A stretch of DNA of 64,000 nucleotides, taken from Leucobacter aridicollis. GTDB lineage: Bacteria > Actinomycetota > Actinomycetes > Actinomycetales > Microbacteriaceae. Of the stretch, positions 1-64,000 are shown piece by piece. The notes under the pieces are model-generated. The model did not search any database and was not told where the DNA came from. It worked only from the letters and a program-made list of their open reading frames with translations. Each line of letters begins with the position of its first letter. The first letter of the stretch is position 1. The translations under genes and the position numbers were made by a program. The stretch covers positions 2,542,001 through 2,606,000 of the forward strand of contig NZ_JACCBD010000001.1 in NCBI RefSeq assembly GCF_013409595.1, given 5' to 3'.

Positions 1-726
1 TGCGCCCCCTGCCGAGGCCACCAGCGACTCGGCGCTGTCGACGAGCGGAATGCTCGACTCGACGAGAGTGGAGAGCGTCTCCGCGGTGCGGGCGCCGCCC
101 CGGAGCTGGCTCGCGATATTGCCGATGCGCGATTCGACCCGGGTGAGGGCGGCCTGCGTGTTGTCGTCGGTGAGGTAGTCGGACACGGAGGAGACCAGAC
201 TGAGCGCGACCTCGCTCAGCGTGACGGTGAAAGCCTCGCTGATCTGCGAGGACACCCCCTCGGCCCCCTGCTCGGTGATCTTCGGGGCGAGCGCGTTCTT
301 CTTCTCGTTCGTGTAGAAGGTGATGCTTGTGCGGTCCGCGCCGTCGGCGTAGAACGTGAGCATGTCGGAGCTGAACGACGGCGGCAGTACGATCGCGGCG
401 TAGTAGGCGCCCGACTTCGTGCCGTCGATCGCGTCGTCCTTCGTCGTGATGACCCAGTCGAGCCCGTCATTCGCGCGCAGCTCGGAGAGGACCTGCTCCC
501 CCACATTGATCGGGATCGGCATGAGGTCACTCTGGAACCCGGCGTCCGTGCTCGCGACGGCGACCTTCAGGTTGCTCGTGTTCGCGAACGGGTCCCAGCT
601 CGCGATCACGTTGAACCAGGTGAAGAGCGACGGGATGATCACGAGGCCAAAGAGCACGATCGACGCCATCACGTTGCGGGTGGCGTGGCGCAGGTCGCGG
701 CGCACGAGGCTGAGTACGTTGTTCAT
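1..726 (-). CDS. YhgE/Pip-type membrane protein, 3' part outside the window
   Basis: The first 242 codons are present and the gene runs off the left edge. It starts at ATG 726, which overlaps the TGA of the upstream gene by 4 bases (ATGA), so the two are translationally coupled. The N-terminus has one hydrophobic segment (about residues 20-40, containing the IIPSLFTWFN-type motif seen in this family) followed by a hydrophilic, helical, extracytoplasmic region. It closely resembles the N-terminus of its neighbour, so this is a tandem pair of paralogues. YhgE/Pip proteins include the phage-infection protein of Gram-positive bacteria and are related to ABC-2 permeases; no transport substrate can be inferred. 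The C-terminal membrane domain cannot be assessed here. Confidence 0.85.
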   Translation of the reverse strand, partial: MNNVLSLVRRDLRHATRNVMASIVLFGLVIIPSLFTWFNVIASWDPFANTSNLKVAVASTDAGFQSDLMPIPINVGEQVLSELRANDGLDWVITTKDDAIDGTKSGAYYAAIVLPPSFSSDMLTFYADGADRTSITFYTNEKKNALAPKITEQGAEGVSSQISEAFTVTLSEVALSLVSSVSDYLTDDNTQAALTRVESRIGNIASQLRGGARTAETLSTLVESSIPLVDSAESLVASAGGA

Positions 727-3464
727 GAGCGCGGCCCTCCCTCGTTCGTCTCGGTCGTATCGTTTGTCTGCTCGGATGCGTCGCCGAAGAGCTCGGCCAT
801 CACGTCGTCGATGTCGGCGGTGTCCGTCTGCGCCGCGGGCCGCTCGCGCGAGTGGCCCGCCCCGGCGACCTCGAGCCGGGTCGTCGGTGGCGGCGCAGTC
901 GCGAGCGCCATCTCGGGATCGGTGTGGATCCCCCGCCTGTCGGTCATCACCGCGTCGCGAAGCTCGTCATCGTCGAGCGTTCCGACCTCTCGTGCGTGCA
1001 CGAAGCTCTGCTTGATGTACTCGATGACCACGAGGAATCCCATGATGATCAGGCACCAGAGTACCCAGACCCCAAGGAGTGGGGCCTTGCCGCCCGGCAG
1101 TGCCCACGCGACAACGCCGATGACCACCATGCCGACGACTCCCACGATGAGCGTCGTGCGGAGCATCGTCGGGTAGTGCTGGGTGAACGGCTGCGCCCGG
1201 CGTTCGAGGTCTTCGCGGTATTCGCCGCGGTTGCGCAGCGCGTGGATCACGTCGCTCAGGCGATACCCGGAGCCCACCACCTGCACCTTTTCGCCGGTGA
1301 GGAGGTCGGTCGACGCGATCTGCCGGTTGAACAGCAGGTTAAAGTTCGCGAGGCGACGCCGCAGCACGAGACCGAGCACGAGGGCGAGCAGCCCCATGAG
1401 CGCGAGCACCCCGACGAAGCGCCAGTAGTGGCCGCCGTAGAACCCGGCGATTGTCTCGCGCATCGCGTCGATACCGTACGAGAACGGGAGGAAGGGGTAG
1501 ATCGCGCGGAAGAATCCGGGCATGAGCTCGATCGGGTAGAGCCCGGAGGCGCCGGGGATCTGCATGATGACAAGCAGCACGCACAGTCCCCTCCCGACGT
1601 GCCCGAACGCCACGGAGAGCGCGTAGATGATGCTCACGTACACCAGTCCCGTGAACACACCGGTCGCGAGATATGCCACGGCGTTCGCCGTCTGGATCCC
1701 GATCACGAGATTGCCGATGCAGACGATCAGTGCCTGGAGCGCGGCCAGCGTCGCGAGCAGGAAGAACCTGCCGAAGTAGGCCTGCCGCACGGTGACGTCG
1801 TTCAGGCCCTCAGTGTCGACCTCAATCTTGAAGATCACCATGAGCACGAACGCTCCGATCCAGAGCGACAGGTTCGTGAACAGCGCCGCCATCGCGGAGC
1901 CGTAGGCGTTGATTGGGAAGACGACCTGCTCGTCGACCGTCACCGGCGAGGCCACGAACTCGGCGATCTGCGCGGGATCGAGTCCGGTGAGCGTGTTGAG
2001 CGTGCCCCATTCCGACGCGGCGCCGAGCGCCAGCACGTCCGCACGAGCTGTGGTGACGCTTCCGCGAATCCCATTGAGGTCCGCTTTGAAGCTATCGAGC
2101 GCCTCCCCCGTCGAACCAAGCTGGGTGTCGATGCCCGCGAGCAGCGTATCGGCGTCGCCGAGTACTGCCTGCTGCGCGCCGAGGGCCGACGCGAACGCAC
2201 CGGAGCTCGCGGACAGCTGCGACATCGCCGCGTTCAGCGCCGGGACGGTGCCGCTGAGCACCTGCCGCATGCCAGCGGCCGCGGTGCGCGTCTCTTTCAT
2301 CGCTTGACTCAACGCGTTCGACGCGTCGGAGACGGCCTGCACTGCGCCGGACGCGTCGCTGTTCGCCTTCTGGAGCGCTGCGAGCACGTCCCCGTGAGCC
2401 GCGTTCTGCGCGGTGAGCGCGTCGAGCGCGCTCTGGAGCTGGGCGACGAGGGGCGATCCAGGGTCTGCCTGGTCGACGAGATCCTGCAGTTGCGCGATCG
2501 CCTGCTGATTCGCGTCGATGACGGAACTGACCTCGGTGATCGACGCGTCGATGCGCACGTTCGCCTGCTTGAGCTGCTGCGTCAGCTCGGCGACGGAGGC
2601 GTTTGCCGACCCGGCCGCGTCGGCAAGCGCCGTCGTACCCGCGAGGTAGGCGGAAGTCGCGGCGTCCCCGAAAGCGACGATCTGCTGCTGGGTCTCCGCA
2701 ACGATCGCCTGTGCCTGCCGCGCGGCGACCTGCACGTCGCCGAGCGTAGCGGCGACGTCACCGAGCGTGGTCCGAGTCGATGCGAGCAAGTCGCGCGACG
2801 AGTCGAGGCCCTGGCGCATCTTGTCGATGTTCTTGTCGGCCTGGTCGAGCGTCTTCGTCGTGCGATCGAAGGCGTTGAGCGTGTCACCGCGAGCGTTGAG
2901 CAGGCGAAGTTCGACGGAGTCGCCGGCGTCCTTTACCGCCTCGGTGGCGGCCTGGGCGACCTGTTCTTTGAAGGCGCTCGTGATCTGCTTGTCGAGCTGC
3001 GAGGCACCGACGTCAGTGATCTTCGGCGCGATCGCGCTCGCCTTCTCATTCACGAAGTACTGGAGTGCGGGCTGGGTGAAGTCGCCAGAGGTCATGCTGA
3101 GGAGGTCGCTGCTGAAGTCCTCCGGAATGACGATCGTCGCGTAGACATCGCCACGCTTCACGGCTTCTTTGGCCTTCGCCTCGCTCATGAACTGCCAGCC
3201 CAGCTGGTCGTTCTCTTCGAGCTGCTCGACCACTTGGTCGCCGATGTTCACCTCTCCGGTGAGCTCCGACTCCGCGCCGGAATCGAGGTTCGCGACGGCG
3301 ATGTTCACGTTCGCAGTATTGGCGTACGGGTCCCAGAACGCGTTGATGTTGAACCACGCGTACAGGGCAGGCGTGATGAGGATACCGATGACGATAACCC
3401 AGCTTTTTCGTTGCCGGGCGAGCCGCCCGACGTCTCTCCGAAAGATATTCCAACTTTGCCGCAC
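723..3464 (-). CDS. YhgE/Pip domain membrane protein (913 aa)
   Basis: The full-length protein has an N-terminal transmembrane helix (about residues 22-40) followed by a long extracytoplasmic region rich in Ala, Gln and Asp with coiled-coil character (about 150-490). A C-terminal ABC-2-like block of about six membrane helices follows (about 540-840), with a charged cytoplasmic tail. This architecture is typical of the YhgE/Pip family (phage-infection protein, ESX/export-associated membrane proteins). The start is GTG 3464; there is no Shine-Dalgarno sequence, but a -10-like TACACT lies exactly 6 nt upstream, suggesting a leaderless transcript. A perfect inverted repeat (3483-3504) lies just upstream. 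It forms a coupled pair with the gene at 726. Exact function is unknown. Confidence 0.9.
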   Translation of the reverse strand: MRQSWNIFRRDVGRLARQRKSWVIVIGILITPALYAWFNINAFWDPYANTANVNIAVANLDSGAESELTGEVNIGDQVVEQLEENDQLGWQFMSEAKAKEAVKRGDVYATIVIPEDFSSDLLSMTSGDFTQPALQYFVNEKASAIAPKITDVGASQLDKQITSAFKEQVAQAATEAVKDAGDSVELRLLNARGDTLNAFDRTTKTLDQADKNIDKMRQGLDSSRDLLASTRTTLGDVAATLGDVQVAARQAQAIVAETQQQIVAFGDAATSAYLAGTTALADAAGSANASVAELTQQLKQANVRIDASITEVSSVIDANQQAIAQLQDLVDQADPGSPLVAQLQSALDALTAQNAAHGDVLAALQKANSDASGAVQAVSDASNALSQAMKETRTAAAGMRQVLSGTVPALNAAMSQLSASSGAFASALGAQQAVLGDADTLLAGIDTQLGSTGEALDSFKADLNGIRGSVTTARADVLALGAASEWGTLNTLTGLDPAQIAEFVASPVTVDEQVVFPINAYGSAMAALFTNLSLWIGAFVLMVIFKIEVDTEGLNDVTVRQAYFGRFFLLATLAALQALIVCIGNLVIGIQTANAVAYLATGVFTGLVYVSIIYALSVAFGHVGRGLCVLLVIMQIPGASGLYPIELMPGFFRAIYPFLPFSYGIDAMRETIAGFYGGHYWRFVGVLALMGLLALVLGLVLRRRLANFNLLFNRQIASTDLLTGEKVQVVGSGYRLSDVIHALRNRGEYREDLERRAQPFTQHYPTMLRTTLIVGVVGMVVIGVVAWALPGGKAPLLGVWVLWCLIIMGFLVVIEYIKQSFVHAREVGTLDDDELRDAVMTDRRGIHTDPEMALATAPPPTTRLEVAGAGHSRERPAAQTDTADIDDVMAELFGDASEQTNDTTETNEGGPRS

Positions 3465-3470
3465 CGAAAC

Positions 3471-3504
3471 AGTGTACCCGATACTTGCACATTGCTGTGC
3501 AAGT
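3471..3504 (-). promoter_or_regulatory. Leaderless promoter with palindromic operator before the yhgE pair
   Basis: A -10-like TACACT (3471-3476) ends 6 nt before the GTG start. A perfect inverted repeat with 9-base arms, ACTTGCACA and TGTGCAAGT, separated by 4 bases, occupies 3483-3504 in the -35/spacer region. The size and position fit a repressor operator of TetR type, the class that often controls yhgE genes, but no TetR gene is in the window. The GntR gene upstream is an alternative binder. Confidence 0.6.
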
Positions 3505-3535
3505 TATTTTTGCGGCGGGCGAACAGGTCGCTTGG

Positions 3536-4321
3536 TCAGGTCACCGCGCCGCTTGCCCGGGCGTCGCGGAGCGCGTTCTCGAGGTGCTCACGGTTGATTC
3601 GCGCGTGCACCCTCCCAACCTCGTGCGCGCGGGGCGAATCGCCCGCCGAAATCGCATCGAACAGGAGCTCGTGGTCGCGAAGCGCTCGCGCTTCCATATC
3701 GCGCCGGCCACGTTCACTCCCCCACGGGTGCGCCGGCGCGGAGAGGTGGATCTGGGACTCGAGCGAGAACAACAGCCCGGCGAGCGCGGGGCTGTGAGCA
3801 GCCTCGGTGATCGCGAGGTGAAACGCCTCGTCGGCCTTTTGGGCGGCGCGACCGGACTCGGCGTCACGATACCCTGCGAGGCGCTCGCGGAGCACCTCGA
3901 TGTCCGTCTCGCTGCGCCTATCTGCCGCGGCCGCCGCGATCGCTCCGTGCATCCACGTTTGCGCTTCGTGTTGATCAATCAGCCGATCCCACGTTGCCGA
4001 GAGCACCCTCGCGATCGACGCGCGGGCCTCGTCAGTCGTGGGCTCGACGACGAAGTTGCCACCACCGCGACCCTGCTGCTTGCGAATGAGCCCGAGCCCC
4101 ACGAGCCGCTCAATTGCTGCGCGCACGGTCACTCGACCGACGCCGAGCATGGCCGCAAGCTCGCGCTCCGCCGGGAGGCGAGCGCCAGGAAGATAGTCCC
4201 CCACGGCAAGTGCCGTAACGAGCCTGTCAGCAATCTCGTCAGCGAGCGTCTGCGCCGGCCCGGTCTCCACGCGAGTAGAGACGAGCTGCCGCCCACCACG
4301 CTGTTCCGCCTCGAATGCCAT
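3536..4321 (-). CDS. GntR-family regulator, FadR-like (261 aa)
   Basis: The N-terminal winged helix-turn-helix (about residues 14-80) includes the GntR motif with LPAERELAAMLGVGRVTVR, followed by an all-helical FCD-type ligand domain (about 95-240). The FCD histidine-type metal ligands seem present (HLAITEAAHSP). The start at 4321 is chosen because the longer open frame would overrun the divergent gene's promoter and has no homologous sequence. Upstream is GTTAAT six bases before the ATG, with a GGAG that could also serve as a ribosome site. It is divergent from the peptidase/permease operon, with a shared 8-base inverted repeat between them, so it probably controls that operon. Effector unknown, perhaps an amino acid or proline peptide. 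Confidence 0.88.
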   Translation of the reverse strand: MAFEAEQRGGRQLVSTRVETGPAQTLADEIADRLVTALAVGDYLPGARLPAERELAAMLGVGRVTVRAAIERLVGLGLIRKQQGRGGGNFVVEPTTDEARASIARVLSATWDRLIDQHEAQTWMHGAIAAAAADRRSETDIEVLRERLAGYRDAESGRAAQKADEAFHLAITEAAHSPALAGLLFSLESQIHLSAPAHPWGSERGRRDMEARALRDHELLFDAISAGDSPRAHEVGRVHARINREHLENALRDARASGAVT

Positions 4322-4340
4322 AGCTCCATTAACCCACACC

Positions 4341-4367
4341 CAAAAGGTCTCATGATGGAACCTTTTG
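4341..4367. promoter_or_regulatory. Inverted repeat, candidate GntR operator
   Basis: CAAAAGGT (4341-4348) and ACCTTTTG (4360-4367) form a perfect 8-base inverted repeat with an 11-base spacer. It sits between the divergent GntR gene and the iminopeptidase, 36 bases before the iminopeptidase start, and is AT-rich against a GC-rich background. Confidence 0.55.
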
Positions 4368-4403
4368 TGCAATGATGTGTCTATCACGATCAAAGGAGTT
4401 CCT

Positions 4404-5300
4404 GTGCCGCACGGCCCCACCGCCTCCACCACTGTCGAGAACGGCCTCGCCCCCACCCCGCACGGCGGCCTCTGGTACCAGCTCACCAGCCCGGCGCAGC
4501 CCACCGCCGACACCAGGCCCGCACCGCTGCCCATCGTCCTGCTCCACGGTGGGCCCGGGTCGCCGAGCGACTATCTCGCGCCGCTCGACGCACTCTCAGC
4601 AGACCGCCCGGTGCTCCGCTACGACCAGATCGGTTGCGGGCGCTCCGACGCGGCGGGCGACAACACTGCCTGGACAGTCGACGCGCACGTTGACCACCTC
4701 GACAGGCTCACCCGTCACCTCGGATTCGACCGTTTTCACCTCTACGGTCACTCGTGGGGCGGCATGCTTGCGCTCGCATTCCACGAGGCGCACCCTCATC
4801 GCGCAGCTTCGCTGACGTTGGCGAGCCCCCTCGTCGACACGAAGCGGTGGGTCGCAGACGCCGCGATACTCATCGCCAAGCTTCCCACAGCCCACCAGGC
4901 AGCCATCGCAGCGGGGCCTGAACACGCCGGCTACGCCGCGGCGGAGGCCGAGTTCTACAGGCGCCACTTTTGCAACATCGAACCGTGGCCGACGCCGATC
5001 CAGGAGTCAGACGCCGGCCAAAACGCGCTGGCCTACAACACCATGTGGGGCCCGAACGAGTTCACCCAGACCGGCAACCTTCGCGACGAAGACCGTTCCG
5101 GCGTCGTGCGCGACCTCACCGTCCCGAACCTGTGGCTGACAGGGGCCGACGACGAGGCCCGCCCCGAAACCATCCGTGCGTTCGCTGCGCTGAATAGCAA
5201 CAGCTCAGTACACGTGTTCCCCGGGGGGACTCACTCGGTGCACCTTGAACAGCCCGGCCCCTATCTCGCAGAGCTCAGAGCCTTTCTGCGCAACAACTAA
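4404..5300 (+). CDS. pip: Proline iminopeptidase-like alpha/beta hydrolase (298 aa)
   Basis: This is an alpha/beta-hydrolase of peptidase family S33, which removes N-terminal proline or other residues from small peptides in the cytoplasm. The oxyanion-hole motif HGGPGS is near residue 45 and the nucleophile elbow GHSWGG near residue 115. The acid D lies in TGADDEARPE and the catalytic H in GGTHSVHLE near the C-terminus. The start is GTG 4404, because AAAGGAG lies 5 bases before it; an upstream in-frame TTG lacks such a site. The permease at 5327 follows after 26 bases, so the two are probably one operon for peptide/amino-acid use under the divergent GntR regulator. Substrate preference cannot be read from sequence. 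Confidence 0.88.
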   Translation: MPHGPTASTTVENGLAPTPHGGLWYQLTSPAQPTADTRPAPLPIVLLHGGPGSPSDYLAPLDALSADRPVLRYDQIGCGRSDAAGDNTAWTVDAHVDHLDRLTRHLGFDRFHLYGHSWGGMLALAFHEAHPHRAASLTLASPLVDTKRWVADAAILIAKLPTAHQAAIAAGPEHAGYAAAEAEFYRRHFCNIEPWPTPIQESDAGQNALAYNTMWGPNEFTQTGNLRDEDRSGVVRDLTVPNLWLTGADDEARPETIRAFAALNSNSSVHVFPGGTHSVHLEQPGPYLAELRAFLRNN

Positions 5301-5326
5301 CCACCCCTTACAGAAAGCACACTGCA

Positions 5327-6703
5327 ATGACGCACGCCTCCCCCACTGACGCCCCCGAGGGCGCTACCTCGCTCGAGGACCTCGGGTACGCCCAAGAGCT
5401 CAAGCGGTCGATGTCGCTGCTCGACGTCGTCGTCTACGGCCTCATCTACATGGTGCCGATGGCACCGCTCGCCGTCTTCGGCATCATCTACAACTTCTCG
5501 GGCGGCATGCCTGCCCTCGTCTACCTGGTCGCCGCGTTCGCGATGCTCTTCAGCGCGCTCAGCTACAAGGAGATGGCGAAGCGCTTCCCGGTCGCCGGCT
5601 CCGTGTACTCGTACGTTCGTCTCGGCATCAACCGGTTTTTCGGGTTCATCGCTGGCTGGGCGATTCTGCTCGACTATCTTCTTCTGCCTGCGCTGCTCTC
5701 CGTATTCGCAGCGGCCGCGATGGTGACCGTCGTGCCGGGCGTACCCGAGTTCGTCTGGATTATCGTGTTCGTCGTGCTCGCTGCGGCAATCAACTTGCGC
5801 GGCATCACGCTCACGGCGGGCATGAACAAGATCTTCCTGGCGATCCAGGTTGTCGTCCTCGCGATCTTCGTCGTCGGGGCGCTCGTCGCCGTCGCCGAGG
5901 GGCGCGCGGAATTCTCGCTGGCGCCCATCTTCCAGGCGCAGGAGTTCTCGTGGGCGATCGTGTTCGGGGCCATCCCGATCGCAGCGCTGAGCTTCATCGG
6001 TTTTGACGCGATCTCAACGCTGAACGAGGAGGCGAAGGGCGGGGGCGCGACGGTCTCTCGCGCAACAATCATCGTGCTCATCGCGGTGACGTTCCTGTTC
6101 GTCGTGCAGGTCTACCTGGCCGCCCTGTTCGTCCCAACCGGCACGACGTTTGCGTCGGGTGACGCGACGAACAACGCGTTCTACAACATCGCCGGCGAGA
6201 TCATCGGGCCGTGGTTCAAGATCCTCATCACCCTCACCTCTGCCCTCATCGCGATCTTCGCCAACTCGATCGCCTCGCAGGCGACCTCGAGCCGCCTGGT
6301 CTACAGCATGGCCCGCGACGGCCAGTTGCCTCGTGTCTTCGCGCGCGTCAGTGATCGCCAGGTTCCACGCAACGCGATGCTGCTCATCGCGGGGCTCTCG
6401 CTCGTTGTCGGCATTCTTGGCACGACCGAACAAGAGCTCCTCACGACGCTCGTCACGTTCGGCGCGCTCACCGCGTACATCTTGCTCAACATCGCCGTCA
6501 TCGTCCACTTCGGTCTCAGGGCCGCGGGCCGCAACGTCTTCCTCCACTGGGTCTCCCCGATCATCGGCACCGCCGTACTCGGGTACGCGCTCTGGAACGC
6601 GAACGTGAACGCGCAGCTCATCGGTCTAGGCTGGCTCGGGCTTGGGGCGCTGCTCGCGGGCTACTGGGCGTTGCGCGCAACACGCGAGCGCGCGGCAGCC
6701 TAG
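5327..6703 (+). CDS. APC-family amino-acid permease (458 aa)
   Basis: About twelve hydrophobic segments run across the protein, with the APC-superfamily signature in helix 1 (VVYGLIYMVPMAPLAVFG, about residues 36-53). The conserved helix-6 stretch FGAIPIAALSFIGFDAISTLNEEAKGG is also present in substance. These are secondary transporters of amino acids or polyamines in the cytoplasmic membrane, usually proton-coupled. The gene follows the iminopeptidase by 26 bases and ends before a strong hairpin, so peptide cleavage and amino-acid uptake are probably co-expressed. The substrate is not determinable; putrescine and aromatic amino acids are both possible for this branch. Confidence 0.88.
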   Translation: MTHASPTDAPEGATSLEDLGYAQELKRSMSLLDVVVYGLIYMVPMAPLAVFGIIYNFSGGMPALVYLVAAFAMLFSALSYKEMAKRFPVAGSVYSYVRLGINRFFGFIAGWAILLDYLLLPALLSVFAAAAMVTVVPGVPEFVWIIVFVVLAAAINLRGITLTAGMNKIFLAIQVVVLAIFVVGALVAVAEGRAEFSLAPIFQAQEFSWAIVFGAIPIAALSFIGFDAISTLNEEAKGGGATVSRATIIVLIAVTFLFVVQVYLAALFVPTGTTFASGDATNNAFYNIAGEIIGPWFKILITLTSALIAIFANSIASQATSSRLVYSMARDGQLPRVFARVSDRQVPRNAMLLIAGLSLVVGILGTTEQELLTTLVTFGALTAYILLNIAVIVHFGLRAAGRNVFLHWVSPIIGTAVLGYALWNANVNAQLIGLGWLGLGALLAGYWALRATRERAAA

Positions 6704-6742
6704 CCGGCTCACGCCGGGCGTGCCCGGCACCGTGTTGCAGCG

Positions 6743-6787
6743 CGAGAGGGGCGGTGGGGATCGCTTGATCCCCCACCGCCCCTCTCG
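6743..6787. terminator. Bidirectional hairpin terminator between convergent genes
   Basis: A roughly 20-bp stem with one bulged C and a 4-base loop (GCTT) lies between the permease (plus) and the metallophosphoesterase (minus). There is no clear T tract on either side, but the stem is very stable and is placed exactly between convergent stops. Confidence 0.8.
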
Positions 6788-6798
6788 TGTGCGCGGCC

Positions 6799-9700
6799 CT
6801 ACTGGCGGCGCAGGCGGGCTCGCAGCGCGAGCACGATGCCGGCCGCGACCGTGAGCGCCGAGGCAAGGCCGGTCAGCGCCCAGACCGTCGCGGATGCACC
6901 GCCGGTCGCGGCGATGTCCGCGCGGGGGCCTGCACCCGTGCTGCCTGAGCTATCGTCACCTGAGCCGGTTCCGGAGCCCGGGCCGCCATGGCCATTGCCG
7001 CCATCACCCGGGCCGTCGTCGCCGGGGCCGCCATCTCCGGGACCGCCGTCGCCCGGGCCACCGTCAACGACCTTCGCGAACTCAATGTCGACGCTCACGC
7101 GCCCCTGCACGTCTCGCAGCACGAGCTCCGTGCCCTCGACCGCGAAGCCCTCGGCCCCCTCGACAGCGACAACCGGGTCGACCGCGGTGTACCCGGCGGC
7201 GGGCTCGAGCGCGAGCCGCAGCTCGCCACCGAGATCCGCGATTCCCTCGGCCGGGGTCACTGCGCCGTTCGTCGCGCGGGCGGCATAGGTGAACCGCACC
7301 GGCTGATCTTCAACCGCGGTGACCGCCGCGCGCAGTGAATCGTAGCTCGCGCGCAGGTCAGCTTCGGTCGGCGCCGCCGCTCCGAGCGCCGCGCGCGCCT
7401 GTTTGACGGCTGCGGTGAGCGCTTCCGTGAGCGCCTCGTCGAACACGCGGCCGTTTGCGGCCGCGCTCTCGTTGGCGGTGAGCAACTCAGCCGAGTAGTC
7501 GACGGCCCGTGTGAGCGCATCGGTCTCAGCCCCGGTGTCGTCGGCGCCGTGCAGCGCCGCGATCTCGTCAGGGGTGAGCGCCGAGTCCCACATCTTCAGG
7601 TCGTCCATGTCGAGGCCGACGCCGTAGCTCTTGCCCGCGTCCACGCCAATGAGCATGTTCAGGCCGCTCGTGAGGCTCCCGATCGACTCGATGCTCGCCT
7701 CTTTCACGAGCTGGCCGTCCATGTAGGTGCTCGCCGTGTTGCGCTCGCGGTCGACGGTAAACGCCATGTGGTGCCACGAGTTCTTGTAGTTCGTGACGTC
7801 ACCCGTCGCGTAGACGCCGTTCTTGTCATCGCCGAGGGTGAACTCGAGCTTGCCGGTGTCTCCGCCCTGTGGCGCCACGTTGAGGCCCGAGCGGTAGAAG
7901 TTGCTCCAGTTCTTGTTGCTGATGATGGCGCCGTAGCCGCCGACGCTCGTGACCTTCGTCCAGAAGCTCATCGTGAGGTCGCTGTCGGTGCCGAGGTCGA
8001 ACTCGGGCCTTGAACCAAGGTCGACGTAGCTGCCAGCCCCGGCCCCGATGCGCACCGCCTGCCCCGCGGCGCCGTTTCGGTCGGCAGGAACGTAGCTCAC
8101 TGAACCGACCGGTGCCGCCTTCGGTGCCACCCCTGCGGCAGTGCCCGCATCGCTCAGGTCGCCCTCGAACGCGAGGTTCAAGAACTCGCCGCCGGGTGCC
8201 TCCGCCCCGGTTGCAGGGAAGTCGGGGAACACGAGCGTACCCGCCGTGCGGAACGTGCCTGTGAGCGCCTCGGACTTGTTCTGGAAGTCGTCGAACGCGA
8301 ACACGTTCACCGTGTACGTCTTCGCAGCGTCGAGCCCGCCGATGTCGAAGCCCATCGTGTTCGGGCTCATGTAGAAGCGTGAGTAGGCTTTGAAGCTGCC
8401 GGTGAATGCTTTCGACTTCTTCGCGCCGAAGTCGGGCACCTGGTTCGCAGTGAACGCGACGGGGTTGCCCGCCTGGTCGGTGATCTGCACCTCGTAGTAG
8501 TTGACGAGCTCGTCGTCCTTCGCCTGCTCGAACCCGATCGTCGCTGACGTCTCGGTCACTTCGCGCGCGGTGACGGCCGCGCTGTCCCACCACGGCGCAA
8601 TCTTGCTGCGCTTGTCGCTCGTGTAGGTGAAGCCGGCTTTGCCCTTCGTAGTGTCGACAACCCACGGCATGCCGAGCCAGCGCTTGTGGGTGACGTCGAA
8701 GCGGCGAATTACGGTGCTGCCGTCTTCGAGCACCGTCACGAAGTTGGCGCTCTTCTGCGGCACACCCTTCGCCGCGTCTCCCTGGTTGCCGTCGAAGTAG
8801 CCGCCGCCGATGAAGTCCCCCGGCACATCCTGGTAGATGTAGTTCATCGAGGCGTTCTCGTAGACCGTGAAGTCTTTCTGGTAGATGCTCGTCTCGGGGT
8901 TCGACGAGAAGTGGGTGTGGGCCGAGCCGAGCACGGCCTGCGGGTAGTCGGCGAGGATGCGCTGCAGCTCGGGGCCCGCCATGTCGTAGTCGCCGTGGAA
9001 CGGGCCGCCGAGCGAGGTGCCCGCGTAGCCGCTGTGGATCGACACGAAGATCGGCTTCTTCGGGTCGTAGTCGGGCTTCGCCGCGATGCCCGCGAGCGTC
9101 TGCTTGAGGTACTCCTGGTAGCCGGTGCGCTGGCCGGTGTACCCAAACGTGTGCTTACCGTTGTAGTCAAGCCCGATGAAGTCGATGTCCTCAACCTTCG
9201 TGTGGAAGTTGCTGACGTAGTCGCTCTCAGCCCGCGGGTAGAACCACTCCGGGGCGCTGTCGCCGGCGCGGTCGGCGCGCGCCTCGTCAAACGTCTTCCC
9301 CATGAGGTCGGCAATGTCGTGGTTGCCCTGAGTGAGCAGCACGTTGGCGTCGGGGAAGCTCTCGCGCATCACCCGCTCGACGGCACGGTACCAGCCGGCG
9401 ACCTTCTCTGAGTCGCCGCGCAGGTGCGCGGAGTACTCGGGGTCGTTTGCGCCCACGACGTCACCGTTGTCGACGACGGCTTTGGGGGTGAAGCCCTTCG
9501 CCGTCGCCCAGTCGGTGATGCTCTTGAAGTGGGGCTGGATGCCCTCGTACGCGACCTGCTCCGAGGTTTTTTCAGCGGTGGCGGTGCCGCCGAGCTCGGT
9601 GTCAGACATCGTGATGAACTCGAGCGTCGCCGCCGCCCCGTTGTAGGCGTCGTTCGCAGCGTCGATTCGGGCCTGAGTCATCGCCTCGGCTGGCGCTCCC

Positions 9701-9876
9701 GCGGGTGCCGCGGTCGGCGCTGCGGTCGGCGCCGCCTGGGCTGGGAGCGTTGGGGCTAGCAGCGCCACTGCGGTCATCGCCGCGATGGCACTTCCGAGCA
9801 GCGCAGTGCGCGGCGCCTTGCGCGGCCCTCGTGTGAGGCACGCGGGCACGCTCGGTGTGCGTTCGGAGTTAAACAT
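6799..9876 (-). CDS. Secreted metallophosphoesterase with LamG domain and LAxTG-like anchor (1025 aa)
   Basis: A signal peptide (hydrophobic core about residues 25-46, ending AQAA) precedes a calcineurin-like phosphoesterase domain (about 85-450) with NGDVVG (137-142), GNHD (184-187) and SAHTH. Motif I is unusual: D92-T-E94 replaces the usual D-x-H. A fibronectin-like stretch (about 490-590) and a LamG/concanavalin-like domain (about 610-780) follow. The tail has a Gly-Asp-Pro spacer, then IAATG (988-992), a hydrophobic helix and RARLRRQ, i.e. a sortase class E-like anchor. The start 9876 has AAAGGAA nearby. The gene is 106 bases after phnE on the same strand, so it may release phosphate esters for the adjacent importer. 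Substrate unknown. Confidence 0.88.
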   Translation of the reverse strand: MFNSERTPSVPACLTRGPRKAPRTALLGSAIAAMTAVALLAPTLPAQAAPTAAPTAAPAGAPAEAMTQARIDAANDAYNGAAATLEFITMSDTELGGTATAEKTSEQVAYEGIQPHFKSITDWATAKGFTPKAVVDNGDVVGANDPEYSAHLRGDSEKVAGWYRAVERVMRESFPDANVLLTQGNHDIADLMGKTFDEARADRAGDSAPEWFYPRAESDYVSNFHTKVEDIDFIGLDYNGKHTFGYTGQRTGYQEYLKQTLAGIAAKPDYDPKKPIFVSIHSGYAGTSLGGPFHGDYDMAGPELQRILADYPQAVLGSAHTHFSSNPETSIYQKDFTVYENASMNYIYQDVPGDFIGGGYFDGNQGDAAKGVPQKSANFVTVLEDGSTVIRRFDVTHKRWLGMPWVVDTTKGKAGFTYTSDKRSKIAPWWDSAAVTAREVTETSATIGFEQAKDDELVNYYEVQITDQAGNPVAFTANQVPDFGAKKSKAFTGSFKAYSRFYMSPNTMGFDIGGLDAAKTYTVNVFAFDDFQNKSEALTGTFRTAGTLVFPDFPATGAEAPGGEFLNLAFEGDLSDAGTAAGVAPKAAPVGSVSYVPADRNGAAGQAVRIGAGAGSYVDLGSRPEFDLGTDSDLTMSFWTKVTSVGGYGAIISNKNWSNFYRSGLNVAPQGGDTGKLEFTLGDDKNGVYATGDVTNYKNSWHHMAFTVDRERNTASTYMDGQLVKEASIESIGSLTSGLNMLIGVDAGKSYGVGLDMDDLKMWDSALTPDEIAALHGADDTGAETDALTRAVDYSAELLTANESAAANGRVFDEALTEALTAAVKQARAALGAAAPTEADLRASYDSLRAAVTAVEDQPVRFTYAARATNGAVTPAEGIADLGGELRLALEPAAGYTAVDPVVAVEGAEGFAVEGTELVLRDVQGRVSVDIEFAKVVDGGPGDGGPGDGGPGDDGPGDGGNGHGGPGSGTGSGDDSSGSTGAGPRADIAATGGASATVWALTGLASALTVAAGIVLALRARLRRQ

Positions 9877-9982
9877 GGGGTTCCTTTCAGAGGTGTGGCG
9901 GGCAGGGGGCGGCCCACCACCGGGGAGGGTGATGTGGGAGAAACAGCGAGTGGGTCTGATGCGCCTTCGGTGGGCGACGGGG

Positions 9983-11719
9983 TTAGGCGATGAGCCGCCT
10001 GAGCCAGGAGGCGAGACCCTCAACCGCGAACACGATCACGAGCACGCAGAGCAGCAGGGCGAGGAGCTCGTGCTGGTTGATGCGTGCGGCGCTCGACAGC
10101 ATGTAGCCGATGCCGCCGCCGCCGACGATGCCGAGCACCGTCGCTGAGCGGATGTTGGTGTCGAGCAGGTAGAGCGTGTGCCCGACGAGCGCGGGCGTCG
10201 CCTGCGGAAAGGTCGCCGCGGTAAAGACCTGCGTGCGCGTCGCGCCGACTGCTTTGAGGGCGCCCTCGGGGCCGCGGTCGACCTCCTCGATCGAGTCCGC
10301 GAACAGCTTGCCAAGCAGGCCAACACCGCCGATGGCGAGCGCGAGTACGGCGGCGCCGGGGCCAAGGCCGGTGAGAATGATGAAGAAGAGCGCGAGCAGC
10401 AGCTCGGGGAGCCCGCGGATCACGACGAGCGCGAACCGCGAGGCGCCGCGCACCGCGGGATTCGGGGCGACGTTTCGCGCAGAAAACACGCCGAGGATCA
10501 GGGACCCGACGAGCGCCAGGAGTGTCGCCGCAAAGGCGATCTGCACGGTCTCCGTGAGCGCGACCGCCGTCGCTTCCCACTTCTCGGGCGGCAGCGCCGG
10601 CGGCCAGAGCCGCGCCGCGGCGATGCCGAGGTTCTTCCAGAAGTTCGCGAAGCTGCTCTCCTGGGTCGCCGCAAGCGCGATCGAGACGCCGATGAGGGTC
10701 GCGGTGCCCCAGACGAGCGCTGACGATTTCAGTCGGTCTGCCGTCCACGGCACCCGACCGGCACCCGCCGCGCGGCCGAGCGAGCGACCTTTCGTCGCAG
10801 ACTGCCCGGAGGGGCCAGCGTTCTGCCCTGCACCTGCCTCGGCGCCGGGAAGCGCGCGCACGAAACGGTGCGCGAGCGTACGGCGCGCGACCGGCGCGCC
10901 GAGGAGAAAGCGGCGGATGAGCGCCGAGACGATCTCGAAGGCGACGCAGAGCACGAAAATGATGATCGCGAACGGCAGCGCCTCGCGATAGTTCAGGGTC
11001 TGCATCGCGATGCTGAGTTGCTGGCCGAGCCCCGCGACGCCGACGAACCCGAGGATCACGGACACCCGGAGATTGATGTCTGCGCGGTGCAGCACGATCG
11101 CGATGAAGGCCGGGAGTATCTGCGGCCAGACCGCTCCCCAGAACTCCTGCGATTTCGTGGCCCCCGCCGCGCGCAGCGCAAGGCGGGGCCCGTCGGGGAC
11201 CTGCTCGATCGCGTCGGCGGTGAGTTTGCTGATCATGCCGACCGAGTGGATCCCGAGGGCGAGGACGCCCGCGAGCGCGCCCTGGCCAATCACCATTGCA
11301 AAGATCATCGCCATGATTGCGTCGGGAGCCGCGCGGGTAGCAACCCCGAGGAACCTCCCGAGCGCGCCACCCAAGCGAGTCGGCGTCGTATTGCGCGCCG
11401 CGAGGTACGCGACCGGGATCGAGATAATCGCTGCCATCGCTGTGCCGCAGAACACGATCGCGAGTGTGAGGGCCGAGAGCCAGAGGATCTCGGGGATGGA
11501 AGGCCACACGAACGGTACCGCCCGTGCGAGGAAGCTGCCCGCGTAGTCGACGCCGCGGGCGATCTGCTGCCACGACAGCCCCACGCCAGAGAGCGACCAC
11601 AGCCCGACCGCAAGAAGAGCGAGGAGCAGGGCCCCGGCGGTGAGCGCGTTCCTCGACGGGAGCGGGAGCTTCGCGCCCGTCCGGGCTGCCAGGCGGACGG
11701 GGGTGATGATCGCGGTCAC
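9983..11719 (-). CDS. phnE: Phosphonate-type ABC permease, PhnE-PhnE fusion (578 aa)
   Basis: Two complete permease domains are fused in one chain, about residues 25-275 and 335-578. Each has its own EAA-type loop that contacts the ATPase (GATKSQEFWGAVWPQILP at 187-204 and GATRTQVFTAATFPQATP at 492-509). They are joined by a low-complexity cytoplasmic linker (about 285-325). Fused PhnE proteins are known in several actinobacteria, where PhnCDE systems import phosphonates, phosphite or phosphate. The start is GTG 11719, overlapping the phnC stop by 4 bases (GTGA), which indicates translational coupling. No phosphonate-cleaving genes (C-P lyase, PhnX) are in the window, so the substrate may be a phosphate ester or phosphite. 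Confidence 0.92.
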   Translation of the reverse strand: MTAIITPVRLAARTGAKLPLPSRNALTAGALLLALLAVGLWSLSGVGLSWQQIARGVDYAGSFLARAVPFVWPSIPEILWLSALTLAIVFCGTAMAAIISIPVAYLAARNTTPTRLGGALGRFLGVATRAAPDAIMAMIFAMVIGQGALAGVLALGIHSVGMISKLTADAIEQVPDGPRLALRAAGATKSQEFWGAVWPQILPAFIAIVLHRADINLRVSVILGFVGVAGLGQQLSIAMQTLNYREALPFAIIIFVLCVAFEIVSALIRRFLLGAPVARRTLAHRFVRALPGAEAGAGQNAGPSGQSATKGRSLGRAAGAGRVPWTADRLKSSALVWGTATLIGVSIALAATQESSFANFWKNLGIAAARLWPPALPPEKWEATAVALTETVQIAFAATLLALVGSLILGVFSARNVAPNPAVRGASRFALVVIRGLPELLLALFFIILTGLGPGAAVLALAIGGVGLLGKLFADSIEEVDRGPEGALKAVGATRTQVFTAATFPQATPALVGHTLYLLDTNIRSATVLGIVGGGGIGYMLSSAARINQHELLALLLCVLVIVFAVEGLASWLRRLIA

Positions 11720-12540
11720 GCCGCCGCCCCGCTGAGCTCGGGCTGGGGAGCGCGCTGGGTTTCCCCGGCGCTGTCGGCGCGCTTGACGTCGGCGCCGCGC
11801 TTGTAGATCGCCATGACCGACGCCTCGTCGAGGTCGCTCGCTGGGGCGTCGAGCACGACCCTTCCAGTTTGGAGCCCGACGATACGGCTCCCCCACCCGA
11901 GCGCGAGGTCGACCTGGTGCAGGCTGCACACGACCGTGAGGTTCCGCCGCTCGGCGAGTTCTTGGATGAGCGCCATGATCTGCTGTGACGACTCGGGGTC
12001 GAGCGAGGCGACGGGCTCGTCAGCAAGCAAGATCTCGGGCTCCTGCATGAGGGCGCGGGCGATCGCGACGCGCTGCTGCTGCCCGCCCGAGAGCGTGTCG
12101 GCGCGCTGGAACGCACGTTCCTCGAGCCCGACCTCGGCGAGCAGCTCGGCGGCTCGGATGCGGAGCGCCTTGGGGTAGGCGAAGAGCCCGAGCCGAGGGC
12201 CGCGCAACTCCGAGAGCGCCCCCGTGAGCACGTTCTCGAGCACCGTTCTCGGCCCGACGAGCTCGAACTGCTGGAAGACGAAGCCGACCCTGCTGCGCAG
12301 CTGCCTGAGCGCGCGCCCGCGGGCGGCGTCGACGTGCACGCCGAGCACTGAAACGCTCCCCGAGTCGGCCCGTTCGAGCCCGTTCAGGTGGCGGAGGAGC
12401 GTCGACTTCCCCGACCCCGAAAGGCCGAGAAGAACCGTCCGCTCCCCCGGAGCGATGTCGAGGGTGACGTCGTCGAGCGCGACGGTCGTGCCGTAGCGCT
12501 TCGTGAGAGTATCGAGCTGGATGGCGGCGGAATGATGCAT
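11716..12540 (-). CDS. phnC: Phosphonate-type ABC transporter ATPase PhnC (274 aa)
   Basis: The protein has Walker A GLSGSGKST (39-47), signature LSGGQQQR (150-157), Walker B ILLADEP (170-176) and the H-loop near SLHQVD. It is the ATP-hydrolysing subunit of the importer, on the cytoplasmic face with PhnE. The C-terminal extension of about 30 residues is low-complexity. Start ATG 12540; AGGAG lies about 12 bases upstream. It is separated from phnD by 75 bases that contain a perfect 12-bp hairpin, which may set the ratio of binding protein to membrane components. Confidence 0.93.
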   Translation of the reverse strand: MHHSAAIQLDTLTKRYGTTVALDDVTLDIAPGERTVLLGLSGSGKSTLLRHLNGLERADSGSVSVLGVHVDAARGRALRQLRSRVGFVFQQFELVGPRTVLENVLTGALSELRGPRLGLFAYPKALRIRAAELLAEVGLEERAFQRADTLSGGQQQRVAIARALMQEPEILLADEPVASLDPESSQQIMALIQELAERRNLTVVCSLHQVDLALGWGSRIVGLQTGRVVLDAPASDLDEASVMAIYKRGADVKRADSAGETQRAPQPELSGAAA

Positions 12541-12578
12541 GAGGGTCAGACTCCAGGAGCTACGCGGCGGGGTGGGGC

Positions 12579-12606
12579 GGGGTTCGGCCGATGACGGCCG
12601 AACCCC
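12579..12606 (-). promoter_or_regulatory. Intercistronic hairpin between phnD and phnC
   Basis: Arms of 12 bases (12579-12590 and 12595-12606) pair perfectly around the loop ATGA. There is no T tract, so an mRNA-stabilising or attenuating role for the phnD message is more likely than full termination. Such hairpins commonly follow binding-protein genes. Confidence 0.65.
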
Positions 12607-12615
12607 CAGGGGGTG

Positions 12616-13557
12616 TTACGGCTGGCACTGCGCCGCGCCGGTCTGCTCACAGACCTTGCGGACGCTGTCGTAGTACGAGTCCTCGACCGGGACGAGCTCG
12701 TAGAAGAACGCCTTGAACGCGTCGGTGACCTCGATACCCTCGGCTTCGATGTCTGCGAGCGTCAGGTCCTTCATGACGTCCTGCAGCTCCGTCTGCGTGT
12801 CGGCGGGAAGCTTCGTCGACATCACGATCGGCGCGCCGGGCACGGTCACGCGGTTGATGACTTCGAGGTCGCCCTCGGCAAACAGGCCGTCGGCGATGCC
12901 CGTCGTCTCGACGACCGCGTCCTCGGCGAACCCGGCCTCGCACTCGACGCCCTGCGCGGTCTTCTGCGCGGAAGCGTCGTGCCCGCCCGCCATGACCGGC
13001 GTGATGTCTTTCTCAGGGTCGATGCCGGCCGCGAGCAGCTCGGCGCTCGGGTAGAGGTAGCCGGACGTCGAGCCGGGGTCGACGAAGCACACCTTGTGGC
13101 CCTTCAGGTCGGCGATCGACGCGATGTCTGAGCCCTTCGGCACGACGGTGAGCGACTCGTAGCCGGGCTCTTCGCCCTCCTTCGTGACCGTCACGCCGAG
13201 CGGCGCGAGCTCGGCGCCGCCGTTCGTTGCGGCAACGTAGGTGAAGCCAGAGAAGCTACCGATATCGATGCGGCCCGCAATCGAGGCCTCGACGAGCGCT
13301 GCGTAGTCGGTCGACTGGATGAGCTCAACTTTCTTCCCGGTTTTTGCGGCGATGTAGTCGACGAGCGGCTGGAACGTATTCTCGACGGACTGCTGGTCGG
13401 GGACCATACCCATGACGAGCGTGTCAGCGTCTTTCGCGAACCCCTCGGATGCGCTCGCGCCTTCGTCTGCGGGCCCTGCCGAACAGGCGGCGAGGGTGCC
13501 CATGAGCGTGATGCCTGCGACGAGCGCGAGCCCGCGGGTGAGTGTGTTCTTCTTCAC
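12616..13557 (-). CDS. phnD: Phosphate/phosphonate-binding lipoprotein PhnD (313 aa)
   Basis: An N-terminal lipoprotein signal has KK at residues 2-3 and a lipobox LAAC with the acylated cysteine at residue 25. It is followed by a type-2 periplasmic-binding fold of the PhnD/SsuA family (about residues 45-290): MGMVPDQQ near the first strand, and DPGSTSGYLYP, which contains the Ser/Thr-rich anion-binding loop typical of PhnD. It captures the ligand at the outer face of the membrane and hands it to PhnE. It is preceded by the HAD phosphatase gene with only a 10-base gap, indicating one operon. Ligand class (phosphonate, phosphite, phosphate or phosphate ester) cannot be decided by eye. Confidence 0.92.
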   Translation of the reverse strand: MKKNTLTRGLALVAGITLMGTLAACSAGPADEGASASEGFAKDADTLVMGMVPDQQSVENTFQPLVDYIAAKTGKKVELIQSTDYAALVEASIAGRIDIGSFSGFTYVAATNGGAELAPLGVTVTKEGEEPGYESLTVVPKGSDIASIADLKGHKVCFVDPGSTSGYLYPSAELLAAGIDPEKDITPVMAGGHDASAQKTAQGVECEAGFAEDAVVETTGIADGLFAEGDLEVINRVTVPGAPIVMSTKLPADTQTELQDVMKDLTLADIEAEGIEVTDAFKAFFYELVPVEDSYYDSVRKVCEQTGAAQCQP

Positions 13558-13567
13558 GGTGTGCCTT

Positions 13568-14302
13568 TCAAAGCGAGTGAGTGTGAATCGGTGTGAGTCG
13601 GATGGAATCTGTGAGCCGGTGGCGCCGCGTCAGCGCGGCGATCCAGTCGGTAGTGACGCCCGCGAAGCTCGCGATCGTCACGTCGGCGAGGAGATCGAGT
13701 TCGGGCCGCGGCTCCCCCACGCGCACGACGGTGCAGCCGGCGGATCGCGCGGAGCGGATGCCGACCTCGGAATCCTCGAACGCGACGCAATTCGCCGGCG
13801 AGACGCCGAGCGCTCGGGCAGCACGCGCATACGGCTCGGGTTCGGGCTTCGTCTTCGGCACGTCATCGGCGGTGACGACGGTGTCGAAGCGGCCGAGGCC
13901 AGCGAGGCTGTCAACTGCCTCGACCCAGGTTCGCGTCGAGCTCGTCACGAGCCCGATCGGCGTCCCGGCGACGCGCAGCCGGTGCAGGGCCTCCTCGGCG
14001 CCGGCGAGCCAGCGCAGGTTTCCGGAGAAGGCAGCGATTGAACGCGCCTCAAGCAGGCGGGCAACCTCCTCGGGCGTGCCGGCGTGGCCGTGCGTCTCGA
14101 CCAGTCGGCGACCGGCCTCGTCAACGGCGACCCCTTCGAACTCCGCGACAAGCTCGTCGGGGGCTTCCCCGGTGCTCGCGGCGAGGGCTGCCCGGATCGC
14201 CTCAAGCCAGCTCCGCTCGCTGTCAACGAGCGTGCCGTCAAGGTCGAACAATACGGCGCCGAGCGCGGTGCCTGAGTGCGGTGAGGTTGGCTGCTGAATC
14301 AC
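13568..14302 (-). CDS. HAD-superfamily phosphatase, subfamily IA (244 aa)
   Basis: All four HAD motifs are visible: DLDGT (20-24, nucleophile D20 and acid/base D22), VTSST (motif II), KTKPEPEP (motif III Lys) and FEDSEVG (motif IV). A helical cap lies between motifs I and II. The family includes beta-phosphoglucomutases and small phosphate-monoester phosphatases. It is the first gene of the phnD-phnC-phnE operon, so it probably removes phosphate from an imported phosphate ester (inference). The start GTG 14302 is the first in-frame start after the long unconserved upstream frame; it has only a weak ribosome site. It lacks the hallmark lysine-bearing cap expected of phosphonoacetaldehyde hydrolase as far as I can see. 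Confidence 0.85.
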   Translation of the reverse strand: MIQQPTSPHSGTALGAVLFDLDGTLVDSERSWLEAIRAALAASTGEAPDELVAEFEGVAVDEAGRRLVETHGHAGTPEEVARLLEARSIAAFSGNLRWLAGAEEALHRLRVAGTPIGLVTSSTRTWVEAVDSLAGLGRFDTVVTADDVPKTKPEPEPYARAARALGVSPANCVAFEDSEVGIRSARSAGCTVVRVGEPRPELDLLADVTIASFAGVTTDWIAALTRRHRLTDSIRLTPIHTHSL

Positions 14303-14363
14303 CTGATCATTACCCCGTGACCAGGTATGCAGTTCGCAACGAAATAGTGAACGACACCTGAAC

Positions 14364-14410
14364 ACTGAGCGCTCAGTCGCCACAGGGCGGGACAGCTGTG
14401 AACGGCTGTC
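14364..14410. promoter_or_regulatory. Two dyads in the HAD/GntR divergent region
   Basis: A perfect 14-base palindrome (ACTGAGCGCTCAGT, 14364-14377) and a second inverted repeat, GACAGC and GCTGTC with 8 bases between (14391-14410), lie between the divergent HAD and GntR/UTRA genes. Both are plausible operators for the UTRA regulator. Confidence 0.55.
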
Positions 14411-14432
14411 CACCGGCGCCGTTTTCCGGGCG

Positions 14433-14438
14433 TACGCT
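14433..14438 (+). promoter_or_regulatory. -10 box of a leaderless promoter
   Basis: TACGCT ends 6 bases before ATG 14445 and no Shine-Dalgarno sequence is present, so transcription should begin at or next to the start codon. Confidence 0.55.
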
Positions 14439-14444
14439 GACAGC

Positions 14445-15200
14445 ATGACGGCCGATTCCACACGCTCGCACACGGCGATTATGCGCGACCTCCTCGCGCG
14501 CATCGTTGACGGCGAGTTCGCCCCCGGAACGACGCTGCCGTCGGAATCGAGGCTGAGCCAGCACTACGGCGCCGCACGCGGCACAGTGCGCAACGCGCTC
14601 GCTGCGCTCGAGGGCCGCGGCCTCGTCGCCCCCGTGCAGGGGTCGGGCTGGGTCGTCCGCTCCAGCAGACAGAACCAGTCGTTCGCCGAGCTGCGCTCGT
14701 TCGCGCAGTGGGCACGCAGCAAGGGGATGACTCCCGGAGGTCTCGTGCGGCTCGCGGAGTTCGGCGAGGCGTCTCAGAGCGAGGCGCGCCGCCTCCGCGT
14801 GGCTCCGAGCTCCCGGGTCATCCGGGTGACGCGCACGCGCTCGCTCGACGGCCGCACCGTCATGCTTGAGCGCACCTGCTACCCCGAGTGGATCGCCGAC
14901 AAGATCGCAAGCATCCCCGACGACGAAGCATCCGTCGTCGAGACGCTGCGCACGCAGTTCGGTGTCGACACCGCCCACGCCGAGCACTCGATCGACGCGA
15001 TCCCCGCGTCGAGCGCCGACGCCGAGCTACTCGGGATCCGCAGGTCGAGCCCGCTCCTCCGGGTCCGGCGCGTGAGCTTCACGCGCGGCGGCGCCCCCAT
15101 CGAGTTCGGCGAAGACAGGTACCTGCCCGACACGGTGACATTTCAGGTGGCGACCTCAAGCGACAGCAACGCGCTGAACCGCGCCGAGTTTCTCCAGTAG
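14445..15200 (+). CDS. GntR/UTRA transcriptional regulator, PhnF-like (251 aa)
   Basis: The N-terminal GntR winged helix (about residues 8-75, with LPSESRLSQHYGAARGTVR) is followed by a UTRA ligand-binding domain (about 95-240, ending with the typical APIEFGEDRYLPD-like strand). This is the HutC subfamily, which includes PhnF, the repressor of phnDCE in mycobacteria. It is divergent from the HAD-phnDCE operon, with two dyads in the shared 142-base region, so autoregulation and control of the operon are likely. The transcript appears leaderless (TACGCT, 6 nt before ATG). The effector is probably a phosphorylated metabolite. Confidence 0.9.
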   Translation: MTADSTRSHTAIMRDLLARIVDGEFAPGTTLPSESRLSQHYGAARGTVRNALAALEGRGLVAPVQGSGWVVRSSRQNQSFAELRSFAQWARSKGMTPGGLVRLAEFGEASQSEARRLRVAPSSRVIRVTRTRSLDGRTVMLERTCYPEWIADKIASIPDDEASVVETLRTQFGVDTAHAEHSIDAIPASSADAELLGIRRSSPLLRVRRVSFTRGGAPIEFGEDRYLPDTVTFQVATSSDSNALNRAEFLQ

Positions 15201-15257
15201 CAGGCCGGGTTCGCCCGCCCATCGCGGCGCTACCGGTAGACTCCCGCCGAGAGGAAG

Positions 15258-16010
15258 GTGCCGCCCATCGAAGCCCCAGACGCGTTCTCGCTGTACGTAG
15301 ATACCCACCTCGCCCGCGCGGCCAGCTCGTTCCAGTCCGAGCGGCTCGCCTGGTTCCGAACAGGCGCCCCGCATGAGGAACTCAACGGAATGCTCTACGC
15401 CACGTCGGCAGATTTGAACGCCGCGGGAACCGAGCTTGCTGGCGTTCCCGCGCTGTGGCATTCGTGGCCCGAGCGACCCGAATTCGATGTCGAGGCGCAG
15501 CTCCGTGCGCGCGGCTTTGAGTTCGTCGAGGAGGAGCCCATCATGACGCTCGCCTTCGGCAGCGGCTCAGGGGAACCCACCGCGGCGCGACCGGGGCCGG
15601 CCACCGTTCGCCGCGTCGAAACCGAGCGCGACCTCGCCGTCTGGGAGGAGGTCTGGAGAGGCGAGGCCCCAAACCCGGCGACGCTTCGCGCCCTCGCGTC
15701 GGCGGGGCTCGGCGCGAACCGCACCGTGCACCACCTGCTTGCAGAGGTCGACGGCGTCGCCGTCGGTTGCGGCGCGGCCGTCGTCGCCGGGAGAACTCTC
15801 GCCGTCGAGCACATCGTCACGGTGGCGTCGCACCGCAGGCGCGGGATCGGCAGCCAGCTCACGGCGGCGGCGCTCGCAGTCGGGCGCAGCCATGGTGCGC
15901 GTCACGCGATCCTCACCGCGTCACCCGACGGCGCCGGGATCTACGAGCGCCTCGGATTCGAGCGGCGCGAGCCCGTTCGCAGGTTTGTCGCTCCGACTGC
16001 GACCGGCTAG
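15258..16010 (+). CDS. GNAT-family N-acetyltransferase (250 aa)
   Basis: The C-terminal half is a GNAT domain (about residues 115-245), with the acetyl-CoA loop in HIVTVASHRRRGIGSQLTAAAL (Q/R-x-x-G-x-G/A form: RRRGIG) and the following helix. The N-terminal half may be a degenerate second GNAT fold. The acceptor is unknown. The start is GTG 15258, immediately preceded by GAGAGGAAG. TAGACT (15237-15242) is a likely -10, giving a very short leader of about 9 bases. It stands alone between the UTRA regulator and a convergent small gene. Confidence 0.85.
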   Translation: MPPIEAPDAFSLYVDTHLARAASSFQSERLAWFRTGAPHEELNGMLYATSADLNAAGTELAGVPALWHSWPERPEFDVEAQLRARGFEFVEEEPIMTLAFGSGSGEPTAARPGPATVRRVETERDLAVWEEVWRGEAPNPATLRALASAGLGANRTVHHLLAEVDGVAVGCGAAVVAGRTLAVEHIVTVASHRRRGIGSQLTAAALAVGRSHGARHAILTASPDGAGIYERLGFERREPVRRFVAPTATG

Positions 16011-16044
16011 CCAGCCAGGGTCACTGCATCCTCGCGTCTCCGCG

Positions 16045-16257
16045 TCACTGCCTGAGCGTCTGGCCATGCTCGGCGAGCGCCGCCTCGAGGATTCGCACTG
16101 CCTTCGGGCCCACCCCGTGCAACGACAGCAACTCCGCTCGCGAAAGCTCGCGCACCTCGGCGAGCGTCGATACCCCTGCCAGCAGGAGCGCCGAGGTCGC
16201 AGGCCGGCCGATCCGTGGCAGGTCCCCAATCTGCTCGGGCACATCGCGTGTAGACAT
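16045..16257 (-). CDS. Small helix-hairpin-helix protein (70 aa)
   Basis: The protein consists almost entirely of one HhH-type fold resembling the C-terminal domain of RNA polymerase alpha: LPRIGRPATSALLLAGV, then LSRAELLSLHGVGPKAVRIL, where HGVGP is the hairpin. Such proteins bind DNA non-specifically, but no specific role is known. The start ATG 16257 has TAGACT 6 bases upstream (16264-16269) and no ribosome site, so it appears leaderless. Confidence 0.8.
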   Translation of the reverse strand: MSTRDVPEQIGDLPRIGRPATSALLLAGVSTLAEVRELSRAELLSLHGVGPKAVRILEAALAEHGQTLRQ

Positions 16258-16263
16258 GCGTGC

Positions 16264-16269
16264 AGTCTA
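16264..16269 (-). promoter_or_regulatory. -10 box of a leaderless promoter (HhH gene)
   Basis: On the minus strand this reads TAGACT, then 6 bases, then the ATG. A 7-bp GC hairpin (16273-16300) just behind it may terminate csoR transcription. Confidence 0.5.
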
Positions 16270-16299
16270 CGCGGCGGCCTGCTCCCCCACCGCGGCCGC

Positions 16300-16611
16300 C
16301 TAGGACTTCACGAGGCGGGCGATCGCGTCGCTCGCCTCCTTGAGCTTCTCCTGCGCCTCCGGCCCGTCTTTGCGGGCGGCGTCCACGACGCAGTGCGACA
16401 GGTGATCGTCGAGCAGGCCGAGACCGACCGCCTGGAGCGCGCTCGTGAGCGCGCTGATCTGAGTGAGGATGTCGATGCAGTATTTCTCCTCGTCGACCAT
16501 GCGCGAGATGCCCCGCGCCTGACCCTCGATGCGCTTCAGGCGCTGCAGATACTTCTCCTTGTCGGTGATGTATCCGTGCGTGCTCTCATGCGTGTCCTGC
16601 ACTGCGTCCAC
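16300..16611 (-). CDS. csoR: CsoR-family copper-sensing repressor (103 aa)
   Basis: This all-helical metal-sensing repressor has Cys45, His70 and Cys74, reproducing the C-x24-H-x3-C spacing of Mycobacterium tuberculosis CsoR (Cys36, His61, Cys65), which binds Cu(I) and releases DNA. The DNA-contacting N-terminal basic helix is YLQRLKRIEGQARG. The start is GTG 16611, preceded by GAGGAGGGGG 6 bases away; longer frames overlap the operator. A perfect 16-base inverted repeat lies 35-71 bases upstream, so it should be autoregulated. The same half-site recurs twice before copZ, linking it to the copper operon. Confidence 0.92.
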   Translation of the reverse strand: MDAVQDTHESTHGYITDKEKYLQRLKRIEGQARGISRMVDEEKYCIDILTQISALTSALQAVGLGLLDDHLSHCVVDAARKDGPEAQEKLKEASDAIARLVKS

Positions 16612-16645
16612 GATTGCCCCCTCCTCAGCCGCGGCGACTCGCCGC

Positions 16646-16682
16646 TCCCTACAGGATACCCCCTCCGGGTATCCTGTAGGGA
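16646..16682. promoter_or_regulatory. CsoR operator upstream of csoR
   Basis: Two 16-base arms (16646-16661 and 16667-16682) form a perfect inverted repeat around a 5-base spacer. The core is GATACCC-N5-GGGTATC, identical in spacing to the two dyads before copZ. Confidence 0.85.
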
Positions 16683-16721
16683 TTGTTTCGCTCAGGGCTG
16701 CACGCCACCGCGCGACACCCG

Positions 16722-18140
16722 TTACGCCGCCTCGCTTCGGTACGTTTCGAGGAGCCGCAGCCATACCTCGCTGATCGTCGGGTATGCCGGCACCGCGTGC
16801 CACAGCCGGTCCATCGGAACCTCCCCCACAATCGCGATCGTCGCCGCGTGCACAAGGTCCGCGACGTCCTGCCCGACGAACGTCGCGCCAACGATCACGC
16901 CGCGCGCGTGGTCGATCACGAGCTTGGCCCGGCCAACGTAGCCGTCCGCGTGGAGCTTCGCCCCGGCAACCTGGCCCATGTCGTACTCGACCGTTCTGAA
17001 CTCGAGGTCGGCCTCGCGCGCCTGCGCCTCGGTGAGCCCAACCGCGGCAACCTCCGGGTCCGAGAACACCACCCGCGGCACGGCAACGTGATCCGCCGAC
17101 GCCGCATGGGCTTCCCACGCGCCATCGTGCACCTGTCCGCCAGCGAGCCGCGCGGCGATGGCCTGACCGGCCGCGCGCGCCTGATATTTGCCCTGGTGCG
17201 TGAGCAGCGCGCGGCCGTTCACGTCCCCGACGGCGTAGAGCCAGTCGGTGCCAGCAACGAGCATGGTGTCGTCGACCGTCAGCGTGTCGTCGAGGCCAAC
17301 GGTCTCGAGGCCGAGGCCCGAGGTCGCCGGGCGGCGTCCGGTCGAGACGAGGAGCTCGGCGGCCCGCACGGTCGCGCCACCGGCGAGCTCAACCGAGACG
17401 TTGCCGTCGGCGCCTCGGTCAACGCGCACGGGGTCGTCACCAATCCGAACGTCAACGCCCTCGGCGGCGAGCGCGGAGGCAAGCATCGCGCCAACGAACG
17501 GCTCTTCACGCCCGAGCAGCGCGCCGCGCGAGAGCAGCGTCACGCTGGTTCCGAGCGCGGCGAATGCGAATGCCATCTCGGTGCCCGCCACGCCTCCGCC
17601 GAGGATGATGAGGCTCTGCGGCACCTCTTCGGTTGAGGTCGCCTCCCGCGTTCCCCATGCGCGTGCCTCCGCGAGGCCCGGGATATCCGGCAGCGTCGGC
17701 ACCGATCCGGTCGCGAGCGCGACAGCCCTGGCCGATAAGGTGCGCTCCCCGACGCGCACGCGCCCGTCCCCGACGATTTCACCGAACCCCCGAATGAGGT
17801 CAATTCCATCCGCGGCAACCCACTCGACCTGGCCGGAGTCATCCCAATTGCTGGTGAAGGCGTCGCGCCGCGCGAGCACGGCGGCGGCGTCAAGGTCGCC
17901 CGTGACCGCCTCGCGCGCCCCCGGGAGCCGCCCCGCGGCCCGGATGGCGTGGCCGCTGCGCAACAGCGCCTTCGATGGCATGCAGGCCCAGTACGAACAC
18001 TCACCACCGACGAGTTCAGCTTCGATGATCGCGACACGCAGGTTGGGGCCGACCGCGTAGTCGGCGACGTTCTCGCCGACCGGACCGGCGCCGATGACAA
18101 TGAGGTCATAGTCGGTTGAGGTGGGTGCTGCGGTATCCAT
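16722..18140 (-). CDS. FAD-dependent pyridine nucleotide-disulfide oxidoreductase (472 aa)
   Basis: This is a class I flavin disulfide reductase of the lipoamide dehydrogenase/mercuric reductase family. The FAD site is IVIGAGPVG (about residues 14-22), the redox pair is Cys-x4-Cys in GGECSYWACMPSK, and the NAD(P) site is ILGGGVAG. The C-terminal GDVNG precedes the dimer domain, with the catalytic HAVPAYPTISE. It has neither the N-terminal heavy-metal domain nor the C-terminal Cys pair of MerA, so mercury reduction is not supported. The start ATG 18140 has AAAGGGGA before it. It sits between csoR and the copA operon and is separated from the latter by a terminator; a role in thiol/metal redox stress is inference. 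Confidence 0.88.
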   Translation of the reverse strand: MDTAAPTSTDYDLIVIGAGPVGENVADYAVGPNLRVAIIEAELVGGECSYWACMPSKALLRSGHAIRAAGRLPGAREAVTGDLDAAAVLARRDAFTSNWDDSGQVEWVAADGIDLIRGFGEIVGDGRVRVGERTLSARAVALATGSVPTLPDIPGLAEARAWGTREATSTEEVPQSLIILGGGVAGTEMAFAFAALGTSVTLLSRGALLGREEPFVGAMLASALAAEGVDVRIGDDPVRVDRGADGNVSVELAGGATVRAAELLVSTGRRPATSGLGLETVGLDDTLTVDDTMLVAGTDWLYAVGDVNGRALLTHQGKYQARAAGQAIAARLAGGQVHDGAWEAHAASADHVAVPRVVFSDPEVAAVGLTEAQAREADLEFRTVEYDMGQVAGAKLHADGYVGRAKLVIDHARGVIVGATFVGQDVADLVHAATIAIVGEVPMDRLWHAVPAYPTISEVWLRLLETYRSEAA

Positions 18141-18215
18141 GCGGGTCCCCTTTCCCGTAGTCGCGAACCGGCTGCTCGCCGGAAGGTGTCCGCCATTCTT
18201 TCGCACGACACGCAA

Positions 18216-18241
18216 AAGGGCCTGTGTTTCCACAGGCCCTT
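18216..18241 (-). terminator. Rho-independent terminator after the copper operon
   Basis: An 11-bp perfect stem with a 4-base loop, followed on the minus strand by TTTT, lies 24 bases after the YHS gene stop and before the oxidoreductase start. Confidence 0.85.
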
Positions 18242-18264
18242 CTCAGGCGATCCGGGAGTGACCG

Positions 18265-18543
18265 TTACGCCATGTTCGCCGCGTACTTCGCGGGGTCAGC
18301 ATCGAACGCTGGGCCGCAGCCGGCGCAGCAGAAGAAGTAGCGCTCGCCCTCGAAGTCGCGGTAGAGCCCTGCTTCGACGGCTTTCGCCTTGTTCACCGGG
18401 CTGCCGACCATCACGGGGCAGGTCGTCATCTCTGCGTCGGCGGCGCTCCCGCCGAGCAGGTCGGTGCGCCCCTCGGCCGCAACCGCGGTCGCCTTCGCGC
18501 CGCCGCCGCAGCAGCTCGCTGTCGGGAGTGTCTGTTCGGTCAT
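18265..18543 (-). CDS. YHS-domain metal-binding protein (92 aa)
   Basis: The YHS domain occupies about residues 38-88: the CPVM motif has Cys42, the aromatic core is YRDFEGERYFFCC, and further cysteines are Cys72, Cys73 and Cys76. YHS domains occur in heavy-metal ATPases and other metal proteins, where the cysteines bind metal. An extra Cys11-Cys12-Gly-Gly-Gly lies at the N-terminus. It is the last gene of the copZ-copA operon (54 bases after copA) and ends before a terminator; it is probably a cytoplasmic copper-handling accessory. Confidence 0.85.
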   Translation of the reverse strand: MTEQTLPTASCCGGGAKATAVAAEGRTDLLGGSAADAEMTTCPVMVGSPVNKAKAVEAGLYRDFEGERYFFCCAGCGPAFDADPAKYAANMA

Positions 18544-18596
18544 GAGGTGTCCTTTCGAGACGTCGTTCGGTTCAGGTAGTTCGTGCGGGTGTGCCG

Positions 18597-20864
18597 CTAG
18601 ACGGCGGTGCTCTTGAAGCCGCGCAGGCGCAGGCTGTTGCCGACCACGAAGACGCTCGAAAGCGCCATCGCCGCACCGGCGAGCATCGGGTTCAGCATGC
18701 CGAGCGCCGCGACGGGGATCGCTGCGACGTTGTAGGCGAACGCCCAGAAGAGGTTCGTCTTAATTGTGCTGAGCGTCTTCCGTGAGAGACGGATCGCGTC
18801 GACCGCGCTGCGCAGGTCGCCTCGCACCAGGGTGATGTCGGAGGCCTCGATCGCGACGTCCGCGCCCGTGCCCATTGCGAGACCAAGGTCGGCCTGCGCG
18901 AGCGCGGGAGCGTCGTTCACGCCGTCGCCAATCATCGCGACGACCTTCCCCTCGCGCTGCAGCCGCTGCACAACGTCGACCTTGTCCTTGGGCAGCACCT
19001 CGGCGATGACCTCATCGATCCCGACCTCGGCGGCGATGTGCCGAGCGACGGCCTCGTTGTCGCCGGTGAGCAGCACGGGCGACAGGCCCAGCGCCTTCAG
19101 CTGGCGAATCGCTTCGACGCTCGTGTCCTTCACGGTGTCGGCGACGATCAGGATCCCTCGCGCCTGGCCATCCCAGCCCACGGCGACGACGGTCTTGCCT
19201 TCGCCCTCGGCGCGCGCCTTCGTGGCGGCGAGCTCGCCGCTCAGCTGGAGCGACCATTCAGCGAGGAGCGAGTCGCGCCCGACGAGCACGGCGTGCCCAT
19301 CGACGACGCCCTGCACGCCCTTGCCCTCGATGTTCGCGAAGCCCTCAACGATGGGCAGCGTACCGACCTCCTGCGTCGCCCCCTTTGCGATCGCTTGCGC
19401 AATCGGGTGCTCCGAGGCATCCTCGAGCGCCCCCGCGAGCCGCAAGAGCTCCGCACGGTCGACCCCGGGCTCGGTCGCAACGTCGACGAGCGTCATCTTG
19501 CCGGTCGTGACGGTGCCCGTCTTATCGAGGACGACAGTGTCGACCTTGCGGGTGGACTCGAGTACCTCGGGACCCTTGATGAGCACGCCCATCTGGGCGC
19601 CACGGCCCGTGCCGACGAGCAGCGCGGTCGGAGTTGCGAGCCCGAGCGCGCAGGGGCAGGCGATGACGAGCACGGCGACGGCTGCGGTGAACGCGGCCGA
19701 GACCGGGAAGCCGGCGCCGAGCCAGCCACCGAGCGTGACGGCTGCGACGACGATCACGATCGGCACGAAGACGCCCGAGATCCTGTCAGCGAGCCGCTGC
19801 ACCTCGGCCTTGCCCGTCTGCGCGTCTTCAACGAGCTGCGCCATCTGCGCGAGCTGCGTGTCCGACCCGATCCGCGTCGCGCGCACGACAAGTCGCCCGC
19901 CAACGTTGGTGGTCGCGCCGGTGACGGTGTCGTCCTCGGCGACCTCAACGGGGACGGCCTCGCCGGTGAGCATGGACGCATCGACGGCCGAGGTCCCCGA
20001 GACGACCGTGCCATCCGTCGCGATCTTCTCCCCGGGGCGCACGATGAACTCGTCGCCAACGCGCAGGTCTTCGACAGGGATCTGAGTCTCGACACCGCCG
20101 CGCAGCACCGCGACCTCCTTTGCGCCGAGTTCAAGCAGGGCGCGAAGGGCTGCTCCAGCCTGCTTCTTCGAGCGCTTCTCGAAGTAGCGGCCCGCGAGAA
20201 TGAACATGGTGACGCCGGCGCCGACCTCGAGGTAAATGTTCGCCGCGCCGTCCGACGGGGCGAGCGTGAACTCGAACGGGTGTGTCATCCCTGGAACGCC
20301 TGCGGTGCCGAAGAACAGCGCGTACAGCGACCAGAGGAACGCGGCCGACGTGCCCATCGAGATGAGGGTGTCCATCGTCGCGGCGCCGTGCTTAAGATTC
20401 ACCCAGGCTGCCTTGTGGAACGGCCAGGCCCCCCACACGATCACGGGAGCTGCGAGCGCGAGCGATGCCCACTGCCAGTAGGTGAACTGGAGCGCCGGGA
20501 TCATCGCCATCGCGATCACCGGAACGGTGAGCACGATCGAACCGGTCAGGCGGTGGCGCAGCGACGTCAGCTCGGCGTCTTCCTCACCTCCCCCGTTACC
20601 CGTCGCCGTGTCGCCCTTGGCGCTCTTGGGCTGCGGCATCACCGCCGTGTAGCCGGTCTTTTCGACCTCCGCGATGAGCAGCTCCGGATCGTACCCTTCA
20701 GGAACGGTGACCTTCGCTTTCTCGGTCGCATAGTTGACGGTCGCGACGACGCCGTCGAGCTTGTTGAGTTTCTTCTCGATGCGGTTCGCACACGATGCGC
20801 ACGTCATGCCGCCGATCTCGAGTTCGACACCGGAGTGTGCACTGGGGAGCGCGGATGTACTCAT
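18597..20864 (-). CDS. copA: Copper-exporting P1B-type ATPase CopA (755 aa)
   Basis: One N-terminal heavy-metal domain has GMTCASC (19-25). The membrane and catalytic core follows: actuator TGEA (300-303), metal-transport motif CPC (403-405, P1B-1 class, Cu+ specific), phosphorylation DKTGT (Asp447), the SEHP nucleotide motif (484-487), TGDN, and GDGVNDAPA. It pumps Cu(I) out of the cytoplasm using ATP. The start ATG 20864 has GAAGGAA about 6 bases upstream; another in-frame ATG at 20876 with AGGTGAG is possible. It is downstream of copZ and the small membrane protein, under the CsoR-box promoter at 21344-21373. Confidence 0.93.
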
Positions 20865-20888
20865 TTCGAATTCCTTCATTCTCACCTG

Positions 20889-20913
20889 CACCCGCTGAGC
20901 GTGTCAGCGGGTG
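20889..20913 (-). promoter_or_regulatory. Hairpin between the 53-aa gene and copA
   Basis: A perfect 10-bp stem (20889-20898 with 20904-20913) encloses a 5-base loop in the 56-base gap. There is no T tract. It could tune copA expression relative to copZ by processing or partial termination. Confidence 0.55.
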
Positions 20914-20920
20914 GCATTGG

Positions 20921-21082
20921 CTAGTTCTCGTCCGCGGTCTGCTCGGGATCGTGCGCTTCGCCGCTTGCGACCCAGTCCGCAACGAAGCTCGCTGGGACGA
21001 TCACGCTGGCGAGCCCGTACGCGGCACCGAAGGCCACGACCAGGCCGGCGCCGTAGAGCGCGAGGCGTGCTGCTGGCTTCAT
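20921..21082 (-). CDS. Small membrane protein of the copper operon (53 aa)
   Basis: The ATG at 21082 overlaps the copZ stop (ATGA, 4 bases) and the frame ends with TAG at 20921. The protein starts MKPAARLALYGAGLVVAFG, has one predicted transmembrane helix (about residues 7-30), and ends in a short acidic tail (DPEQTADEN). It has no cysteine or histidine cluster; only one His is present. Its position between copper chaperone and copper pump suggests a membrane accessory, perhaps a shortened form of longer actinobacterial copper-operon membrane proteins (inference). No function is recognised. The coupling to copZ supports it being real. Confidence 0.75.
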   Translation of the reverse strand: MKPAARLALYGAGLVVAFGAAYGLASVIVPASFVADWVASGEAHDPEQTADEN

Positions 21083-21291
21083 GAGGAGCGCACCGCCGAG
21101 TACCCAGCTTCTTCGACAGCGGCAAGCACCGCCGCGTCGTCAAGTGCGCCCGCTGCGGACACGGCAAGCTTGCCGGTCACTGCGCTCACCTCGATGCCGG
21201 TGACGCCGGCAATCTGTTCGACTTCCTCGCGGATCGACATCTCACAGTGGGAGCACGTCATTCCGGTGACCTGATACTCGGTTGTAGCCAT
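21079..21291 (-). CDS. copZ: Copper chaperone CopZ, HMA domain (70 aa)
   Basis: A single heavy-metal-associated domain (ferredoxin-like fold) has the Cu(I)-binding motif GMTCSHC (Cys13 and Cys16). It ferries Cu(I) to CopA's N-terminal domain. The start ATG 21291 is chosen for the AAGGAGG about 8 bases upstream; an upstream extension would run through the CsoR boxes. It is the first gene of the operon copZ - 53-aa protein - copA - YHS, controlled by two CsoR-like sites immediately upstream. Confidence 0.92.
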   Translation of the reverse strand: MATTEYQVTGMTCSHCEMSIREEVEQIAGVTGIEVSAVTGKLAVSAAGALDDAAVLAAVEEAGYSAVRSS

Positions 21292-21312
21292 AGCTTGTTC
21301 CTCCTTCACCAG

Positions 21313-21331
21313 GATACCCCATGTGGGTATC
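21313..21331. promoter_or_regulatory. CsoR-like operator, promoter-distal site before copZ
   Basis: GATACCC-N5-GGGTATC forms a perfect inverted repeat, the same core and spacing as before csoR. It would lie just downstream of the predicted transcription start. Confidence 0.8.
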
Positions 21332-21343
21332 TCCACACCTAGA

Positions 21344-21373
21344 ACCATATACCCCCCTAGGGTATCTTTGCAA
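21344..21373 (-). promoter_or_regulatory. copZ promoter with embedded CsoR site
   Basis: On the minus strand, -35 TTGCAA (21368-21373) and -10 TATGGT (21344-21349) are 18 bases apart. A second CsoR-like dyad, ATACCC-N5-GGGTAT (21349-21365), fills the spacer, the usual position for copper-relieved repression. Confidence 0.75.
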
Positions 21374-21453
21374 GCGCGTTCTTTGAGATTTCTCCGCCCG
21401 AAAGTTACGGCCCGTCATCGCGGAGGCGAACGCCAACTTGCCGAGACTTGAAG

Positions 21454-21491
21454 GTTGTCAATACAACTGGCGATCCGCTTGTATGGACAAC
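21454..21491. promoter_or_regulatory. Two TTGT-N4-ACAA dyads over a promoter
   Basis: GTTGT-N4-ACAAC (21454-21467) and TTGT-N4-ACAA (21479-21490) are 24 bases apart centre to centre, and together form a larger imperfect inverted repeat. They coincide with a possible promoter, TTGTCA (21455-21460), 18 bases, TTGTAT (21479-21484), for the phosphatase at 21559. A dimeric repressor binding twice is the simplest reading. Confidence 0.5.
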
Positions 21492-21558
21492 TTTCCCGCG
21501 GAAAACTCAGTCTCCGGGACGCTAGCCAGCGCACCCATCCGACTTCCAGGAGACTGAC

Positions 21559-23637
21559 TTGAAGCACACTCACATCACCGCAGCGGCGGCCGCGCTCCTC
21601 CTCGGGGCGACCGGCATCGCGACGGCGGCGTCCCCAGCTCTCGCCGAGGACGCCGTTCAAGCGACGGCAAAGACCCCCAAGACGCTCGTCATCGGCGTCG
21701 ACGGCGCCTCCTTCGACATCATGGCCGACAGCACCACCCCGACAGTGAGCGCCCTGCGCGCTGGCGGGCTCAGCGCTACGAGCAATCTCGCTGGCGCCCC
21801 CATGTCGCCGACGGTGTCGGGTCCCGGGTGGTCGACGATCGCGACGGGTGTCTGGGCACCCAAGCACGGCGTCGTTGACAACAACTTCACGAGCCCGAAC
21901 TACGGCGCGTTCCCCGACTACCTCACGCGCATCGAGCAGCACCTCCCCGACAGGAACACCACGGTTGTCGGCACGTGGGGCCCCATCTCGACGACGATCT
22001 TCGGGGCGGCAGTCGACAGCCGCAGCAGGTTCGGCAACGACACGCTCACCACGCAGGCCGTAGTGTCGTCGCTCTCGGCGCCAGCCACCGACGACGTCTT
22101 CGTGCATCTCGACGAGGTCGACGGCGCGGGCCATAGCTCCGGTTCGAGCTCTGAGGCGTACCGTAAGGCGCTGCAGAAGGCGGACGGCCAGATCGGCGAG
22201 ATGGTGAATGCGATCAAGCAGCGCCCGACGTACGGCTCCGAGGACTGGCTCGTCGTTGTCACGTCCGACCACGGCCACACCCCGACCGGCGGGCACGGTG
22301 GCTCAACGAAGCTCGAGCGCAAGACCTTTGTCGCCGCGAACGGTTCGCTGTTTGCCCCCGGCACCGTCCGCCACGACGTCAAGGTCACTGACATCGCCCC
22401 GACGGTGCTCTCGCACGTCGGTATCGCGAACGACCCGGCCTGGGACCTCGACGGCTCCGTCGTGAACGAACTCGTTCCCGACGACTTCGACACACTGCGC
22501 CCCCAGCTGCAGCCCGCTGTGCAGGAGAAGGGCCCGGCCGACCTCCTCGGCTGGACCGCTGCGACCCCCGAGGGGTGGAGCGTCGACAACTCGAAGATGC
22601 CCTCCGGCGGCGCCCCGGAGTTCAGCGGCTGGACGTTCATGACCGACGACTTCTTCTCGAACGTCGAACTCGGCCAGCTCCGCGAGAACAACGTCTACTC
22701 GCGCGACGTGTTCGCTGTCGCGGACTCAGATGAGTGGGCCGACGTAAGCCCCCGCGGTGGCAACATGTTCGATTCGACGCTGAAGAGCCCCGCCTACGAG
22801 CTCAACGGCGCGGCCGAGCTCGACATCTCGTTCGTGTCCGATTACGCGGTCGACGGCCCGCAGAAGGCCATCGTCAGGGTCGTGTTTGATGAGGCCTCGG
22901 GCATCGCCCCGCACACGCTCGTGACCTACCCCGGCGACGGCACCCGTCTCAACCCTGTCAACCAGGTGGAGCGCTTCACGCTGGAGCTGCCGCGGTCGGA
23001 GACCGGCGACCTTCCGAAGACCGCGAGCCTGCACTTCGAGTACGGCGGCAACAACTCCGCGTTCTGGGCTATCGACCAGGTGCGCGTCAGCCAGGGCGAG
23101 GCGCCCGCGGTGCCCGCGGAGCTGAGCCTCTCGGCCGCGACCGTCGAGGCGGGCAAGCCCGTCACAGCGTCGGGCACCGGATTCGCGCCAGAGGAGGTCG
23201 TCGCGTTCGAGCTGCGCTCCGAGCCACAGGATCTCGGCACTGCGACGGCTGACGCCGCCGGTGCGCTCTCGCAGGAGCTCACGATTCCTGCCGCGACCCC
23301 CGCCGGCGAGCACACTGTCGTCGCAATTCGCGCGGACGGCACCGAGCTCGGCCAGCCGGTCACGGTGACCGCGGCGCCGACCGAGGAGAAGCCGGAGCCA
23401 GAGACTCCCGGGACGAAGCCTGGCACCGGCACGGAAACCCCCGGCACCAAGCCCGGCACCAACGCTGGTACCGGCGCTGGCACCGACCCAGCAGGTGGCG
23501 CTCCCGGCAGCGGCGGCGAGGGAGACGGCCTCGCCGCGACCGGCGGCACGGTCGCAGGACTCGCGCTGGGCGCGGCCGCAATCGCCGGCGCGGGCGCGTA
23601 CCTCGTCATCCGCAGCCGCAGGCGTCTCGCCGCGTAG
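21559..23637 (+). CDS. Secreted alkaline-phosphatase-superfamily enzyme with LAxTG anchor (692 aa)
   Basis: The signal peptide ends near SPALAED (residue 30). The catalytic domain (about 40-310) resembles type I phosphodiesterase/nucleotide pyrophosphatase: metal Asp48 in IGVDGAS, a Ser/Thr nucleophile region PGWSTIATG, LDEVDGAGH, and TSDHGHTPTGGHGG. A middle beta-rich region (about 330-505) and an Ig-like domain (about 515-590) precede a Pro/Thr/Gly spacer with repeated PGTKPGT. The anchor LAATG (658-662), a helix and RSRRRLAA complete a class E sortase-type signal. The start is TTG 21559 with AGGAGA upstream. Two dyads lie over its promoter. It probably hydrolyses phosphate esters or diesters at the cell wall; substrate unknown. 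Confidence 0.87.
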   Translation: MKHTHITAAAAALLLGATGIATAASPALAEDAVQATAKTPKTLVIGVDGASFDIMADSTTPTVSALRAGGLSATSNLAGAPMSPTVSGPGWSTIATGVWAPKHGVVDNNFTSPNYGAFPDYLTRIEQHLPDRNTTVVGTWGPISTTIFGAAVDSRSRFGNDTLTTQAVVSSLSAPATDDVFVHLDEVDGAGHSSGSSSEAYRKALQKADGQIGEMVNAIKQRPTYGSEDWLVVVTSDHGHTPTGGHGGSTKLERKTFVAANGSLFAPGTVRHDVKVTDIAPTVLSHVGIANDPAWDLDGSVVNELVPDDFDTLRPQLQPAVQEKGPADLLGWTAATPEGWSVDNSKMPSGGAPEFSGWTFMTDDFFSNVELGQLRENNVYSRDVFAVADSDEWADVSPRGGNMFDSTLKSPAYELNGAAELDISFVSDYAVDGPQKAIVRVVFDEASGIAPHTLVTYPGDGTRLNPVNQVERFTLELPRSETGDLPKTASLHFEYGGNNSAFWAIDQVRVSQGEAPAVPAELSLSAATVEAGKPVTASGTGFAPEEVVAFELRSEPQDLGTATADAAGALSQELTIPAATPAGEHTVVAIRADGTELGQPVTVTAAPTEEKPEPETPGTKPGTGTETPGTKPGTNAGTGAGTDPAGGAPGSGGEGDGLAATGGTVAGLALGAAAIAGAGAYLVIRSRRRLAA

Positions 23638-23656
23638 GGCACGGACTACCGCACTC

Positions 23657-23698
23657 GCGGGCCGGTCCTCGATCCTTCAGGATCGTGGGCCGGCCCGC
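23657..23698 (+). terminator. Hairpin after the wall-anchored phosphatase
   Basis: A 9-bp GC stem (23657-23665 with 23690-23698) encloses an inner 6-bp stem (CGATCC/GGATCG with a 4-base loop). It begins 19 bases after the stop codon. No T tract follows. Confidence 0.7.
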
Positions 23699-23861
23699 CT
23701 GTGTCGTGCGGACCAGGCCAAGACTGCGGGGTCGCGCGGCCCGCGCCTCGGCCCACTCGCGGCGACACCCACCCAGCACTCAGTCGCGCCGAGCGCCGGA
23801 GCAGTAGCATGGTTGCGAACGCCGGTTCGACCCAATGGCGGGTCCGACAGAGGAGAGATAG

Positions 23862-24500
23862 TTGGAAATTCGTACCCTTGAGCCTAAAAGAGTGCGCGAA
23901 GCAGCGAAGGTCCTCGCAGAGGCGTTCACGGACGAGCCACTCGTCACCCAGCTCCTCCCCCTCGGCACCCTCCACCGCCAGCGCAAGATCGCCGACTATT
24001 TTGTCTGGAACATGCGCCGCACCGGGCTCCGCACGGTCGACGTCGCACTCGAAGACGACCGTATTGTTGGCGTCGCCCTGTGGCGTGCCCCCGGACACGT
24101 CTCACGCTGGCTCCCCGTGCTCCCCGCCAAGACCGGTGTGCTCCTGCGCGGTGTCGGGCGCCGCGGCCTGCGGGTGCTCGGGGCACACGACGCGGCCTGC
24201 GCAGACAAGCACCCGAGCGAACCGTACTGGCACCTCATCGGCGTCGGCACAGCCCAGGCACACGCTCGCGGCGCCCGGCCCGCGACGGTGCCCGATATCG
24301 AGGCCGCTCTCGTCTCGCACAGGCTCCGCGAGATCGACGACGCAGGATCCCTCGCGTCCTTCGAAGCACGCACCCCGCAGCATGTGAGCCAGTACGAGGC
24401 GCTCGGCTTCTCGCACCAGTGCGAGCTCGCGAGCCCGGCGGTCAGCACGGTCGTGATGTGGCGGTCGCCCCGCGCGAGCCGATCCAGAATCGCCGCGTAG
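23862..24500 (+). CDS. GNAT-family N-acetyltransferase (212 aa)
   Basis: The protein begins with the helix-rich N-terminus typical of this GNAT branch (VREAAKVLAEAFTDEPLV) and has a conserved YWHLIGVG strand before the acetyl-CoA region. The acyl-CoA loop is poorly conserved (AQAHARGARPATVPDIEAAL). The C-terminus has the EALGF motif (YEALGFSHQCE) common in GNATs. The substrate is unknown. The start is TTG 23862 with AGAGGAGAG upstream; a -10-like TAGCAT at 23805-23810 would give a leader of about 45 bases. Confidence 0.8.
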   Translation: MEIRTLEPKRVREAAKVLAEAFTDEPLVTQLLPLGTLHRQRKIADYFVWNMRRTGLRTVDVALEDDRIVGVALWRAPGHVSRWLPVLPAKTGVLLRGVGRRGLRVLGAHDAACADKHPSEPYWHLIGVGTAQAHARGARPATVPDIEAALVSHRLREIDDAGSLASFEARTPQHVSQYEALGFSHQCELASPAVSTVVMWRSPRASRSRIAA

Positions 24501-24612
24501 GCGCAGCGGCGGCCTCCCCCGTACCCACCACACTCCGCCGGAATCGCCGCGCGCAGGTCAGCATCGGCGTGCCCGCCCGGCCCCACCATTTCCGACCCGC
24601 AGGAAGGCGCTC

Positions 24613-26229
24613 ATGACGCTCCCCACCCCGACAGGCTTCGCGCTTATCGACGCACACCTCATCACGAACACCCCGCACCACGCTGGCGCGACCGCGCTGC
24701 TCGTCGAGCACGGCAGGATCACCGCGGTCGGTGACGACACCGAGATTGAGGCGCTCGCCCTCGCCGCCGGCTATCCCGTCCGCAACGCGGGCGGCGCGAC
24801 GGTGACCCCCGGCCTCTTCGACTCGCACACCCATCCGCACTGGGCCGCCGACGTGACCCGCGGCGTCGACCTCGGCGGGCTCGGGACCGTGGCAGACCTG
24901 CAGGCGGCGGTCGCAGCATATGCTGCCACGCTGCCGGACGACGCCTGGGTCCTTGGCTGGAACCTCGAGTTCGAGCCGTTTGAGGCGACTGGGGTGCGTG
25001 GCGACCTGTTCGACGACGCCGTCGCCGGACGGCCGTTCGCCGCAATGTTCTATGACCTCCACTCAGGGCTCGCGAACGCCGCAGCCCTCACCGCGGCCGG
25101 CGTGACAGCGGCCCCCGTGTTCGAGGACATGTCCGAGGTCGTCGTCGACGCGTCGGGTGCGCTCACCGGCGAACTGCGCGAGCCGAGCGCCTACCAGCTC
25201 GTCTTCAACGCCGTCCCGGCACGGTCTCACGAGGCCGAACGTGATGCGCTCCGCGACATGTTCCGCACGCTCGCCGCTGCGGGGCTCACGGGCGGCGCGA
25301 TCATGGACGGTAAGCCCCGCACGGTCGACCTCATCGAGGAGCTCGAACAGCGCGGTGAGCTCGACCATCGCCTCGTCGTGCACCACTGGCACGCCGTCAC
25401 CGACGACGACGCCGCTGTGGCGCGCGTGATCGCGGCGAAGGATCGGCGTGGCCGCCTCTGGGAGTCCGACGGCATCAAGCTCTTCAGCGACGGCGTCATC
25501 GACACCGGCACCGCCTGGCTGCACCAGCCAGACACCTGCGGCGACGGCGTGCACGCCTTCTGGCCCGACTGGAACCGCTACCGCGAGGTTGTACGGGCGT
25601 ACCATGACGCCGGCATGATCATCGCGACGCACGCGGTCGGTGACTTCGCCGTGAACCGTGTACTCGACGCGTATGCCGAGCTCCCGGCGCACGCAGCTGC
25701 ACGGGTTCACTCGATCGAGCATCTCGAGGTACTCGCTGACGAGGATCTCGAGAAGCTCACCGGCTCCGGTGTCACCGCGTCGATGCAACCCCTGCACATG
25801 CAGTGGCGCGAGGGCGATGACAGCGACAACTGGGCGGTTCGGCTCGGCGAGCGCGCGGCGACAGGGTATCGGGTGCGCGACGTCCTCAACACCGGCACCC
25901 GGGTCACGCTCGGGTCGGACTGGCCGGTCGCACACTACGACCCCCGCATCGGAATGGCGTGGGCGCGCGGCCGCAGCACCCCTGGCGTCGCAGGCGCGCC
26001 CGTCTTCGAGCCCGACCAGCGGCTCACTGGCGAGGAGGCGCTGCTCGCCTACACGCTCTGGCCAGCCCTCGCTCGTGGGCATGAGGACCGCGGGATCATC
26101 GCCCCCGGCGCGCTCGCAGACCTCACGCTCTGGTCGGGTGACCCCGTCGCGGCGAGCGCCGATGAGCTTGCGACGCTCCCGATCGCCGCGACCGTCGTCG
26201 ATGGTCGGTTCGTCTACGACGCCTTCTAG
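24613..26229 (+). CDS. YtcJ-like amidohydrolase (538 aa)
   Basis: This metal-dependent hydrolase belongs to amidohydrolase family 3. The metal motif HTH is at 72-74 (FDSHTHPHW); later metal/catalytic residues are visible in IIATHAVGD, HSIEHLE and LGSDWPV. The C-terminal beta-sandwich contains GALADLTLWSGDP. YtcJ-type enzymes hydrolyse formamides or cyclic amides, but most have no known substrate. The start ATG 24613 has AGGAAGG upstream. It follows the acetyltransferase after 112 bases and ends before a strong hairpin shared with the convergent response regulator. Confidence 0.88.
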   Translation: MTLPTPTGFALIDAHLITNTPHHAGATALLVEHGRITAVGDDTEIEALALAAGYPVRNAGGATVTPGLFDSHTHPHWAADVTRGVDLGGLGTVADLQAAVAAYAATLPDDAWVLGWNLEFEPFEATGVRGDLFDDAVAGRPFAAMFYDLHSGLANAAALTAAGVTAAPVFEDMSEVVVDASGALTGELREPSAYQLVFNAVPARSHEAERDALRDMFRTLAAAGLTGGAIMDGKPRTVDLIEELEQRGELDHRLVVHHWHAVTDDDAAVARVIAAKDRRGRLWESDGIKLFSDGVIDTGTAWLHQPDTCGDGVHAFWPDWNRYREVVRAYHDAGMIIATHAVGDFAVNRVLDAYAELPAHAAARVHSIEHLEVLADEDLEKLTGSGVTASMQPLHMQWREGDDSDNWAVRLGERAATGYRVRDVLNTGTRVTLGSDWPVAHYDPRIGMAWARGRSTPGVAGAPVFEPDQRLTGEEALLAYTLWPALARGHEDRGIIAPGALADLTLWSGDPVAASADELATLPIAATVVDGRFVYDAF

Positions 26230-26274
26230 CGCGGGGAGCCCAGACCCCAGCTTCAACGCCCAGCTTCAGCGCCC

Positions 26275-26336
26275 AACTTTCTCTACGGATTGACGTACTT
26301 CCCCCGGCCGAACTACGTCAATCCGTAGAGAAAGTT
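26275..26336. terminator. AT-rich 23-bp perfect hairpin between convergent genes
   Basis: Arms 26275-26297 and 26314-26336 are perfectly complementary and can be extended by two pairs past one mismatch; the loop is GC-rich. It lies between the amidohydrolase and response regulator stops and would terminate in both directions. Its AT-rich composition is unlike its surroundings. It is preceded by two near-identical copies of GCCCAGCTTCA (26249-26272 region). Confidence 0.8.
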
Positions 26337-26380
26337 CCGTGCGCCGGCCGGACCCGGCCAGCCCAGCCGGCCCCCGCCCG

Positions 26381-27028
26381 CTAGCCCGCCTGCAGGTACG
26401 TCAGGATCGCCCGCACCCGTCGGTTCTCGTCGCTCGGCTGAAGCCCCAGGCGCGTGAAGATGTTGCCGATGTGCTTCCGCACGGCCGCATCGCTGACGTA
26501 GAGCTGCGCCGCGATCCCGGCGTTCGACTCGCCCTTCGCCATGAGCTCGAGCACCTCACGCTCGCGCGGCGTCAGGTCCGCGAGCGGCCCCGGCTGGTCC
26601 TGCCGAAGCAGGTGCCGCGTCACCTCCGGGTCGATGATGGTGCCGCCGGCGGCGACGGTGACGAGCGCCTGGTCGAAGTCGGCGACCCTGTTGACGCGTT
26701 CCTTGAGCAGGTACCCGACCCCGCCTGACGGAAGCGTCAGGAGGTCCCGCGCGTACCTGTCGGCGACGTACTGCGACAGCGCGAGCACCGGCTGCTCGGG
26801 GGCGAGCTCGCGGATCTCGAGCGCCGCCCGCAGGCCGTCGTCAGTGCGTGTCGGCGGCATTCGCACGTCGGTGACGACCAGGTCTGGCGCGGTCTCGAGC
26901 GCCCGGTAGACGGCCACGAGCTCGGTGGCATCGCCTGCCGTCGCCACGACCTCGTGGCCAAGGCGCTCGAGCAGTGCCTGTAGCGCTTCCCGGAGCAGGG
27001 CGGCATCGTCAGCGAGCAGGATGCGCAT
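26381..27028 (-). CDS. NarL/FixJ-type response regulator (215 aa)
   Basis: The receiver domain (about residues 1-125) has the acidic pair Asp7-Asp8, phosphoacceptor Asp54 in VVTDVRMPP, and Lys in YLLKERV. The LuxR helix-turn-helix (about 148-210) reads LTPREREVLELMAKGESNAGIA. The start ATG 27028 lies inside the 3' end of the kinase gene (20-base overlap), so the pair is co-translated. It should act as the DNA-binding output of the adjacent kinase. Targets are unknown; the adjacent surface-protein module is a candidate only by position. Confidence 0.93.
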   Translation of the reverse strand: MRILLADDAALLREALQALLERLGHEVVATAGDATELVAVYRALETAPDLVVTDVRMPPTRTDDGLRAALEIRELAPEQPVLALSQYVADRYARDLLTLPSGGVGYLLKERVNRVADFDQALVTVAAGGTIIDPEVTRHLLRQDQPGPLADLTPREREVLELMAKGESNAGIAAQLYVSDAAVRKHIGNIFTRLGLQPSDENRRVRAILTYLQAG

Positions 27029-28334
27029 CGGCTACCACACTCCGTTCCGGGCCCGAAGCGATGAAGGCACGCCTGTCGCTCTCCGACGGCTGGGGCGCCG
27101 CGTCCGCCAGCGGGAAGGACAGCGTCAGTCGCGTCGGACCCCCAACCGGGCTGTCGATCGCGAGCTCGCCGTCGAGCGCATCCGCACGCTCGCGCAGGCC
27201 GCGAAGCCCGGTTCCACGATCGACGTCGACACCGCCGTGGCCGGTGTCGCTCGCGATCACGTAGGCGCGCTCGTCGTCCGCGGCGAGCGCGACCCGCACC
27301 ACCGAGGCGGAGGTGTGCTTTGCAGCGTTCGTGAGCGCCTCCGCGACGAAGAAGTAGGCCGCGGCTTCACGCGCCGGGCTCAGCCGGGGGAACCCGCGAT
27401 CCTCAATTCGGAGCGGCATCGCACTCCGTGACGCGAGCTCGGTGAGCGCCGCGGCCACCCCGTGGTCCGAGAGCACTGCCGGGTGGATGCCGCGCACCGT
27501 GCTCCGCAACGAGTCGAGTGCGCGTTCGGTCTGCTGTTGGGCGGCTTCGAGCGCCGCCATGCGCGCCGCGTCGTCGCCGTGCTGCAGCTCGAGTTCGAGG
27601 ATGCCGAGCCGCGCGGCGATCGCGACAAGCTCCTGCTGCACCCCGTCGTGCAGGTCGCGTTCGATGCGACGCCGCTCGGCTTCGTTCGCGGCAACGAGCG
27701 TCGCTCGCGACCGGGTCAGGCGGGCAACCCGCTCGTCGATCTCTGCGATCCGCGGCGCGAGCAGCCACCGCAGGCAGCCGCCGTGCAGGGCGGCGAGCAG
27801 ACCGTTCACGTAGCCGAACAGCAGCAGCGCGAACGCGATGACCGGGATCGGCCACCACCAGGTCTCCGGCCCGAGATCAATCACGATGTCGCCGAAGAGG
27901 TTCGCCGAGAGCGCGCCGTTCAGCGCCATGCTCGACAGCGCCACTCCGACCGCGACAACGAGCCCCTCGGCCCCGACGACGGCCAGCGAGACCGCGCCGA
28001 ACACGATGCCGAGCAGCAGAGAGAGCATCTCGCGCCAGGTCGCGGGCTCGGTGAGGCGCACGCCGAGCCAGTTCTGGCGCTCCCCGCGCGGCACCGGCAC
28101 GTGGCCGCTCGGCGGGCGCGGCAGCCCGAGCAGCACGAGCCGCTGCCGGTCGAGCCGCGATAGCGCGATCCCCCAGAACGGCAGCAGCAGGATCGTCGGG
28201 ACCAGGACGGAGATCAGGATCGGCGCGAGCAGCGCACTCGTCACGACGAACGCGAGCGCACGCCACGGCCAGCCGGAGGCCAGAAACTGCCACGGCGGCA
28301 GCATGAGCGCCTGCCACACCGTCTGAGCCTTCAT
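27009..28334 (-). CDS. NarL-type sensor histidine kinase, HisKA_3 class (441 aa)
   Basis: Two N-terminal membrane helices (about residues 25-60) and three further ones (about 103-190) form the sensor region with no recognisable ligand domain. The dimerisation/phosphoacceptor motif is RRRIERDLHDGVQQ with His229. The HATPase_c domain has the N box AEALTNAAKHT and the G box GTGLRGLRERA. It phosphorylates the response regulator encoded just downstream. The start ATG 28334 has TAGCCT exactly 6 bases upstream (28341-28346) and an AGGAG that would be inside the leader, so it may be leaderless. A hairpin separates it from the large LuxR gene. Confidence 0.92.
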   Translation of the reverse strand: MKAQTVWQALMLPPWQFLASGWPWRALAFVVTSALLAPILISVLVPTILLLPFWGIALSRLDRQRLVLLGLPRPPSGHVPVPRGERQNWLGVRLTEPATWREMLSLLLGIVFGAVSLAVVGAEGLVVAVGVALSSMALNGALSANLFGDIVIDLGPETWWWPIPVIAFALLLFGYVNGLLAALHGGCLRWLLAPRIAEIDERVARLTRSRATLVAANEAERRRIERDLHDGVQQELVAIAARLGILELELQHGDDAARMAALEAAQQQTERALDSLRSTVRGIHPAVLSDHGVAAALTELASRSAMPLRIEDRGFPRLSPAREAAAYFFVAEALTNAAKHTSASVVRVALAADDERAYVIASDTGHGGVDVDRGTGLRGLRERADALDGELAIDSPVGGPTRLTLSFPLADAAPQPSESDRRAFIASGPERSVVADAHPAR

Positions 28335-28353
28335 GCTCCTAGGCTACGTCCCC

Positions 28354-28393
28354 TTCGACGCACGCGCGGGGTTCGCGCGCGCTTGCCGTCGAA
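28354..28393 (-). terminator. Stem-loop after the ATPase-LuxR gene
   Basis: A 7-bp outer stem (TTCGACG/CGTCGAA) and a 5-bp inner CG stem start 15 bases beyond the stop of the large LuxR gene and before the kinase promoter. There is no T tract, so termination is plausible but not certain. Confidence 0.5.
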
Positions 28394-28407
28394 AGGTATC
28401 GCCAGGT

Positions 28408-31056
28408 CTACCTGTGCGTGGCGTACTCGCCGATCTCCTCGCGTTCGAGCGCGCCCGACTTCCGGCGAATGTTTCGCAGGTGCGTTTCGACGGTTCGCAC
28501 CGACAGGCTGAGTGCGGCGGCGATGCCCGGGTTGTTCATCCCCTCGGCGACGAGGTCGATGATCTCGCGCTCGCGCTGGGTGAAGCCGAGGCTCGACTCG
28601 ACCTGCGTGAGCGCGATCTCGGTCGCCGGGTCCTCCGAGGTCATCAGCGCGGCGACCTCCTCGCGCACCTCGGCTGACCGATCCTCCTCGCCCGCCTCGC
28701 GGTAGAGCCGCGCTGCCGCGAGGAAGTACTTGAGCGCCGAGTCGTTCGCGTGCTCGCGGCGCAGCCACCGCGCCGCCTCGACGAGCCCGGCCGCGTCGCG
28801 CGTGTGGTGCGCGATGCGCGCGTCGAGGTACGCCAGGAAGACGGTGCCGCCGAGGTACTCGAGTCGAGCACGCTCCGCGATGGCCTCGTCGACGTTGAAG
28901 TCGAGCAGCATCGCGAGCATCGTTGAGCCCGCGGCGGAGAACTCGTAGCCGCGCTCGCGCAGCGCGCCTGCGAGCGCCCGGTAGCTCGCGCTCGTCTCCT
29001 CGGGGGTGCCGTCGATCTCGGTGACGAGCGCCGCGGGGAACCCGATCGCGCCCATCGGGACTGCCTCGCTCCGGCCGGCGTACGAGGCGCCGCGCTCGAT
29101 GAGCGTGCCGACCGAGCTGATGCGTCCGCTCCTGCGTGCGGCGATCGCGAGCGCGTTCATGAGCGCGCGGTCGGGTCCGAAGAGGAGGTTCGCGGCCTGG
29201 AACTGGCCGCTCGCGGCGATGCTGCCCGCTGCGGTCGCGTCGGCGTAGCGGCTCATGGTGAGCAGCGCCATGACCGCGACGTACGCCTGCGCGACGATGG
29301 CCGAACGGTCGAAGCGTTCGCGGGCGACGGTCAGCTGCGACGAGGCCCATTCGAGGGCCTCCTGCGGCCGCCCGGCGGTCACGAGGGCGAGTCCGCGCAG
29401 CGGGGCGGCGAACCGAGGCACCCAGCCGGTGTTGGGGAGCTTCGCGAACTGCTCGAGCGCGGTCGCCGGGCGCCCGCCGAGGGCGTGCATGGCGATCAGG
29501 ATCAGCCCGCCAACGTCGCCCTCAACGCCCGGCAGCCCCGCGATCTCCTCGATGCGTTCGAGCATGGGCGCGGTGATCTCGGTCTGCTCCGCGTGGAAGC
29601 CGATCGTCAGTGCCTCGATGGCCGCCGGGTAGCCGAGGTCGCCGGTTCCGGCGAGGGTCGCCTCGACGGCCTCGCGCGGCTGCTGCTGCGTGACGAGCCA
29701 GCGCGCGTGGAGGTACCTGAAGTAGAGCGCCTCGAGTGGCGCGGCGGCATCGAGCTCGGTCTCTGCGACGATCGCCTCGATCTGGCCGGCCGGCGCGTCG
29801 CCCGTGAGGCGAAGCTCGAGGGCGGCGATGCCGTTGCCCGGGCTGGGGCTCTCCGACCAGTTGCTCCAGGTGCGGCCGAGGTCCGCGTCGAACGCGTCGC
29901 GGAACGCCCGTGCGAGCAGCGGGATGTCGGGCTGCGGGATGACGTCGGCGAACTGCCGCGGGACCTGCGGCTGCTCGGCGATCCCGATCCCGAACTCCGG
30001 TCCGAGCACCTCCTCGATCTGCTGTCGCAGGCGGATGCCACGCACCGAGGGCGCGCGGTGCCGGAAGTAGTCGCTGATGCCGGGCGGGTTCACGGTGATC
30101 CGCGGGCCGGAGCCGGCGCTGAAGAGACGGACAAGCCCGCGCCCCTCGAGGCGTTCGAGTTCTTCCTGCCCCACGAGCGTTGTCGCCTGGTCGACCGCGA
30201 GCGGGCCCGTCGCGACGAGCATCTCGAGCGCCTCGCGGATCTCCTCCGGGTACCGGTAGAGCAGCGACTCGAATGCGCCCTCAAGTTCCTCAGACCACAG
30301 GTCGGCGCCGTCGTGCCACACGCTGCCCTGCTTGCGAATCTTCGCACGCCGCTTCGCGCTGTCGGCGAAGGCGATGGCGTAGCCGGGCAGCCCGCCCGAC
30401 TTCATGTGGACCCTGCCGCTCAGCGAGGGCGCGACCTGGTCGCCGAGCCGCTCCTCGAGCAGATCGTGGATCGCGTCGAGCCGCAGCTCGTCGAGCGTGA
30501 GCTTCACGACTGGCTGCGCCATCCTGATGAGCAGGCGCTCGTCAGGATCAATGTCGCCGCGCGACTCTGCCGTCGCCACGATGGGCACGCCGGTTGCCTT
30601 GTGGATCTGCTCGAGCAGCACCCATGACGCCTCGTCGAGCAGGTCGATGTCGTCGACGAGCACCACCGCCGGCCCCTCCGAGAGCAGCTCGGTGACGGCG
30701 CGCGGGAGTTCGGCGGAGAGGTCGGCGTCCGGGCGGCGGTTCGCCGGCAGGTTGGGCAGCGCGACCTTGAAAGCTTCGAGCGGTCTCGCATGCTCGATGC
30801 CGCGCAGTTGCACGAGCGCGAGCCCGATCCCGCGCAGGGCCTCGCCGACGCGCCTGAGCAGTTCGGTCCTCCCCGACCAGTGCTGCCCGATCACGGACAC
30901 CGAGGTGCCGTCGATCACGTAGCGCACGATCCGCTGGACTTCCGTGTTGCGAGCGTACACAGGCTCCCCCTCCTGCTGCCAGGGAGGCAGCCCCCGCTGC
31001 AGTAGCGACATGGGCCGCCCGTCCCGTTCATTCAGTACAGGCAGGATACCGCGCAT
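28408..31056 (-). CDS. Large ATPase-LuxR transcriptional regulator, LAL-like (882 aa)
   Basis: An N-terminal AAA/STAND ATPase (about residues 35-300) has a P-loop with the Lys replaced by Arg (GQHWSGRTELL) and Walker B AVVLVDDIDLLDE. A long helical, TPR-like middle region (about 330-800) leads to a LuxR helix-turn-helix at the C-terminus (LGFTQREREIIDLVAEGMNNPGIA). The architecture matches LAL/MalT-type regulators, which integrate a signal through the helical part. The start ATG 31056 overlaps the LPxTG gene stop (ATGA), so it is coupled to the surface module upstream and probably regulates it. Whether ATP is bound with Arg in the P-loop is uncertain. Confidence 0.88.
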   Translation of the reverse strand: MRGILPVLNERDGRPMSLLQRGLPPWQQEGEPVYARNTEVQRIVRYVIDGTSVSVIGQHWSGRTELLRRVGEALRGIGLALVQLRGIEHARPLEAFKVALPNLPANRRPDADLSAELPRAVTELLSEGPAVVLVDDIDLLDEASWVLLEQIHKATGVPIVATAESRGDIDPDERLLIRMAQPVVKLTLDELRLDAIHDLLEERLGDQVAPSLSGRVHMKSGGLPGYAIAFADSAKRRAKIRKQGSVWHDGADLWSEELEGAFESLLYRYPEEIREALEMLVATGPLAVDQATTLVGQEELERLEGRGLVRLFSAGSGPRITVNPPGISDYFRHRAPSVRGIRLRQQIEEVLGPEFGIGIAEQPQVPRQFADVIPQPDIPLLARAFRDAFDADLGRTWSNWSESPSPGNGIAALELRLTGDAPAGQIEAIVAETELDAAAPLEALYFRYLHARWLVTQQQPREAVEATLAGTGDLGYPAAIEALTIGFHAEQTEITAPMLERIEEIAGLPGVEGDVGGLILIAMHALGGRPATALEQFAKLPNTGWVPRFAAPLRGLALVTAGRPQEALEWASSQLTVARERFDRSAIVAQAYVAVMALLTMSRYADATAAGSIAASGQFQAANLLFGPDRALMNALAIAARRSGRISSVGTLIERGASYAGRSEAVPMGAIGFPAALVTEIDGTPEETSASYRALAGALRERGYEFSAAGSTMLAMLLDFNVDEAIAERARLEYLGGTVFLAYLDARIAHHTRDAAGLVEAARWLRREHANDSALKYFLAAARLYREAGEEDRSAEVREEVAALMTSEDPATEIALTQVESSLGFTQREREIIDLVAEGMNNPGIAAALSLSVRTVETHLRNIRRKSGALEREEIGEYATHR

Positions 31057-31682
31057 CAGTTCTCCTTCGCAGGGGTGGGGCGCCGGGGGTGGCGCAGGAG
31101 CGAGGCCGCTCCCGCAGTGACGAGGCCGGCCGCGCCGAGCAGGAGGGCGGCGCTCGGCCCGCCGCCCGTGCCTGGCAGGCCGCCGCCGGTCGACGGGCTG
31201 CGCTCGATACCGGTGAACGCGAGGTCGACGACCGAGACCGCGCTGCCTGCGGCGCGGGCTTCCGGGTAACGCACCTGCACGCAGAGGTCGATCGTGTCGC
31301 CGGAGCCGATCGTGCCCTGTGAGAGCGGCATTGCCGCGGCCAGCGTGACTTCGTCGGCCCCGGCCATCGCGGCGGCGGAGCACTCAGTCGTGCGCTCCGA
31401 CGAGAGCACGAGCGCGCTCGCACCGGCGCCGTCACCGGACTCGCCGGTCAGGATCGGGGTGAGCGCGAGTTCGAGATCCTCAGCCGCGTCGTTGCGCACC
31501 GTGGCGAGCGCGCGGGCCTGCTCGCCGGGGTGGAGCGTCACGTTGAACAGCTGCCGCGCGGGGGTCACCGTGAGTCCTCCCGCCCGGGGTGCGGCGAGCG
31601 CGGGGGTGCCGATCGCGAGGCCGCACGCGGCCACCGCGGCGCCCCCGGCAAGGAGCGCCGCGAGCATCCGCTGGCGTGTCAT
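31056..31682 (-). CDS. LPxTG-anchored surface protein (208 aa)
   Basis: The signal peptide (hydrophobic core about residues 7-28, ALAAP cleavage) precedes one beta-rich domain (about 35-160). Its opening, LTVTPARQLFNVTLHPGEQARA, resembles the immunoglobulin-like start of DUF916/WxL-interacting surface proteins, with two cysteines (101, 134). The sorting signal is LPGTG (169-173), then a hydrophobic helix and a basic tail (RHPRRP). It should be linked to the wall by a sortase, none of which is encoded in the window. It is coupled by ATGA overlaps to the SipW-type peptidase before it and the regulator after it. Role within the surface module unknown. Confidence 0.87.
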   Translation of the reverse strand: MTRQRMLAALLAGGAAVAACGLAIGTPALAAPRAGGLTVTPARQLFNVTLHPGEQARALATVRNDAAEDLELALTPILTGESGDGAGASALVLSSERTTECSAAAMAGADEVTLAAAMPLSQGTIGSGDTIDLCVQVRYPEARAAGSAVSVVDLAFTGIERSPSTGGGLPGTGGGPSAALLLGAAGLVTAGAASLLRHPRRPTPAKEN

Positions 31683-32290
31683 CGCGCGTGCCCTGCCGGG
31701 GTGAGGTCCGCGCTGTGTCGCGGCGCTGACGCGGTACCGCGCACCGCAGCCTCCGCGTTCGGGGCTGGGGCTGGGACCGGGGCCGCTACCGCGACCGCGG
31801 CGGCGGGATCCGCCTGGCGTGCCCGGCGCCGGCTCGGCGCGAACAGCGCGATAAGGAAGACCGCGCCGACAATGAGCCGGACCGCCCAGAGTTCCGAGAC
31901 CCGGAAGAGGGTAGCCCAGGTTCCCTGCAGCGCGAACCGCGGCGTGCCGAGCACCTGTTCCTGCGTCACCGGCAGCGGGTCGCTGATGTCGTTACCGTCA
32001 CCCTTCAGGATCGCCCCGTCCTCGGTGACAGTCTCCACCCGGTGCACGTACTGGTCCGACGTGTCGCCCGCAGCGAACGAGACGACGACCGGGGTCCCTG
32101 GGGTGGCAAGCTCGTCGCCGGCGGGGGCCTGCACGACGAGAACGTCACCCACCTCGTAGGTGGGGCGCATCGAGACTCCGGTGACGGTCATGTAGTAGTC
32201 GCCGCTGGCGGCCGCCCAGAGAAACGGGACCGCAAGTGCCACAAGCGCGATGCTCGAGAGCGTTCGCAGGGTCAGAATGATGCTTCGCAT
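31679..32290 (-). CDS. sipW: SipW-type signal peptidase I (203 aa)
   Basis: The N-terminal membrane helix (about residues 10-28) is followed by the catalytic Ser40-Met41 in VTGVSMRPTYEVGD. Where bacterial type I peptidases have a Lys, this has His83 (YVHRVETV), the Ser/His dyad of the SipW/ER-type class. The KGDGND box (96-101) and a second membrane helix (about 135-150) follow, then an Ala/Pro tail. Enzymes of this class mature TasA/camelysin-type proteins; the gene just upstream encodes such a protein, so that is the likely substrate. The start ATG 32290 has GGAGG five bases upstream. It is coupled to the LPxTG gene (ATGA). Confidence 0.92.
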   Translation of the reverse strand: MRSIILTLRTLSSIALVALAVPFLWAAASGDYYMTVTGVSMRPTYEVGDVLVVQAPAGDELATPGTPVVVSFAAGDTSDQYVHRVETVTEDGAILKGDGNDISDPLPVTQEQVLGTPRFALQGTWATLFRVSELWAVRLIVGAVFLIALFAPSRRRARQADPAAAVAVAAPVPAPAPNAEAAVRGTASAPRHSADLTPAGHAR

Positions 32291-32381
32291 GTCGTCCTCC
32301 GGGAGAGTGGTGAGCGTGTGTGTCGTGGTCAGTGCGTTTCGTCTGGTGCGGGTCGTCGTGAGCGCGCAGGTGGGGGTACGC

Positions 32382-32423
32382 CGCGGCGCCGAGCAGAATC
32401 GGGGGGGGCTGCTCGGCGCCGCG
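32382..32423 (-). promoter_or_regulatory. Hairpin between the TasA-like gene and sipW
   Basis: A perfect 15-bp stem (32382-32396 with 32409-32423) has a 12-base loop containing eight consecutive G (plus strand). There is no T tract. It may allow the surface-protein gene to be expressed above the peptidase gene by partial termination or by stabilising its mRNA. Confidence 0.7.
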
Positions 32424-32465
32424 CTGCATTATCTCGGCACGCGCTAGGTGCGTGCCAGGTACGTA

Positions 32466-33023
32466 CTAGTTGCTCTTGGCGATGCTGTTGAAGAGGTAGT
32501 CCGCCGTCACCTTCGAGTCGTCGAGGCCAGCCGAGTGGAAGGCCGCCGCGTCGTCGACGAACACGTCGACGCGCACCTTGGCGCTCTCACCGGGTGCGAG
32601 CTCGAACGAGTCTGCGCCATCGAGTCGCATGTCCGCGAGCTTGCCGCTGCTGACGAGCGGGCCGCCTTCGACGGCAACGCGGGTGTCGAGCGCCCCGGCG
32701 AGCTGGGCGCCGTTCACGCCGCCCGGCTGCACCTGCGAGGCGAGGGTCACCGTGAGGGTTGCGTTGGTCGAGGTGTTCGTTGCCGTGTAGTACCCGGTGA
32801 CCGCTTCGCCGTCCATCTCGCCCGTGAAGGTGTTCGACATCGGGGCGCCAGTGACCGTGAGCTCGCCGTCGGCGGTGGTGTCCGAAATCTTGGTGTCGAA
32901 CACGTTGTCGAAGATGGTGCTGTTCGCGGTGACGAGCGCGCCACCGACGGTGACGCCGGCAATCAGCAGGAGCGAACCGCCAGCGATCGCGAGCTTCTTC
33001 TTGGTGGATGTCTGCGTAGCCAT
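32466..33023 (-). CDS. TasA/camelysin-like exported protein with alternate signal peptide (185 aa)
   Basis: The N-terminus has a KKK motif and a hydrophobic stretch (about residues 8-32) without the usual Ala-x-Ala site, as in SipW-dependent (alternate-type) signal peptides. The mature part is a single beta-rich domain of about 150 residues (threonine- and asparagine-rich strand TATNTSTNATLTVTLAS, later ELAPGESAKVRVDVFV), like the TasA/camelysin fold that forms fibres in Bacillus. No sorting signal is present, so it may be secreted and polymerise. The start ATG 33023 has GAAAGG about 9 bases upstream. It is the first gene of the module with sipW, the LPxTG protein and the LuxR regulator. Confidence 0.85.
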   Translation of the reverse strand: MATQTSTKKKLAIAGGSLLLIAGVTVGGALVTANSTIFDNVFDTKISDTTADGELTVTGAPMSNTFTGEMDGEAVTGYYTATNTSTNATLTVTLASQVQPGGVNGAQLAGALDTRVAVEGGPLVSSGKLADMRLDGADSFELAPGESAKVRVDVFVDDAAAFHSAGLDDSKVTADYLFNSIAKSN

Positions 33024-33223
33024 GGGGATACCTTTCTCAGGGGGTGGTGTGAGCGAGTGCCCTGCGAGTCACTGTGTCGATTCGCGTTGGCCTCGAATAC
33101 GAGTCAACCGGCTGCGCGACCCTCCCCCACGGGTTCCGGAGCGATCTGCGGGGTCCCGTACCGAGATCTACGCGTGATCCGATTCCGTCTACGTCTGACA
33201 CCCCTGGGTGCATACTTGTGCAC

Positions 33224-33676
33224 ATGAGTCTCACCGTCACGACCACCCTCGAACCGTTTGGGCCAGCGACCGCGATCACGCTCACCGAGGAGCAGCTCGC
33301 GCAGCTCGGCGGCGGCAAGCGCGCCCCGGTCGTCGTCGAGATCGCCGGCCGTAACGCGCGCCTGCGCGTCGCCAGCATGGGCGGCGCGTACGTCATCGGG
33401 ATCTCGAAGGCGAACCGTGCTGCCCTCGGCGTGGAGATCGGCGACACCGTGACCGCGACAATCACCGCCGACACTGCTGAGCGCACGGTGGACGTGCCAA
33501 CCGAGTTGGCGTCAGCGCTCGCCAAGCGTGCCGGCGCCCGTTCGGCGTTCGACGCGCTCCCCTACACGCAGCGGAAGGAGCACGCGGCGGCGGTGACGGG
33601 CGCGAAGCGGGAGGAGACGCGGGCGCGCAGGATCGCGGCGATCCTTGACTCGCTTGCCCCCGGCTCCGGGAGTTAG
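33224..33676 (+). CDS. YdeI/DUF1905-family protein (150 aa)
   Basis: The protein has an N-terminal DUF1905 barrel (about residues 1-90, with VVVEIAGRNARLRVASMGGAYVIGIS) and a C-terminal YdeI/OmpD-associated helical region (FDALPYTQRKEHAAAVTGAKREETRARRI). These are small cytoplasmic proteins of unknown biochemical role; some family members are linked to antimicrobial peptide tolerance. The start ATG 33224 has CATACT 7 bases upstream and no ribosome site, so it is probably leaderless. Its stop overlaps the convergent MFS gene stop by 3-4 bases. Confidence 0.82.
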   Translation: MSLTVTTTLEPFGPATAITLTEEQLAQLGGGKRAPVVVEIAGRNARLRVASMGGAYVIGISKANRAALGVEIGDTVTATITADTAERTVDVPTELASALAKRAGARSAFDALPYTQRKEHAAAVTGAKREETRARRIAAILDSLAPGSGS

Positions 33677-35100
33677 TCCTCGTCGAGTGCCTTGCCGCGG
33701 AACTCTACGAGCGCCCAGGCAGCGGCCGCGGCGACGAGGAAGAAGACGGCGAACACCGTGAACGTGAGCCCGGCTCCGCCCGCAGCGAGCATCACGGGGA
33801 CGAGGAGCGGAGCGGCGATCGACGCGATGCGCCCGAATCCCGCGGCCCACCCCGCGCCAGTGCCGCGGAGGGACGTCGGGTAGATCTCTGGGGTGACCGC
33901 GTACAGCGCACCCCAGGCGCCGAGGTTGAAGAACGACAGCGCCATGCCAGCGGCGATGATCGCCCCCTCCGTTTCCGCGGTGCCGAAGGCGATTGCTGAC
34001 GCTGCGGAACCGACGAGGAACACCGACAGCGTGAGCCGGCGTCCCCACTTCTCGATGAGCCAGGCCGCCACAGCGTAGCCCGGGAGCTGCGCGAGCGTGA
34101 TGAGCAGCGTGAATCCGAACGAGCGCACGAGGCCGAAGCCCGCGTCGACGAGGATCGACGGAATCCAGATGAACGCACCGTAGTACGCGAAGTTCACGCA
34201 GAACCACACGGCCCAAATCGCGGCGGTGCGGGTGCGGTACTCAGGCGCCCAGATCGCCGCGAGCCGGTTGCGGACTGGCTGGACCGGTCGATCACCGCCG
34301 CCTGCCTGCGCGCCGGAGTGCGCGCCGGCCGCCTCGGTCACCGCCGCTGCGGCAGCCGACTCTGGCGGCGTTGCCGGCTGCGCCGCCGGCTGGGTTGCCG
34401 TCTGCGCGTCGGCTCCGAGCGCTGGCGAGGCCTCGAAGTCGGCGACGATCTTCTCCGCCTCGGCGATGCGTCCGCGCGAGGCCAGCCAGCGCGGGGACTC
34501 GGGAAGGCCGAGCCTGACGACGAGCGCGTAGACCGCCGGCACCGCTCCGATGACAAAGGCCCATCGCCAGCCGTTCTCCGAGGCGGGGACGACGAAGTAC
34601 CCAATGATCGCCGACGCCGTCCAGCCCACTGCCCAAAACGCCTCGAGGATCACGATGATCCGGCCGCGAATGCGTGCGGGGGCGAACTCGGACACGTAAG
34701 TGGATGCCACGGGAAGCTCGGCGCCGAGCCCGAGCCCGACGAGGAAGCGGAAGATGAGCAGCAGCGCGAGCCCCCCAACGAGCGCGCTTGCGCCCGTCGC
34801 GAGGCCGTAAATGAGGAGGGTGAGGGCGAAGACCTGCCTGCGGCCGATTCGGTCGGCCAGGAGCCCGCCAAGGCTCGCGCCGATGGCCATGCCGAGGAAT
34901 CCGACGGAGGCGATGAGCCCGCCCTCGCCCTTAGTCAGCCCCCAGTGCTGGGTGAGGGCGGCGATGATGAAGGAGATGAGGCCGACGTCCATCGCGTCGA
35001 GCGCCCAACCGAGCCCCGACCCCGAGAGCACGCGAAGGTGCTTGCGGGTAAACGGCAGCGCGTCGAGGCGCCCTGAAACGGTTCGATTGGTCTCACTCAC
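33673..35100 (-). CDS. MFS transporter, sugar-porter-like (475 aa)
   Basis: Twelve membrane helices are apparent, with the MFS signature between helices 2 and 3 (GGLLADRIGRRQVFALTL) and its second-half counterpart WLIEKWGRRLTLSVF. A long Ala/Pro/Gln cytoplasmic loop (about residues 225-275) separates the halves. The closest family type appears to be SV2/YceI-like or aromatic-acid/sugar porters; the substrate is unknown. The start is GTG 35100 with TAGGAT 6 bases upstream, suggesting a leaderless mRNA. It is not obviously part of the glycan pair downstream, from which 25 bases separate it the other way. Confidence 0.87.
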   Translation of the reverse strand: MSETNRTVSGRLDALPFTRKHLRVLSGSGLGWALDAMDVGLISFIIAALTQHWGLTKGEGGLIASVGFLGMAIGASLGGLLADRIGRRQVFALTLLIYGLATGASALVGGLALLLIFRFLVGLGLGAELPVASTYVSEFAPARIRGRIIVILEAFWAVGWTASAIIGYFVVPASENGWRWAFVIGAVPAVYALVVRLGLPESPRWLASRGRIAEAEKIVADFEASPALGADAQTATQPAAQPATPPESAAAAAVTEAAGAHSGAQAGGGDRPVQPVRNRLAAIWAPEYRTRTAAIWAVWFCVNFAYYGAFIWIPSILVDAGFGLVRSFGFTLLITLAQLPGYAVAAWLIEKWGRRLTLSVFLVGSAASAIAFGTAETEGAIIAAGMALSFFNLGAWGALYAVTPEIYPTSLRGTGAGWAAGFGRIASIAAPLLVPVMLAAGGAGLTFTVFAVFFLVAAAAAWALVEFRGKALDED

Positions 35101-35125
35101 AGGGACATCCTATGAGTCAGCTGGA

Positions 35126-36223
35126 CTACGCGGCGAACTTCTGTGCAAGGAGGCGCGGCAGGAGCTGGTACAGCACCACGAGCGCGAGGCCGCCAACGAG
35201 CAGCGCGAGCCACCAGACCGGGGCGACGAAGATCGATGCCAGCCCGAGCAGCGACGCGGCGAGCGTGAACGCCGCGTTGATGCTCGAGGCCGCGAGGTGT
35301 GACATGCCGAGCTGCTGAAGCCGCTGGTAGGCGTGCTCCTTGTGCGGCTCATCCCACTGGTGGCCGGCACGCACGCGCTTCACGAGCGTCGTGCCGACGT
35401 CACCGAAGTAGATGATCGTGGGGCCAATGGCGGCGAGCACCGGCACGCCCGCGACAAACGCCGCGAAGCTGGTGACCGCGACGGCGCCGCCGAGGAGGTA
35501 GCTGCCGACATCGCCGAGAAACGCTCCGGGCTTCGTGAGATTCCAGGGCAGGAAGCCTGCGAACCCTGCGGCGAGCACGAGGCCTGCGATGGTGAGCCAG
35601 CCCCCGCCCATCCAGAAGTAGCCGGCCGCGGCAAACGCGAGGCCAGCGATGACGCCGTGCAATCCGCTGATGCCGTTGAGCCCGTCCATGAAGTTTGCGA
35701 CGTTGATGTAGCTCGAGATGAACAGCACGCCATACACCGCGAGCGGCACGAGCACCCACGCCGGAATGAGGCTCACCCACGGCACGCTGTCGGGCATCCC
35801 CGGCGAAGCAATCCAGCCGAAGTATGGGCCAGTCCCGAACGAGCCACGCACAATCCAGATCAGCGCGACCGAGGTCGACGCCGCGATGACGAGCAGCAGC
35901 GCGCTCCGCACGGGCACGCTCACGCCCCTGAGGTCTTCGCCGAGGCCCAGGAGCCCCGAAGCGAGCGTACCCAGCAGAATGACGAGCAGCATCTTCCACG
36001 AGAAGCTCCCGCCGTACGACGCAAAGTCGTCGACGACGGCCACGGCCTCCGCAACAACAACCGCGATCAGCACCGCGAGACCGAGCCCGCGAAGCACAGG
36101 CTTCTCGTGCGAGGAGCGTTCGTTCGGGACATCCATCACGCCAAGCTTCACGAGCAGCGGTTTCACCACGAACGGCAGTGCGAGCGAGAGCACGAGCGCG
36201 AGCACGCCAACAGTCGCGGTCAC
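35126..36223 (-). CDS. WecA/WbpL-like polyprenyl-phosphate sugar-1-phosphate transferase (365 aa)
   Basis: This MraY-family membrane enzyme has about ten or eleven helices. Family motifs are VVDDFAS-like and GEDLRGVS near the first cytoplasmic loops, NVANFMDGLNGISG (the Asp of the active site), and FLGDVGSYLLGG. A late basic loop (KRVRAGHQWDEPHKEHAYQRL) contains the HxxH-type residues of WecA/TagO/WbpL. It transfers a sugar-1-phosphate from a UDP-sugar onto undecaprenyl phosphate, beginning a surface glycan. The start is GTG 36223, overlapping the dehydratase stop by 4 bases (GTGA), so the pair is coupled and the dehydratase probably supplies its substrate. Confidence 0.9.
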   Translation of the reverse strand: MTATVGVLALVLSLALPFVVKPLLVKLGVMDVPNERSSHEKPVLRGLGLAVLIAVVVAEAVAVVDDFASYGGSFSWKMLLVILLGTLASGLLGLGEDLRGVSVPVRSALLLVIAASTSVALIWIVRGSFGTGPYFGWIASPGMPDSVPWVSLIPAWVLVPLAVYGVLFISSYINVANFMDGLNGISGLHGVIAGLAFAAAGYFWMGGGWLTIAGLVLAAGFAGFLPWNLTKPGAFLGDVGSYLLGGAVAVTSFAAFVAGVPVLAAIGPTIIYFGDVGTTLVKRVRAGHQWDEPHKEHAYQRLQQLGMSHLAASSINAAFTLAASLLGLASIFVAPVWWLALLVGGLALVVLYQLLPRLLAQKFAA

Positions 36224-38016
36224 TGGACGCGCCCCTCTGCCTCGTTGGTGAGGTCGAGCCTGGCGACCCAACCGTCGTGGTCGAGAATGTCCGGGCTGAT
36301 CACGCCGATGTGGGCGTGCGAGATCTTCGGATGGAAGGGGCGCTCGTTGCCCTCGCCGTCACCGGTGAGCACCTCGTGCAGCTTCTCGCCGTGGCGGAGC
36401 CCGGTGAACACGATGTCGATGTCCTTGCCCGACTGCGCAATCATGCGCTTCGCGACGTCGAGGATGCGGACGGGCTCCCCCATGTCGAGGATGAGCACCT
36501 CACCCGGGCGGCCGATGCCGCCAGCCTGAATCACGAGCTGCGAAGCCTCGGGGATGGTCATAAAGAAGCGCGTTGCCTCGGGATGGGTGACCGTGATGGG
36601 CCCGCCCTTCTCGATGAGGTTACGGAATGTGGGGAGCATGGACCCACGGCTCCCGATGACGTTGCCGAACCGCACGGACAGGTACCGGCCGCCGGTCTGC
36701 TCGGCCATCCACCCCGTGAGCTTCTCGGCGACACGCTTCGAGTGGCCAAGCACGCTCGTCGGGTTCGCGGCCTTGTCCGTGGAGATGTTCACGAAGGTGC
36801 CGACGTTCACCGAGCGCGCCGCGTTGAGCACGTTGAGGGTGCCCACGACGTTCGTCTTCCACGCCTCGTCAGGGTACTGCTCGAGCATCGGGAGATGCTT
36901 CAGCGCCGCCGCATGGAACACGACCTCGGGCTGGCGCTCCTGGAAGATCTCCCGGACCGCCTCGGCATCACGGATATCGGCGAGCACCACGTCGTTCGTG
37001 TCGAGCAGGCCGTGTCCCGCGATCGAGATCTGGACCTCCTGCAGGGCCGTCTCGTCGCGGTCAAGCATGATGAGCTCTCTCGGCGCGAAGTTCACGAGCT
37101 GCCGGCAGAGCTCCGAGCCGATCGATCCGCCCGCGCCCGTGACGAGCACGCGCTTGCCCTGCAGGTAGTCGGCGATCGACTCGGTGCTCAGTCGCACCGG
37201 GTGCCTGCCGATGATGTCCTCAATCGAGAGTTCGCGCACGTTCGAGATCGACGCCGAATTGTCGAGCAGCTGGTTGAGCGGCGGCAGCACCATCACGTTG
37301 ACACCGAGCTTGTCGGCGTCCTCGTCGAGCCTGCGCAGCATCCCGGCGTCCGCGTCCCCGATGCAGACGAGGATCGCCGTCGCACCGGTGGAGCGAACCG
37401 CCGGCGCGAGATCCTGAATGCCGCCAAGCACCTTGACGCCGCGGACCTCTTGGTTTCGCTTGTCGGGGTCGTCGTCGAGAAAGCCAACCGGGAGGTACTC
37501 TGACTTCGCATCGGTGAGGAGGCGCTTAGCGGTCTGCACCCCCAGATAGCCGGAGCCGTACAGCAGCACGCGCTCGGCCTGCTCGGGCTTGAGGTTGCGC
37601 TCCTTGAGGATCCGGATGATGTAGCGCGCGACGCCCATGACCGAGAACGTGATCGGGGCTGCGATGACGAGCGTGCTTCGCGGAATGCCGTTGCCGTAGC
37701 CCACGAGGAACGCGAACACCCACGTGACGGCGGTCACGGCCGTGACGTTGAACACGACCGCTCGGACCTCGTCGAAGCTCCCGACCTGGTAGCGGCTGCG
37801 ATACACCCAGAAGACCCAGCCGAACAGCAGCTGCAGCGCCGCGGCGACGCCGATGACCGCGAGCGTCCAGCCCCAGTGGATACGAGTGAACGCGAAGTCG
37901 AAGCGGAGCACGAGCGCGATGATGATGCCGAGCGCCCAGGCCATCACGTCAAGTAGGTACAGGCCGCCGTAGGTCTCAACGAAGTGTGCAAACCGACCGC
38001 TCGCAGGCTTCCGCAC
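36220..38016 (-). CDS. WbpM/PglF-like nucleotide-sugar 4,6-dehydratase (598 aa)
   Basis: Four or five membrane helices (about residues 18-135) precede a first Rossmann unit (GSGYLG at 154-159) and a second SDR catalytic domain (TGAGGSIG at 293-300). The catalytic stretch is NISTDKAANPTSVLGHSKR, in which the usual Tyr of Y-x3-K is replaced as in the large WbpM class. It converts UDP-GlcNAc to a 4-keto-6-deoxy sugar, the first step to diamino- or amino-deoxysugars. The start is GTG 38016 with GAGGAGG upstream. It lies directly downstream of the tuf terminator and is coupled to the WecA-like gene. Confidence 0.92.
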   Translation of the reverse strand: MRKPASGRFAHFVETYGGLYLLDVMAWALGIIIALVLRFDFAFTRIHWGWTLAVIGVAAALQLLFGWVFWVYRSRYQVGSFDEVRAVVFNVTAVTAVTWVFAFLVGYGNGIPRSTLVIAAPITFSVMGVARYIIRILKERNLKPEQAERVLLYGSGYLGVQTAKRLLTDAKSEYLPVGFLDDDPDKRNQEVRGVKVLGGIQDLAPAVRSTGATAILVCIGDADAGMLRRLDEDADKLGVNVMVLPPLNQLLDNSASISNVRELSIEDIIGRHPVRLSTESIADYLQGKRVLVTGAGGSIGSELCRQLVNFAPRELIMLDRDETALQEVQISIAGHGLLDTNDVVLADIRDAEAVREIFQERQPEVVFHAAALKHLPMLEQYPDEAWKTNVVGTLNVLNAARSVNVGTFVNISTDKAANPTSVLGHSKRVAEKLTGWMAEQTGGRYLSVRFGNVIGSRGSMLPTFRNLIEKGGPITVTHPEATRFFMTIPEASQLVIQAGGIGRPGEVLILDMGEPVRILDVAKRMIAQSGKDIDIVFTGLRHGEKLHEVLTGDGEGNERPFHPKISHAHIGVISPDILDHDGWVARLDLTNEAEGRVQ

Positions 38017-38141
38017 GCGCCCTCCTCGTCTGTGTGGGCACTCGCCCCCAAACGCCCGGCGTGACCCGAACGTTATGAATGAATAGGTTCAAGGATAGCG
38101 CGGCGGCGGCTGTGCCCGGGACGCACGCCCCGTGAGACGCA

Positions 38142-38173
38142 AAGAACCCCGGAGGTTTCCCTCCGGGGTTCTT
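38142..38173 (-). terminator. tuf terminator
   Basis: A perfect 14-bp stem with loop TTTC, followed by TTT on the minus strand, starts 29 bases after the tuf stop codon. Confidence 0.88.
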
Positions 38174-38201
38174 CTACAGTTCAGAGACTGTCGGCTGTGA
38201 C

Positions 38202-39395
38202 TTAGGCAATAACCTTGGTCACGGTGCCGGCGCCAACGGTGCGGCCACCCTCACGGATAGCGAAGCCGAGGCCCTCTTCCATAGCGATCGGCTGGATGAG
38301 CTCGACCGTCATGTCGGTGGTGTCGCCGGGCATAACCATCGGCTTGTCCTCGGGCAGCGTGATAACACCGGTCACGTCAGTCGTACGGAAGTAGAACTGC
38401 GGACGGTAGTTCGTCTCGAACGGGTTGTGGCGGCCGCCCTCTTCCTTCTTGAGGATGTAGGCAGTGCCCTCGAAGTTGGTGTGCGGGGTGATCGAGCCGG
38501 GGGCAACGATAACCTGGCCGCGCTCAACGTCCTCGCGCTTGGTGCCGCGAAGCAGGAGGCCACAGTTCTCGCCGGCCCATGCCTCGTCGAGCTGCTTGTG
38601 GAACATCTCGATACCGGTCACGGTGGTCTTCTGCGTGGGACGCAGGCCAACGATCTCGATTTCCGAGTTGATCTTCAGCGTGCCACGCTCGGCGCGACCC
38701 GTAACAACGGTGCCACGGCCGGTGATCGTGAAGACGTCCTCAACAGGCATGAGGAACGGCTTGTCACGGTCACGTACGGGGTCCGGAACGCTGTTGTCGA
38801 CAGCTTCCATGAGCTCGAGAACGGAGTTAACCCACTTCTCTTCGCCCTGGAGTGCCTGGTAGCCCGAAACGCGGACGACGGGGACGTCGTCTCCCGGGTA
38901 ACCCTGCTTCGAGAGCTCCTCGCGGACCTCCATCTCGACGAGCTCGAGGATTTCCTCGTCGTCGACCTGGTCGCACTTGTTGAGCGCAACGAGGAGGTAG
39001 GGAACGCCGACCTGCTTCGCAAGGAGGATGTGCTCCTTGGTCTGAGCCATCATGCCGTCAGTAGCAGCAACCACGAGGATCGCGCCGTCCATCTGAGCAG
39101 CACCGGTGATCATGTTCTTGATGTAGTCAGCGTGGCCGGGTGCATCAACGTGAGCGTAGTGACGCTTCGGGGTCTCGTACTCAACGTGCGAGATGTTGAT
39201 GGTAATGCCGCGCTGGCGCTCCTCGGGAGCGGAGTCAATCGTCGCGAAGTCACGCTGGACGTTCGTGTCCGACGGGTACTTGTCGGCGAGCGTCTTCGAG
39301 ATTGCTGCGGTAAGGGTGGTCTTACCGTGGTCAACGTGACCGATCGTTCCGATGTTTACGTGCGGCTTGGTCCGCTCGAACTTGGCCTTCGCCAC
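38202..39395 (-). CDS. tuf: Elongation factor Tu (397 aa)
   Basis: The GTPase domain has GHVDHGKT (G1), the switch region with [13 protein letters not shown] (G3) and NKCD (G4), and the complete domains II and III follow. It delivers aminoacyl-tRNA to the ribosome. The start is GTG 39395, chosen because it gives the universal [13 protein letters not shown] terminus and is preceded by GAGGAGG. It is the last gene of the rpsL-rpsG-fusA-tuf group, separated from fusA by 164 bases with a hairpin, and ends in a strong terminator. Confidence 0.98.
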
Positions 39396-39515
39396 TATGG
39401 TCCTCCTCAGGACAGTCATGTGCCGTTTTCCCTCTTGACGGTTTCGAGAGGGCACGATCACAGGGTGTGTACTTATGTTACAAGCTCTGGTCTATCTGCG
39501 CGACCTGAGCCGGGT

Positions 39516-39547
39516 GATCGGGGGCGAGACACGCTCGACCCCCGATC
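39516..39547 (-). promoter_or_regulatory. Hairpin in the fusA-tuf gap
   Basis: A 13-bp stem with one bulged A (outer GATCGGGGG/CCCCCGATC) begins 13 bases after the fusA stop. No T tract follows. It may uncouple fusA from tuf levels or protect the processed 3' end of fusA mRNA. The remaining 120 bases before tuf show no convincing promoter. Confidence 0.65.
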
Positions 39548-39559
39548 GATGGGGCAATG

Positions 39560-41674
39560 TTACTCGCCCTTAGCCTTCTGAACGATCTCATCGGCCACGG
39601 CCTTCGGCACCTCAGCATAGGAGTCGAAGGTCATCGAGAACACTGCACGACCGCTGGTCTTCGACCGGAGATCACCAATGTACCCGAACATTTCTGAAAG
39701 CGGGACCAGCGCACGAACGACCTTCACGCCGCTCGCGTCTTCCATCGACTGGATCTGGCCACGGCGGGAGTTGAGGTCGCCGATCACGTCGCCCATGTAC
39801 TCCTCAGGAGTACGGACCTCAACGGCCATCATCGGCTCGAGCAGCACGGGCTGAGCCATGCGTGCGGCCTCCTTGAAGGCCATCGAGCCGGCGATCTTGA
39901 ACGCCATCTCAGACGAGTCAACATCGTGGTACTGGCCATCAAGCAGCTGCGCCTTGATGCCCACGACGGGGAAGCCAGCGAGGATGCCGTACTGCATGGC
40001 GTCCTGAATACCGGCGTCGACCGACGGGATGTACTCGCGAGGAACGCGACCACCGGTCACCTTGTCCTCGAACTCGTAGACCTTGTCCGACTCGACCTCG
40101 AGCGGCGCGAGCGAGATCTGCACCTTTGCGAACTGACCGGAACCACCGGTCTGCTTCTTGTGGGTGTAGTCGTACTTCGGAACAGCCTTGCGGATGGTCT
40201 CGCGGTACGCGACCTGCGGCTTACCGACGTTCGCCTCAACCTTGAACTCGCGCTTCATGCGATCGACAAGGATGTCGAGGTGGAGCTCGCCCATACCGGC
40301 AATAACGGTCTGACCGGTCTCGGCGTTGAGGCTCACGCGGAACGTGGGGTCCTCTTCGGCGAGCTTCTGGATCGCGGTGCCCAGCTTCTCCTGGTCGCCC
40401 TTGGTCTTCGGCTCGATTGCAACCTCGATGACGGGCTCGGGGAAGGTCATCGACTCGAGAACAACCTGGTTGTTCGGATCCGAGAGGGTGTCACCGGTGG
40501 TGGTGTCCTTCAGGCCGATAACCGCGTAGATGTTGCCGGCCATGAGGTCGTCAACGGGGTTCTCCTTGTTGGCGTGCATCTGGAAGATCTTTCCGATGCG
40601 CTCCTTCTTGCCCTTGGTCGAGTTGATGACCTGAGCGCCCGACTCGATGCGGCCCGAGTACACGCGGACGTAGGTGAGGCGACCGAAGAACGGGTGCACT
40701 GCAACCTTGAACGCGAGAGCCGAGAACGGCTGGTCAGCCTTCGGGAGACGCTCGATAACGATCGACTCGTCGCGCGGGTCGTGCGCCTCGATAGCGCCGA
40801 CGTCGAGCGGGTTCGGGAGGAAGTCAACAACCGCGTCGAGCATCGGCTGGATGCCGCGGTTCTTGAATGCCGAGCCACAGTAGACCGGGTAGATCTCGTT
40901 GTTGACGACGAGCTTGCGGATGCCAGCCTTGATCTCGTCAACGCTGATCTCTTCGCCACCGAAGAACTTCTCGAGGAGCGCATCGTCGGTCTCAGCGACG
41001 GTCTCGACGAGCTTCTCGCGGTACTCCTTCGCCTTCTCGACGAGGTCCGCGGGGATCTCCTGGGTCTCGTAGTTCGCCCCGAGGGTAACGTCACCCTTCG
41101 AGTCGCCCTCCCAGACGAACGCCTTCATCGACAGCAGGTCGACGACGCCGATGAAGTCAGACTCCGAGCCGATCGGGAGCTGCATGACGAGCGGCTTTGC
41201 GCCGAGACGGTTGACGATGGTGTCTACGGTGAAGTAGAAGTCAGCGCCCATCTTGTCCATCTTGTTGACGAAGCAGATGCGCGGAACGCCGTACTTGTCA
41301 GCCTGACGCCACACGGTCTCCGACTGGGGCTCAACGCCCTCCTTGCCGTCGAACACAGCGACAGCGCCGTCGAGAACGCGGAGCGAGCGCTCCACCTCGA
41401 CGGTGAAGTCAACGTGGCCGGGGGTGTCGATGATGTTGATCTGGTTGTTGTTCCAGAAGCAGGTCACGGCGGCCGACGTGATCGTGATGCCGCGCTCCTT
41501 CTCCTGCTCCATCCAGTCAGTCGTTGCGCCACCGTCGTGGGTCTCGCCCAGCTTGTGGTTCACACCCGTGTAAAACAGGATGCGCTCGGTGGTGGTGGTC
41601 TTGCCGGCATCGATGTGGGCCATGATGCCGATGTTACGGACCTTGCTCAGGTCGGTGAGCACGTCTTGTGCCAC
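39560..41674 (-). CDS. fusA: Elongation factor G (704 aa)
   Basis: Five-domain translocase GTPase: [10 protein letters not shown] (G1), DTPGHVDF (G3), NKMD (G4), and the domain IV loop region in SGRAVFSM- and [14 protein letters not shown] stretches. It drives ribosomal translocation and recycling. The start is GTG 41674 with GGAGGAG upstream. It is separated from rpsG by 99 bases containing two overlapping hairpins. Length and motifs are standard. Confidence 0.98.
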
Positions 41675-41711
41675 GGGGGTCTCCTCCGGGGTGGGGATTT
41701 AAGAGTGTGGG

Positions 41712-41766
41712 TTGCGGGCGAACCCGCAAGTGGGAGATGGTTCGGGTAGCGAGCCATCTCCCACTT
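41712..41766 (-). promoter_or_regulatory. Two overlapping hairpins between rpsG and fusA
   Basis: The first stem pairs 41728-41743 with 41751-41766 (16 bp with one G-U). The second pairs 41712-41718 with 41723-41729. They share two bases (41728-41729), so they compete slightly, as in an attenuator, or may simply form a tandem processing signal. They occupy the gap where transcript levels of ribosomal protein and elongation factor would be separated. Confidence 0.65.
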
Positions 41767-41773
41767 CAGATGA

Positions 41774-42244
41774 CTACCAGCGGTAGTGAGCGAACGCGCG
41801 GTTCGACTCTGCCATCTTGTGCGTGTCCTCGCGGCGCTTCACAGCGGCACCCAGGCCGTTGGAGGCGTCGAGAATCTCGTTGGTGAGGCGATCCGTCATC
41901 GAGTTCTCGCGACGGGCCTTTGCGTAGCTCGTGAGCCAGCGCAGTGCGAGGGTGTTCGCACGGTGCGGCTTGACCTCAACGGGCACCTGGTAGGTCGAGC
42001 CACCGACACGACGCGAACGTACCTCAAGGGTGGGGCGCACGTTGTCGAGCGCCTTCTTGAGTACGACCACGGCGTCCTGGCCGCTCTTCTCAGCGACGAC
42101 CTCGAGCGCGTTGTACACAATGCGCTCTGCGAGGCCCTTCTTGCCGTCAACAAGAATCTTGTTCACGAGCTGGCTGACGATGGGTGCGCCGTAAACCGGA
42201 TCGGCAACTACGGGACGCTTGGGAGCAGGTCCTTTACGGGGCAT
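41774..42244 (-). CDS. rpsG: 30S ribosomal protein S7 (156 aa)
   Basis: Standard S7 length and sequence: [19 protein letters not shown] at the start, and the beta-hairpin and C-terminal helix ending AFAHYRW. It nucleates assembly of the 30S head by binding 16S rRNA. Its ATG overlaps the rpsL stop by one base (TAATG), so it is translationally coupled to rpsL. Confidence 0.98.
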
Positions 42245-42615
42245 TACTTCACCTTCTTTGCACCGTAGCGGCTACGAGCTTGCTTGCGGTCCTTGACCGC
42301 CTGCGTGTCGAGTGCGCCGCGCACGATCTTGTAACGAACACCGGGGAGGTCCTTCACACGACCACCGCGCACGAGCACCATCGAGTGCTCCTGCAGGTTG
42401 TGGCCCTCACCGGGGATGTAGGCCGTAACCTCGGTACCGTTCGAGAGCTTCACACGAGCGACCTTACGCATCGCCGAGTTCGGCTTCTTGGGTGTGGTGG
42501 TGTACACACGGGTGCACACACCGCGCTGCTGAGGGTTCGCCTTCAGTGCGGGAGCCTTGGTCTTGGTGACCTTCGGCGTCCGCCCCTTGCGAACCAGCTG
42601 CTGAATAGTAGGCAC
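42244..42615 (-). CDS. rpsL: 30S ribosomal protein S12 (123 aa)
   Basis: Standard S12 decoding-centre protein with [17 protein letters not shown] and [13 protein letters not shown]. The lysines equivalent to E. coli Lys42/Lys43 and Lys87/Lys88 are wild type, so no streptomycin-resistance substitution is seen. The start is GTG 42615, giving the universal [11 protein letters not shown] terminus with AGGAG upstream. It is first in the group, with a promoter at 42834-42862 and a leader of about 210 bases. Confidence 0.98.
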
Positions 42616-42827
42616 TGATTCTCCTAGTAGGTCCTGCACGGTGACAGGAATGCTTCAAATGGGCGAGCATTTGCACGAGCTTGCACTCACGCGGAGCTGC
42701 TGGTTCTCCGGCCGAAACCGATGAACCGAGTGCAGCTATGCCGTGGGGGTTTCAGCTCTGGGAGCGAGTGACCCTTGGAGTCCTCCGCCCGCATTCGCGC
42801 ACGCGCGAAGCAGGTGGAGTGCACCAA
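42616..42827 (-). promoter_or_regulatory. Long 5' leader of rpsL
   Basis: From the predicted start (about 42827) to GTG 42615 there are about 210 untranslated bases. One folded element is visible: TGCACTC (42682-42688) pairs with GAGTGCA (42728-42734) around an inner CGGAG/CTCCG stem. A regulatory role is possible but no known ribosomal-protein leader class is recognised. Confidence 0.45.
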
Positions 42828-42833
42828 AGAACA

Positions 42834-42862
42834 ACTTTACGCGGTGTGACGCATCCGCGCAA
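42834..42862 (-). promoter_or_regulatory. rpsL operon promoter
   Basis: -35 TTGCGC (42857-42862) and -10 TAAAGT (42834-42839) are 17 bases apart on the minus strand, just beyond the stop of the preceding gene. Confidence 0.75.
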
Positions 42863-42877
42863 GGGTGACGGCGTGGA

Positions 42878-43510
42878 CTACGCCGGCGGTTCGAGGTGGC
42901 GCGACAGATCGTCGAGCATCGCCTGCACCTGGGGCTCGACGAACCTGTCAATCGCGGCGGCAATTCGCGGCCGGTGCCCCATGAGCGCGAAGCACACGTC
43001 GTTGCCCGCATCGGTGGCGCGCACGTCGGCGAGGTGAATCTCCCGGCGCAGCTGCTCCTTCTCCTCCGCGCTCAGCGGGGGCCGTGGCAGCGGTGGCTCG
43101 GGCTGGACCTCTGCGGCGAGACCGGCGAGCGTGAACAGGAATGGCTGGCCCTCCTCCGTCGGCTCCGGATCGGGGTCAAGACCGTCATACTCCGGGTCGA
43201 GGCCCGCCGCGGGATCGTACCCGCCCACGCGCCACATGTCGGCGCCGCTCAGCTCAGCGTGGAGTACGGGCAGGTGCTCAGCCGTGTACTCGTCGACGAC
43301 GCGGTCGATGATCCGCTGCACGCGAGACACGAGCGCATGCTTCACCTGGTGCGGCGTTCCGTCTGGAATGCCCGAGGCGACAAGCACCGGAGAGCCCGTG
43401 CAGCGACGGCAGATCCGGCTGCGCGCCCGATACCCGGCGGGTTCCCACCTCGGCACCCACTCGAGCCACGCGTCAACCGCACTGTCTACGCGCTCATCAA
43501 TCATTCCCAC
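42878..43510 (-). CDS. Conserved-looking hypothetical protein (210 aa)
   Basis: The protein is soluble and Pro/Glu-rich, with an N-terminal helical part containing CRRC (residues 34-37). A Pro-Asp-Glu-rich middle (about 95-125, DPEYDGLDPDPEPTEEG) and a charged helical end follow. No family is recognised. The start is GTG 43510, with AGGAG 8 bases upstream overlapping the previous gene's end; ATG 43504 is an alternative. It is 5 bases after the gene at 43516, so it is in the three-gene group between rpoC and rpsL. Confidence 0.7.
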   Translation of the reverse strand: MGMIDERVDSAVDAWLEWVPRWEPAGYRARSRICRRCTGSPVLVASGIPDGTPHQVKHALVSRVQRIIDRVVDEYTAEHLPVLHAELSGADMWRVGGYDPAAGLDPEYDGLDPDPEPTEEGQPFLFTLAGLAAEVQPEPPLPRPPLSAEEKEQLRREIHLADVRATDAGNDVCFALMGHRPRIAAAIDRFVEPQVQAMLDDLSRHLEPPA

Positions 43511-43515
43511 CGAGG

Positions 43516-43998
43516 CTACTCCTGGCCCTCACGGCGCTCCCACGGCCACTGCGGAGTGGGGCGGTCGGTGTAGATCCGCCGCGCGAGGACGAGCCAGAAC
43601 AAGGTCACGGCGATGATCCAGATCGGGATCAGCGCGATCGCAAACGGACTGAACCAGGTCTCCCCCGTGCCCAGCCCGCCAGCGATGCCGCACAGGCCCC
43701 ACAGCAGGTAGACGCCGAAGCCAGCGCCCACCATGATTCCGCCGACCGGAGTCTTGCGGCCGCGCAGCAGCGAGAGCGCCTGCTGCCACAGCAATACCCC
43801 GAGGAGCGCCAGGCCGAGCCCGATGCTGACAATGCCGAACCACAGCGGAACGTCGTCCGTCTCGATCGGCTCGCGCCCGAGCGCCATGCCGAGGAGCCCC
43901 CAGGCGGCAACCACGAGCGCCGCAGTTACCACGAGGGTCGCGCCAAGCAGCCCGAGGACGTACCCCCGGGTCACTCCCCGCTTGGCGCCCTCGGTCAT
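43516..43998 (-). CDS. Four-helix membrane protein, unknown function (160 aa)
   Basis: Four hydrophobic helices (about residues 13-37, 52-75, 87-108, 117-140) and a short basic/acidic tail ending PQWPWERREGQE. No family or catalytic residues are recognised. Its ATG overlaps the stop of the preceding gene by one base (TAATG), so the two are coupled. Confidence 0.75.
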   Translation of the reverse strand: MTEGAKRGVTRGYVLGLLGATLVVTAALVVAAWGLLGMALGREPIETDDVPLWFGIVSIGLGLALLGVLLWQQALSLLRGRKTPVGGIMVGAGFGVYLLWGLCGIAGGLGTGETWFSPFAIALIPIWIIAVTLFWLVLARRIYTDRPTPQWPWERREGQE

Positions 43999-44981
43999 TA
44001 CTGCTTCGCCCGAACCTCTGCGAGGGCCGCCTCATACTCTTCGAGCAGGGCCGCGTTCTTCGTGGTCATCCGGCGACCGCGCGAGCCAATCCACGCGCCG
44101 AACCACACCGCGACCTCGCGCGCGAGGATCGCGGCGCCCAGCGTCGGCACCGTGAACGCGAGCTGTCGGGCGGTCTCGACGAAGCCAGTGGCACCCTCGA
44201 TCGCCTCGTACGGGCCGCCCGTGAGCGCGAACGTCGCGGTCGTCGCGACCCAGACGATGATGCCGACGAACAGGCTGAAGATCACGTACGCCCACCAGCC
44301 AGCACGCCCGAAGATCAGTACGAGGATAGCGAGCCCGACAAAGAATGCGACGACGCCGGCGATGAAGCCCCACGAGGTGACCCACGGCAGCAGGCCCTCG
44401 GTGAGGAACGTCGATGGCGGGAAGTCGCGCGCGATCATCGCCGAGATGATGCCCGCATACAGCACGGCGAACGCGACCGCGCCGAGCAACGCGATCAGCA
44501 CGCCGGCGGCCCGGTTGCCCTTGAGGTCCGGCGGCATCGGCGACTGCATGTAGAGCGCAGCCATTGGATGGTCCGCGCTGATCCTGATTTCGCCATCGCG
44601 AGCGGGCTCCGCGAACTGCACGCCGGGAGCGACGACGGGCACCTCGGGCGCCGCGGCCGCCGAGGGCAGATCCTCAACCGGAGGGATGCGCGTCGGCTGC
44701 TCCCCCGGCGTCTCAATGTCGAGCTGCGTGTCGACACTCGCCGCCTGCTCGCGGTGCGCCTGCTCGGCGAACGCCTCGGCACCCGCCGCGACCGCGGTCG
44801 GGGTCTCCCCTACCGACGAGTCAACGACGGCGCCGGTTGCGTCGACAACGATGACCTCGTTCGCGGGGTCGTCAACGCCCCCGGTCGCGCGATCGACTGC
44901 GTCCTGCACAGCCGTGTCGGTGGCTGCCTGTTCCTCGACCGGCGCACCGGGATCGACGGGTGTCTCACGCTCATCGCTCAT
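43998..44981 (-). CDS. Membrane protein with acidic N-terminal region (327 aa)
   Basis: The first 155 residues are hydrophilic, acidic and Ala/Pro/Val-rich (likely disordered). Four or five membrane helices follow (about 170-300) with a basic linker GSRGRRMTTKN and a helical tail. No known family is recognised. The start ATG 44981 has GAGAGG about 8 bases upstream. It heads the three-gene group 44981-42878, which sits between rpoC and rpsL in the same orientation. Confidence 0.78.
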   Translation of the reverse strand: MSDERETPVDPGAPVEEQAATDTAVQDAVDRATGGVDDPANEVIVVDATGAVVDSSVGETPTAVAAGAEAFAEQAHREQAASVDTQLDIETPGEQPTRIPPVEDLPSAAAAPEVPVVAPGVQFAEPARDGEIRISADHPMAALYMQSPMPPDLKGNRAAGVLIALLGAVAFAVLYAGIISAMIARDFPPSTFLTEGLLPWVTSWGFIAGVVAFFVGLAILVLIFGRAGWWAYVIFSLFVGIIVWVATTATFALTGGPYEAIEGATGFVETARQLAFTVPTLGAAILAREVAVWFGAWIGSRGRRMTTKNAALLEEYEAALAEVRAKQ

Positions 44982-45327
44982 CGTTCTACCTCTCGCATGC
45001 CTTGCGTTCTGCCGCCACGATACAAGCTCCGCAGCGAAAATGTGCGTTCCCGCGCGGGAATATGGTGCGAAACAGTGTTTTCGGGCGGCCGCCAGCCAGT
45101 GCCGGAGCGGCTCTGCCCGCTGTCGGCCGTTCACCTGCAGATCAGCACATTGAATGCCCGCACGGCGCCGGATGGGCATACGCGCTGCAGATCCCAGGCC
45201 GTGTGTGCGAGCGAAGGGCTGTGCAGCGGTGCGGCAGTGCCTCCACACACAACAGCGGGCCCCCACCCGAAGGTGGAGGCCCGCTGTGTGTCTGACCGGC
45301 TACCCGCTGCGCGGGCGGCCGAACCCG
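44982..45327. other. Gap between rpoC and the next gene
   Basis: In these 346 bases I see the rpoC 3' hairpin (45252-45287) and, nearer 44981, a moderately AT-richer stretch (about 45015-45085) that must hold the promoter of the following three genes. I cannot pick a convincing -35/-10 pair there. No open frame with coding character is present. Confidence 0.6.
45252..45287 (-). terminator. rpoC terminator hairpin
   Basis: A 10-bp outer stem (ACAGCGGGCC with GGCCCGCTGT) and a 5-bp inner stem (CCACC/GGTGG) start 40 bases after the rpoC stop. No T run follows, as is usual for actinobacterial terminators. Confidence 0.75.
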
Positions 45328-49218
<3,891 letters not shown>

Positions 49219-49244
49219 ATTGTTCTCCTTGGTATGAAAACTTT

Positions 49245-49294
49245 AAAAAAATCAGATCGGCTGCGCGCCCCGCCTCACAGCGGGGCGCCGATCA
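49245..49294 (-). promoter_or_regulatory. Terminator-like hairpin plus T7 tract between rpoB and rpoC
   Basis: On the minus strand, a GC-rich hairpin is followed three bases later by TTTTTTT (49245-49251). Its inner 9-bp stem is 49265-49273 with 49280-49288, and its outer GATCGG/CCGATC closes it with a small bulge. It has every feature of an intrinsic terminator but lies inside an operon that must be read through, so partial termination or antitermination is implied. Confidence 0.75.
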
Positions 49295-49296
49295 AT

Positions 49297-52200
49297 TTAG
49301 ATCTCGTCAGCCGAAGCTGCCTCGAAGCGGGTCGAAAGGTTAATCCCGAGCTCCTCCGCTGTACGGTGTGCCTCGTCGTCGTTGTCGCGCAGGCTGACGG
49401 CGTTGCCGTCTGCTCCGAGCACCTCGACGTTCAGGCAGAGCGACTGCATCTCCTTCATGAGAACGCGGAAGGACTCGGGCACGCCCGGCTCCGGGATGTT
49501 CTCACCGCGGACGATGGCCTCGTAGACCTTCACGCGGCCGAGGATGTCATCGGACTTCACCGTGAGCAGCTCCTGGAGAGCGTACGCGGCGCCGTAGGCT
49601 TCGAGGGCCCACACTTCCATCTCACCGAAGCGCTGGCCACCGAACTGGGCCTTACCACCGAGCGGCTGCTGGGTGATCATCGAGTACGGGCCGGTCGAAC
49701 GAGCGTGGATCTTGTCGTCGACGAGGTGGTGCAGCTTCAGGATGTACATGTAGCCGACCGAGATCGGGTACGGGTACGGCTCGCCCGAGCGGCCGTCGAA
49801 CAGACGGGTCTTTCCGCTCGAGTCGATGAGGCGCTCACCGTCGCGGTTCGGGGTCGTCGAGTCGAGTAGGCCAGCGATCTCGAGCTCCGAGGCGCCGTCG
49901 AACACGGGGGTCGCAACCTTCGTGTTCGGCGCTGCCTGCAGCGCCGACTCAGCGAGCTTTGCAGCCCACTCAGGCGATCCGTCGACCTTCCAGCCCTGCT
50001 TCGCGATCCAGCCGAGGTGGATCTCGAGGACCTGACCGAAGTTCATTCGGCCCGGGATACCGAGCGGGTTCAGGATCACGTCGACCGGCGTACCGTCCTC
50101 GAGGAACGGCATGTCCTCGACGGGGAGGATCTTCGAGATGACGCCCTTGTTGCCGTGACGGCCAGCAAGCTTGTCACCCTCGGTGATCTTACGCTTCTGC
50201 GCAATGTAGACGACCACGCGCTGGTTGACGCCCGACCCGAGGTCGTCGTCGTTGTCGTTCTCAGCGTCGAACACCTTCACGGAGGTGACGGTGCCGGCAA
50301 CGCCGTGCGGAACCTTCAGCGAGGTGTCGCGAACCTCGCGGCTCTTCTCGTTGAAGATCGCGCGAAGCAGGCGCTCCTCAGCCGAGAGCTCGGTCTCGCC
50401 CTTCGGGGTCACCTTGCCGACGAGGATGTCGCCGGGGTTGACCTCTGCGCCGATCCGGATGATGCCGCGCTCGTCGAGATCCTTCAGCGCCTCCATGCTC
50501 GCGTTGGGGAGATCACGGGTGATCTCCTCCTTGCCGAGCTTGGTGTCGCGCGCGTCGACGTCGTACTCCTCGATATGGATCGACGACAGCGTGTCGTCCT
50601 TCACGAGGTTCTGGCTGAGGATGATCGCGTCCTCGAAGTTGTGGCCCTCCCACGGCATGAACGCTACGAGGAGGTTCTTGCCGAGCGCGAGCTCACCGTT
50701 CTCGGTTGCGGGGCCGTCGGCGATAACCTCGCCGGCCTCGATCCGCTCGCCAGCCTTGACGATCACGCGGTGGTTGTAGTTCGTGCCCTGGTTCGAGCGG
50801 TCGAACTTGCGCATGTAGTACTTCTTCGTGCCGCCCTCATCGAGCATCACGGTGACAACGTCAGCCGACACGTCCTGGATCACGCCAGCCTGCTCAGCGA
50901 CGATCACATCGCCAGCGTCGATGGCCGCGTAGCCCTCCATACCGGTGCCGACGAGCGGCGACTCGGAGCGAACGAGCGGCACAGCCTGACGCTGCATGTT
51001 CGCGCCCATGAGCGCGCGGTTCGCATCGTCGTGCTCGAGGAAGGGGATCAGCGAGGTCGCGACGGAGACCATCTGGCGCGCCGAGACGTCCATGTACTGG
51101 ACCTGGTCGGCGTCGACGAGCTGCACCTCGGAGCCACGGGGGCGAGCGAGGACCTGCTTCTCGGCGAACTTGCCGTCCTTGTCGACGGGAGCACCAGCCT
51201 GCGCGATGAGGAACTCGTCCTCCTCGTGGGCGGTGAGGTAGTCGACCTGGTCGGTGACGGTGCCGTCGACGATGCGACGGTACGGGGTCTCGATGAAGCC
51301 GAACGCGTTGATGCGCGCGAAGGTTGCGAGCGCGCCGATCAGGCCAATGTTCGGGCCTTCCGGGGTCTCAATCGGGCACATGCGGCCGTAGTGCGACGGG
51401 TGAACGTCTCGCACCTCGACGCCTGCGCGGTCACGCGAGAGACCGCCCGGGCCGAGCGCCGACAGACGACGCTTGTTCGTCAGGCCAGCGAGCGGGTTGT
51501 TCTGGTCCATGAACTGCGAGAGCTGCGAGGTTCCGAAGAACTCCTTGATCGCAGCGAGCACTGGGCGCGTGTTGATCAGGGTGTTCGGGGTGATCGCCTC
51601 GATGTCCTGCGTGGTCATACGCTCACGGACGACGCGCTCCATGCGGCTGAGGCCGGTGCGCACCTGGTTCTGGATCAGCTCACCAACGGCGCGGATACGA
51701 CGGTTACCGAAGTGATCGATATCGTCGGTGTCCAGGCGGTTGTCGAATGCCTTCCCGTCGCGGGTACCGGGCAGCGTCTCGGTGCCTGCGTGGAGGCCAA
51801 CGAGGTACTTGATCGTTGCAACGATGTCCTCGAGCGAGAGCACCGAATCGGTGATCGGCGCTTCGAGACCAAGCTTGCGGTTGATCTTGTAACGACCGAC
51901 CTTCGCGAGGTCGTAGCGCTTCGGGTTGAAGTAGCTGTTGTCGAGGAGCGCGCGCGCAGCCTCGATCGCAACCTGCTCGCCCGGGCGCTGCTTGCGGTAG
52001 ATGTCCTTGAGGGCTTCCTCCTGAAGGCTGACGCCTTCCTTCTCGACGATGCCGTCCTTCTCAAGGGTGAGGGCGATCGACTCGTAGCCTGCGAACTCCT
52101 CGAGGATTTCGCCGGTGGTCATGCCGAGTGCCTTCAGGAACACGGTGACCGACTGCTTACGCTTGCGGTCGATACGCACGCCGACCTGGTCGCGCTTGTC

Positions 52201-52812
52201 GATCTCGAACTCGAGCCACGCGCCGCGGCTCGGGATGACGCGTGCCGAGAAGACGTCCTTATCGGAGGTCTTCTCCTGCTGGCGCTCGAAGTAGACGCCG
52301 GGCGAACGGACGAGCTGCGAGACGATGACGCGCTCGGTGCCGTTGATGATGAAGGTGCCCTTGTCGGTCATGAGCGGGAAGTCGCCCATGTACACGGTCT
52401 GGCTCTTCAGCACCTGGGTCTCGGTGTTGTAGAACGCCGCCTCGACGTAGAGGGGAGCCGAGTAGGTCTTGCCACGCTCCTTGCACTCGTCGATCGAGAA
52501 CTTCTGATCGTCAAGGATCGGGTTCTCGAACGAGAGCTGCATGGTGCCAGCGTTGTCCTCGATCGGGGACATCTCCTCGAAGATCTCCTCGAGGCCGCTC
52601 TTCAGCGCGATGTCATCGCGCCCCTGAGCCTGAGCCTCAGCGACGCGTGCAGCCCACGCGTCGTTGCCGACGAGCCAGTCGAAGCTCTCGAGCTGCAGTG
52701 CCAGCAGGTTCGGCACCGACAGCGTGTCGGAAATCTTGGCGAATGAGAGTCGCGAGTGGTTGCGACCGTTCTTCGGATTATTGGTGGACGATGCGTTGCG
52801 CGCAGCAGCCAA
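49297..52812 (-). CDS. rpoB: RNA polymerase subunit beta (1171 aa)
   Basis: Complete beta chain with the rifampicin cluster at about residues 429-453 ([12 protein letters not shown] onward) and the nucleotide-contacting [10 protein letters not shown]. Residue 446, equivalent to E. coli His526 and M. tuberculosis His445, is Asn (codon at 51475-51477), while the Ser531 equivalent (Ser451) is unchanged. The start is TTG 52812 with GGAGG 7 bases upstream, giving [11 protein letters not shown] at the terminus. It is transcribed from a promoter at 52964-52992 with a leader of about 145 bases. It is the catalytic core partner of beta'. Confidence 0.98.
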
Positions 52813-52963
52813 GGAAGTACCTCCGTGGGCCCCGTCGGGCCGATTGACTTGGTCTTGCGAAGAAATGCTCTGCGGTCACACGGGGTTCATCTGCGCCTGC
52901 GCGCCAACTCCCGGGGGCCTTCCGCTATATGAAGGCAGACTCGTGTCCATAGTGCAGCTTTCT

Positions 52964-52992
52964 ACTGTAACACCATCGTTACCAGCTGACAA
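52964..52992 (-). promoter_or_regulatory. rpoB promoter
   Basis: -35 TTGTCA (52987-52992) and -10 TACAGT (52964-52969) are 17 bases apart on the minus strand. The predicted leader is about 145 bases; I see no clear conserved structure in it. This leader and the PAP2 promoter fill the 299-base gap 52813-53111. Confidence 0.8.
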
Positions 52993-53111
52993 GGGAGCGC
53001 ACACAGTTCGCCAGGTCAATACTCACACCGTAGCTCAACTCCCCCGCAACTGCCAGCCGGAGCCAAGCTGCCTACCAGCCTCGGGGCAGGCTTGGCCATT
53101 ACTGTGAAGGA

Positions 53112-53759
53112 ATGCACTCAAAGCCCGCCGCCCCAGGCATCATCTGGGCGTCTCTCGCGATCCTCGCGGTGGCCGGGCTCGGCGCATACATCCACTTTGC
53201 CCACAGCGGAGCACTGCCACTCGACGAGGCATGGCGCGAGGCGGTGCGGCTCGAGCCGGGATCGGTGTCATTCACAGTCGCCGCGTTCATGGCCGAGATC
53301 GGCTCGGGCATCGGCGTCGCAGCGTGCGGCGCCGTCGCCTGCGCGCTGCTGCTCACACGCCGGTTTCTGCGCGAGGCCGCAGCGCTCGCGACCGCGCTGC
53401 TGCTCGGGGTCGCACTCTCCGAGGGATTGAAGTCCCTCGTGGTGCGGCCTCGCCCAATGGAGGCGCTGTACCCGTGGGACGGCTACTCGTTCCCCTCGGG
53501 GCACTCGATGGGCGCCGCCGCGCTCGCGGTGTCCCTCGCCTTCGCGTTCTCATCGGTCTACGAGAGCGGGGCAACCTTTGTCACGAAGTCCTCGGTGACC
53601 TGGATCTGGATCGCAGCGTTCGCCTGGACCCTCGCGATGATGTGGAGCCGGACAGCGCTCGGCGTGCACTGGCTCAGCGACACCGTCGCCGGGGCCGTTG
53701 TTGGCGCATCCGCTGCGGTCATCGCGCAACGCGTCTGGCATCGGCCGAGAACACGGTAA
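53112..53759 (+). CDS. PAP2-family membrane phosphatase (215 aa)
   Basis: Six membrane helices carry the three acid-phosphatase motifs: KSLVVRPRP (motif 1), PSGH (motif 2), and SRTALGVHWLSD (motif 3, catalytic His). PAP2 enzymes dephosphorylate lipid phosphates such as phosphatidate or undecaprenyl pyrophosphate on the outer face of the membrane. ATG 53112 has TACTGT 6 bases upstream (53100-53105), so it is probably leaderless. It diverges from rpoB. Confidence 0.9.
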   Translation: MHSKPAAPGIIWASLAILAVAGLGAYIHFAHSGALPLDEAWREAVRLEPGSVSFTVAAFMAEIGSGIGVAACGAVACALLLTRRFLREAAALATALLLGVALSEGLKSLVVRPRPMEALYPWDGYSFPSGHSMGAAALAVSLAFAFSSVYESGATFVTKSSVTWIWIAAFAWTLAMMWSRTALGVHWLSDTVAGAVVGASAAVIAQRVWHRPRTR

Positions 53760-53803
53760 TCCACAGGCTCTTGCGGCCAGCCCCACGCCTCAGCCGCGCA
53801 ACG

Positions 53804-53809
53804 TAAGAT
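53804..53809 (+). promoter_or_regulatory. -10 box of a leaderless promoter (glutaredoxin operon)
   Basis: TAAGAT ends 7 bases before ATG 53817, and no ribosome site intervenes. Confidence 0.55.
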
Positions 53810-53816
53810 TGGCGGC

Positions 53817-54089
53817 ATGAGCGAGAACCAGCAGACCGAGACCCCGAACATCCGCATCTTCGGCGCTGATTGGTGCGGTGACTGCCGCCGCGCGAAGCGC
53901 GTGTTCGGCGAGGCGCAGGTTGCCTACGAGTGGATCGACCTCGTCGAGACCCCGGAGGCAGCAGACGTCGCTGCCGACATCAGCGGCCGCAAGAACATCC
54001 CGGTGATCACGTACCCAGACGGCACACATCAGGTCGAACCGAGCGACGCGGACATGCGCGCGAAGCTCACCGAACTCGGGCTGGTGTGA
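53817..54089 (+). CDS. Glutaredoxin/mycoredoxin-like protein (90 aa)
   Basis: This single thioredoxin-fold protein has the active-site CGDC in FGADWCGDCRRAK, the cis-Pro in KNIPVITYPDG, and the glutathione/mycothiol-site region that follows. Actinobacterial proteins of this type (mycoredoxins) reduce mycothiol mixed disulfides. ATG 53817 has TAAGAT 7 bases upstream and no ribosome site: probably leaderless. Its stop overlaps the next gene's GTG (GTGA). Confidence 0.87.
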   Translation: MSENQQTETPNIRIFGADWCGDCRRAKRVFGEAQVAYEWIDLVETPEAADVAADISGRKNIPVITYPDGTHQVEPSDADMRAKLTELGLV

Positions 54090-54949
54090 TCCTCCCCGAG
54101 CCCGTCACGCTCGCCTCCGGGCGTACGGCTTCGATCGAGGCCGACAAGTGGGTCGACGGCGCCATCGAGCTCGTGATCGACGGGACCCCGCAGTCGCACG
54201 TGAACCTGCGCGACCCGTCTGATCTCTTCTTCGAGTACATGCGGCGCATCGGCCACGTAATCGACCTCTTCAGGCCGACAGGCGAGCCGATTTCGACGCT
54301 CCACCTGGGTGGCGGGGCGTTCTCTCTCCCCCGCTACGTCGAGGCGACCCGGCCGGGCAGCCGCCAGCAGGTCGTCGAGCTCGAGAGCGCGCTCGTCGAT
54401 CTCGTGCGTGAAGCGGCTCCACTGCCGAAGCGTGCGAGCATCCGAGTGCGCCACGGCGACGCGCGCGCGGTCCTCGGGAAGCTCCCAGCGGGAATGCACG
54501 GCGCGATGGACCTCGTCGTCGTCGACATCTTCTCGGGGTCTCAGACGCCGGCGCACGTGTCGAGCGTTGAGTTCTACGAACTCGTCCGACCGCTCCTGGC
54601 CCCGAACGGCCTCGTCGTCGTGAACGCCGCCGACGGCACGGGCCTCCCGTTCGTGCGCGGCCAGCTCGCGACCCTCAGGGCGCTGTTCTCCGAGGTCGTC
54701 GCGGTCGCCGAGCCGCAGGTGCTCAAGGGCCGCAGGTTCGGAAACGTGGTCATCATCGCGTCGAACGCCGCGGGCGGCTCCCCGGTAGGCGAGCTCGACT
54801 GGCTCCCCCGGCTCCTCGCGGGCGGCCCCCACCCCGCCCGCCTCCTCGAGGGGCAGGAACTCACCGAGCTCGTCGGTGCAACACGCCCCGTTACGGATGC
54901 GACGGCAGTCGACTCCCCCGCACCGTCCCCCGGCATCTTCGGCGCCTAG
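54086..54949 (+). CDS. Spermidine-synthase-like methyltransferase-fold protein (287 aa)
   Basis: A Rossmann methyltransferase-fold domain (about residues 60-240) has LHLGGGAFSLPRYV (the nucleotide-binding loop), VVELESALVDL, and the acidic VVVDIFSG loop with the conserved Asp of polyamine synthases. It lacks a full N-terminal beta-hairpin domain, so a true aminopropyltransferase is uncertain. The start is GTG 54086, overlapping the glutaredoxin-like stop by 4 bases. It is followed 2 bases later by a SprT-like gene, in the same operon. Confidence 0.82.
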   Translation: MILPEPVTLASGRTASIEADKWVDGAIELVIDGTPQSHVNLRDPSDLFFEYMRRIGHVIDLFRPTGEPISTLHLGGGAFSLPRYVEATRPGSRQQVVELESALVDLVREAAPLPKRASIRVRHGDARAVLGKLPAGMHGAMDLVVVDIFSGSQTPAHVSSVEFYELVRPLLAPNGLVVVNAADGTGLPFVRGQLATLRALFSEVVAVAEPQVLKGRRFGNVVIIASNAAGGSPVGELDWLPRLLAGGPHPARLLEGQELTELVGATRPVTDATAVDSPAPSPGIFGA

Positions 54950-54951
54950 CC

Positions 54952-55419
54952 ATGAGCGAACTCGACCGCGTCAGGCACTGGGCCAACGCGCTGATCCGGC
55001 ATCACCTCGATCCGCTGCACGGCGCCGGCACGTGGACGTTCGCGTTCGACAACGCGAAGCGACGCGCGGGGCTGTGCAACTACACGGACCGCCGGATCAG
55101 CGTCTCGAAGTATCTCGCCGAGAAGTTCGATGACGACGAGGTGCACCAGATCCTGCTCCACGAGGTCGCGCACGCGATCGCGGGGCCCGCAGCCGCACAC
55201 GGCCCGCAGTGGGCGCGCATCGCTCGCGACCTCGGGTACGTCGGCGGGCGCACGCATCACGGCGAGATCGCGCACGAGCGCGCGCCGTGGGTCGGCCACT
55301 GCCCGGGCGGGCACGAGCACTACCGATTCCGGAAGCCTGTGCGCGAGGCGTCGTGCGCGAAGTGCGCCCGCGGGTTCTCGCGCGCCCACCTCATCGTCTG
55401 GCAGCGTCGAGCGGGCTAG
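54952..55419 (+). CDS. SprT-like zinc metalloprotease (155 aa)
   Basis: The SprT-like domain has HEVAHA (metal-binding HExxH variant, with a later His) and the C-terminal zinc-ribbon part with CAKCARGF (only one clear CxxC; GHCPGGHE supplies another Cys/His). Family members include Spartan-type proteases for DNA-protein crosslinks, though bacterial ones are poorly characterised. It starts 2 bases after the previous stop, as the third gene of the glutaredoxin-like operon. Confidence 0.86.
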   Translation: MSELDRVRHWANALIRHHLDPLHGAGTWTFAFDNAKRRAGLCNYTDRRISVSKYLAEKFDDDEVHQILLHEVAHAIAGPAAAHGPQWARIARDLGYVGGRTHHGEIAHERAPWVGHCPGGHEHYRFRKPVREASCAKCARGFSRAHLIVWQRRAG

Positions 55420-55446
55420 CGGCCCCGCCGCACCAGCAGCGCCGCG

Positions 55447-56022
55447 CTAACAGCCGACCGTGCTCAGTACCTGGCGCAGCAGTTCGCCGCGCCCACCTGG
55501 CAGCTCGTTGAGGGTGTCGGCGGCGAGCGCGTCCTCCGGTGTCATCCACGTCACCTCGAGCGCGTCCTGGCGGGGGTCGCAGCTCCCTGTCACAGGCACG
55601 ACGTACACGAGCGAAACCGCGTGCTGCCGCTCGTCGACGTACTGGGAGATGCCAGGCATCGGGAAGTACTCGGCGACCTGAGCCGGCATGAGCGTCGTCG
55701 GCATCTGCGGGAACGCCATCGGCCCGAGATCGTTCTCGAGGTGGCGAAAGAGCGCCTCGCGCAGCGGCTCGCCGAACCGCACCCTGCCCGACACAAATGC
55801 TCGCGTCAGGTGCCCTTCCGGCGTGCTCCGCAGCAGCAGGCCGACCTCGATGACTTTGCCGAGGCCGTCGAGGCGCACCGGCACCGCTTCGACGTACAGC
55901 ACCGGGACCCGGCCGCGCACGAAGAGGAGTTCCTCCTCGTTGAGCCAGCCCGGATTCCCCGCGGGCGCGGGGCGATCCTCCGGGCCGTCGGGATCGGGGA
56001 GGTCTGCGGTTCCTATCGCCAT
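55447..56022 (-). CDS. NUDIX-fold protein with degraded catalytic motif (191 aa)
   Basis: The fold resembles actinobacterial DUF4916/NUDIX proteins. The NUDIX box, from Gly79 on, reads G-x5-E-x7-R-H-L-E-N-D-L-G: the first part fits, but the three conserved Glu positions of REUxEExGU are His, Asn and Asp. Hydrolytic activity is therefore doubtful; binding of a nucleotide ligand is possible. ATG 56022 has CAGAAT 6 bases upstream (56029-56034), suggesting a leaderless mRNA. Confidence 0.78.
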   Translation of the reverse strand: MAIGTADLPDPDGPEDRPAPAGNPGWLNEEELLFVRGRVPVLYVEAVPVRLDGLGKVIEVGLLLRSTPEGHLTRAFVSGRVRFGEPLREALFRHLENDLGPMAFPQMPTTLMPAQVAEYFPMPGISQYVDERQHAVSLVYVVPVTGSCDPRQDALEVTWMTPEDALAADTLNELPGGRGELLRQVLSTVGC

Positions 56023-56067
56023 GTTCTCATTCTGCCAGTGAAAGATCCGTTTGGGCGTGTGCGGCCA

Positions 56068-57324
56068 CTATCGCTCCACGACCTTGACGTCCCCGCCGAG
56101 AATGCTTGTCGTTGCCGCGAGCTGTTCGGCAGCGGTGACGCCGAACCGGGTCTGTTTCAGGAGTTCGTCGGCATCGGCGAGCGGGGTCAGCGACAGGTTG
56201 TGGCGGGCTGCCAGATCACCGGCGGCCTCCTGTTCGGCGGTCCAGTCGTAGTGCATGTATGTCGGGATCGCGGTTGGGTTCTCGATCGTCACGCCTCCGT
56301 CGCCGTCTCGTACGACGTCGAACCCGGCGATCACTCCGGTGCGCTGGTCGAGCTCGAGCTGGGTGCTGAGCATGTTCCCGATCGAGTACCAGACGAGCGT
56401 CTTGCCGCCGCCCGCCCGGTCGAGCCAGGTGACCGGCTGGAGGACGTGCGGGCCCGTACCCACGATCACGTCGGCGCCGAGACCCGCGAGTTTCGTCGCG
56501 AAGCTCCGCTGGGCGTCGTTCACCTCGTGCGAGTCTTCGGTGCCCCAGTGGGCCGAGACGATGACGACGTCGGCACGCTTGCGGGCGTCAGCCATGAGCT
56601 TCTCGACGAGGGCGTCGTCGTCCATGAAGTTCATTGATATTTTGTCGACCGGCGCGTTCGAGAACTCGGCGAAGGAGACCAGCGCGAACGTCGTGCCGTC
56701 CTGGTCGTAGACGGCGACGGTGCCCTGTTCGTCCGCGTTGCGGTTTGCCCCGTTCACGATGGCCGGGGTGAGCGCGTCCCACGCGGCGCGGGTCGCCGCG
56801 ATCCCCTCGGTGCCCTTGTCTGCGTTGTGGTTCGTCGCGAGGTTGACGAGGTCGCAGCCTGCGGCCCCGCGGAGATCTCGCGCGAACTCGGTCGGGGCGT
56901 TGAATGTCGGATACCCGCTGACGCCGAAGTCGACGCCGGCGCTCGGTACCTCCTGGTTGCAGAAGGTCACGTCGGCCGCGTCAAGCTGCGCCTCGATGCC
57001 GCTGAAGAACGGGGCGTAGTTGTAGCTTCCGTCCGGCTGCTGCGCGTTCTCGTTCACCGAGTCGTGCGGGAGCATGTCGCCCATCGCGATCACGTGGATC
57101 GGTGCGGGCGCGGCGGGCTCCTCAGACTGCTCGGCGGCCGGAGACTGGCTCGGCGTCGGTTTCTTGGTCGGATCAGGATCGCCGGAACCTCCGAGCAGCA
57201 GCGCGGCGGCAACCGCGGCACCGCCGAGCAGCAGCACCGCGGCGACGATGCTGGCGATGAGCACAGTACGGTTCGATCGGCCGGCGTCACGGCGGGCTGG
57301 ATCTGAGTGCGTGTTATCGGCCAC
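56068..57324 (-). CDS. CapA-family membrane-anchored protein (418 aa)
   Basis: One N-terminal membrane helix (about residues 20-44) is followed by a Pro/Ser linker and a CapA-type metallophosphoesterase-like domain (about 75-410). It contains GDMLPHD, FCNQEVPSAG, NLATNHNADKGTEG, SAHWGTED and GTGPHVLQPVTW. CapA-like proteins attach or modify poly-gamma-glutamate, or are wall-associated proteins of unknown role. The start is GTG 57324 with TAAGCT 6 bases upstream, leaderless, divergent from the VanY-like gene with only 34 bases between the start codons. Confidence 0.85.
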   Translation of the reverse strand: MADNTHSDPARRDAGRSNRTVLIASIVAAVLLLGGAAVAAALLLGGSGDPDPTKKPTPSQSPAAEQSEEPAAPAPIHVIAMGDMLPHDSVNENAQQPDGSYNYAPFFSGIEAQLDAADVTFCNQEVPSAGVDFGVSGYPTFNAPTEFARDLRGAAGCDLVNLATNHNADKGTEGIAATRAAWDALTPAIVNGANRNADEQGTVAVYDQDGTTFALVSFAEFSNAPVDKISMNFMDDDALVEKLMADARKRADVVIVSAHWGTEDSHEVNDAQRSFATKLAGLGADVIVGTGPHVLQPVTWLDRAGGGKTLVWYSIGNMLSTQLELDQRTGVIAGFDVVRDGDGGVTIENPTAIPTYMHYDWTAEQEAAGDLAARHNLSLTPLADADELLKQTRFGVTAAEQLAATTSILGGDVKVVER

Positions 57325-57330
57325 AGTTTC

Positions 57331-57352
57331 AGCTTAAAGCCTTCGTTAGGCT
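57331..57352. promoter_or_regulatory. Back-to-back leaderless promoters
   Basis: TAAGCT on the minus strand (57331-57336, 6 bases before GTG 57324) and TAGGCT on the plus strand (57347-57352, 6 bases before ATG 57359) sit only 10 bases apart. Each -35 region must overlap the other gene's -10 or start codon. Confidence 0.65.
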
Positions 57353-57358
57353 GAACCT

Positions 57359-58192
57359 ATGAACCTCGTCCCGTTCGGCTACCGCCCGACCACAGCGGCC
57401 TCCACGCGGGCTGTGCGCCGGGGAGATCTTGCCCGCCGTGCAGGCTGGACTGCAGCCGCCGCGTTCCTCGGCCTCGGCCTGCTCGCGGGCTGCGCCCAGA
57501 GCGAGCCAGCTTCGCCGTCTCCCGACACGGCAACAACGTCGCCAGCACCCGAGCCGACGCCAGATCCGGCTCCCGCGCAGCCCGAGTTCGACAGGTCTGC
57601 GCAGTCGATCGACGATCCGGCATCACTGTGGGTCATCAGCAACAAGTCGCGGCCGCTGGACCCGGTCGACTGGGCGCCGAGCGACCTCGTCGCAACCTCC
57701 GGCGTCGAGAACGAGTTCGACCAGCCGCTCCGCGAGCCGGCTGCGCGCGCGGTCGAGGCGCTCATCGGTGCGGCGGCCGACGCCGGTCACTCGGTGTGGA
57801 TCATCAGCGCGTACCGCGACTACGGCACGCAGGTCGCGCTCTACGACGGGTACGTCGACCGTGACGGCGCGGCGGCGGCCGACAGGTATTCGGCGCGGCC
57901 CGGCCATTCCGAGCACCAAACCGGGCTCGTCGTCGACCTCGACGATCACGGAGACTGCTACCTCGACGGCTGTTTCGGGGATACCCCCGCCGGGAAGTGG
58001 CTCGCCGAGAACGCGGCCGACTACGGGTTCGTCATTCGGTATCCCGAGGGCAAGGAGCAGGTGACGGGCTTCATGCCCGAGCCCTGGCATTTCAGGTTCG
58101 TCGGCACCGAGCTGGCGCTCGAGATGCGCGACCAGGGGGTCACGACGCTCGAGGAGTTCTTCGGGCTCCCGGCGGCGCCCGACTACCCGTAG
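57359..58192 (+). CDS. VanY-like D-alanyl-D-alanine carboxypeptidase lipoprotein (277 aa)
   Basis: A lipoprotein signal with LLAGC (acylated Cys at about residue 45) is followed by a Ser/Pro/Thr linker (about 50-75) and an M15B peptidase domain (about 80-275). Zinc motifs are SEHQTGLVVDL (SxHxxGxAxD-like) and EPWHFRFVG. It trims the last D-Ala from peptidoglycan stem peptides at the outer membrane face. ATG 57359 has TAGGCT 6 bases upstream: leaderless. A tandem 19-bp repeat follows the stop. Confidence 0.9.
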   Translation: MNLVPFGYRPTTAASTRAVRRGDLARRAGWTAAAAFLGLGLLAGCAQSEPASPSPDTATTSPAPEPTPDPAPAQPEFDRSAQSIDDPASLWVISNKSRPLDPVDWAPSDLVATSGVENEFDQPLREPAARAVEALIGAAADAGHSVWIISAYRDYGTQVALYDGYVDRDGAAAADRYSARPGHSEHQTGLVVDLDDHGDCYLDGCFGDTPAGKWLAENAADYGFVIRYPEGKEQVTGFMPEPWHFRFVGTELALEMRDQGVTTLEEFFGLPAAPDYP

Positions 58193-58198
58193 CGCGTC

Positions 58199-58236
58199 GC
58201 CAACGCGCCCGCGCGCTGCCAACGCGCCGGCGCGCT
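58199..58236 (+). repeat. 19-bp tandem direct repeat
   Basis: Two adjacent 19-base copies (58199-58217 and 58218-58236) differ at one base. They contain GCGCCGGCGC-type self-complementarity, so they could fold as a terminator after the VanY-like gene while lying just upstream of the acyltransferase -10 (58255-58260). Confidence 0.7.
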
Positions 58237-58254
58237 GCGGCATGCCCTGGGCGC

Positions 58255-58260
58255 TACACT
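58255..58260 (+). promoter_or_regulatory. -10 box of a leaderless promoter (acyltransferase)
   Basis: TACACT ends 6 bases before GTG 58267, with no ribosome site. Confidence 0.6.
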
Positions 58261-58266
58261 CGTGCG

Positions 58267-58947
58267 GTGACCACCCCAGCGCAACCGGCTCGCACAGGCC
58301 CCATATTCTTTGTTGGCCGCGCCATTCTGAAGCCCGCGCTGTGGCTGCGGTACCGGCCGCGGGTGACGGGCCGCGACCACGTGCCTCGCACCGGCCCGCT
58401 CCTGCTCGTGAGCAACCACGAGTCGATGCTTGACACGATCCTGATCCCGTCGTTCACCCCGCGCCGCGTGCAGTTCCTCGCGAAGGCCTCGCTCTTTGGC
58501 TCGCGCCTGGGCCGCTGGTTCTTCACAGGCATCGGCGCGGTCGCCGTGCACCGGGGCGCCTCGTCGACGGCACAGGCGGCGCTCGACGCTGGCCGCGAGG
58601 TGCTCGAGCGCGGGAGCGCCTTTGTCGTCTTTCCCGAGGGTAGCCGGTCGACGGATGGCCGCCTGTACCGGGGGCGCGGCGGGGCGGCGTGGCTCGCGCT
58701 CGAGACCGGTGCGACCGTCGTCCCCGTCGGCCTTCGCGGCACGAACCGAAAGCTGCGCGACCCGCGGACCGGTCGCCCGGAGCGGGTCGCCATCCGGTTC
58801 GGCGCCCCGCTGGACCTCAGCGACCTGCGCGGCGAGCCGGGCGGCCGCGCGCGGCGGGAGGCCACCGAACGCATCATGGCCGCGATCCAGCAGCTCACCG
58901 GTCAGGAGCGCGCGGAAAAGTTCGCCGAAGGCAGCACCGCCGCGTAG
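58267..58947 (+). CDS. PlsC-type 1-acylglycerol-3-phosphate acyltransferase (226 aa)
   Basis: The acyltransferase motifs are NHESMLD (HX4D, catalytic His) and FPEGSRSTDGRLYRG (glycerophosphate-binding). It transfers acyl groups to lysophosphatidate in the inner leaflet for phospholipid synthesis; another lipid acceptor is possible. The start is GTG 58267 (long upstream frame is not conserved), with TACACT 6 bases upstream. Confidence 0.87.
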   Translation: MTTPAQPARTGPIFFVGRAILKPALWLRYRPRVTGRDHVPRTGPLLLVSNHESMLDTILIPSFTPRRVQFLAKASLFGSRLGRWFFTGIGAVAVHRGASSTAQAALDAGREVLERGSAFVVFPEGSRSTDGRLYRGRGGAAWLALETGATVVPVGLRGTNRKLRDPRTGRPERVAIRFGAPLDLSDLRGEPGGRARREATERIMAAIQQLTGQERAEKFAEGSTAA

Positions 58948-58956
58948 CATTGCGGC

Positions 58957-60660
58957 ATGGACGCTGATGTCATTGTCGTAGGTGCCGGACTCTCCGGGCT
59001 CGTCGCCGCGCGGGAGGCGTACGCCGCCGGGCTACGCACGATCATTGTTGATCAGGAGGGCCCGCAGAACGTCGGCGGGCAGGCGTGGTGGTCGTTCGGC
59101 GGGCTCTTCCTCGTCGACTCCCCCGAGCAGCGGCGCCTCGGCGTCAAGGATTCCTTCGAGCTCGCCTGGCAGGACTGGCAGGGCAGCGCCCAGTGGGACA
59201 GGCTCCCGGACCCCGGGCAGGAGGCCGACGCGGCGGACGGTGCGCCGGCGGCGGACCACTGGGCGGCGCGCTGGGGCCGTGCCTACGTCGAGTGGGCGGC
59301 GGGTGAGAAGCGCGCGTGGCTGCGTGAGGTCGGCATCGACCTCACCCCGATGGTCGGCTGGGCCGAGCGCGGCGATCTCACGGCGACCGGCCACGGGAAC
59401 TCGGTGCCGCGCTTCCACGTGTCGTGGGGCACGGGGACCGGGGTTGTGCGGCCGTTTGTCGAGTCCGCGCACGAGGCGGTGGCCGCGGGCCGCACGGAGT
59501 TCAGGCACCGTCACCGGGTCGACGAACTCGTCACCGAGGGCGGGGCCGTCGTTGGTGTGCGCGGCGCCGTGCTCGCGCCCGACGAGGGCGACCGCGGGGC
59601 CGCCTCGAACCGCGCCGAGGTCGGCGCATTCGAGCTGCGCGCGCCGAACGTCATCGTCGCGAGCGGCGGTATCGGCGGCAACCACGACCTCGTCCGCGAG
59701 CACTGGCCCGAGCGCCTCGGCGCTCCCCCGCGCGAGATGGTGACCGGCGTTCCGGCGTATGTCGATGGGCGCATGCTCGCGATCGCGGGCGACGCGGGAG
59801 CACGCCTCGTCAATCAGGATCGCATGTGGCACTACACCGAGGGCATCAAGAACTGGTACCCGGTCTGGCCGAGCCACGCGATCCGGATCCTGCCAGGCCC
59901 GTCGCCGCTCTGGCTCGATGCGCTGGGCCGGCGGCTCCCCGCCCCGGGGCTGCCCGGCCACGACACGCTCGGCACGCTGAAGCTTCTGCGCACCCTCCCG
60001 GGCCTCGCCGAGCACGATCACTCGTGGTTCGTCGTGACCAGCAGGATCGCCGCGAAGGAGTTCGCGCTGTCTGGTTCCGAGCAGAACCCCGACCTCACGA
60101 ACCGCGACAAGAAGCTCCTCATGAAGACCCGGCTCGGCAAGGGGGCGCCGGGGCCGGTGCAGGCGTTCATCGACCGGGGCGCCGACTTCGTCACGGCCGA
60201 CACCGTCGCCGAACTCGTCGCGAAGATGAACGGGCTCACGGACGAGCCGCTGCTCGATGCCGCGGAGGTCGAGCGCGTCGTTCGCGCGCGCGACGCCGAG
60301 TTCGACAACCCCTTCTCGAAGGACGCGCAGGCCATGAGCGTGCACAATTCGCGCCGCTACCTCGGGGACCGTCTCACCCGCACGACCAAGCCGCACAAGC
60401 TCCTCGATGAGTCGGCCGGACCGCTCGTGGGCATCAAGCTGCACGTGCTCACCCGGAAGTCGCTCGGCGGGGTCCAGACCGACCTCTCCTCCCGTGCGCT
60501 CGGGGCCGACGGTTCGCCGATTCCGGGGCTCTTTGCCGTGGGCGAGGCCGCCGGCTTCGGCGGCGGCGGCGTGCACGGCTACAACGCACTCGAAGGCACG
60601 TTCCTCGGCGGCTGCCTCTTCTCCGGGCGGGCCGCGGGGCGCGCCGTCGCGGGGCGATAG
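58957..60660 (+). CDS. FAD-binding dehydrogenase, KstD/fumarate-reductase family (567 aa)
   Basis: The protein has an N-terminal Rossmann FAD site VVGAGLSGLVA (about residues 6-16) with a later Asp/Glu in IIVDQEG. The second FAD region at the C-terminus is GLFAVGEAAGFGGGGVHGYNALEG. A central substrate domain contains WHYTEGIKNW and the catalytic-type Arg region. The family includes 3-ketosteroid dehydrogenases and fumarate-type reductases; the substrate is unknown. ATG 58957 has TAGCAT 6 bases upstream (58945-58950), which overlaps the previous stop codon. The amine oxidase follows 3 bases later. Confidence 0.88.
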   Translation: MDADVIVVGAGLSGLVAAREAYAAGLRTIIVDQEGPQNVGGQAWWSFGGLFLVDSPEQRRLGVKDSFELAWQDWQGSAQWDRLPDPGQEADAADGAPAADHWAARWGRAYVEWAAGEKRAWLREVGIDLTPMVGWAERGDLTATGHGNSVPRFHVSWGTGTGVVRPFVESAHEAVAAGRTEFRHRHRVDELVTEGGAVVGVRGAVLAPDEGDRGAASNRAEVGAFELRAPNVIVASGGIGGNHDLVREHWPERLGAPPREMVTGVPAYVDGRMLAIAGDAGARLVNQDRMWHYTEGIKNWYPVWPSHAIRILPGPSPLWLDALGRRLPAPGLPGHDTLGTLKLLRTLPGLAEHDHSWFVVTSRIAAKEFALSGSEQNPDLTNRDKKLLMKTRLGKGAPGPVQAFIDRGADFVTADTVAELVAKMNGLTDEPLLDAAEVERVVRARDAEFDNPFSKDAQAMSVHNSRRYLGDRLTRTTKPHKLLDESAGPLVGIKLHVLTRKSLGGVQTDLSSRALGADGSPIPGLFAVGEAAGFGGGGVHGYNALEGTFLGGCLFSGRAAGRAVAGR

Positions 60661-60663
60661 CGC

Positions 60664-62067
60664 GTGGAGCGATTCGACACGATCGTTGTAGGCGCCGGCG
60701 TCGCGGGCCTCACCGCGGCCCGGCTACTCGCGCACGCTGGCCAGCGGGTCACCGTGCTCGAGGCACGCAATCGGATCGGCGGCAGGCTGCACTCCGAGCG
60801 GATCGGCGGCCGCGTCACCGACGTTGGGGGATCCTGGATTCACGGGATCACTGACAGCTCGGTCCATGCGGTCGCGGTCGGGCTCGGCCTCGACATGGCC
60901 GAGTTCACCGTCGGCGGCTACCAGGCAGGCGGGCGGCCCATCGCCTACTACGGCCCCACCGGTGAGCGACTGAGCGCCGCAGCCCGGGCGGCGTTCGTCG
61001 CCGATGTCGCGGCCGTCGACCGCCGCCTCGCAGCGGTCGTCCAGGCCCTCCCGGCCGGCCACACGTACGCTGCGGCGTCGGCCACCGCGGTCGAGGCGGT
61101 CGCGCGGCAGAGCGGATGGGACGACGCTCGCGCGGCCCGCGTGTCCGAGTACCTCGCGCACCGCGCCGAGGAGCAGTACGGGGTCGACGCGTCGCTGCTC
61201 GACGCGCACGGGCTCGACGACGACGAGGTGGACGGCGACGAGGTCGTCTTCCCCGGCGGCTACGACGCGCTCGCCAGCGGGATCGGTCGCGGGATCGACG
61301 TCAGGCTCGAGCACACCGTCCGAGCGATCCGATGGGCGGCCGTGCCCGGCACCGATCCCGCGATCGCGCCGGTGACAGTCGACACTGGCGCCGGCGAGTT
61401 CCACGCGGACCGCGTCGTCGTCACAGTCCCGGTCGGGGTACTTCGGTCGGGTGCGATTGCGTTCGAACCGTCGCTGCCAGACGACGTCAGCGGTCCGCTC
61501 TCGCGGCTGACGATGAACGCGTTCGAAAAGGTGTTCCTGCGCTTCGATGAACCGTTCTGGGATCGCGACGTCTACGCGATCCGCAGGCAGGGCGAGCGCG
61601 CGGCATGGTGGCACTCCTGGTACGATCTCACGCGACTCGGCGGCGGGCCGACGCTGCTGACGTTCGCCGCCGGCGACTGCGCCCTCGCGACGCGGGGGTG
61701 GAGCGACGAGCGGATCACGGGCTCCGTGATGAGCGCGCTCCGCGACATCTACGGACCCGATGTTCCCGACCCGACAGAGGTGCGGGTCACTCGGTGGCAG
61801 GACGACGAGTTCTCCCGCGGATCCTACGCCTACATGACCGTCGGATCGACGCCGGCGGATCACGAACGGATCGCCGCCCCGCTCGGCGGCCCGTCGACTC
61901 CCACAGGGGCCGCACGCGACTGGGCAACGGCGACGCTCCACATCGCCGGCGAGGCGACGTGGCAGGACGACCCCGCGACCGTCACCGCCGCACTGGAATC
62001 CGGGCGGCGAGCCGCAGCCAGGATCCTGGGCGAGACACCGCCGCTGTCGGCGCTCTGGGCGCAGTAG
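60664..62067 (+). CDS. Flavin monoamine oxidase (467 aa)
   Basis: FAD site VVGAGVAGLTAARLLAHAG with the acidic VLEARNRIGGR (about residues 6-42), and the C-terminal HIAGEATWQDDPATV of amine oxidases. The central substrate region has a WHSWYDL stretch. It oxidises amines to imines with H2O2 release; polyamine or aromatic amine substrate cannot be told apart. The start is GTG 60664, three bases after the previous stop, so it is coupled to the FAD dehydrogenase. Confidence 0.88.
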   Translation: MERFDTIVVGAGVAGLTAARLLAHAGQRVTVLEARNRIGGRLHSERIGGRVTDVGGSWIHGITDSSVHAVAVGLGLDMAEFTVGGYQAGGRPIAYYGPTGERLSAAARAAFVADVAAVDRRLAAVVQALPAGHTYAAASATAVEAVARQSGWDDARAARVSEYLAHRAEEQYGVDASLLDAHGLDDDEVDGDEVVFPGGYDALASGIGRGIDVRLEHTVRAIRWAAVPGTDPAIAPVTVDTGAGEFHADRVVVTVPVGVLRSGAIAFEPSLPDDVSGPLSRLTMNAFEKVFLRFDEPFWDRDVYAIRRQGERAAWWHSWYDLTRLGGGPTLLTFAAGDCALATRGWSDERITGSVMSALRDIYGPDVPDPTEVRVTRWQDDEFSRGSYAYMTVGSTPADHERIAAPLGGPSTPTGAARDWATATLHIAGEATWQDDPATVTAALESGRRAAARILGETPPLSALWAQ

Positions 62068-62086
62068 GCCGCGGCCCCCGTGCGGG

Positions 62087-63028
62087 TTAGCGCGCGCTCG
62101 CGTCCTCGCCCATGCAGATCGCGCCGAGCTGCGAGCTCGCCTCAGCCCACTGCGACTCCGCGTCCGAGCGCTGCTTCACCTGATCCAAGGTGAGCTGCTC
62201 GTCCGTCTCAGCGAACGCCAGCAACTCCGAAACGAGCGCTGAGAACTCGGCGTCGTCCGATGCCGCGAGCAGGTCGGTGTAGTACGCCGCGGGGTCGTCG
62301 AAGATCGATACCTCCGGCGCGAGCAGCGCGGTGCATAGTGCCTCGTTCTCGGAGCCGATCCACGGCGTGTCGCTGAAGCGCGGGTCCGGCACCTCGGTCC
62401 AGTCGTCGCCCGGGCTGTGGAACTCGCTGTCGCCGTGATCGTAGGCGTCGGCGTCGACCGCCGAGCTGTACGCGGAGCCGAACGCGCCAAACACGCCGAA
62501 GAAGACGAAGAACAGGATCGTGCCGAGGATGCTCAGCCCGATACGCACGTAGCCGATGATCGTCGCGGCGAGTGCGAGTCCCCGCCCGCCTTCTCCCGTG
62601 CGCTTGATCTTGCTGAGCGCGATGTGGCCGAGAATGACACCAACGATGCCCGAGAAGAACACGGCGATGAACCCGACGATCGCAAACACGTTCATCGGCG
62701 GCGCGGCCGGCGCGTACGGCTGACCGACCGGATACCCGGGCTGCGCGTAGCCAGGCTGCGCGTAGCCCGGCTGCTGATACGTCGGCTGGCCTGCTGGCTG
62801 TGCCCAGCCCTGGGCGGGCTGCGGGGCGCCAGGCGCCGGCTGCTCGGGAGCTGGGAACCCTGAGGGCGACGCCTGTGCGGCGGGCTGCTGCTCGGAGCCG
62901 TCCTGTTCGGGCTCGGGCCGGTGCGGGAACGACTGCAGGGCAGGCACGCCTGGGGTGGCGGTACCGGGATCGACAGCGCCGTCCTCGGGCGTTTCGTTGG
63001 GGTCGCGGTCAGGGGGCAGCTGGGTCAT
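62087..63028 (-). CDS. DUF4190-type membrane protein with proline-rich N-terminus (313 aa)
   Basis: The N-terminal 105 residues are Pro/Gln-rich with repeats of QPGYA (two or three copies). The DUF4190-like pair of membrane helices (about 110-180) has the family's GHIALSKIKRTGEGGRGLALA loop, then a soluble acidic tail (about 195-313). Such proteins are common in actinobacteria and of unknown role. ATG 63028 has TAGACT 6 bases upstream (63035-63040): leaderless. Confidence 0.83.
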   Translation of the reverse strand: MTQLPPDRDPNETPEDGAVDPGTATPGVPALQSFPHRPEPEQDGSEQQPAAQASPSGFPAPEQPAPGAPQPAQGWAQPAGQPTYQQPGYAQPGYAQPGYPVGQPYAPAAPPMNVFAIVGFIAVFFSGIVGVILGHIALSKIKRTGEGGRGLALAATIIGYVRIGLSILGTILFFVFFGVFGAFGSAYSSAVDADAYDHGDSEFHSPGDDWTEVPDPRFSDTPWIGSENEALCTALLAPEVSIFDDPAAYYTDLLAASDDAEFSALVSELLAFAETDEQLTLDQVKQRSDAESQWAEASSQLGAICMGEDASAR

Positions 63029-63123
63029 GCCCCAAGTCTACGCGGGCGATCCTCGCGAATCGCGGTGAGACATGACGCGACGACCCGCCGCGATGGGGTC
63101 TGCGCGACGTCGGTGACGCAGAG

Positions 63124-63786
63124 CTAGTAGAGCAGGAACTGCGCGGTCTCTTCGCTCTCAGCTCCGCCAGCCCCCGCGCTCAGGTGGTAGGAGGCGCCGC
63201 CGGCCACGACCGGGTCGCGCGTGATCTCGCAGGTCTCCGTACTCGACCGCGTCCGGTCCCACGAGACAGGCTCGCTCTCCAGGGTCTCCCCTGCTTTCAG
63301 CACGACGGGGAGCGACTCCGCGTTCGTCTGGCAGTCCGTCGAGCGCCAGACGTCGTCGCTGCCGCTCGACACCGTGAAGCTCATGCCGGCGGTGCCGAGG
63401 TCGGCGACGCATGCGTCCTTGCCCGTGTTCTTCACGCTGAGCGACAGCTGCGGGAACTCGCCGTCGCCGTACGAGCCCTGGTCGGTCACGGGGACCACCT
63501 CGAGCGCGGCCTTCGCGCACGCGACCGGTTCCCCGGCCTTCGCAGCATCGGGCTTCGGGGTTTCGGCGACGTCGGACGGGACCTTGACGTCCTTCGCGTC
63601 GTCCGGCGCCGCCGCCCCTGGCCGCACGACAATCAGCACGATCGCGACAACAACAGCGACGAGGCCGAGCAGAACGATGAGTCTGCGCCGGACGTAGACA
63701 CTCCGATCCTCCGGCCCCACGGGGTCGCGCAGGGCCGACCGCGCTCCGTGCTGCTCCGACGGATCTTGAGCTGGTCGCCTGGCCAT
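63124..63786 (-). CDS. Membrane-anchored extracytoplasmic protein, unknown function (220 aa)
   Basis: A basic cytoplasmic N-terminus is followed by one helix (about residues 34-54) and a small beta-rich domain (about 80-220) with four or five cysteines, likely disulfide-bonded (C89, C125, C151 and later). It resembles DUF4232-like extracellular domains, but I cannot assign a function. ATG 63786 has TACGCT 6 bases upstream: leaderless. Confidence 0.75.
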   Translation of the reverse strand: MARRPAQDPSEQHGARSALRDPVGPEDRSVYVRRRLIVLLGLVAVVVAIVLIVVRPGAAAPDDAKDVKVPSDVAETPKPDAAKAGEPVACAKAALEVVPVTDQGSYGDGEFPQLSLSVKNTGKDACVADLGTAGMSFTVSSGSDDVWRSTDCQTNAESLPVVLKAGETLESEPVSWDRTRSSTETCEITRDPVVAGGASYHLSAGAGGAESEETAQFLLY

Positions 63787-63812
63787 GGCCTCAGCGTACC
63801 CCCGACCTCTGA

Positions 63813-64000
63813 CTACAGGCGCTTCAACATGCGGGTGTTGCCAAGCGTGTTCGGCTTCACCCTCGCGAGATCAAGGAACTCGGCGATGCCCTCGTCGTGC
63901 GAGCGAAGCAGCTCGGCGTACACCTCTGCTGCGACCAGCTCGGCGTCCTCCCCGACCTCTTCGAACCCGTTGCGGCCAAAGAACTCGGTCTCGAACGTGA
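63813..64000 (-). CDS. C-terminal part of a probable GNAT acetyltransferase, 5' part outside the window
   Basis: The last 62 codons are visible, ending with TAG at 63813. The readable sequence begins with TFETEFFGRNGFEEVG, which matches the F-Y/F-x-x-x-GF terminal strand of GNAT domains, then a helical extension EGIAEFLDLARVKPNTLGN. The frame is otherwise unassigned. It is transcribed on the minus strand towards the membrane protein. Confidence 0.6.
   Translation of the reverse strand, partial: TFETEFFGRNGFEEVGEDAELVAAEVYAELLRSHDEGIAEFLDLARVKPNTLGNTRMLKRL

Follow-up and report, generated by a model that had tools for sequence, protein, structure and literature searches.

TasA-type fibres have been worked out mainly in Bacillus and archaea, and the parts that start, cap or arm them are less clear. 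Residues 28-38 of Bacillus TasA form a donor strand, and TapA, which has a similar N-terminus, is held to start fibres (PMC9674648, PMC10151520); even within Bacillus, TapA is not a conserved protein (PMC10151520). The B. cereus region with sipW-tasA, capP and calY (PMC13082335) combines SipW with TasA-type subunits and a separate assembly factor needed for filaments, and the C. perfringens sipW-bsaA pair (PMC7395162) combines SipW with a secreted filament-forming protein. Among Actinobacteria, SipW substrates, which have an alternate signal peptide, are described by the models TIGR04089 and TIGR04088. TIGR04089 scored above its cut-off in 66 of 149 Microbacteriaceae. From the high-scoring matches 20 loci were chosen, one per genus; a SipW gene lay within 8 kb in 19 of these, as against none of 20 control stretches from the same genomes, and neither an ATPase-LuxR gene nor an RCC1 gene of the type described below was present in any of the 20 loci or the 20 control stretches. 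L. aridicollis itself has such an ordinary SipW-substrate locus, at 2628040-2630049. Because TIGR04089 loci are this frequent in Microbacteriaceae, loci of the SipW type are a known kind in the family; what is new in the cassette reported here is its list of parts and an N-terminus that two of its proteins have in common.

The window analyzed, a stretch of 64,000 nucleotides from Leucobacter aridicollis, carries the cassette on the minus strand. An earlier note on this DNA had described four co-directional genes, and an ORF check located all four at the expected places: a 185-aa protein, the proposed fibre subunit (32466-33023); a 203-aa SipW-like, ER-type signal peptidase (31679-32290); a 208-aa protein with a predicted beta-sandwich and an LxxTG-type tail, the proposed wall-side partner (31056-31682); and an 882-aa ATPase-LuxR regulator (28408-31056). 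The last three had been reported as joined by ATGA overlaps. This is accurate for the junction between sipW and the LxxTG gene, where ATGA gives four shared bases, and inaccurate for that between the LxxTG gene and the regulator gene, which reads TGATG and shares a single base.

Structure prediction places the 185-aa protein near TasA. Its model has a TasA-like beta-sandwich and was best matched by the TasA fibre 8aur and by the archaeal bundling pilus AbpA (7ueg), the latter being the second-best Foldseek match, with 16% identity in the aligned part. The confidence of this model is modest (pLDDT 66, and below 50 for residues 1-53, the part that includes the conserved N-terminal motif described below), the CanA cannula protein reaches the same Z as TasA, and the predicted fold is also close to non-TasA proteins. 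Profile searches lent no further support. No TasA, camelysin or SipW-substrate profile of Pfam or NCBIfam matched the protein; PF12389 (TasA/camelysin) was not listed at E<=1, and the sole Pfam listings, S_layer_C (0.023) and an Fn3-like family (0.11), were below cut-off. No NCBIfam family was found at E<=1, so that the protein fits neither TIGR04088 nor TIGR04089, and no PDB sequence matched it. The description as TasA/camelysin-like is thus supported by the predicted fold and not by any profile. The most conserved stretch of the family is an N-terminal segment, residues 28-42 (GALVTANSTIFDNVF; 32898-32942, minus strand), which we propose as the cleavage region and donor strand.

The assignment of the second gene to a SipW-class peptidase with Ser40 and His83 was borne out, in that both residues are aligned in 12 of 12 sequences. 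The protein scored above the cut-off for PF00717 and below it for TIGR02228; against the equivalog model for Bacillus SipW, NF046067, it reached 19.9 bits, the cut-off being 190. The third protein ends in LPGTG (residues 169-173; 31164-31178, minus strand), followed by a hydrophobic stretch and a basic tail. L-x-x-[TS]-G is present in 13 of 13 aligned sequences and the proline in 4 of 13; the sortase motif is loose. By eye, the protein begins with an ordinary AxA signal peptide. Its beta domain had been called DUF916-like, a label for which the profiles gave no support: neither Pfam, including the DUF916/WxL-interacting profile, nor NCBIfam listed any family at E<=1, anchor families included. 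Five sortase matches occur elsewhere in the L. aridicollis genome. The regulator scored above the cut-off for PF00196 (GerE) and below it for AAA_16, and in all eight cassette regulators the Walker A lysine is replaced by arginine (GQHWSGR[TS]).

Co-occurrence of the gene set in other genomes, for which a neighborhood survey had been suggested, was found within Leucobacter. Strong orthologues of the 185-aa protein are present in 8 of 54 Leucobacter genomes, with G032 (E 0.0078) left out of this count, and the same eight have a strong sipW orthologue; eight others have only weak sipW matches (E 2e-9 to 5e-5). In all eight carriers, that is, in the window and at seven other loci, the four genes occur in one order and on one strand. 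The genes that flank the cassette in the window are present again in G003 and, for the most part, in G017; elsewhere only pieces of the flanks were seen, namely YdeI over 39 residues in G030 and the transporter about 6 kb away in G044. The limited sharing of flanking genes indicates that the block behaves as a unit.

In three carriers (G028, G029 and G030) the cassette is adjoined by a gene whose product, about 850 aa long, contains RCC1 repeats. The L. aridicollis counterpart, of 803 aa, lies outside the window, at 2537417-2539828 of the contig; its end lies 2.2 kb to the left of the window, some 31 kb away from the regulator gene. This protein has six RCC1 stretches (PF00415, E 5e-50), and among PDB chains it matches the propellers of UVR8, HERC and RCC1. 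To keep ordinary RCC1 genes out of the counts, searches were made with the 350 N-terminal residues ahead of the propeller. Of the 54 Leucobacter genomes, the eight that have this N-terminal half are precisely the eight that have the 185-aa protein. The gene is adjacent to the cassette in four of them (G006, G028, G029 and G030), about 19 to 71 kb away in G003, L. aridicollis and G017, which has two copies, and on a different contig in G044. In the 398 genomes of the family, the 185-aa profile was found in three, L. aridicollis, L. chinensis and Curtobacterium ammoniigenes, and the RCC1 N-terminal half in the first two of these, the Curtobacterium protein being too divergent for that search. 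The gene order in both L. chinensis and C. ammoniigenes is tasA-like, sipW, LxxTG, RCC1, and in Curtobacterium the start codon of the RCC1 gene overlaps the stop codon of the LxxTG gene. No ATPase-LuxR gene was found within the 18 kb read at either locus; the RCC1 gene therefore looks like a core part of the system, and the regulator like something added in Leucobacter.

In a gyrB tree built from 30 genomes (the full set of 10 carriers plus 20 of the 46 Leucobacter genomes that lack the cassette), the carriers do not form one clade. Their distribution requires six changes on the DNA tree, in which the bootstrap is not settled, and four on the protein tree; at least two are forced by well-supported branches. 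For example, G006 has the cassette, which is missing from its sister G007. Since the carriers are scattered in this way, the association of RCC1 gene and cassette has survived more than one gain or loss.

The RCC1 protein and the 185-aa protein also have a short motif in common, in the region that serves as the donor strand in Bacillus TasA. Just after the hydrophobic segment, the L. aridicollis proteins read GALVTANSTIFDNVF (185-aa) and GAVTTDNSTVHGNRF (RCC1). When the 3.57-Mb genome was scanned with a degenerate DNA pattern for N-[ST]-T-[IV]-x-x-N-x-F, these two genes gave the sole two hits, and the reversed pattern, used as a control, gave none; as the two genes themselves had supplied the pattern, this shows rarity only. 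In 11 comparisons of a 185-aa protein with an RCC1 protein, all 16-mers of one were slid along the other. The best pair was in register at the motif in seven, those of L. aridicollis (G000), G003, G006, G028, G030, L. chinensis (G099) and Curtobacterium (G199), and lay elsewhere in four (both copies of G017, G044 and G029). Shuffled RCC1 sequences reached the observed score in 0 of 200 trials for L. chinensis, 1 for Curtobacterium, 4 for G003 and 5 for L. aridicollis, and in 18 for G028, 26 for G030 and 165 for G006. Because shuffles often reach the score in some genomes, the position of the match weighs more than its score. A broader motif, likewise written from these proteins, gave 38 hits among 4,652 ORFs, drawn from the window and from loci L033-L129; all hits fall in these two families, although several of the genes lie in more than one of these loci and were counted each time.

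The cassette can thus be compared with the systems described above. It resembles B. subtilis tapA-sipW-tasA (PMC9674648, PMC10151520) in having a TasA-fold subunit, a dedicated ER-type peptidase, a beta-sandwich partner proposed to be less abundant, and a helper whose N-terminus resembles that of the subunit. There are also several differences. The subunit gene is first in Leucobacter and last in B. subtilis; TapA is cut by SipW, whereas the Leucobacter partner bears an AxA signal together with an LxxTG tail; an RCC1 propeller is the helper with the shared N-terminus, unlike in B. subtilis; and the regulator is inside the cassette, in contrast to SinR. As to B. cereus, PMC13082335 presents the system as sortase-independent, and CapP is not an RCC1 protein; Leucobacter, by comparison, has a single gene for a TasA-type subunit, and its partner protein is of the LxxTG type. 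For C. perfringens sipW-bsaA, the abstract of PMC7395162 makes no mention of an LxxTG or RCC1 partner.

Taken together, these data partly support the earlier note's reading as an actinobacterial fibre or surface-coat system. Weighing them, we lean, by a modest degree, towards a TasA/SipW-type extracellular fibre system of which the RCC1 protein is a member. The 185-aa subunit would be exported and cut by the adjoining ER-type peptidase at or near GAxxTxxST(I/V)xxN, and the N-terminus so freed would complete the beta-sandwich of the following subunit by strand donation, the mechanism of Bacillus TasA. The RCC1 protein has this segment too, so that the peptidase would also cut it and it could act as a donor of the same strand; it may start, cap or decorate the fibre, most likely as a binding head. 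Its insertion into the fibre is suggested by analogy with the donor strand of TasA and the similar N-terminus of TapA. The LxxTG protein would be a wall-side partner whose role resembles that of TapA or CapP, perhaps attached by one of the genome's sortases, and the ATPase-LuxR protein would control the cassette in Leucobacter. A more specific version, a strand-complemented Gram-positive pilus with an RCC1 head attached through a subunit-like donor strand and a base fixed to the wall by a sortase-type partner, in which peptidase, subunit, base and head come and go as a set and the regulator is exchanged between lineages, is put forward tentatively, as a possibility that we would ourselves doubt at present. 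If true, an actinobacterial cassette whose propeller protein has the presumed donor strand of the subunit would offer a direct test of strand donation as a general plug for attaching further domains to fibres of this type.

The simpler account of the shared motif is that it may mark only a recognition site for the peptidase. The products might then be surface proteins that form no fibre, with the 185-aa protein monomeric or loosely associated, like camelysin, and the RCC1 protein a second client of the same enzyme. The location of the motif at the expected cleavage region, the proximity of the predicted fold to non-TasA proteins and the report that Bacillus CalY, besides forming fibres, is an adhesin (PMC13082335) all agree with this; however, the motif continues past the hydrophobic segment to Asn and Phe, and it is absent from the ordinary SipW substrates of the loci scanned, even though a SipW peptidase is nearby. 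We therefore regard a fibre-free arrangement as rather unlikely. It is less likely still that the RCC1 protein belongs to the cell surface independently and only happens to share a neighborhood or niche with a functional unit of four genes. RCC1 is a common repeat domain and occurs in further copies in the L. aridicollis genome, and the gene is non-adjacent in 4 of the 8 Leucobacter genomes; yet it is confined to the same 8 of 54 genomes across several gains or losses, overlaps the LxxTG gene in Curtobacterium and encodes the motif of the 185-aa protein. Finally, two relatives of the 185-aa protein are labeled in UniRef in a manner that would suit a secreted camelysin metalloprotease, exported and controlled by the cassette, but these labels are automatic and Peptidase_M73 was not matched at E<=1, which makes a protease highly improbable.

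Between the 185-aa gene and sipW, the reported 15-bp hairpin is present as a perfect stem at 32382-32423 (minus strand). By folding, the region 32370-32470 is more stable than all 200 dinucleotide shuffles (z -6.0). With loops of up to 25 bases, nine of the 10 related loci scanned have a perfect stem of 9-17 bp in the corresponding gap; mononucleotide shuffles equaled the observed stem in 0 of 200 trials for eight of these nine and in 13 of 200 for G029. The tenth locus, G028, has no stem within that loop limit; by eye, the same arms surround a longer loop. No T-run follows the stems. The hairpin may end or protect the subunit mRNA, and in the mechanism proposed above would keep that mRNA in excess. 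Its position is conserved, and the stem sequences diverge between loci except among the closest species.

In the ATPase-LuxR regulator of the cassette (28408-31056 in the window), the lysine of the Walker A motif is replaced by arginine. This substitution is common to all eight cassette regulators and to the relative in genome G051, while Walker B is retained. Judging from these motifs, the cassette regulator may bind ATP with poor hydrolysis. In another genome, G016, the ATPase-LuxR gene adjoining a SipW locus is divided between two overlapping ORFs (L046:10789-13544). Downstream of the cassette, on the same strand, lie genes for a histidine kinase and a response regulator (26381-28334), a pair shared only with G003 and, in part, with G017, both cassette-carrying genomes.

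RCC1-type proteins, one of which is the proposed beta-propeller partner of the cassette, were also seen elsewhere. Because an RCC1-type ORF in G051 is convergent with a different SipW gene (L042:4398-6596 and 6711-7337), RCC1 and SipW may come together more than once. In L. chinensis, a second RCC1 protein directly follows the first (L079:13238-15490). It has an LVTTG-type tail of its own, and may be a propeller sitting directly on the wall.

The L. aridicollis genome (G000) also contains an ordinary TIGR04089/SipW locus, within L129 (G000:C1:2618000-2637000), about 53 kb from the cassette and adjoined by a 944-aa repeat protein.
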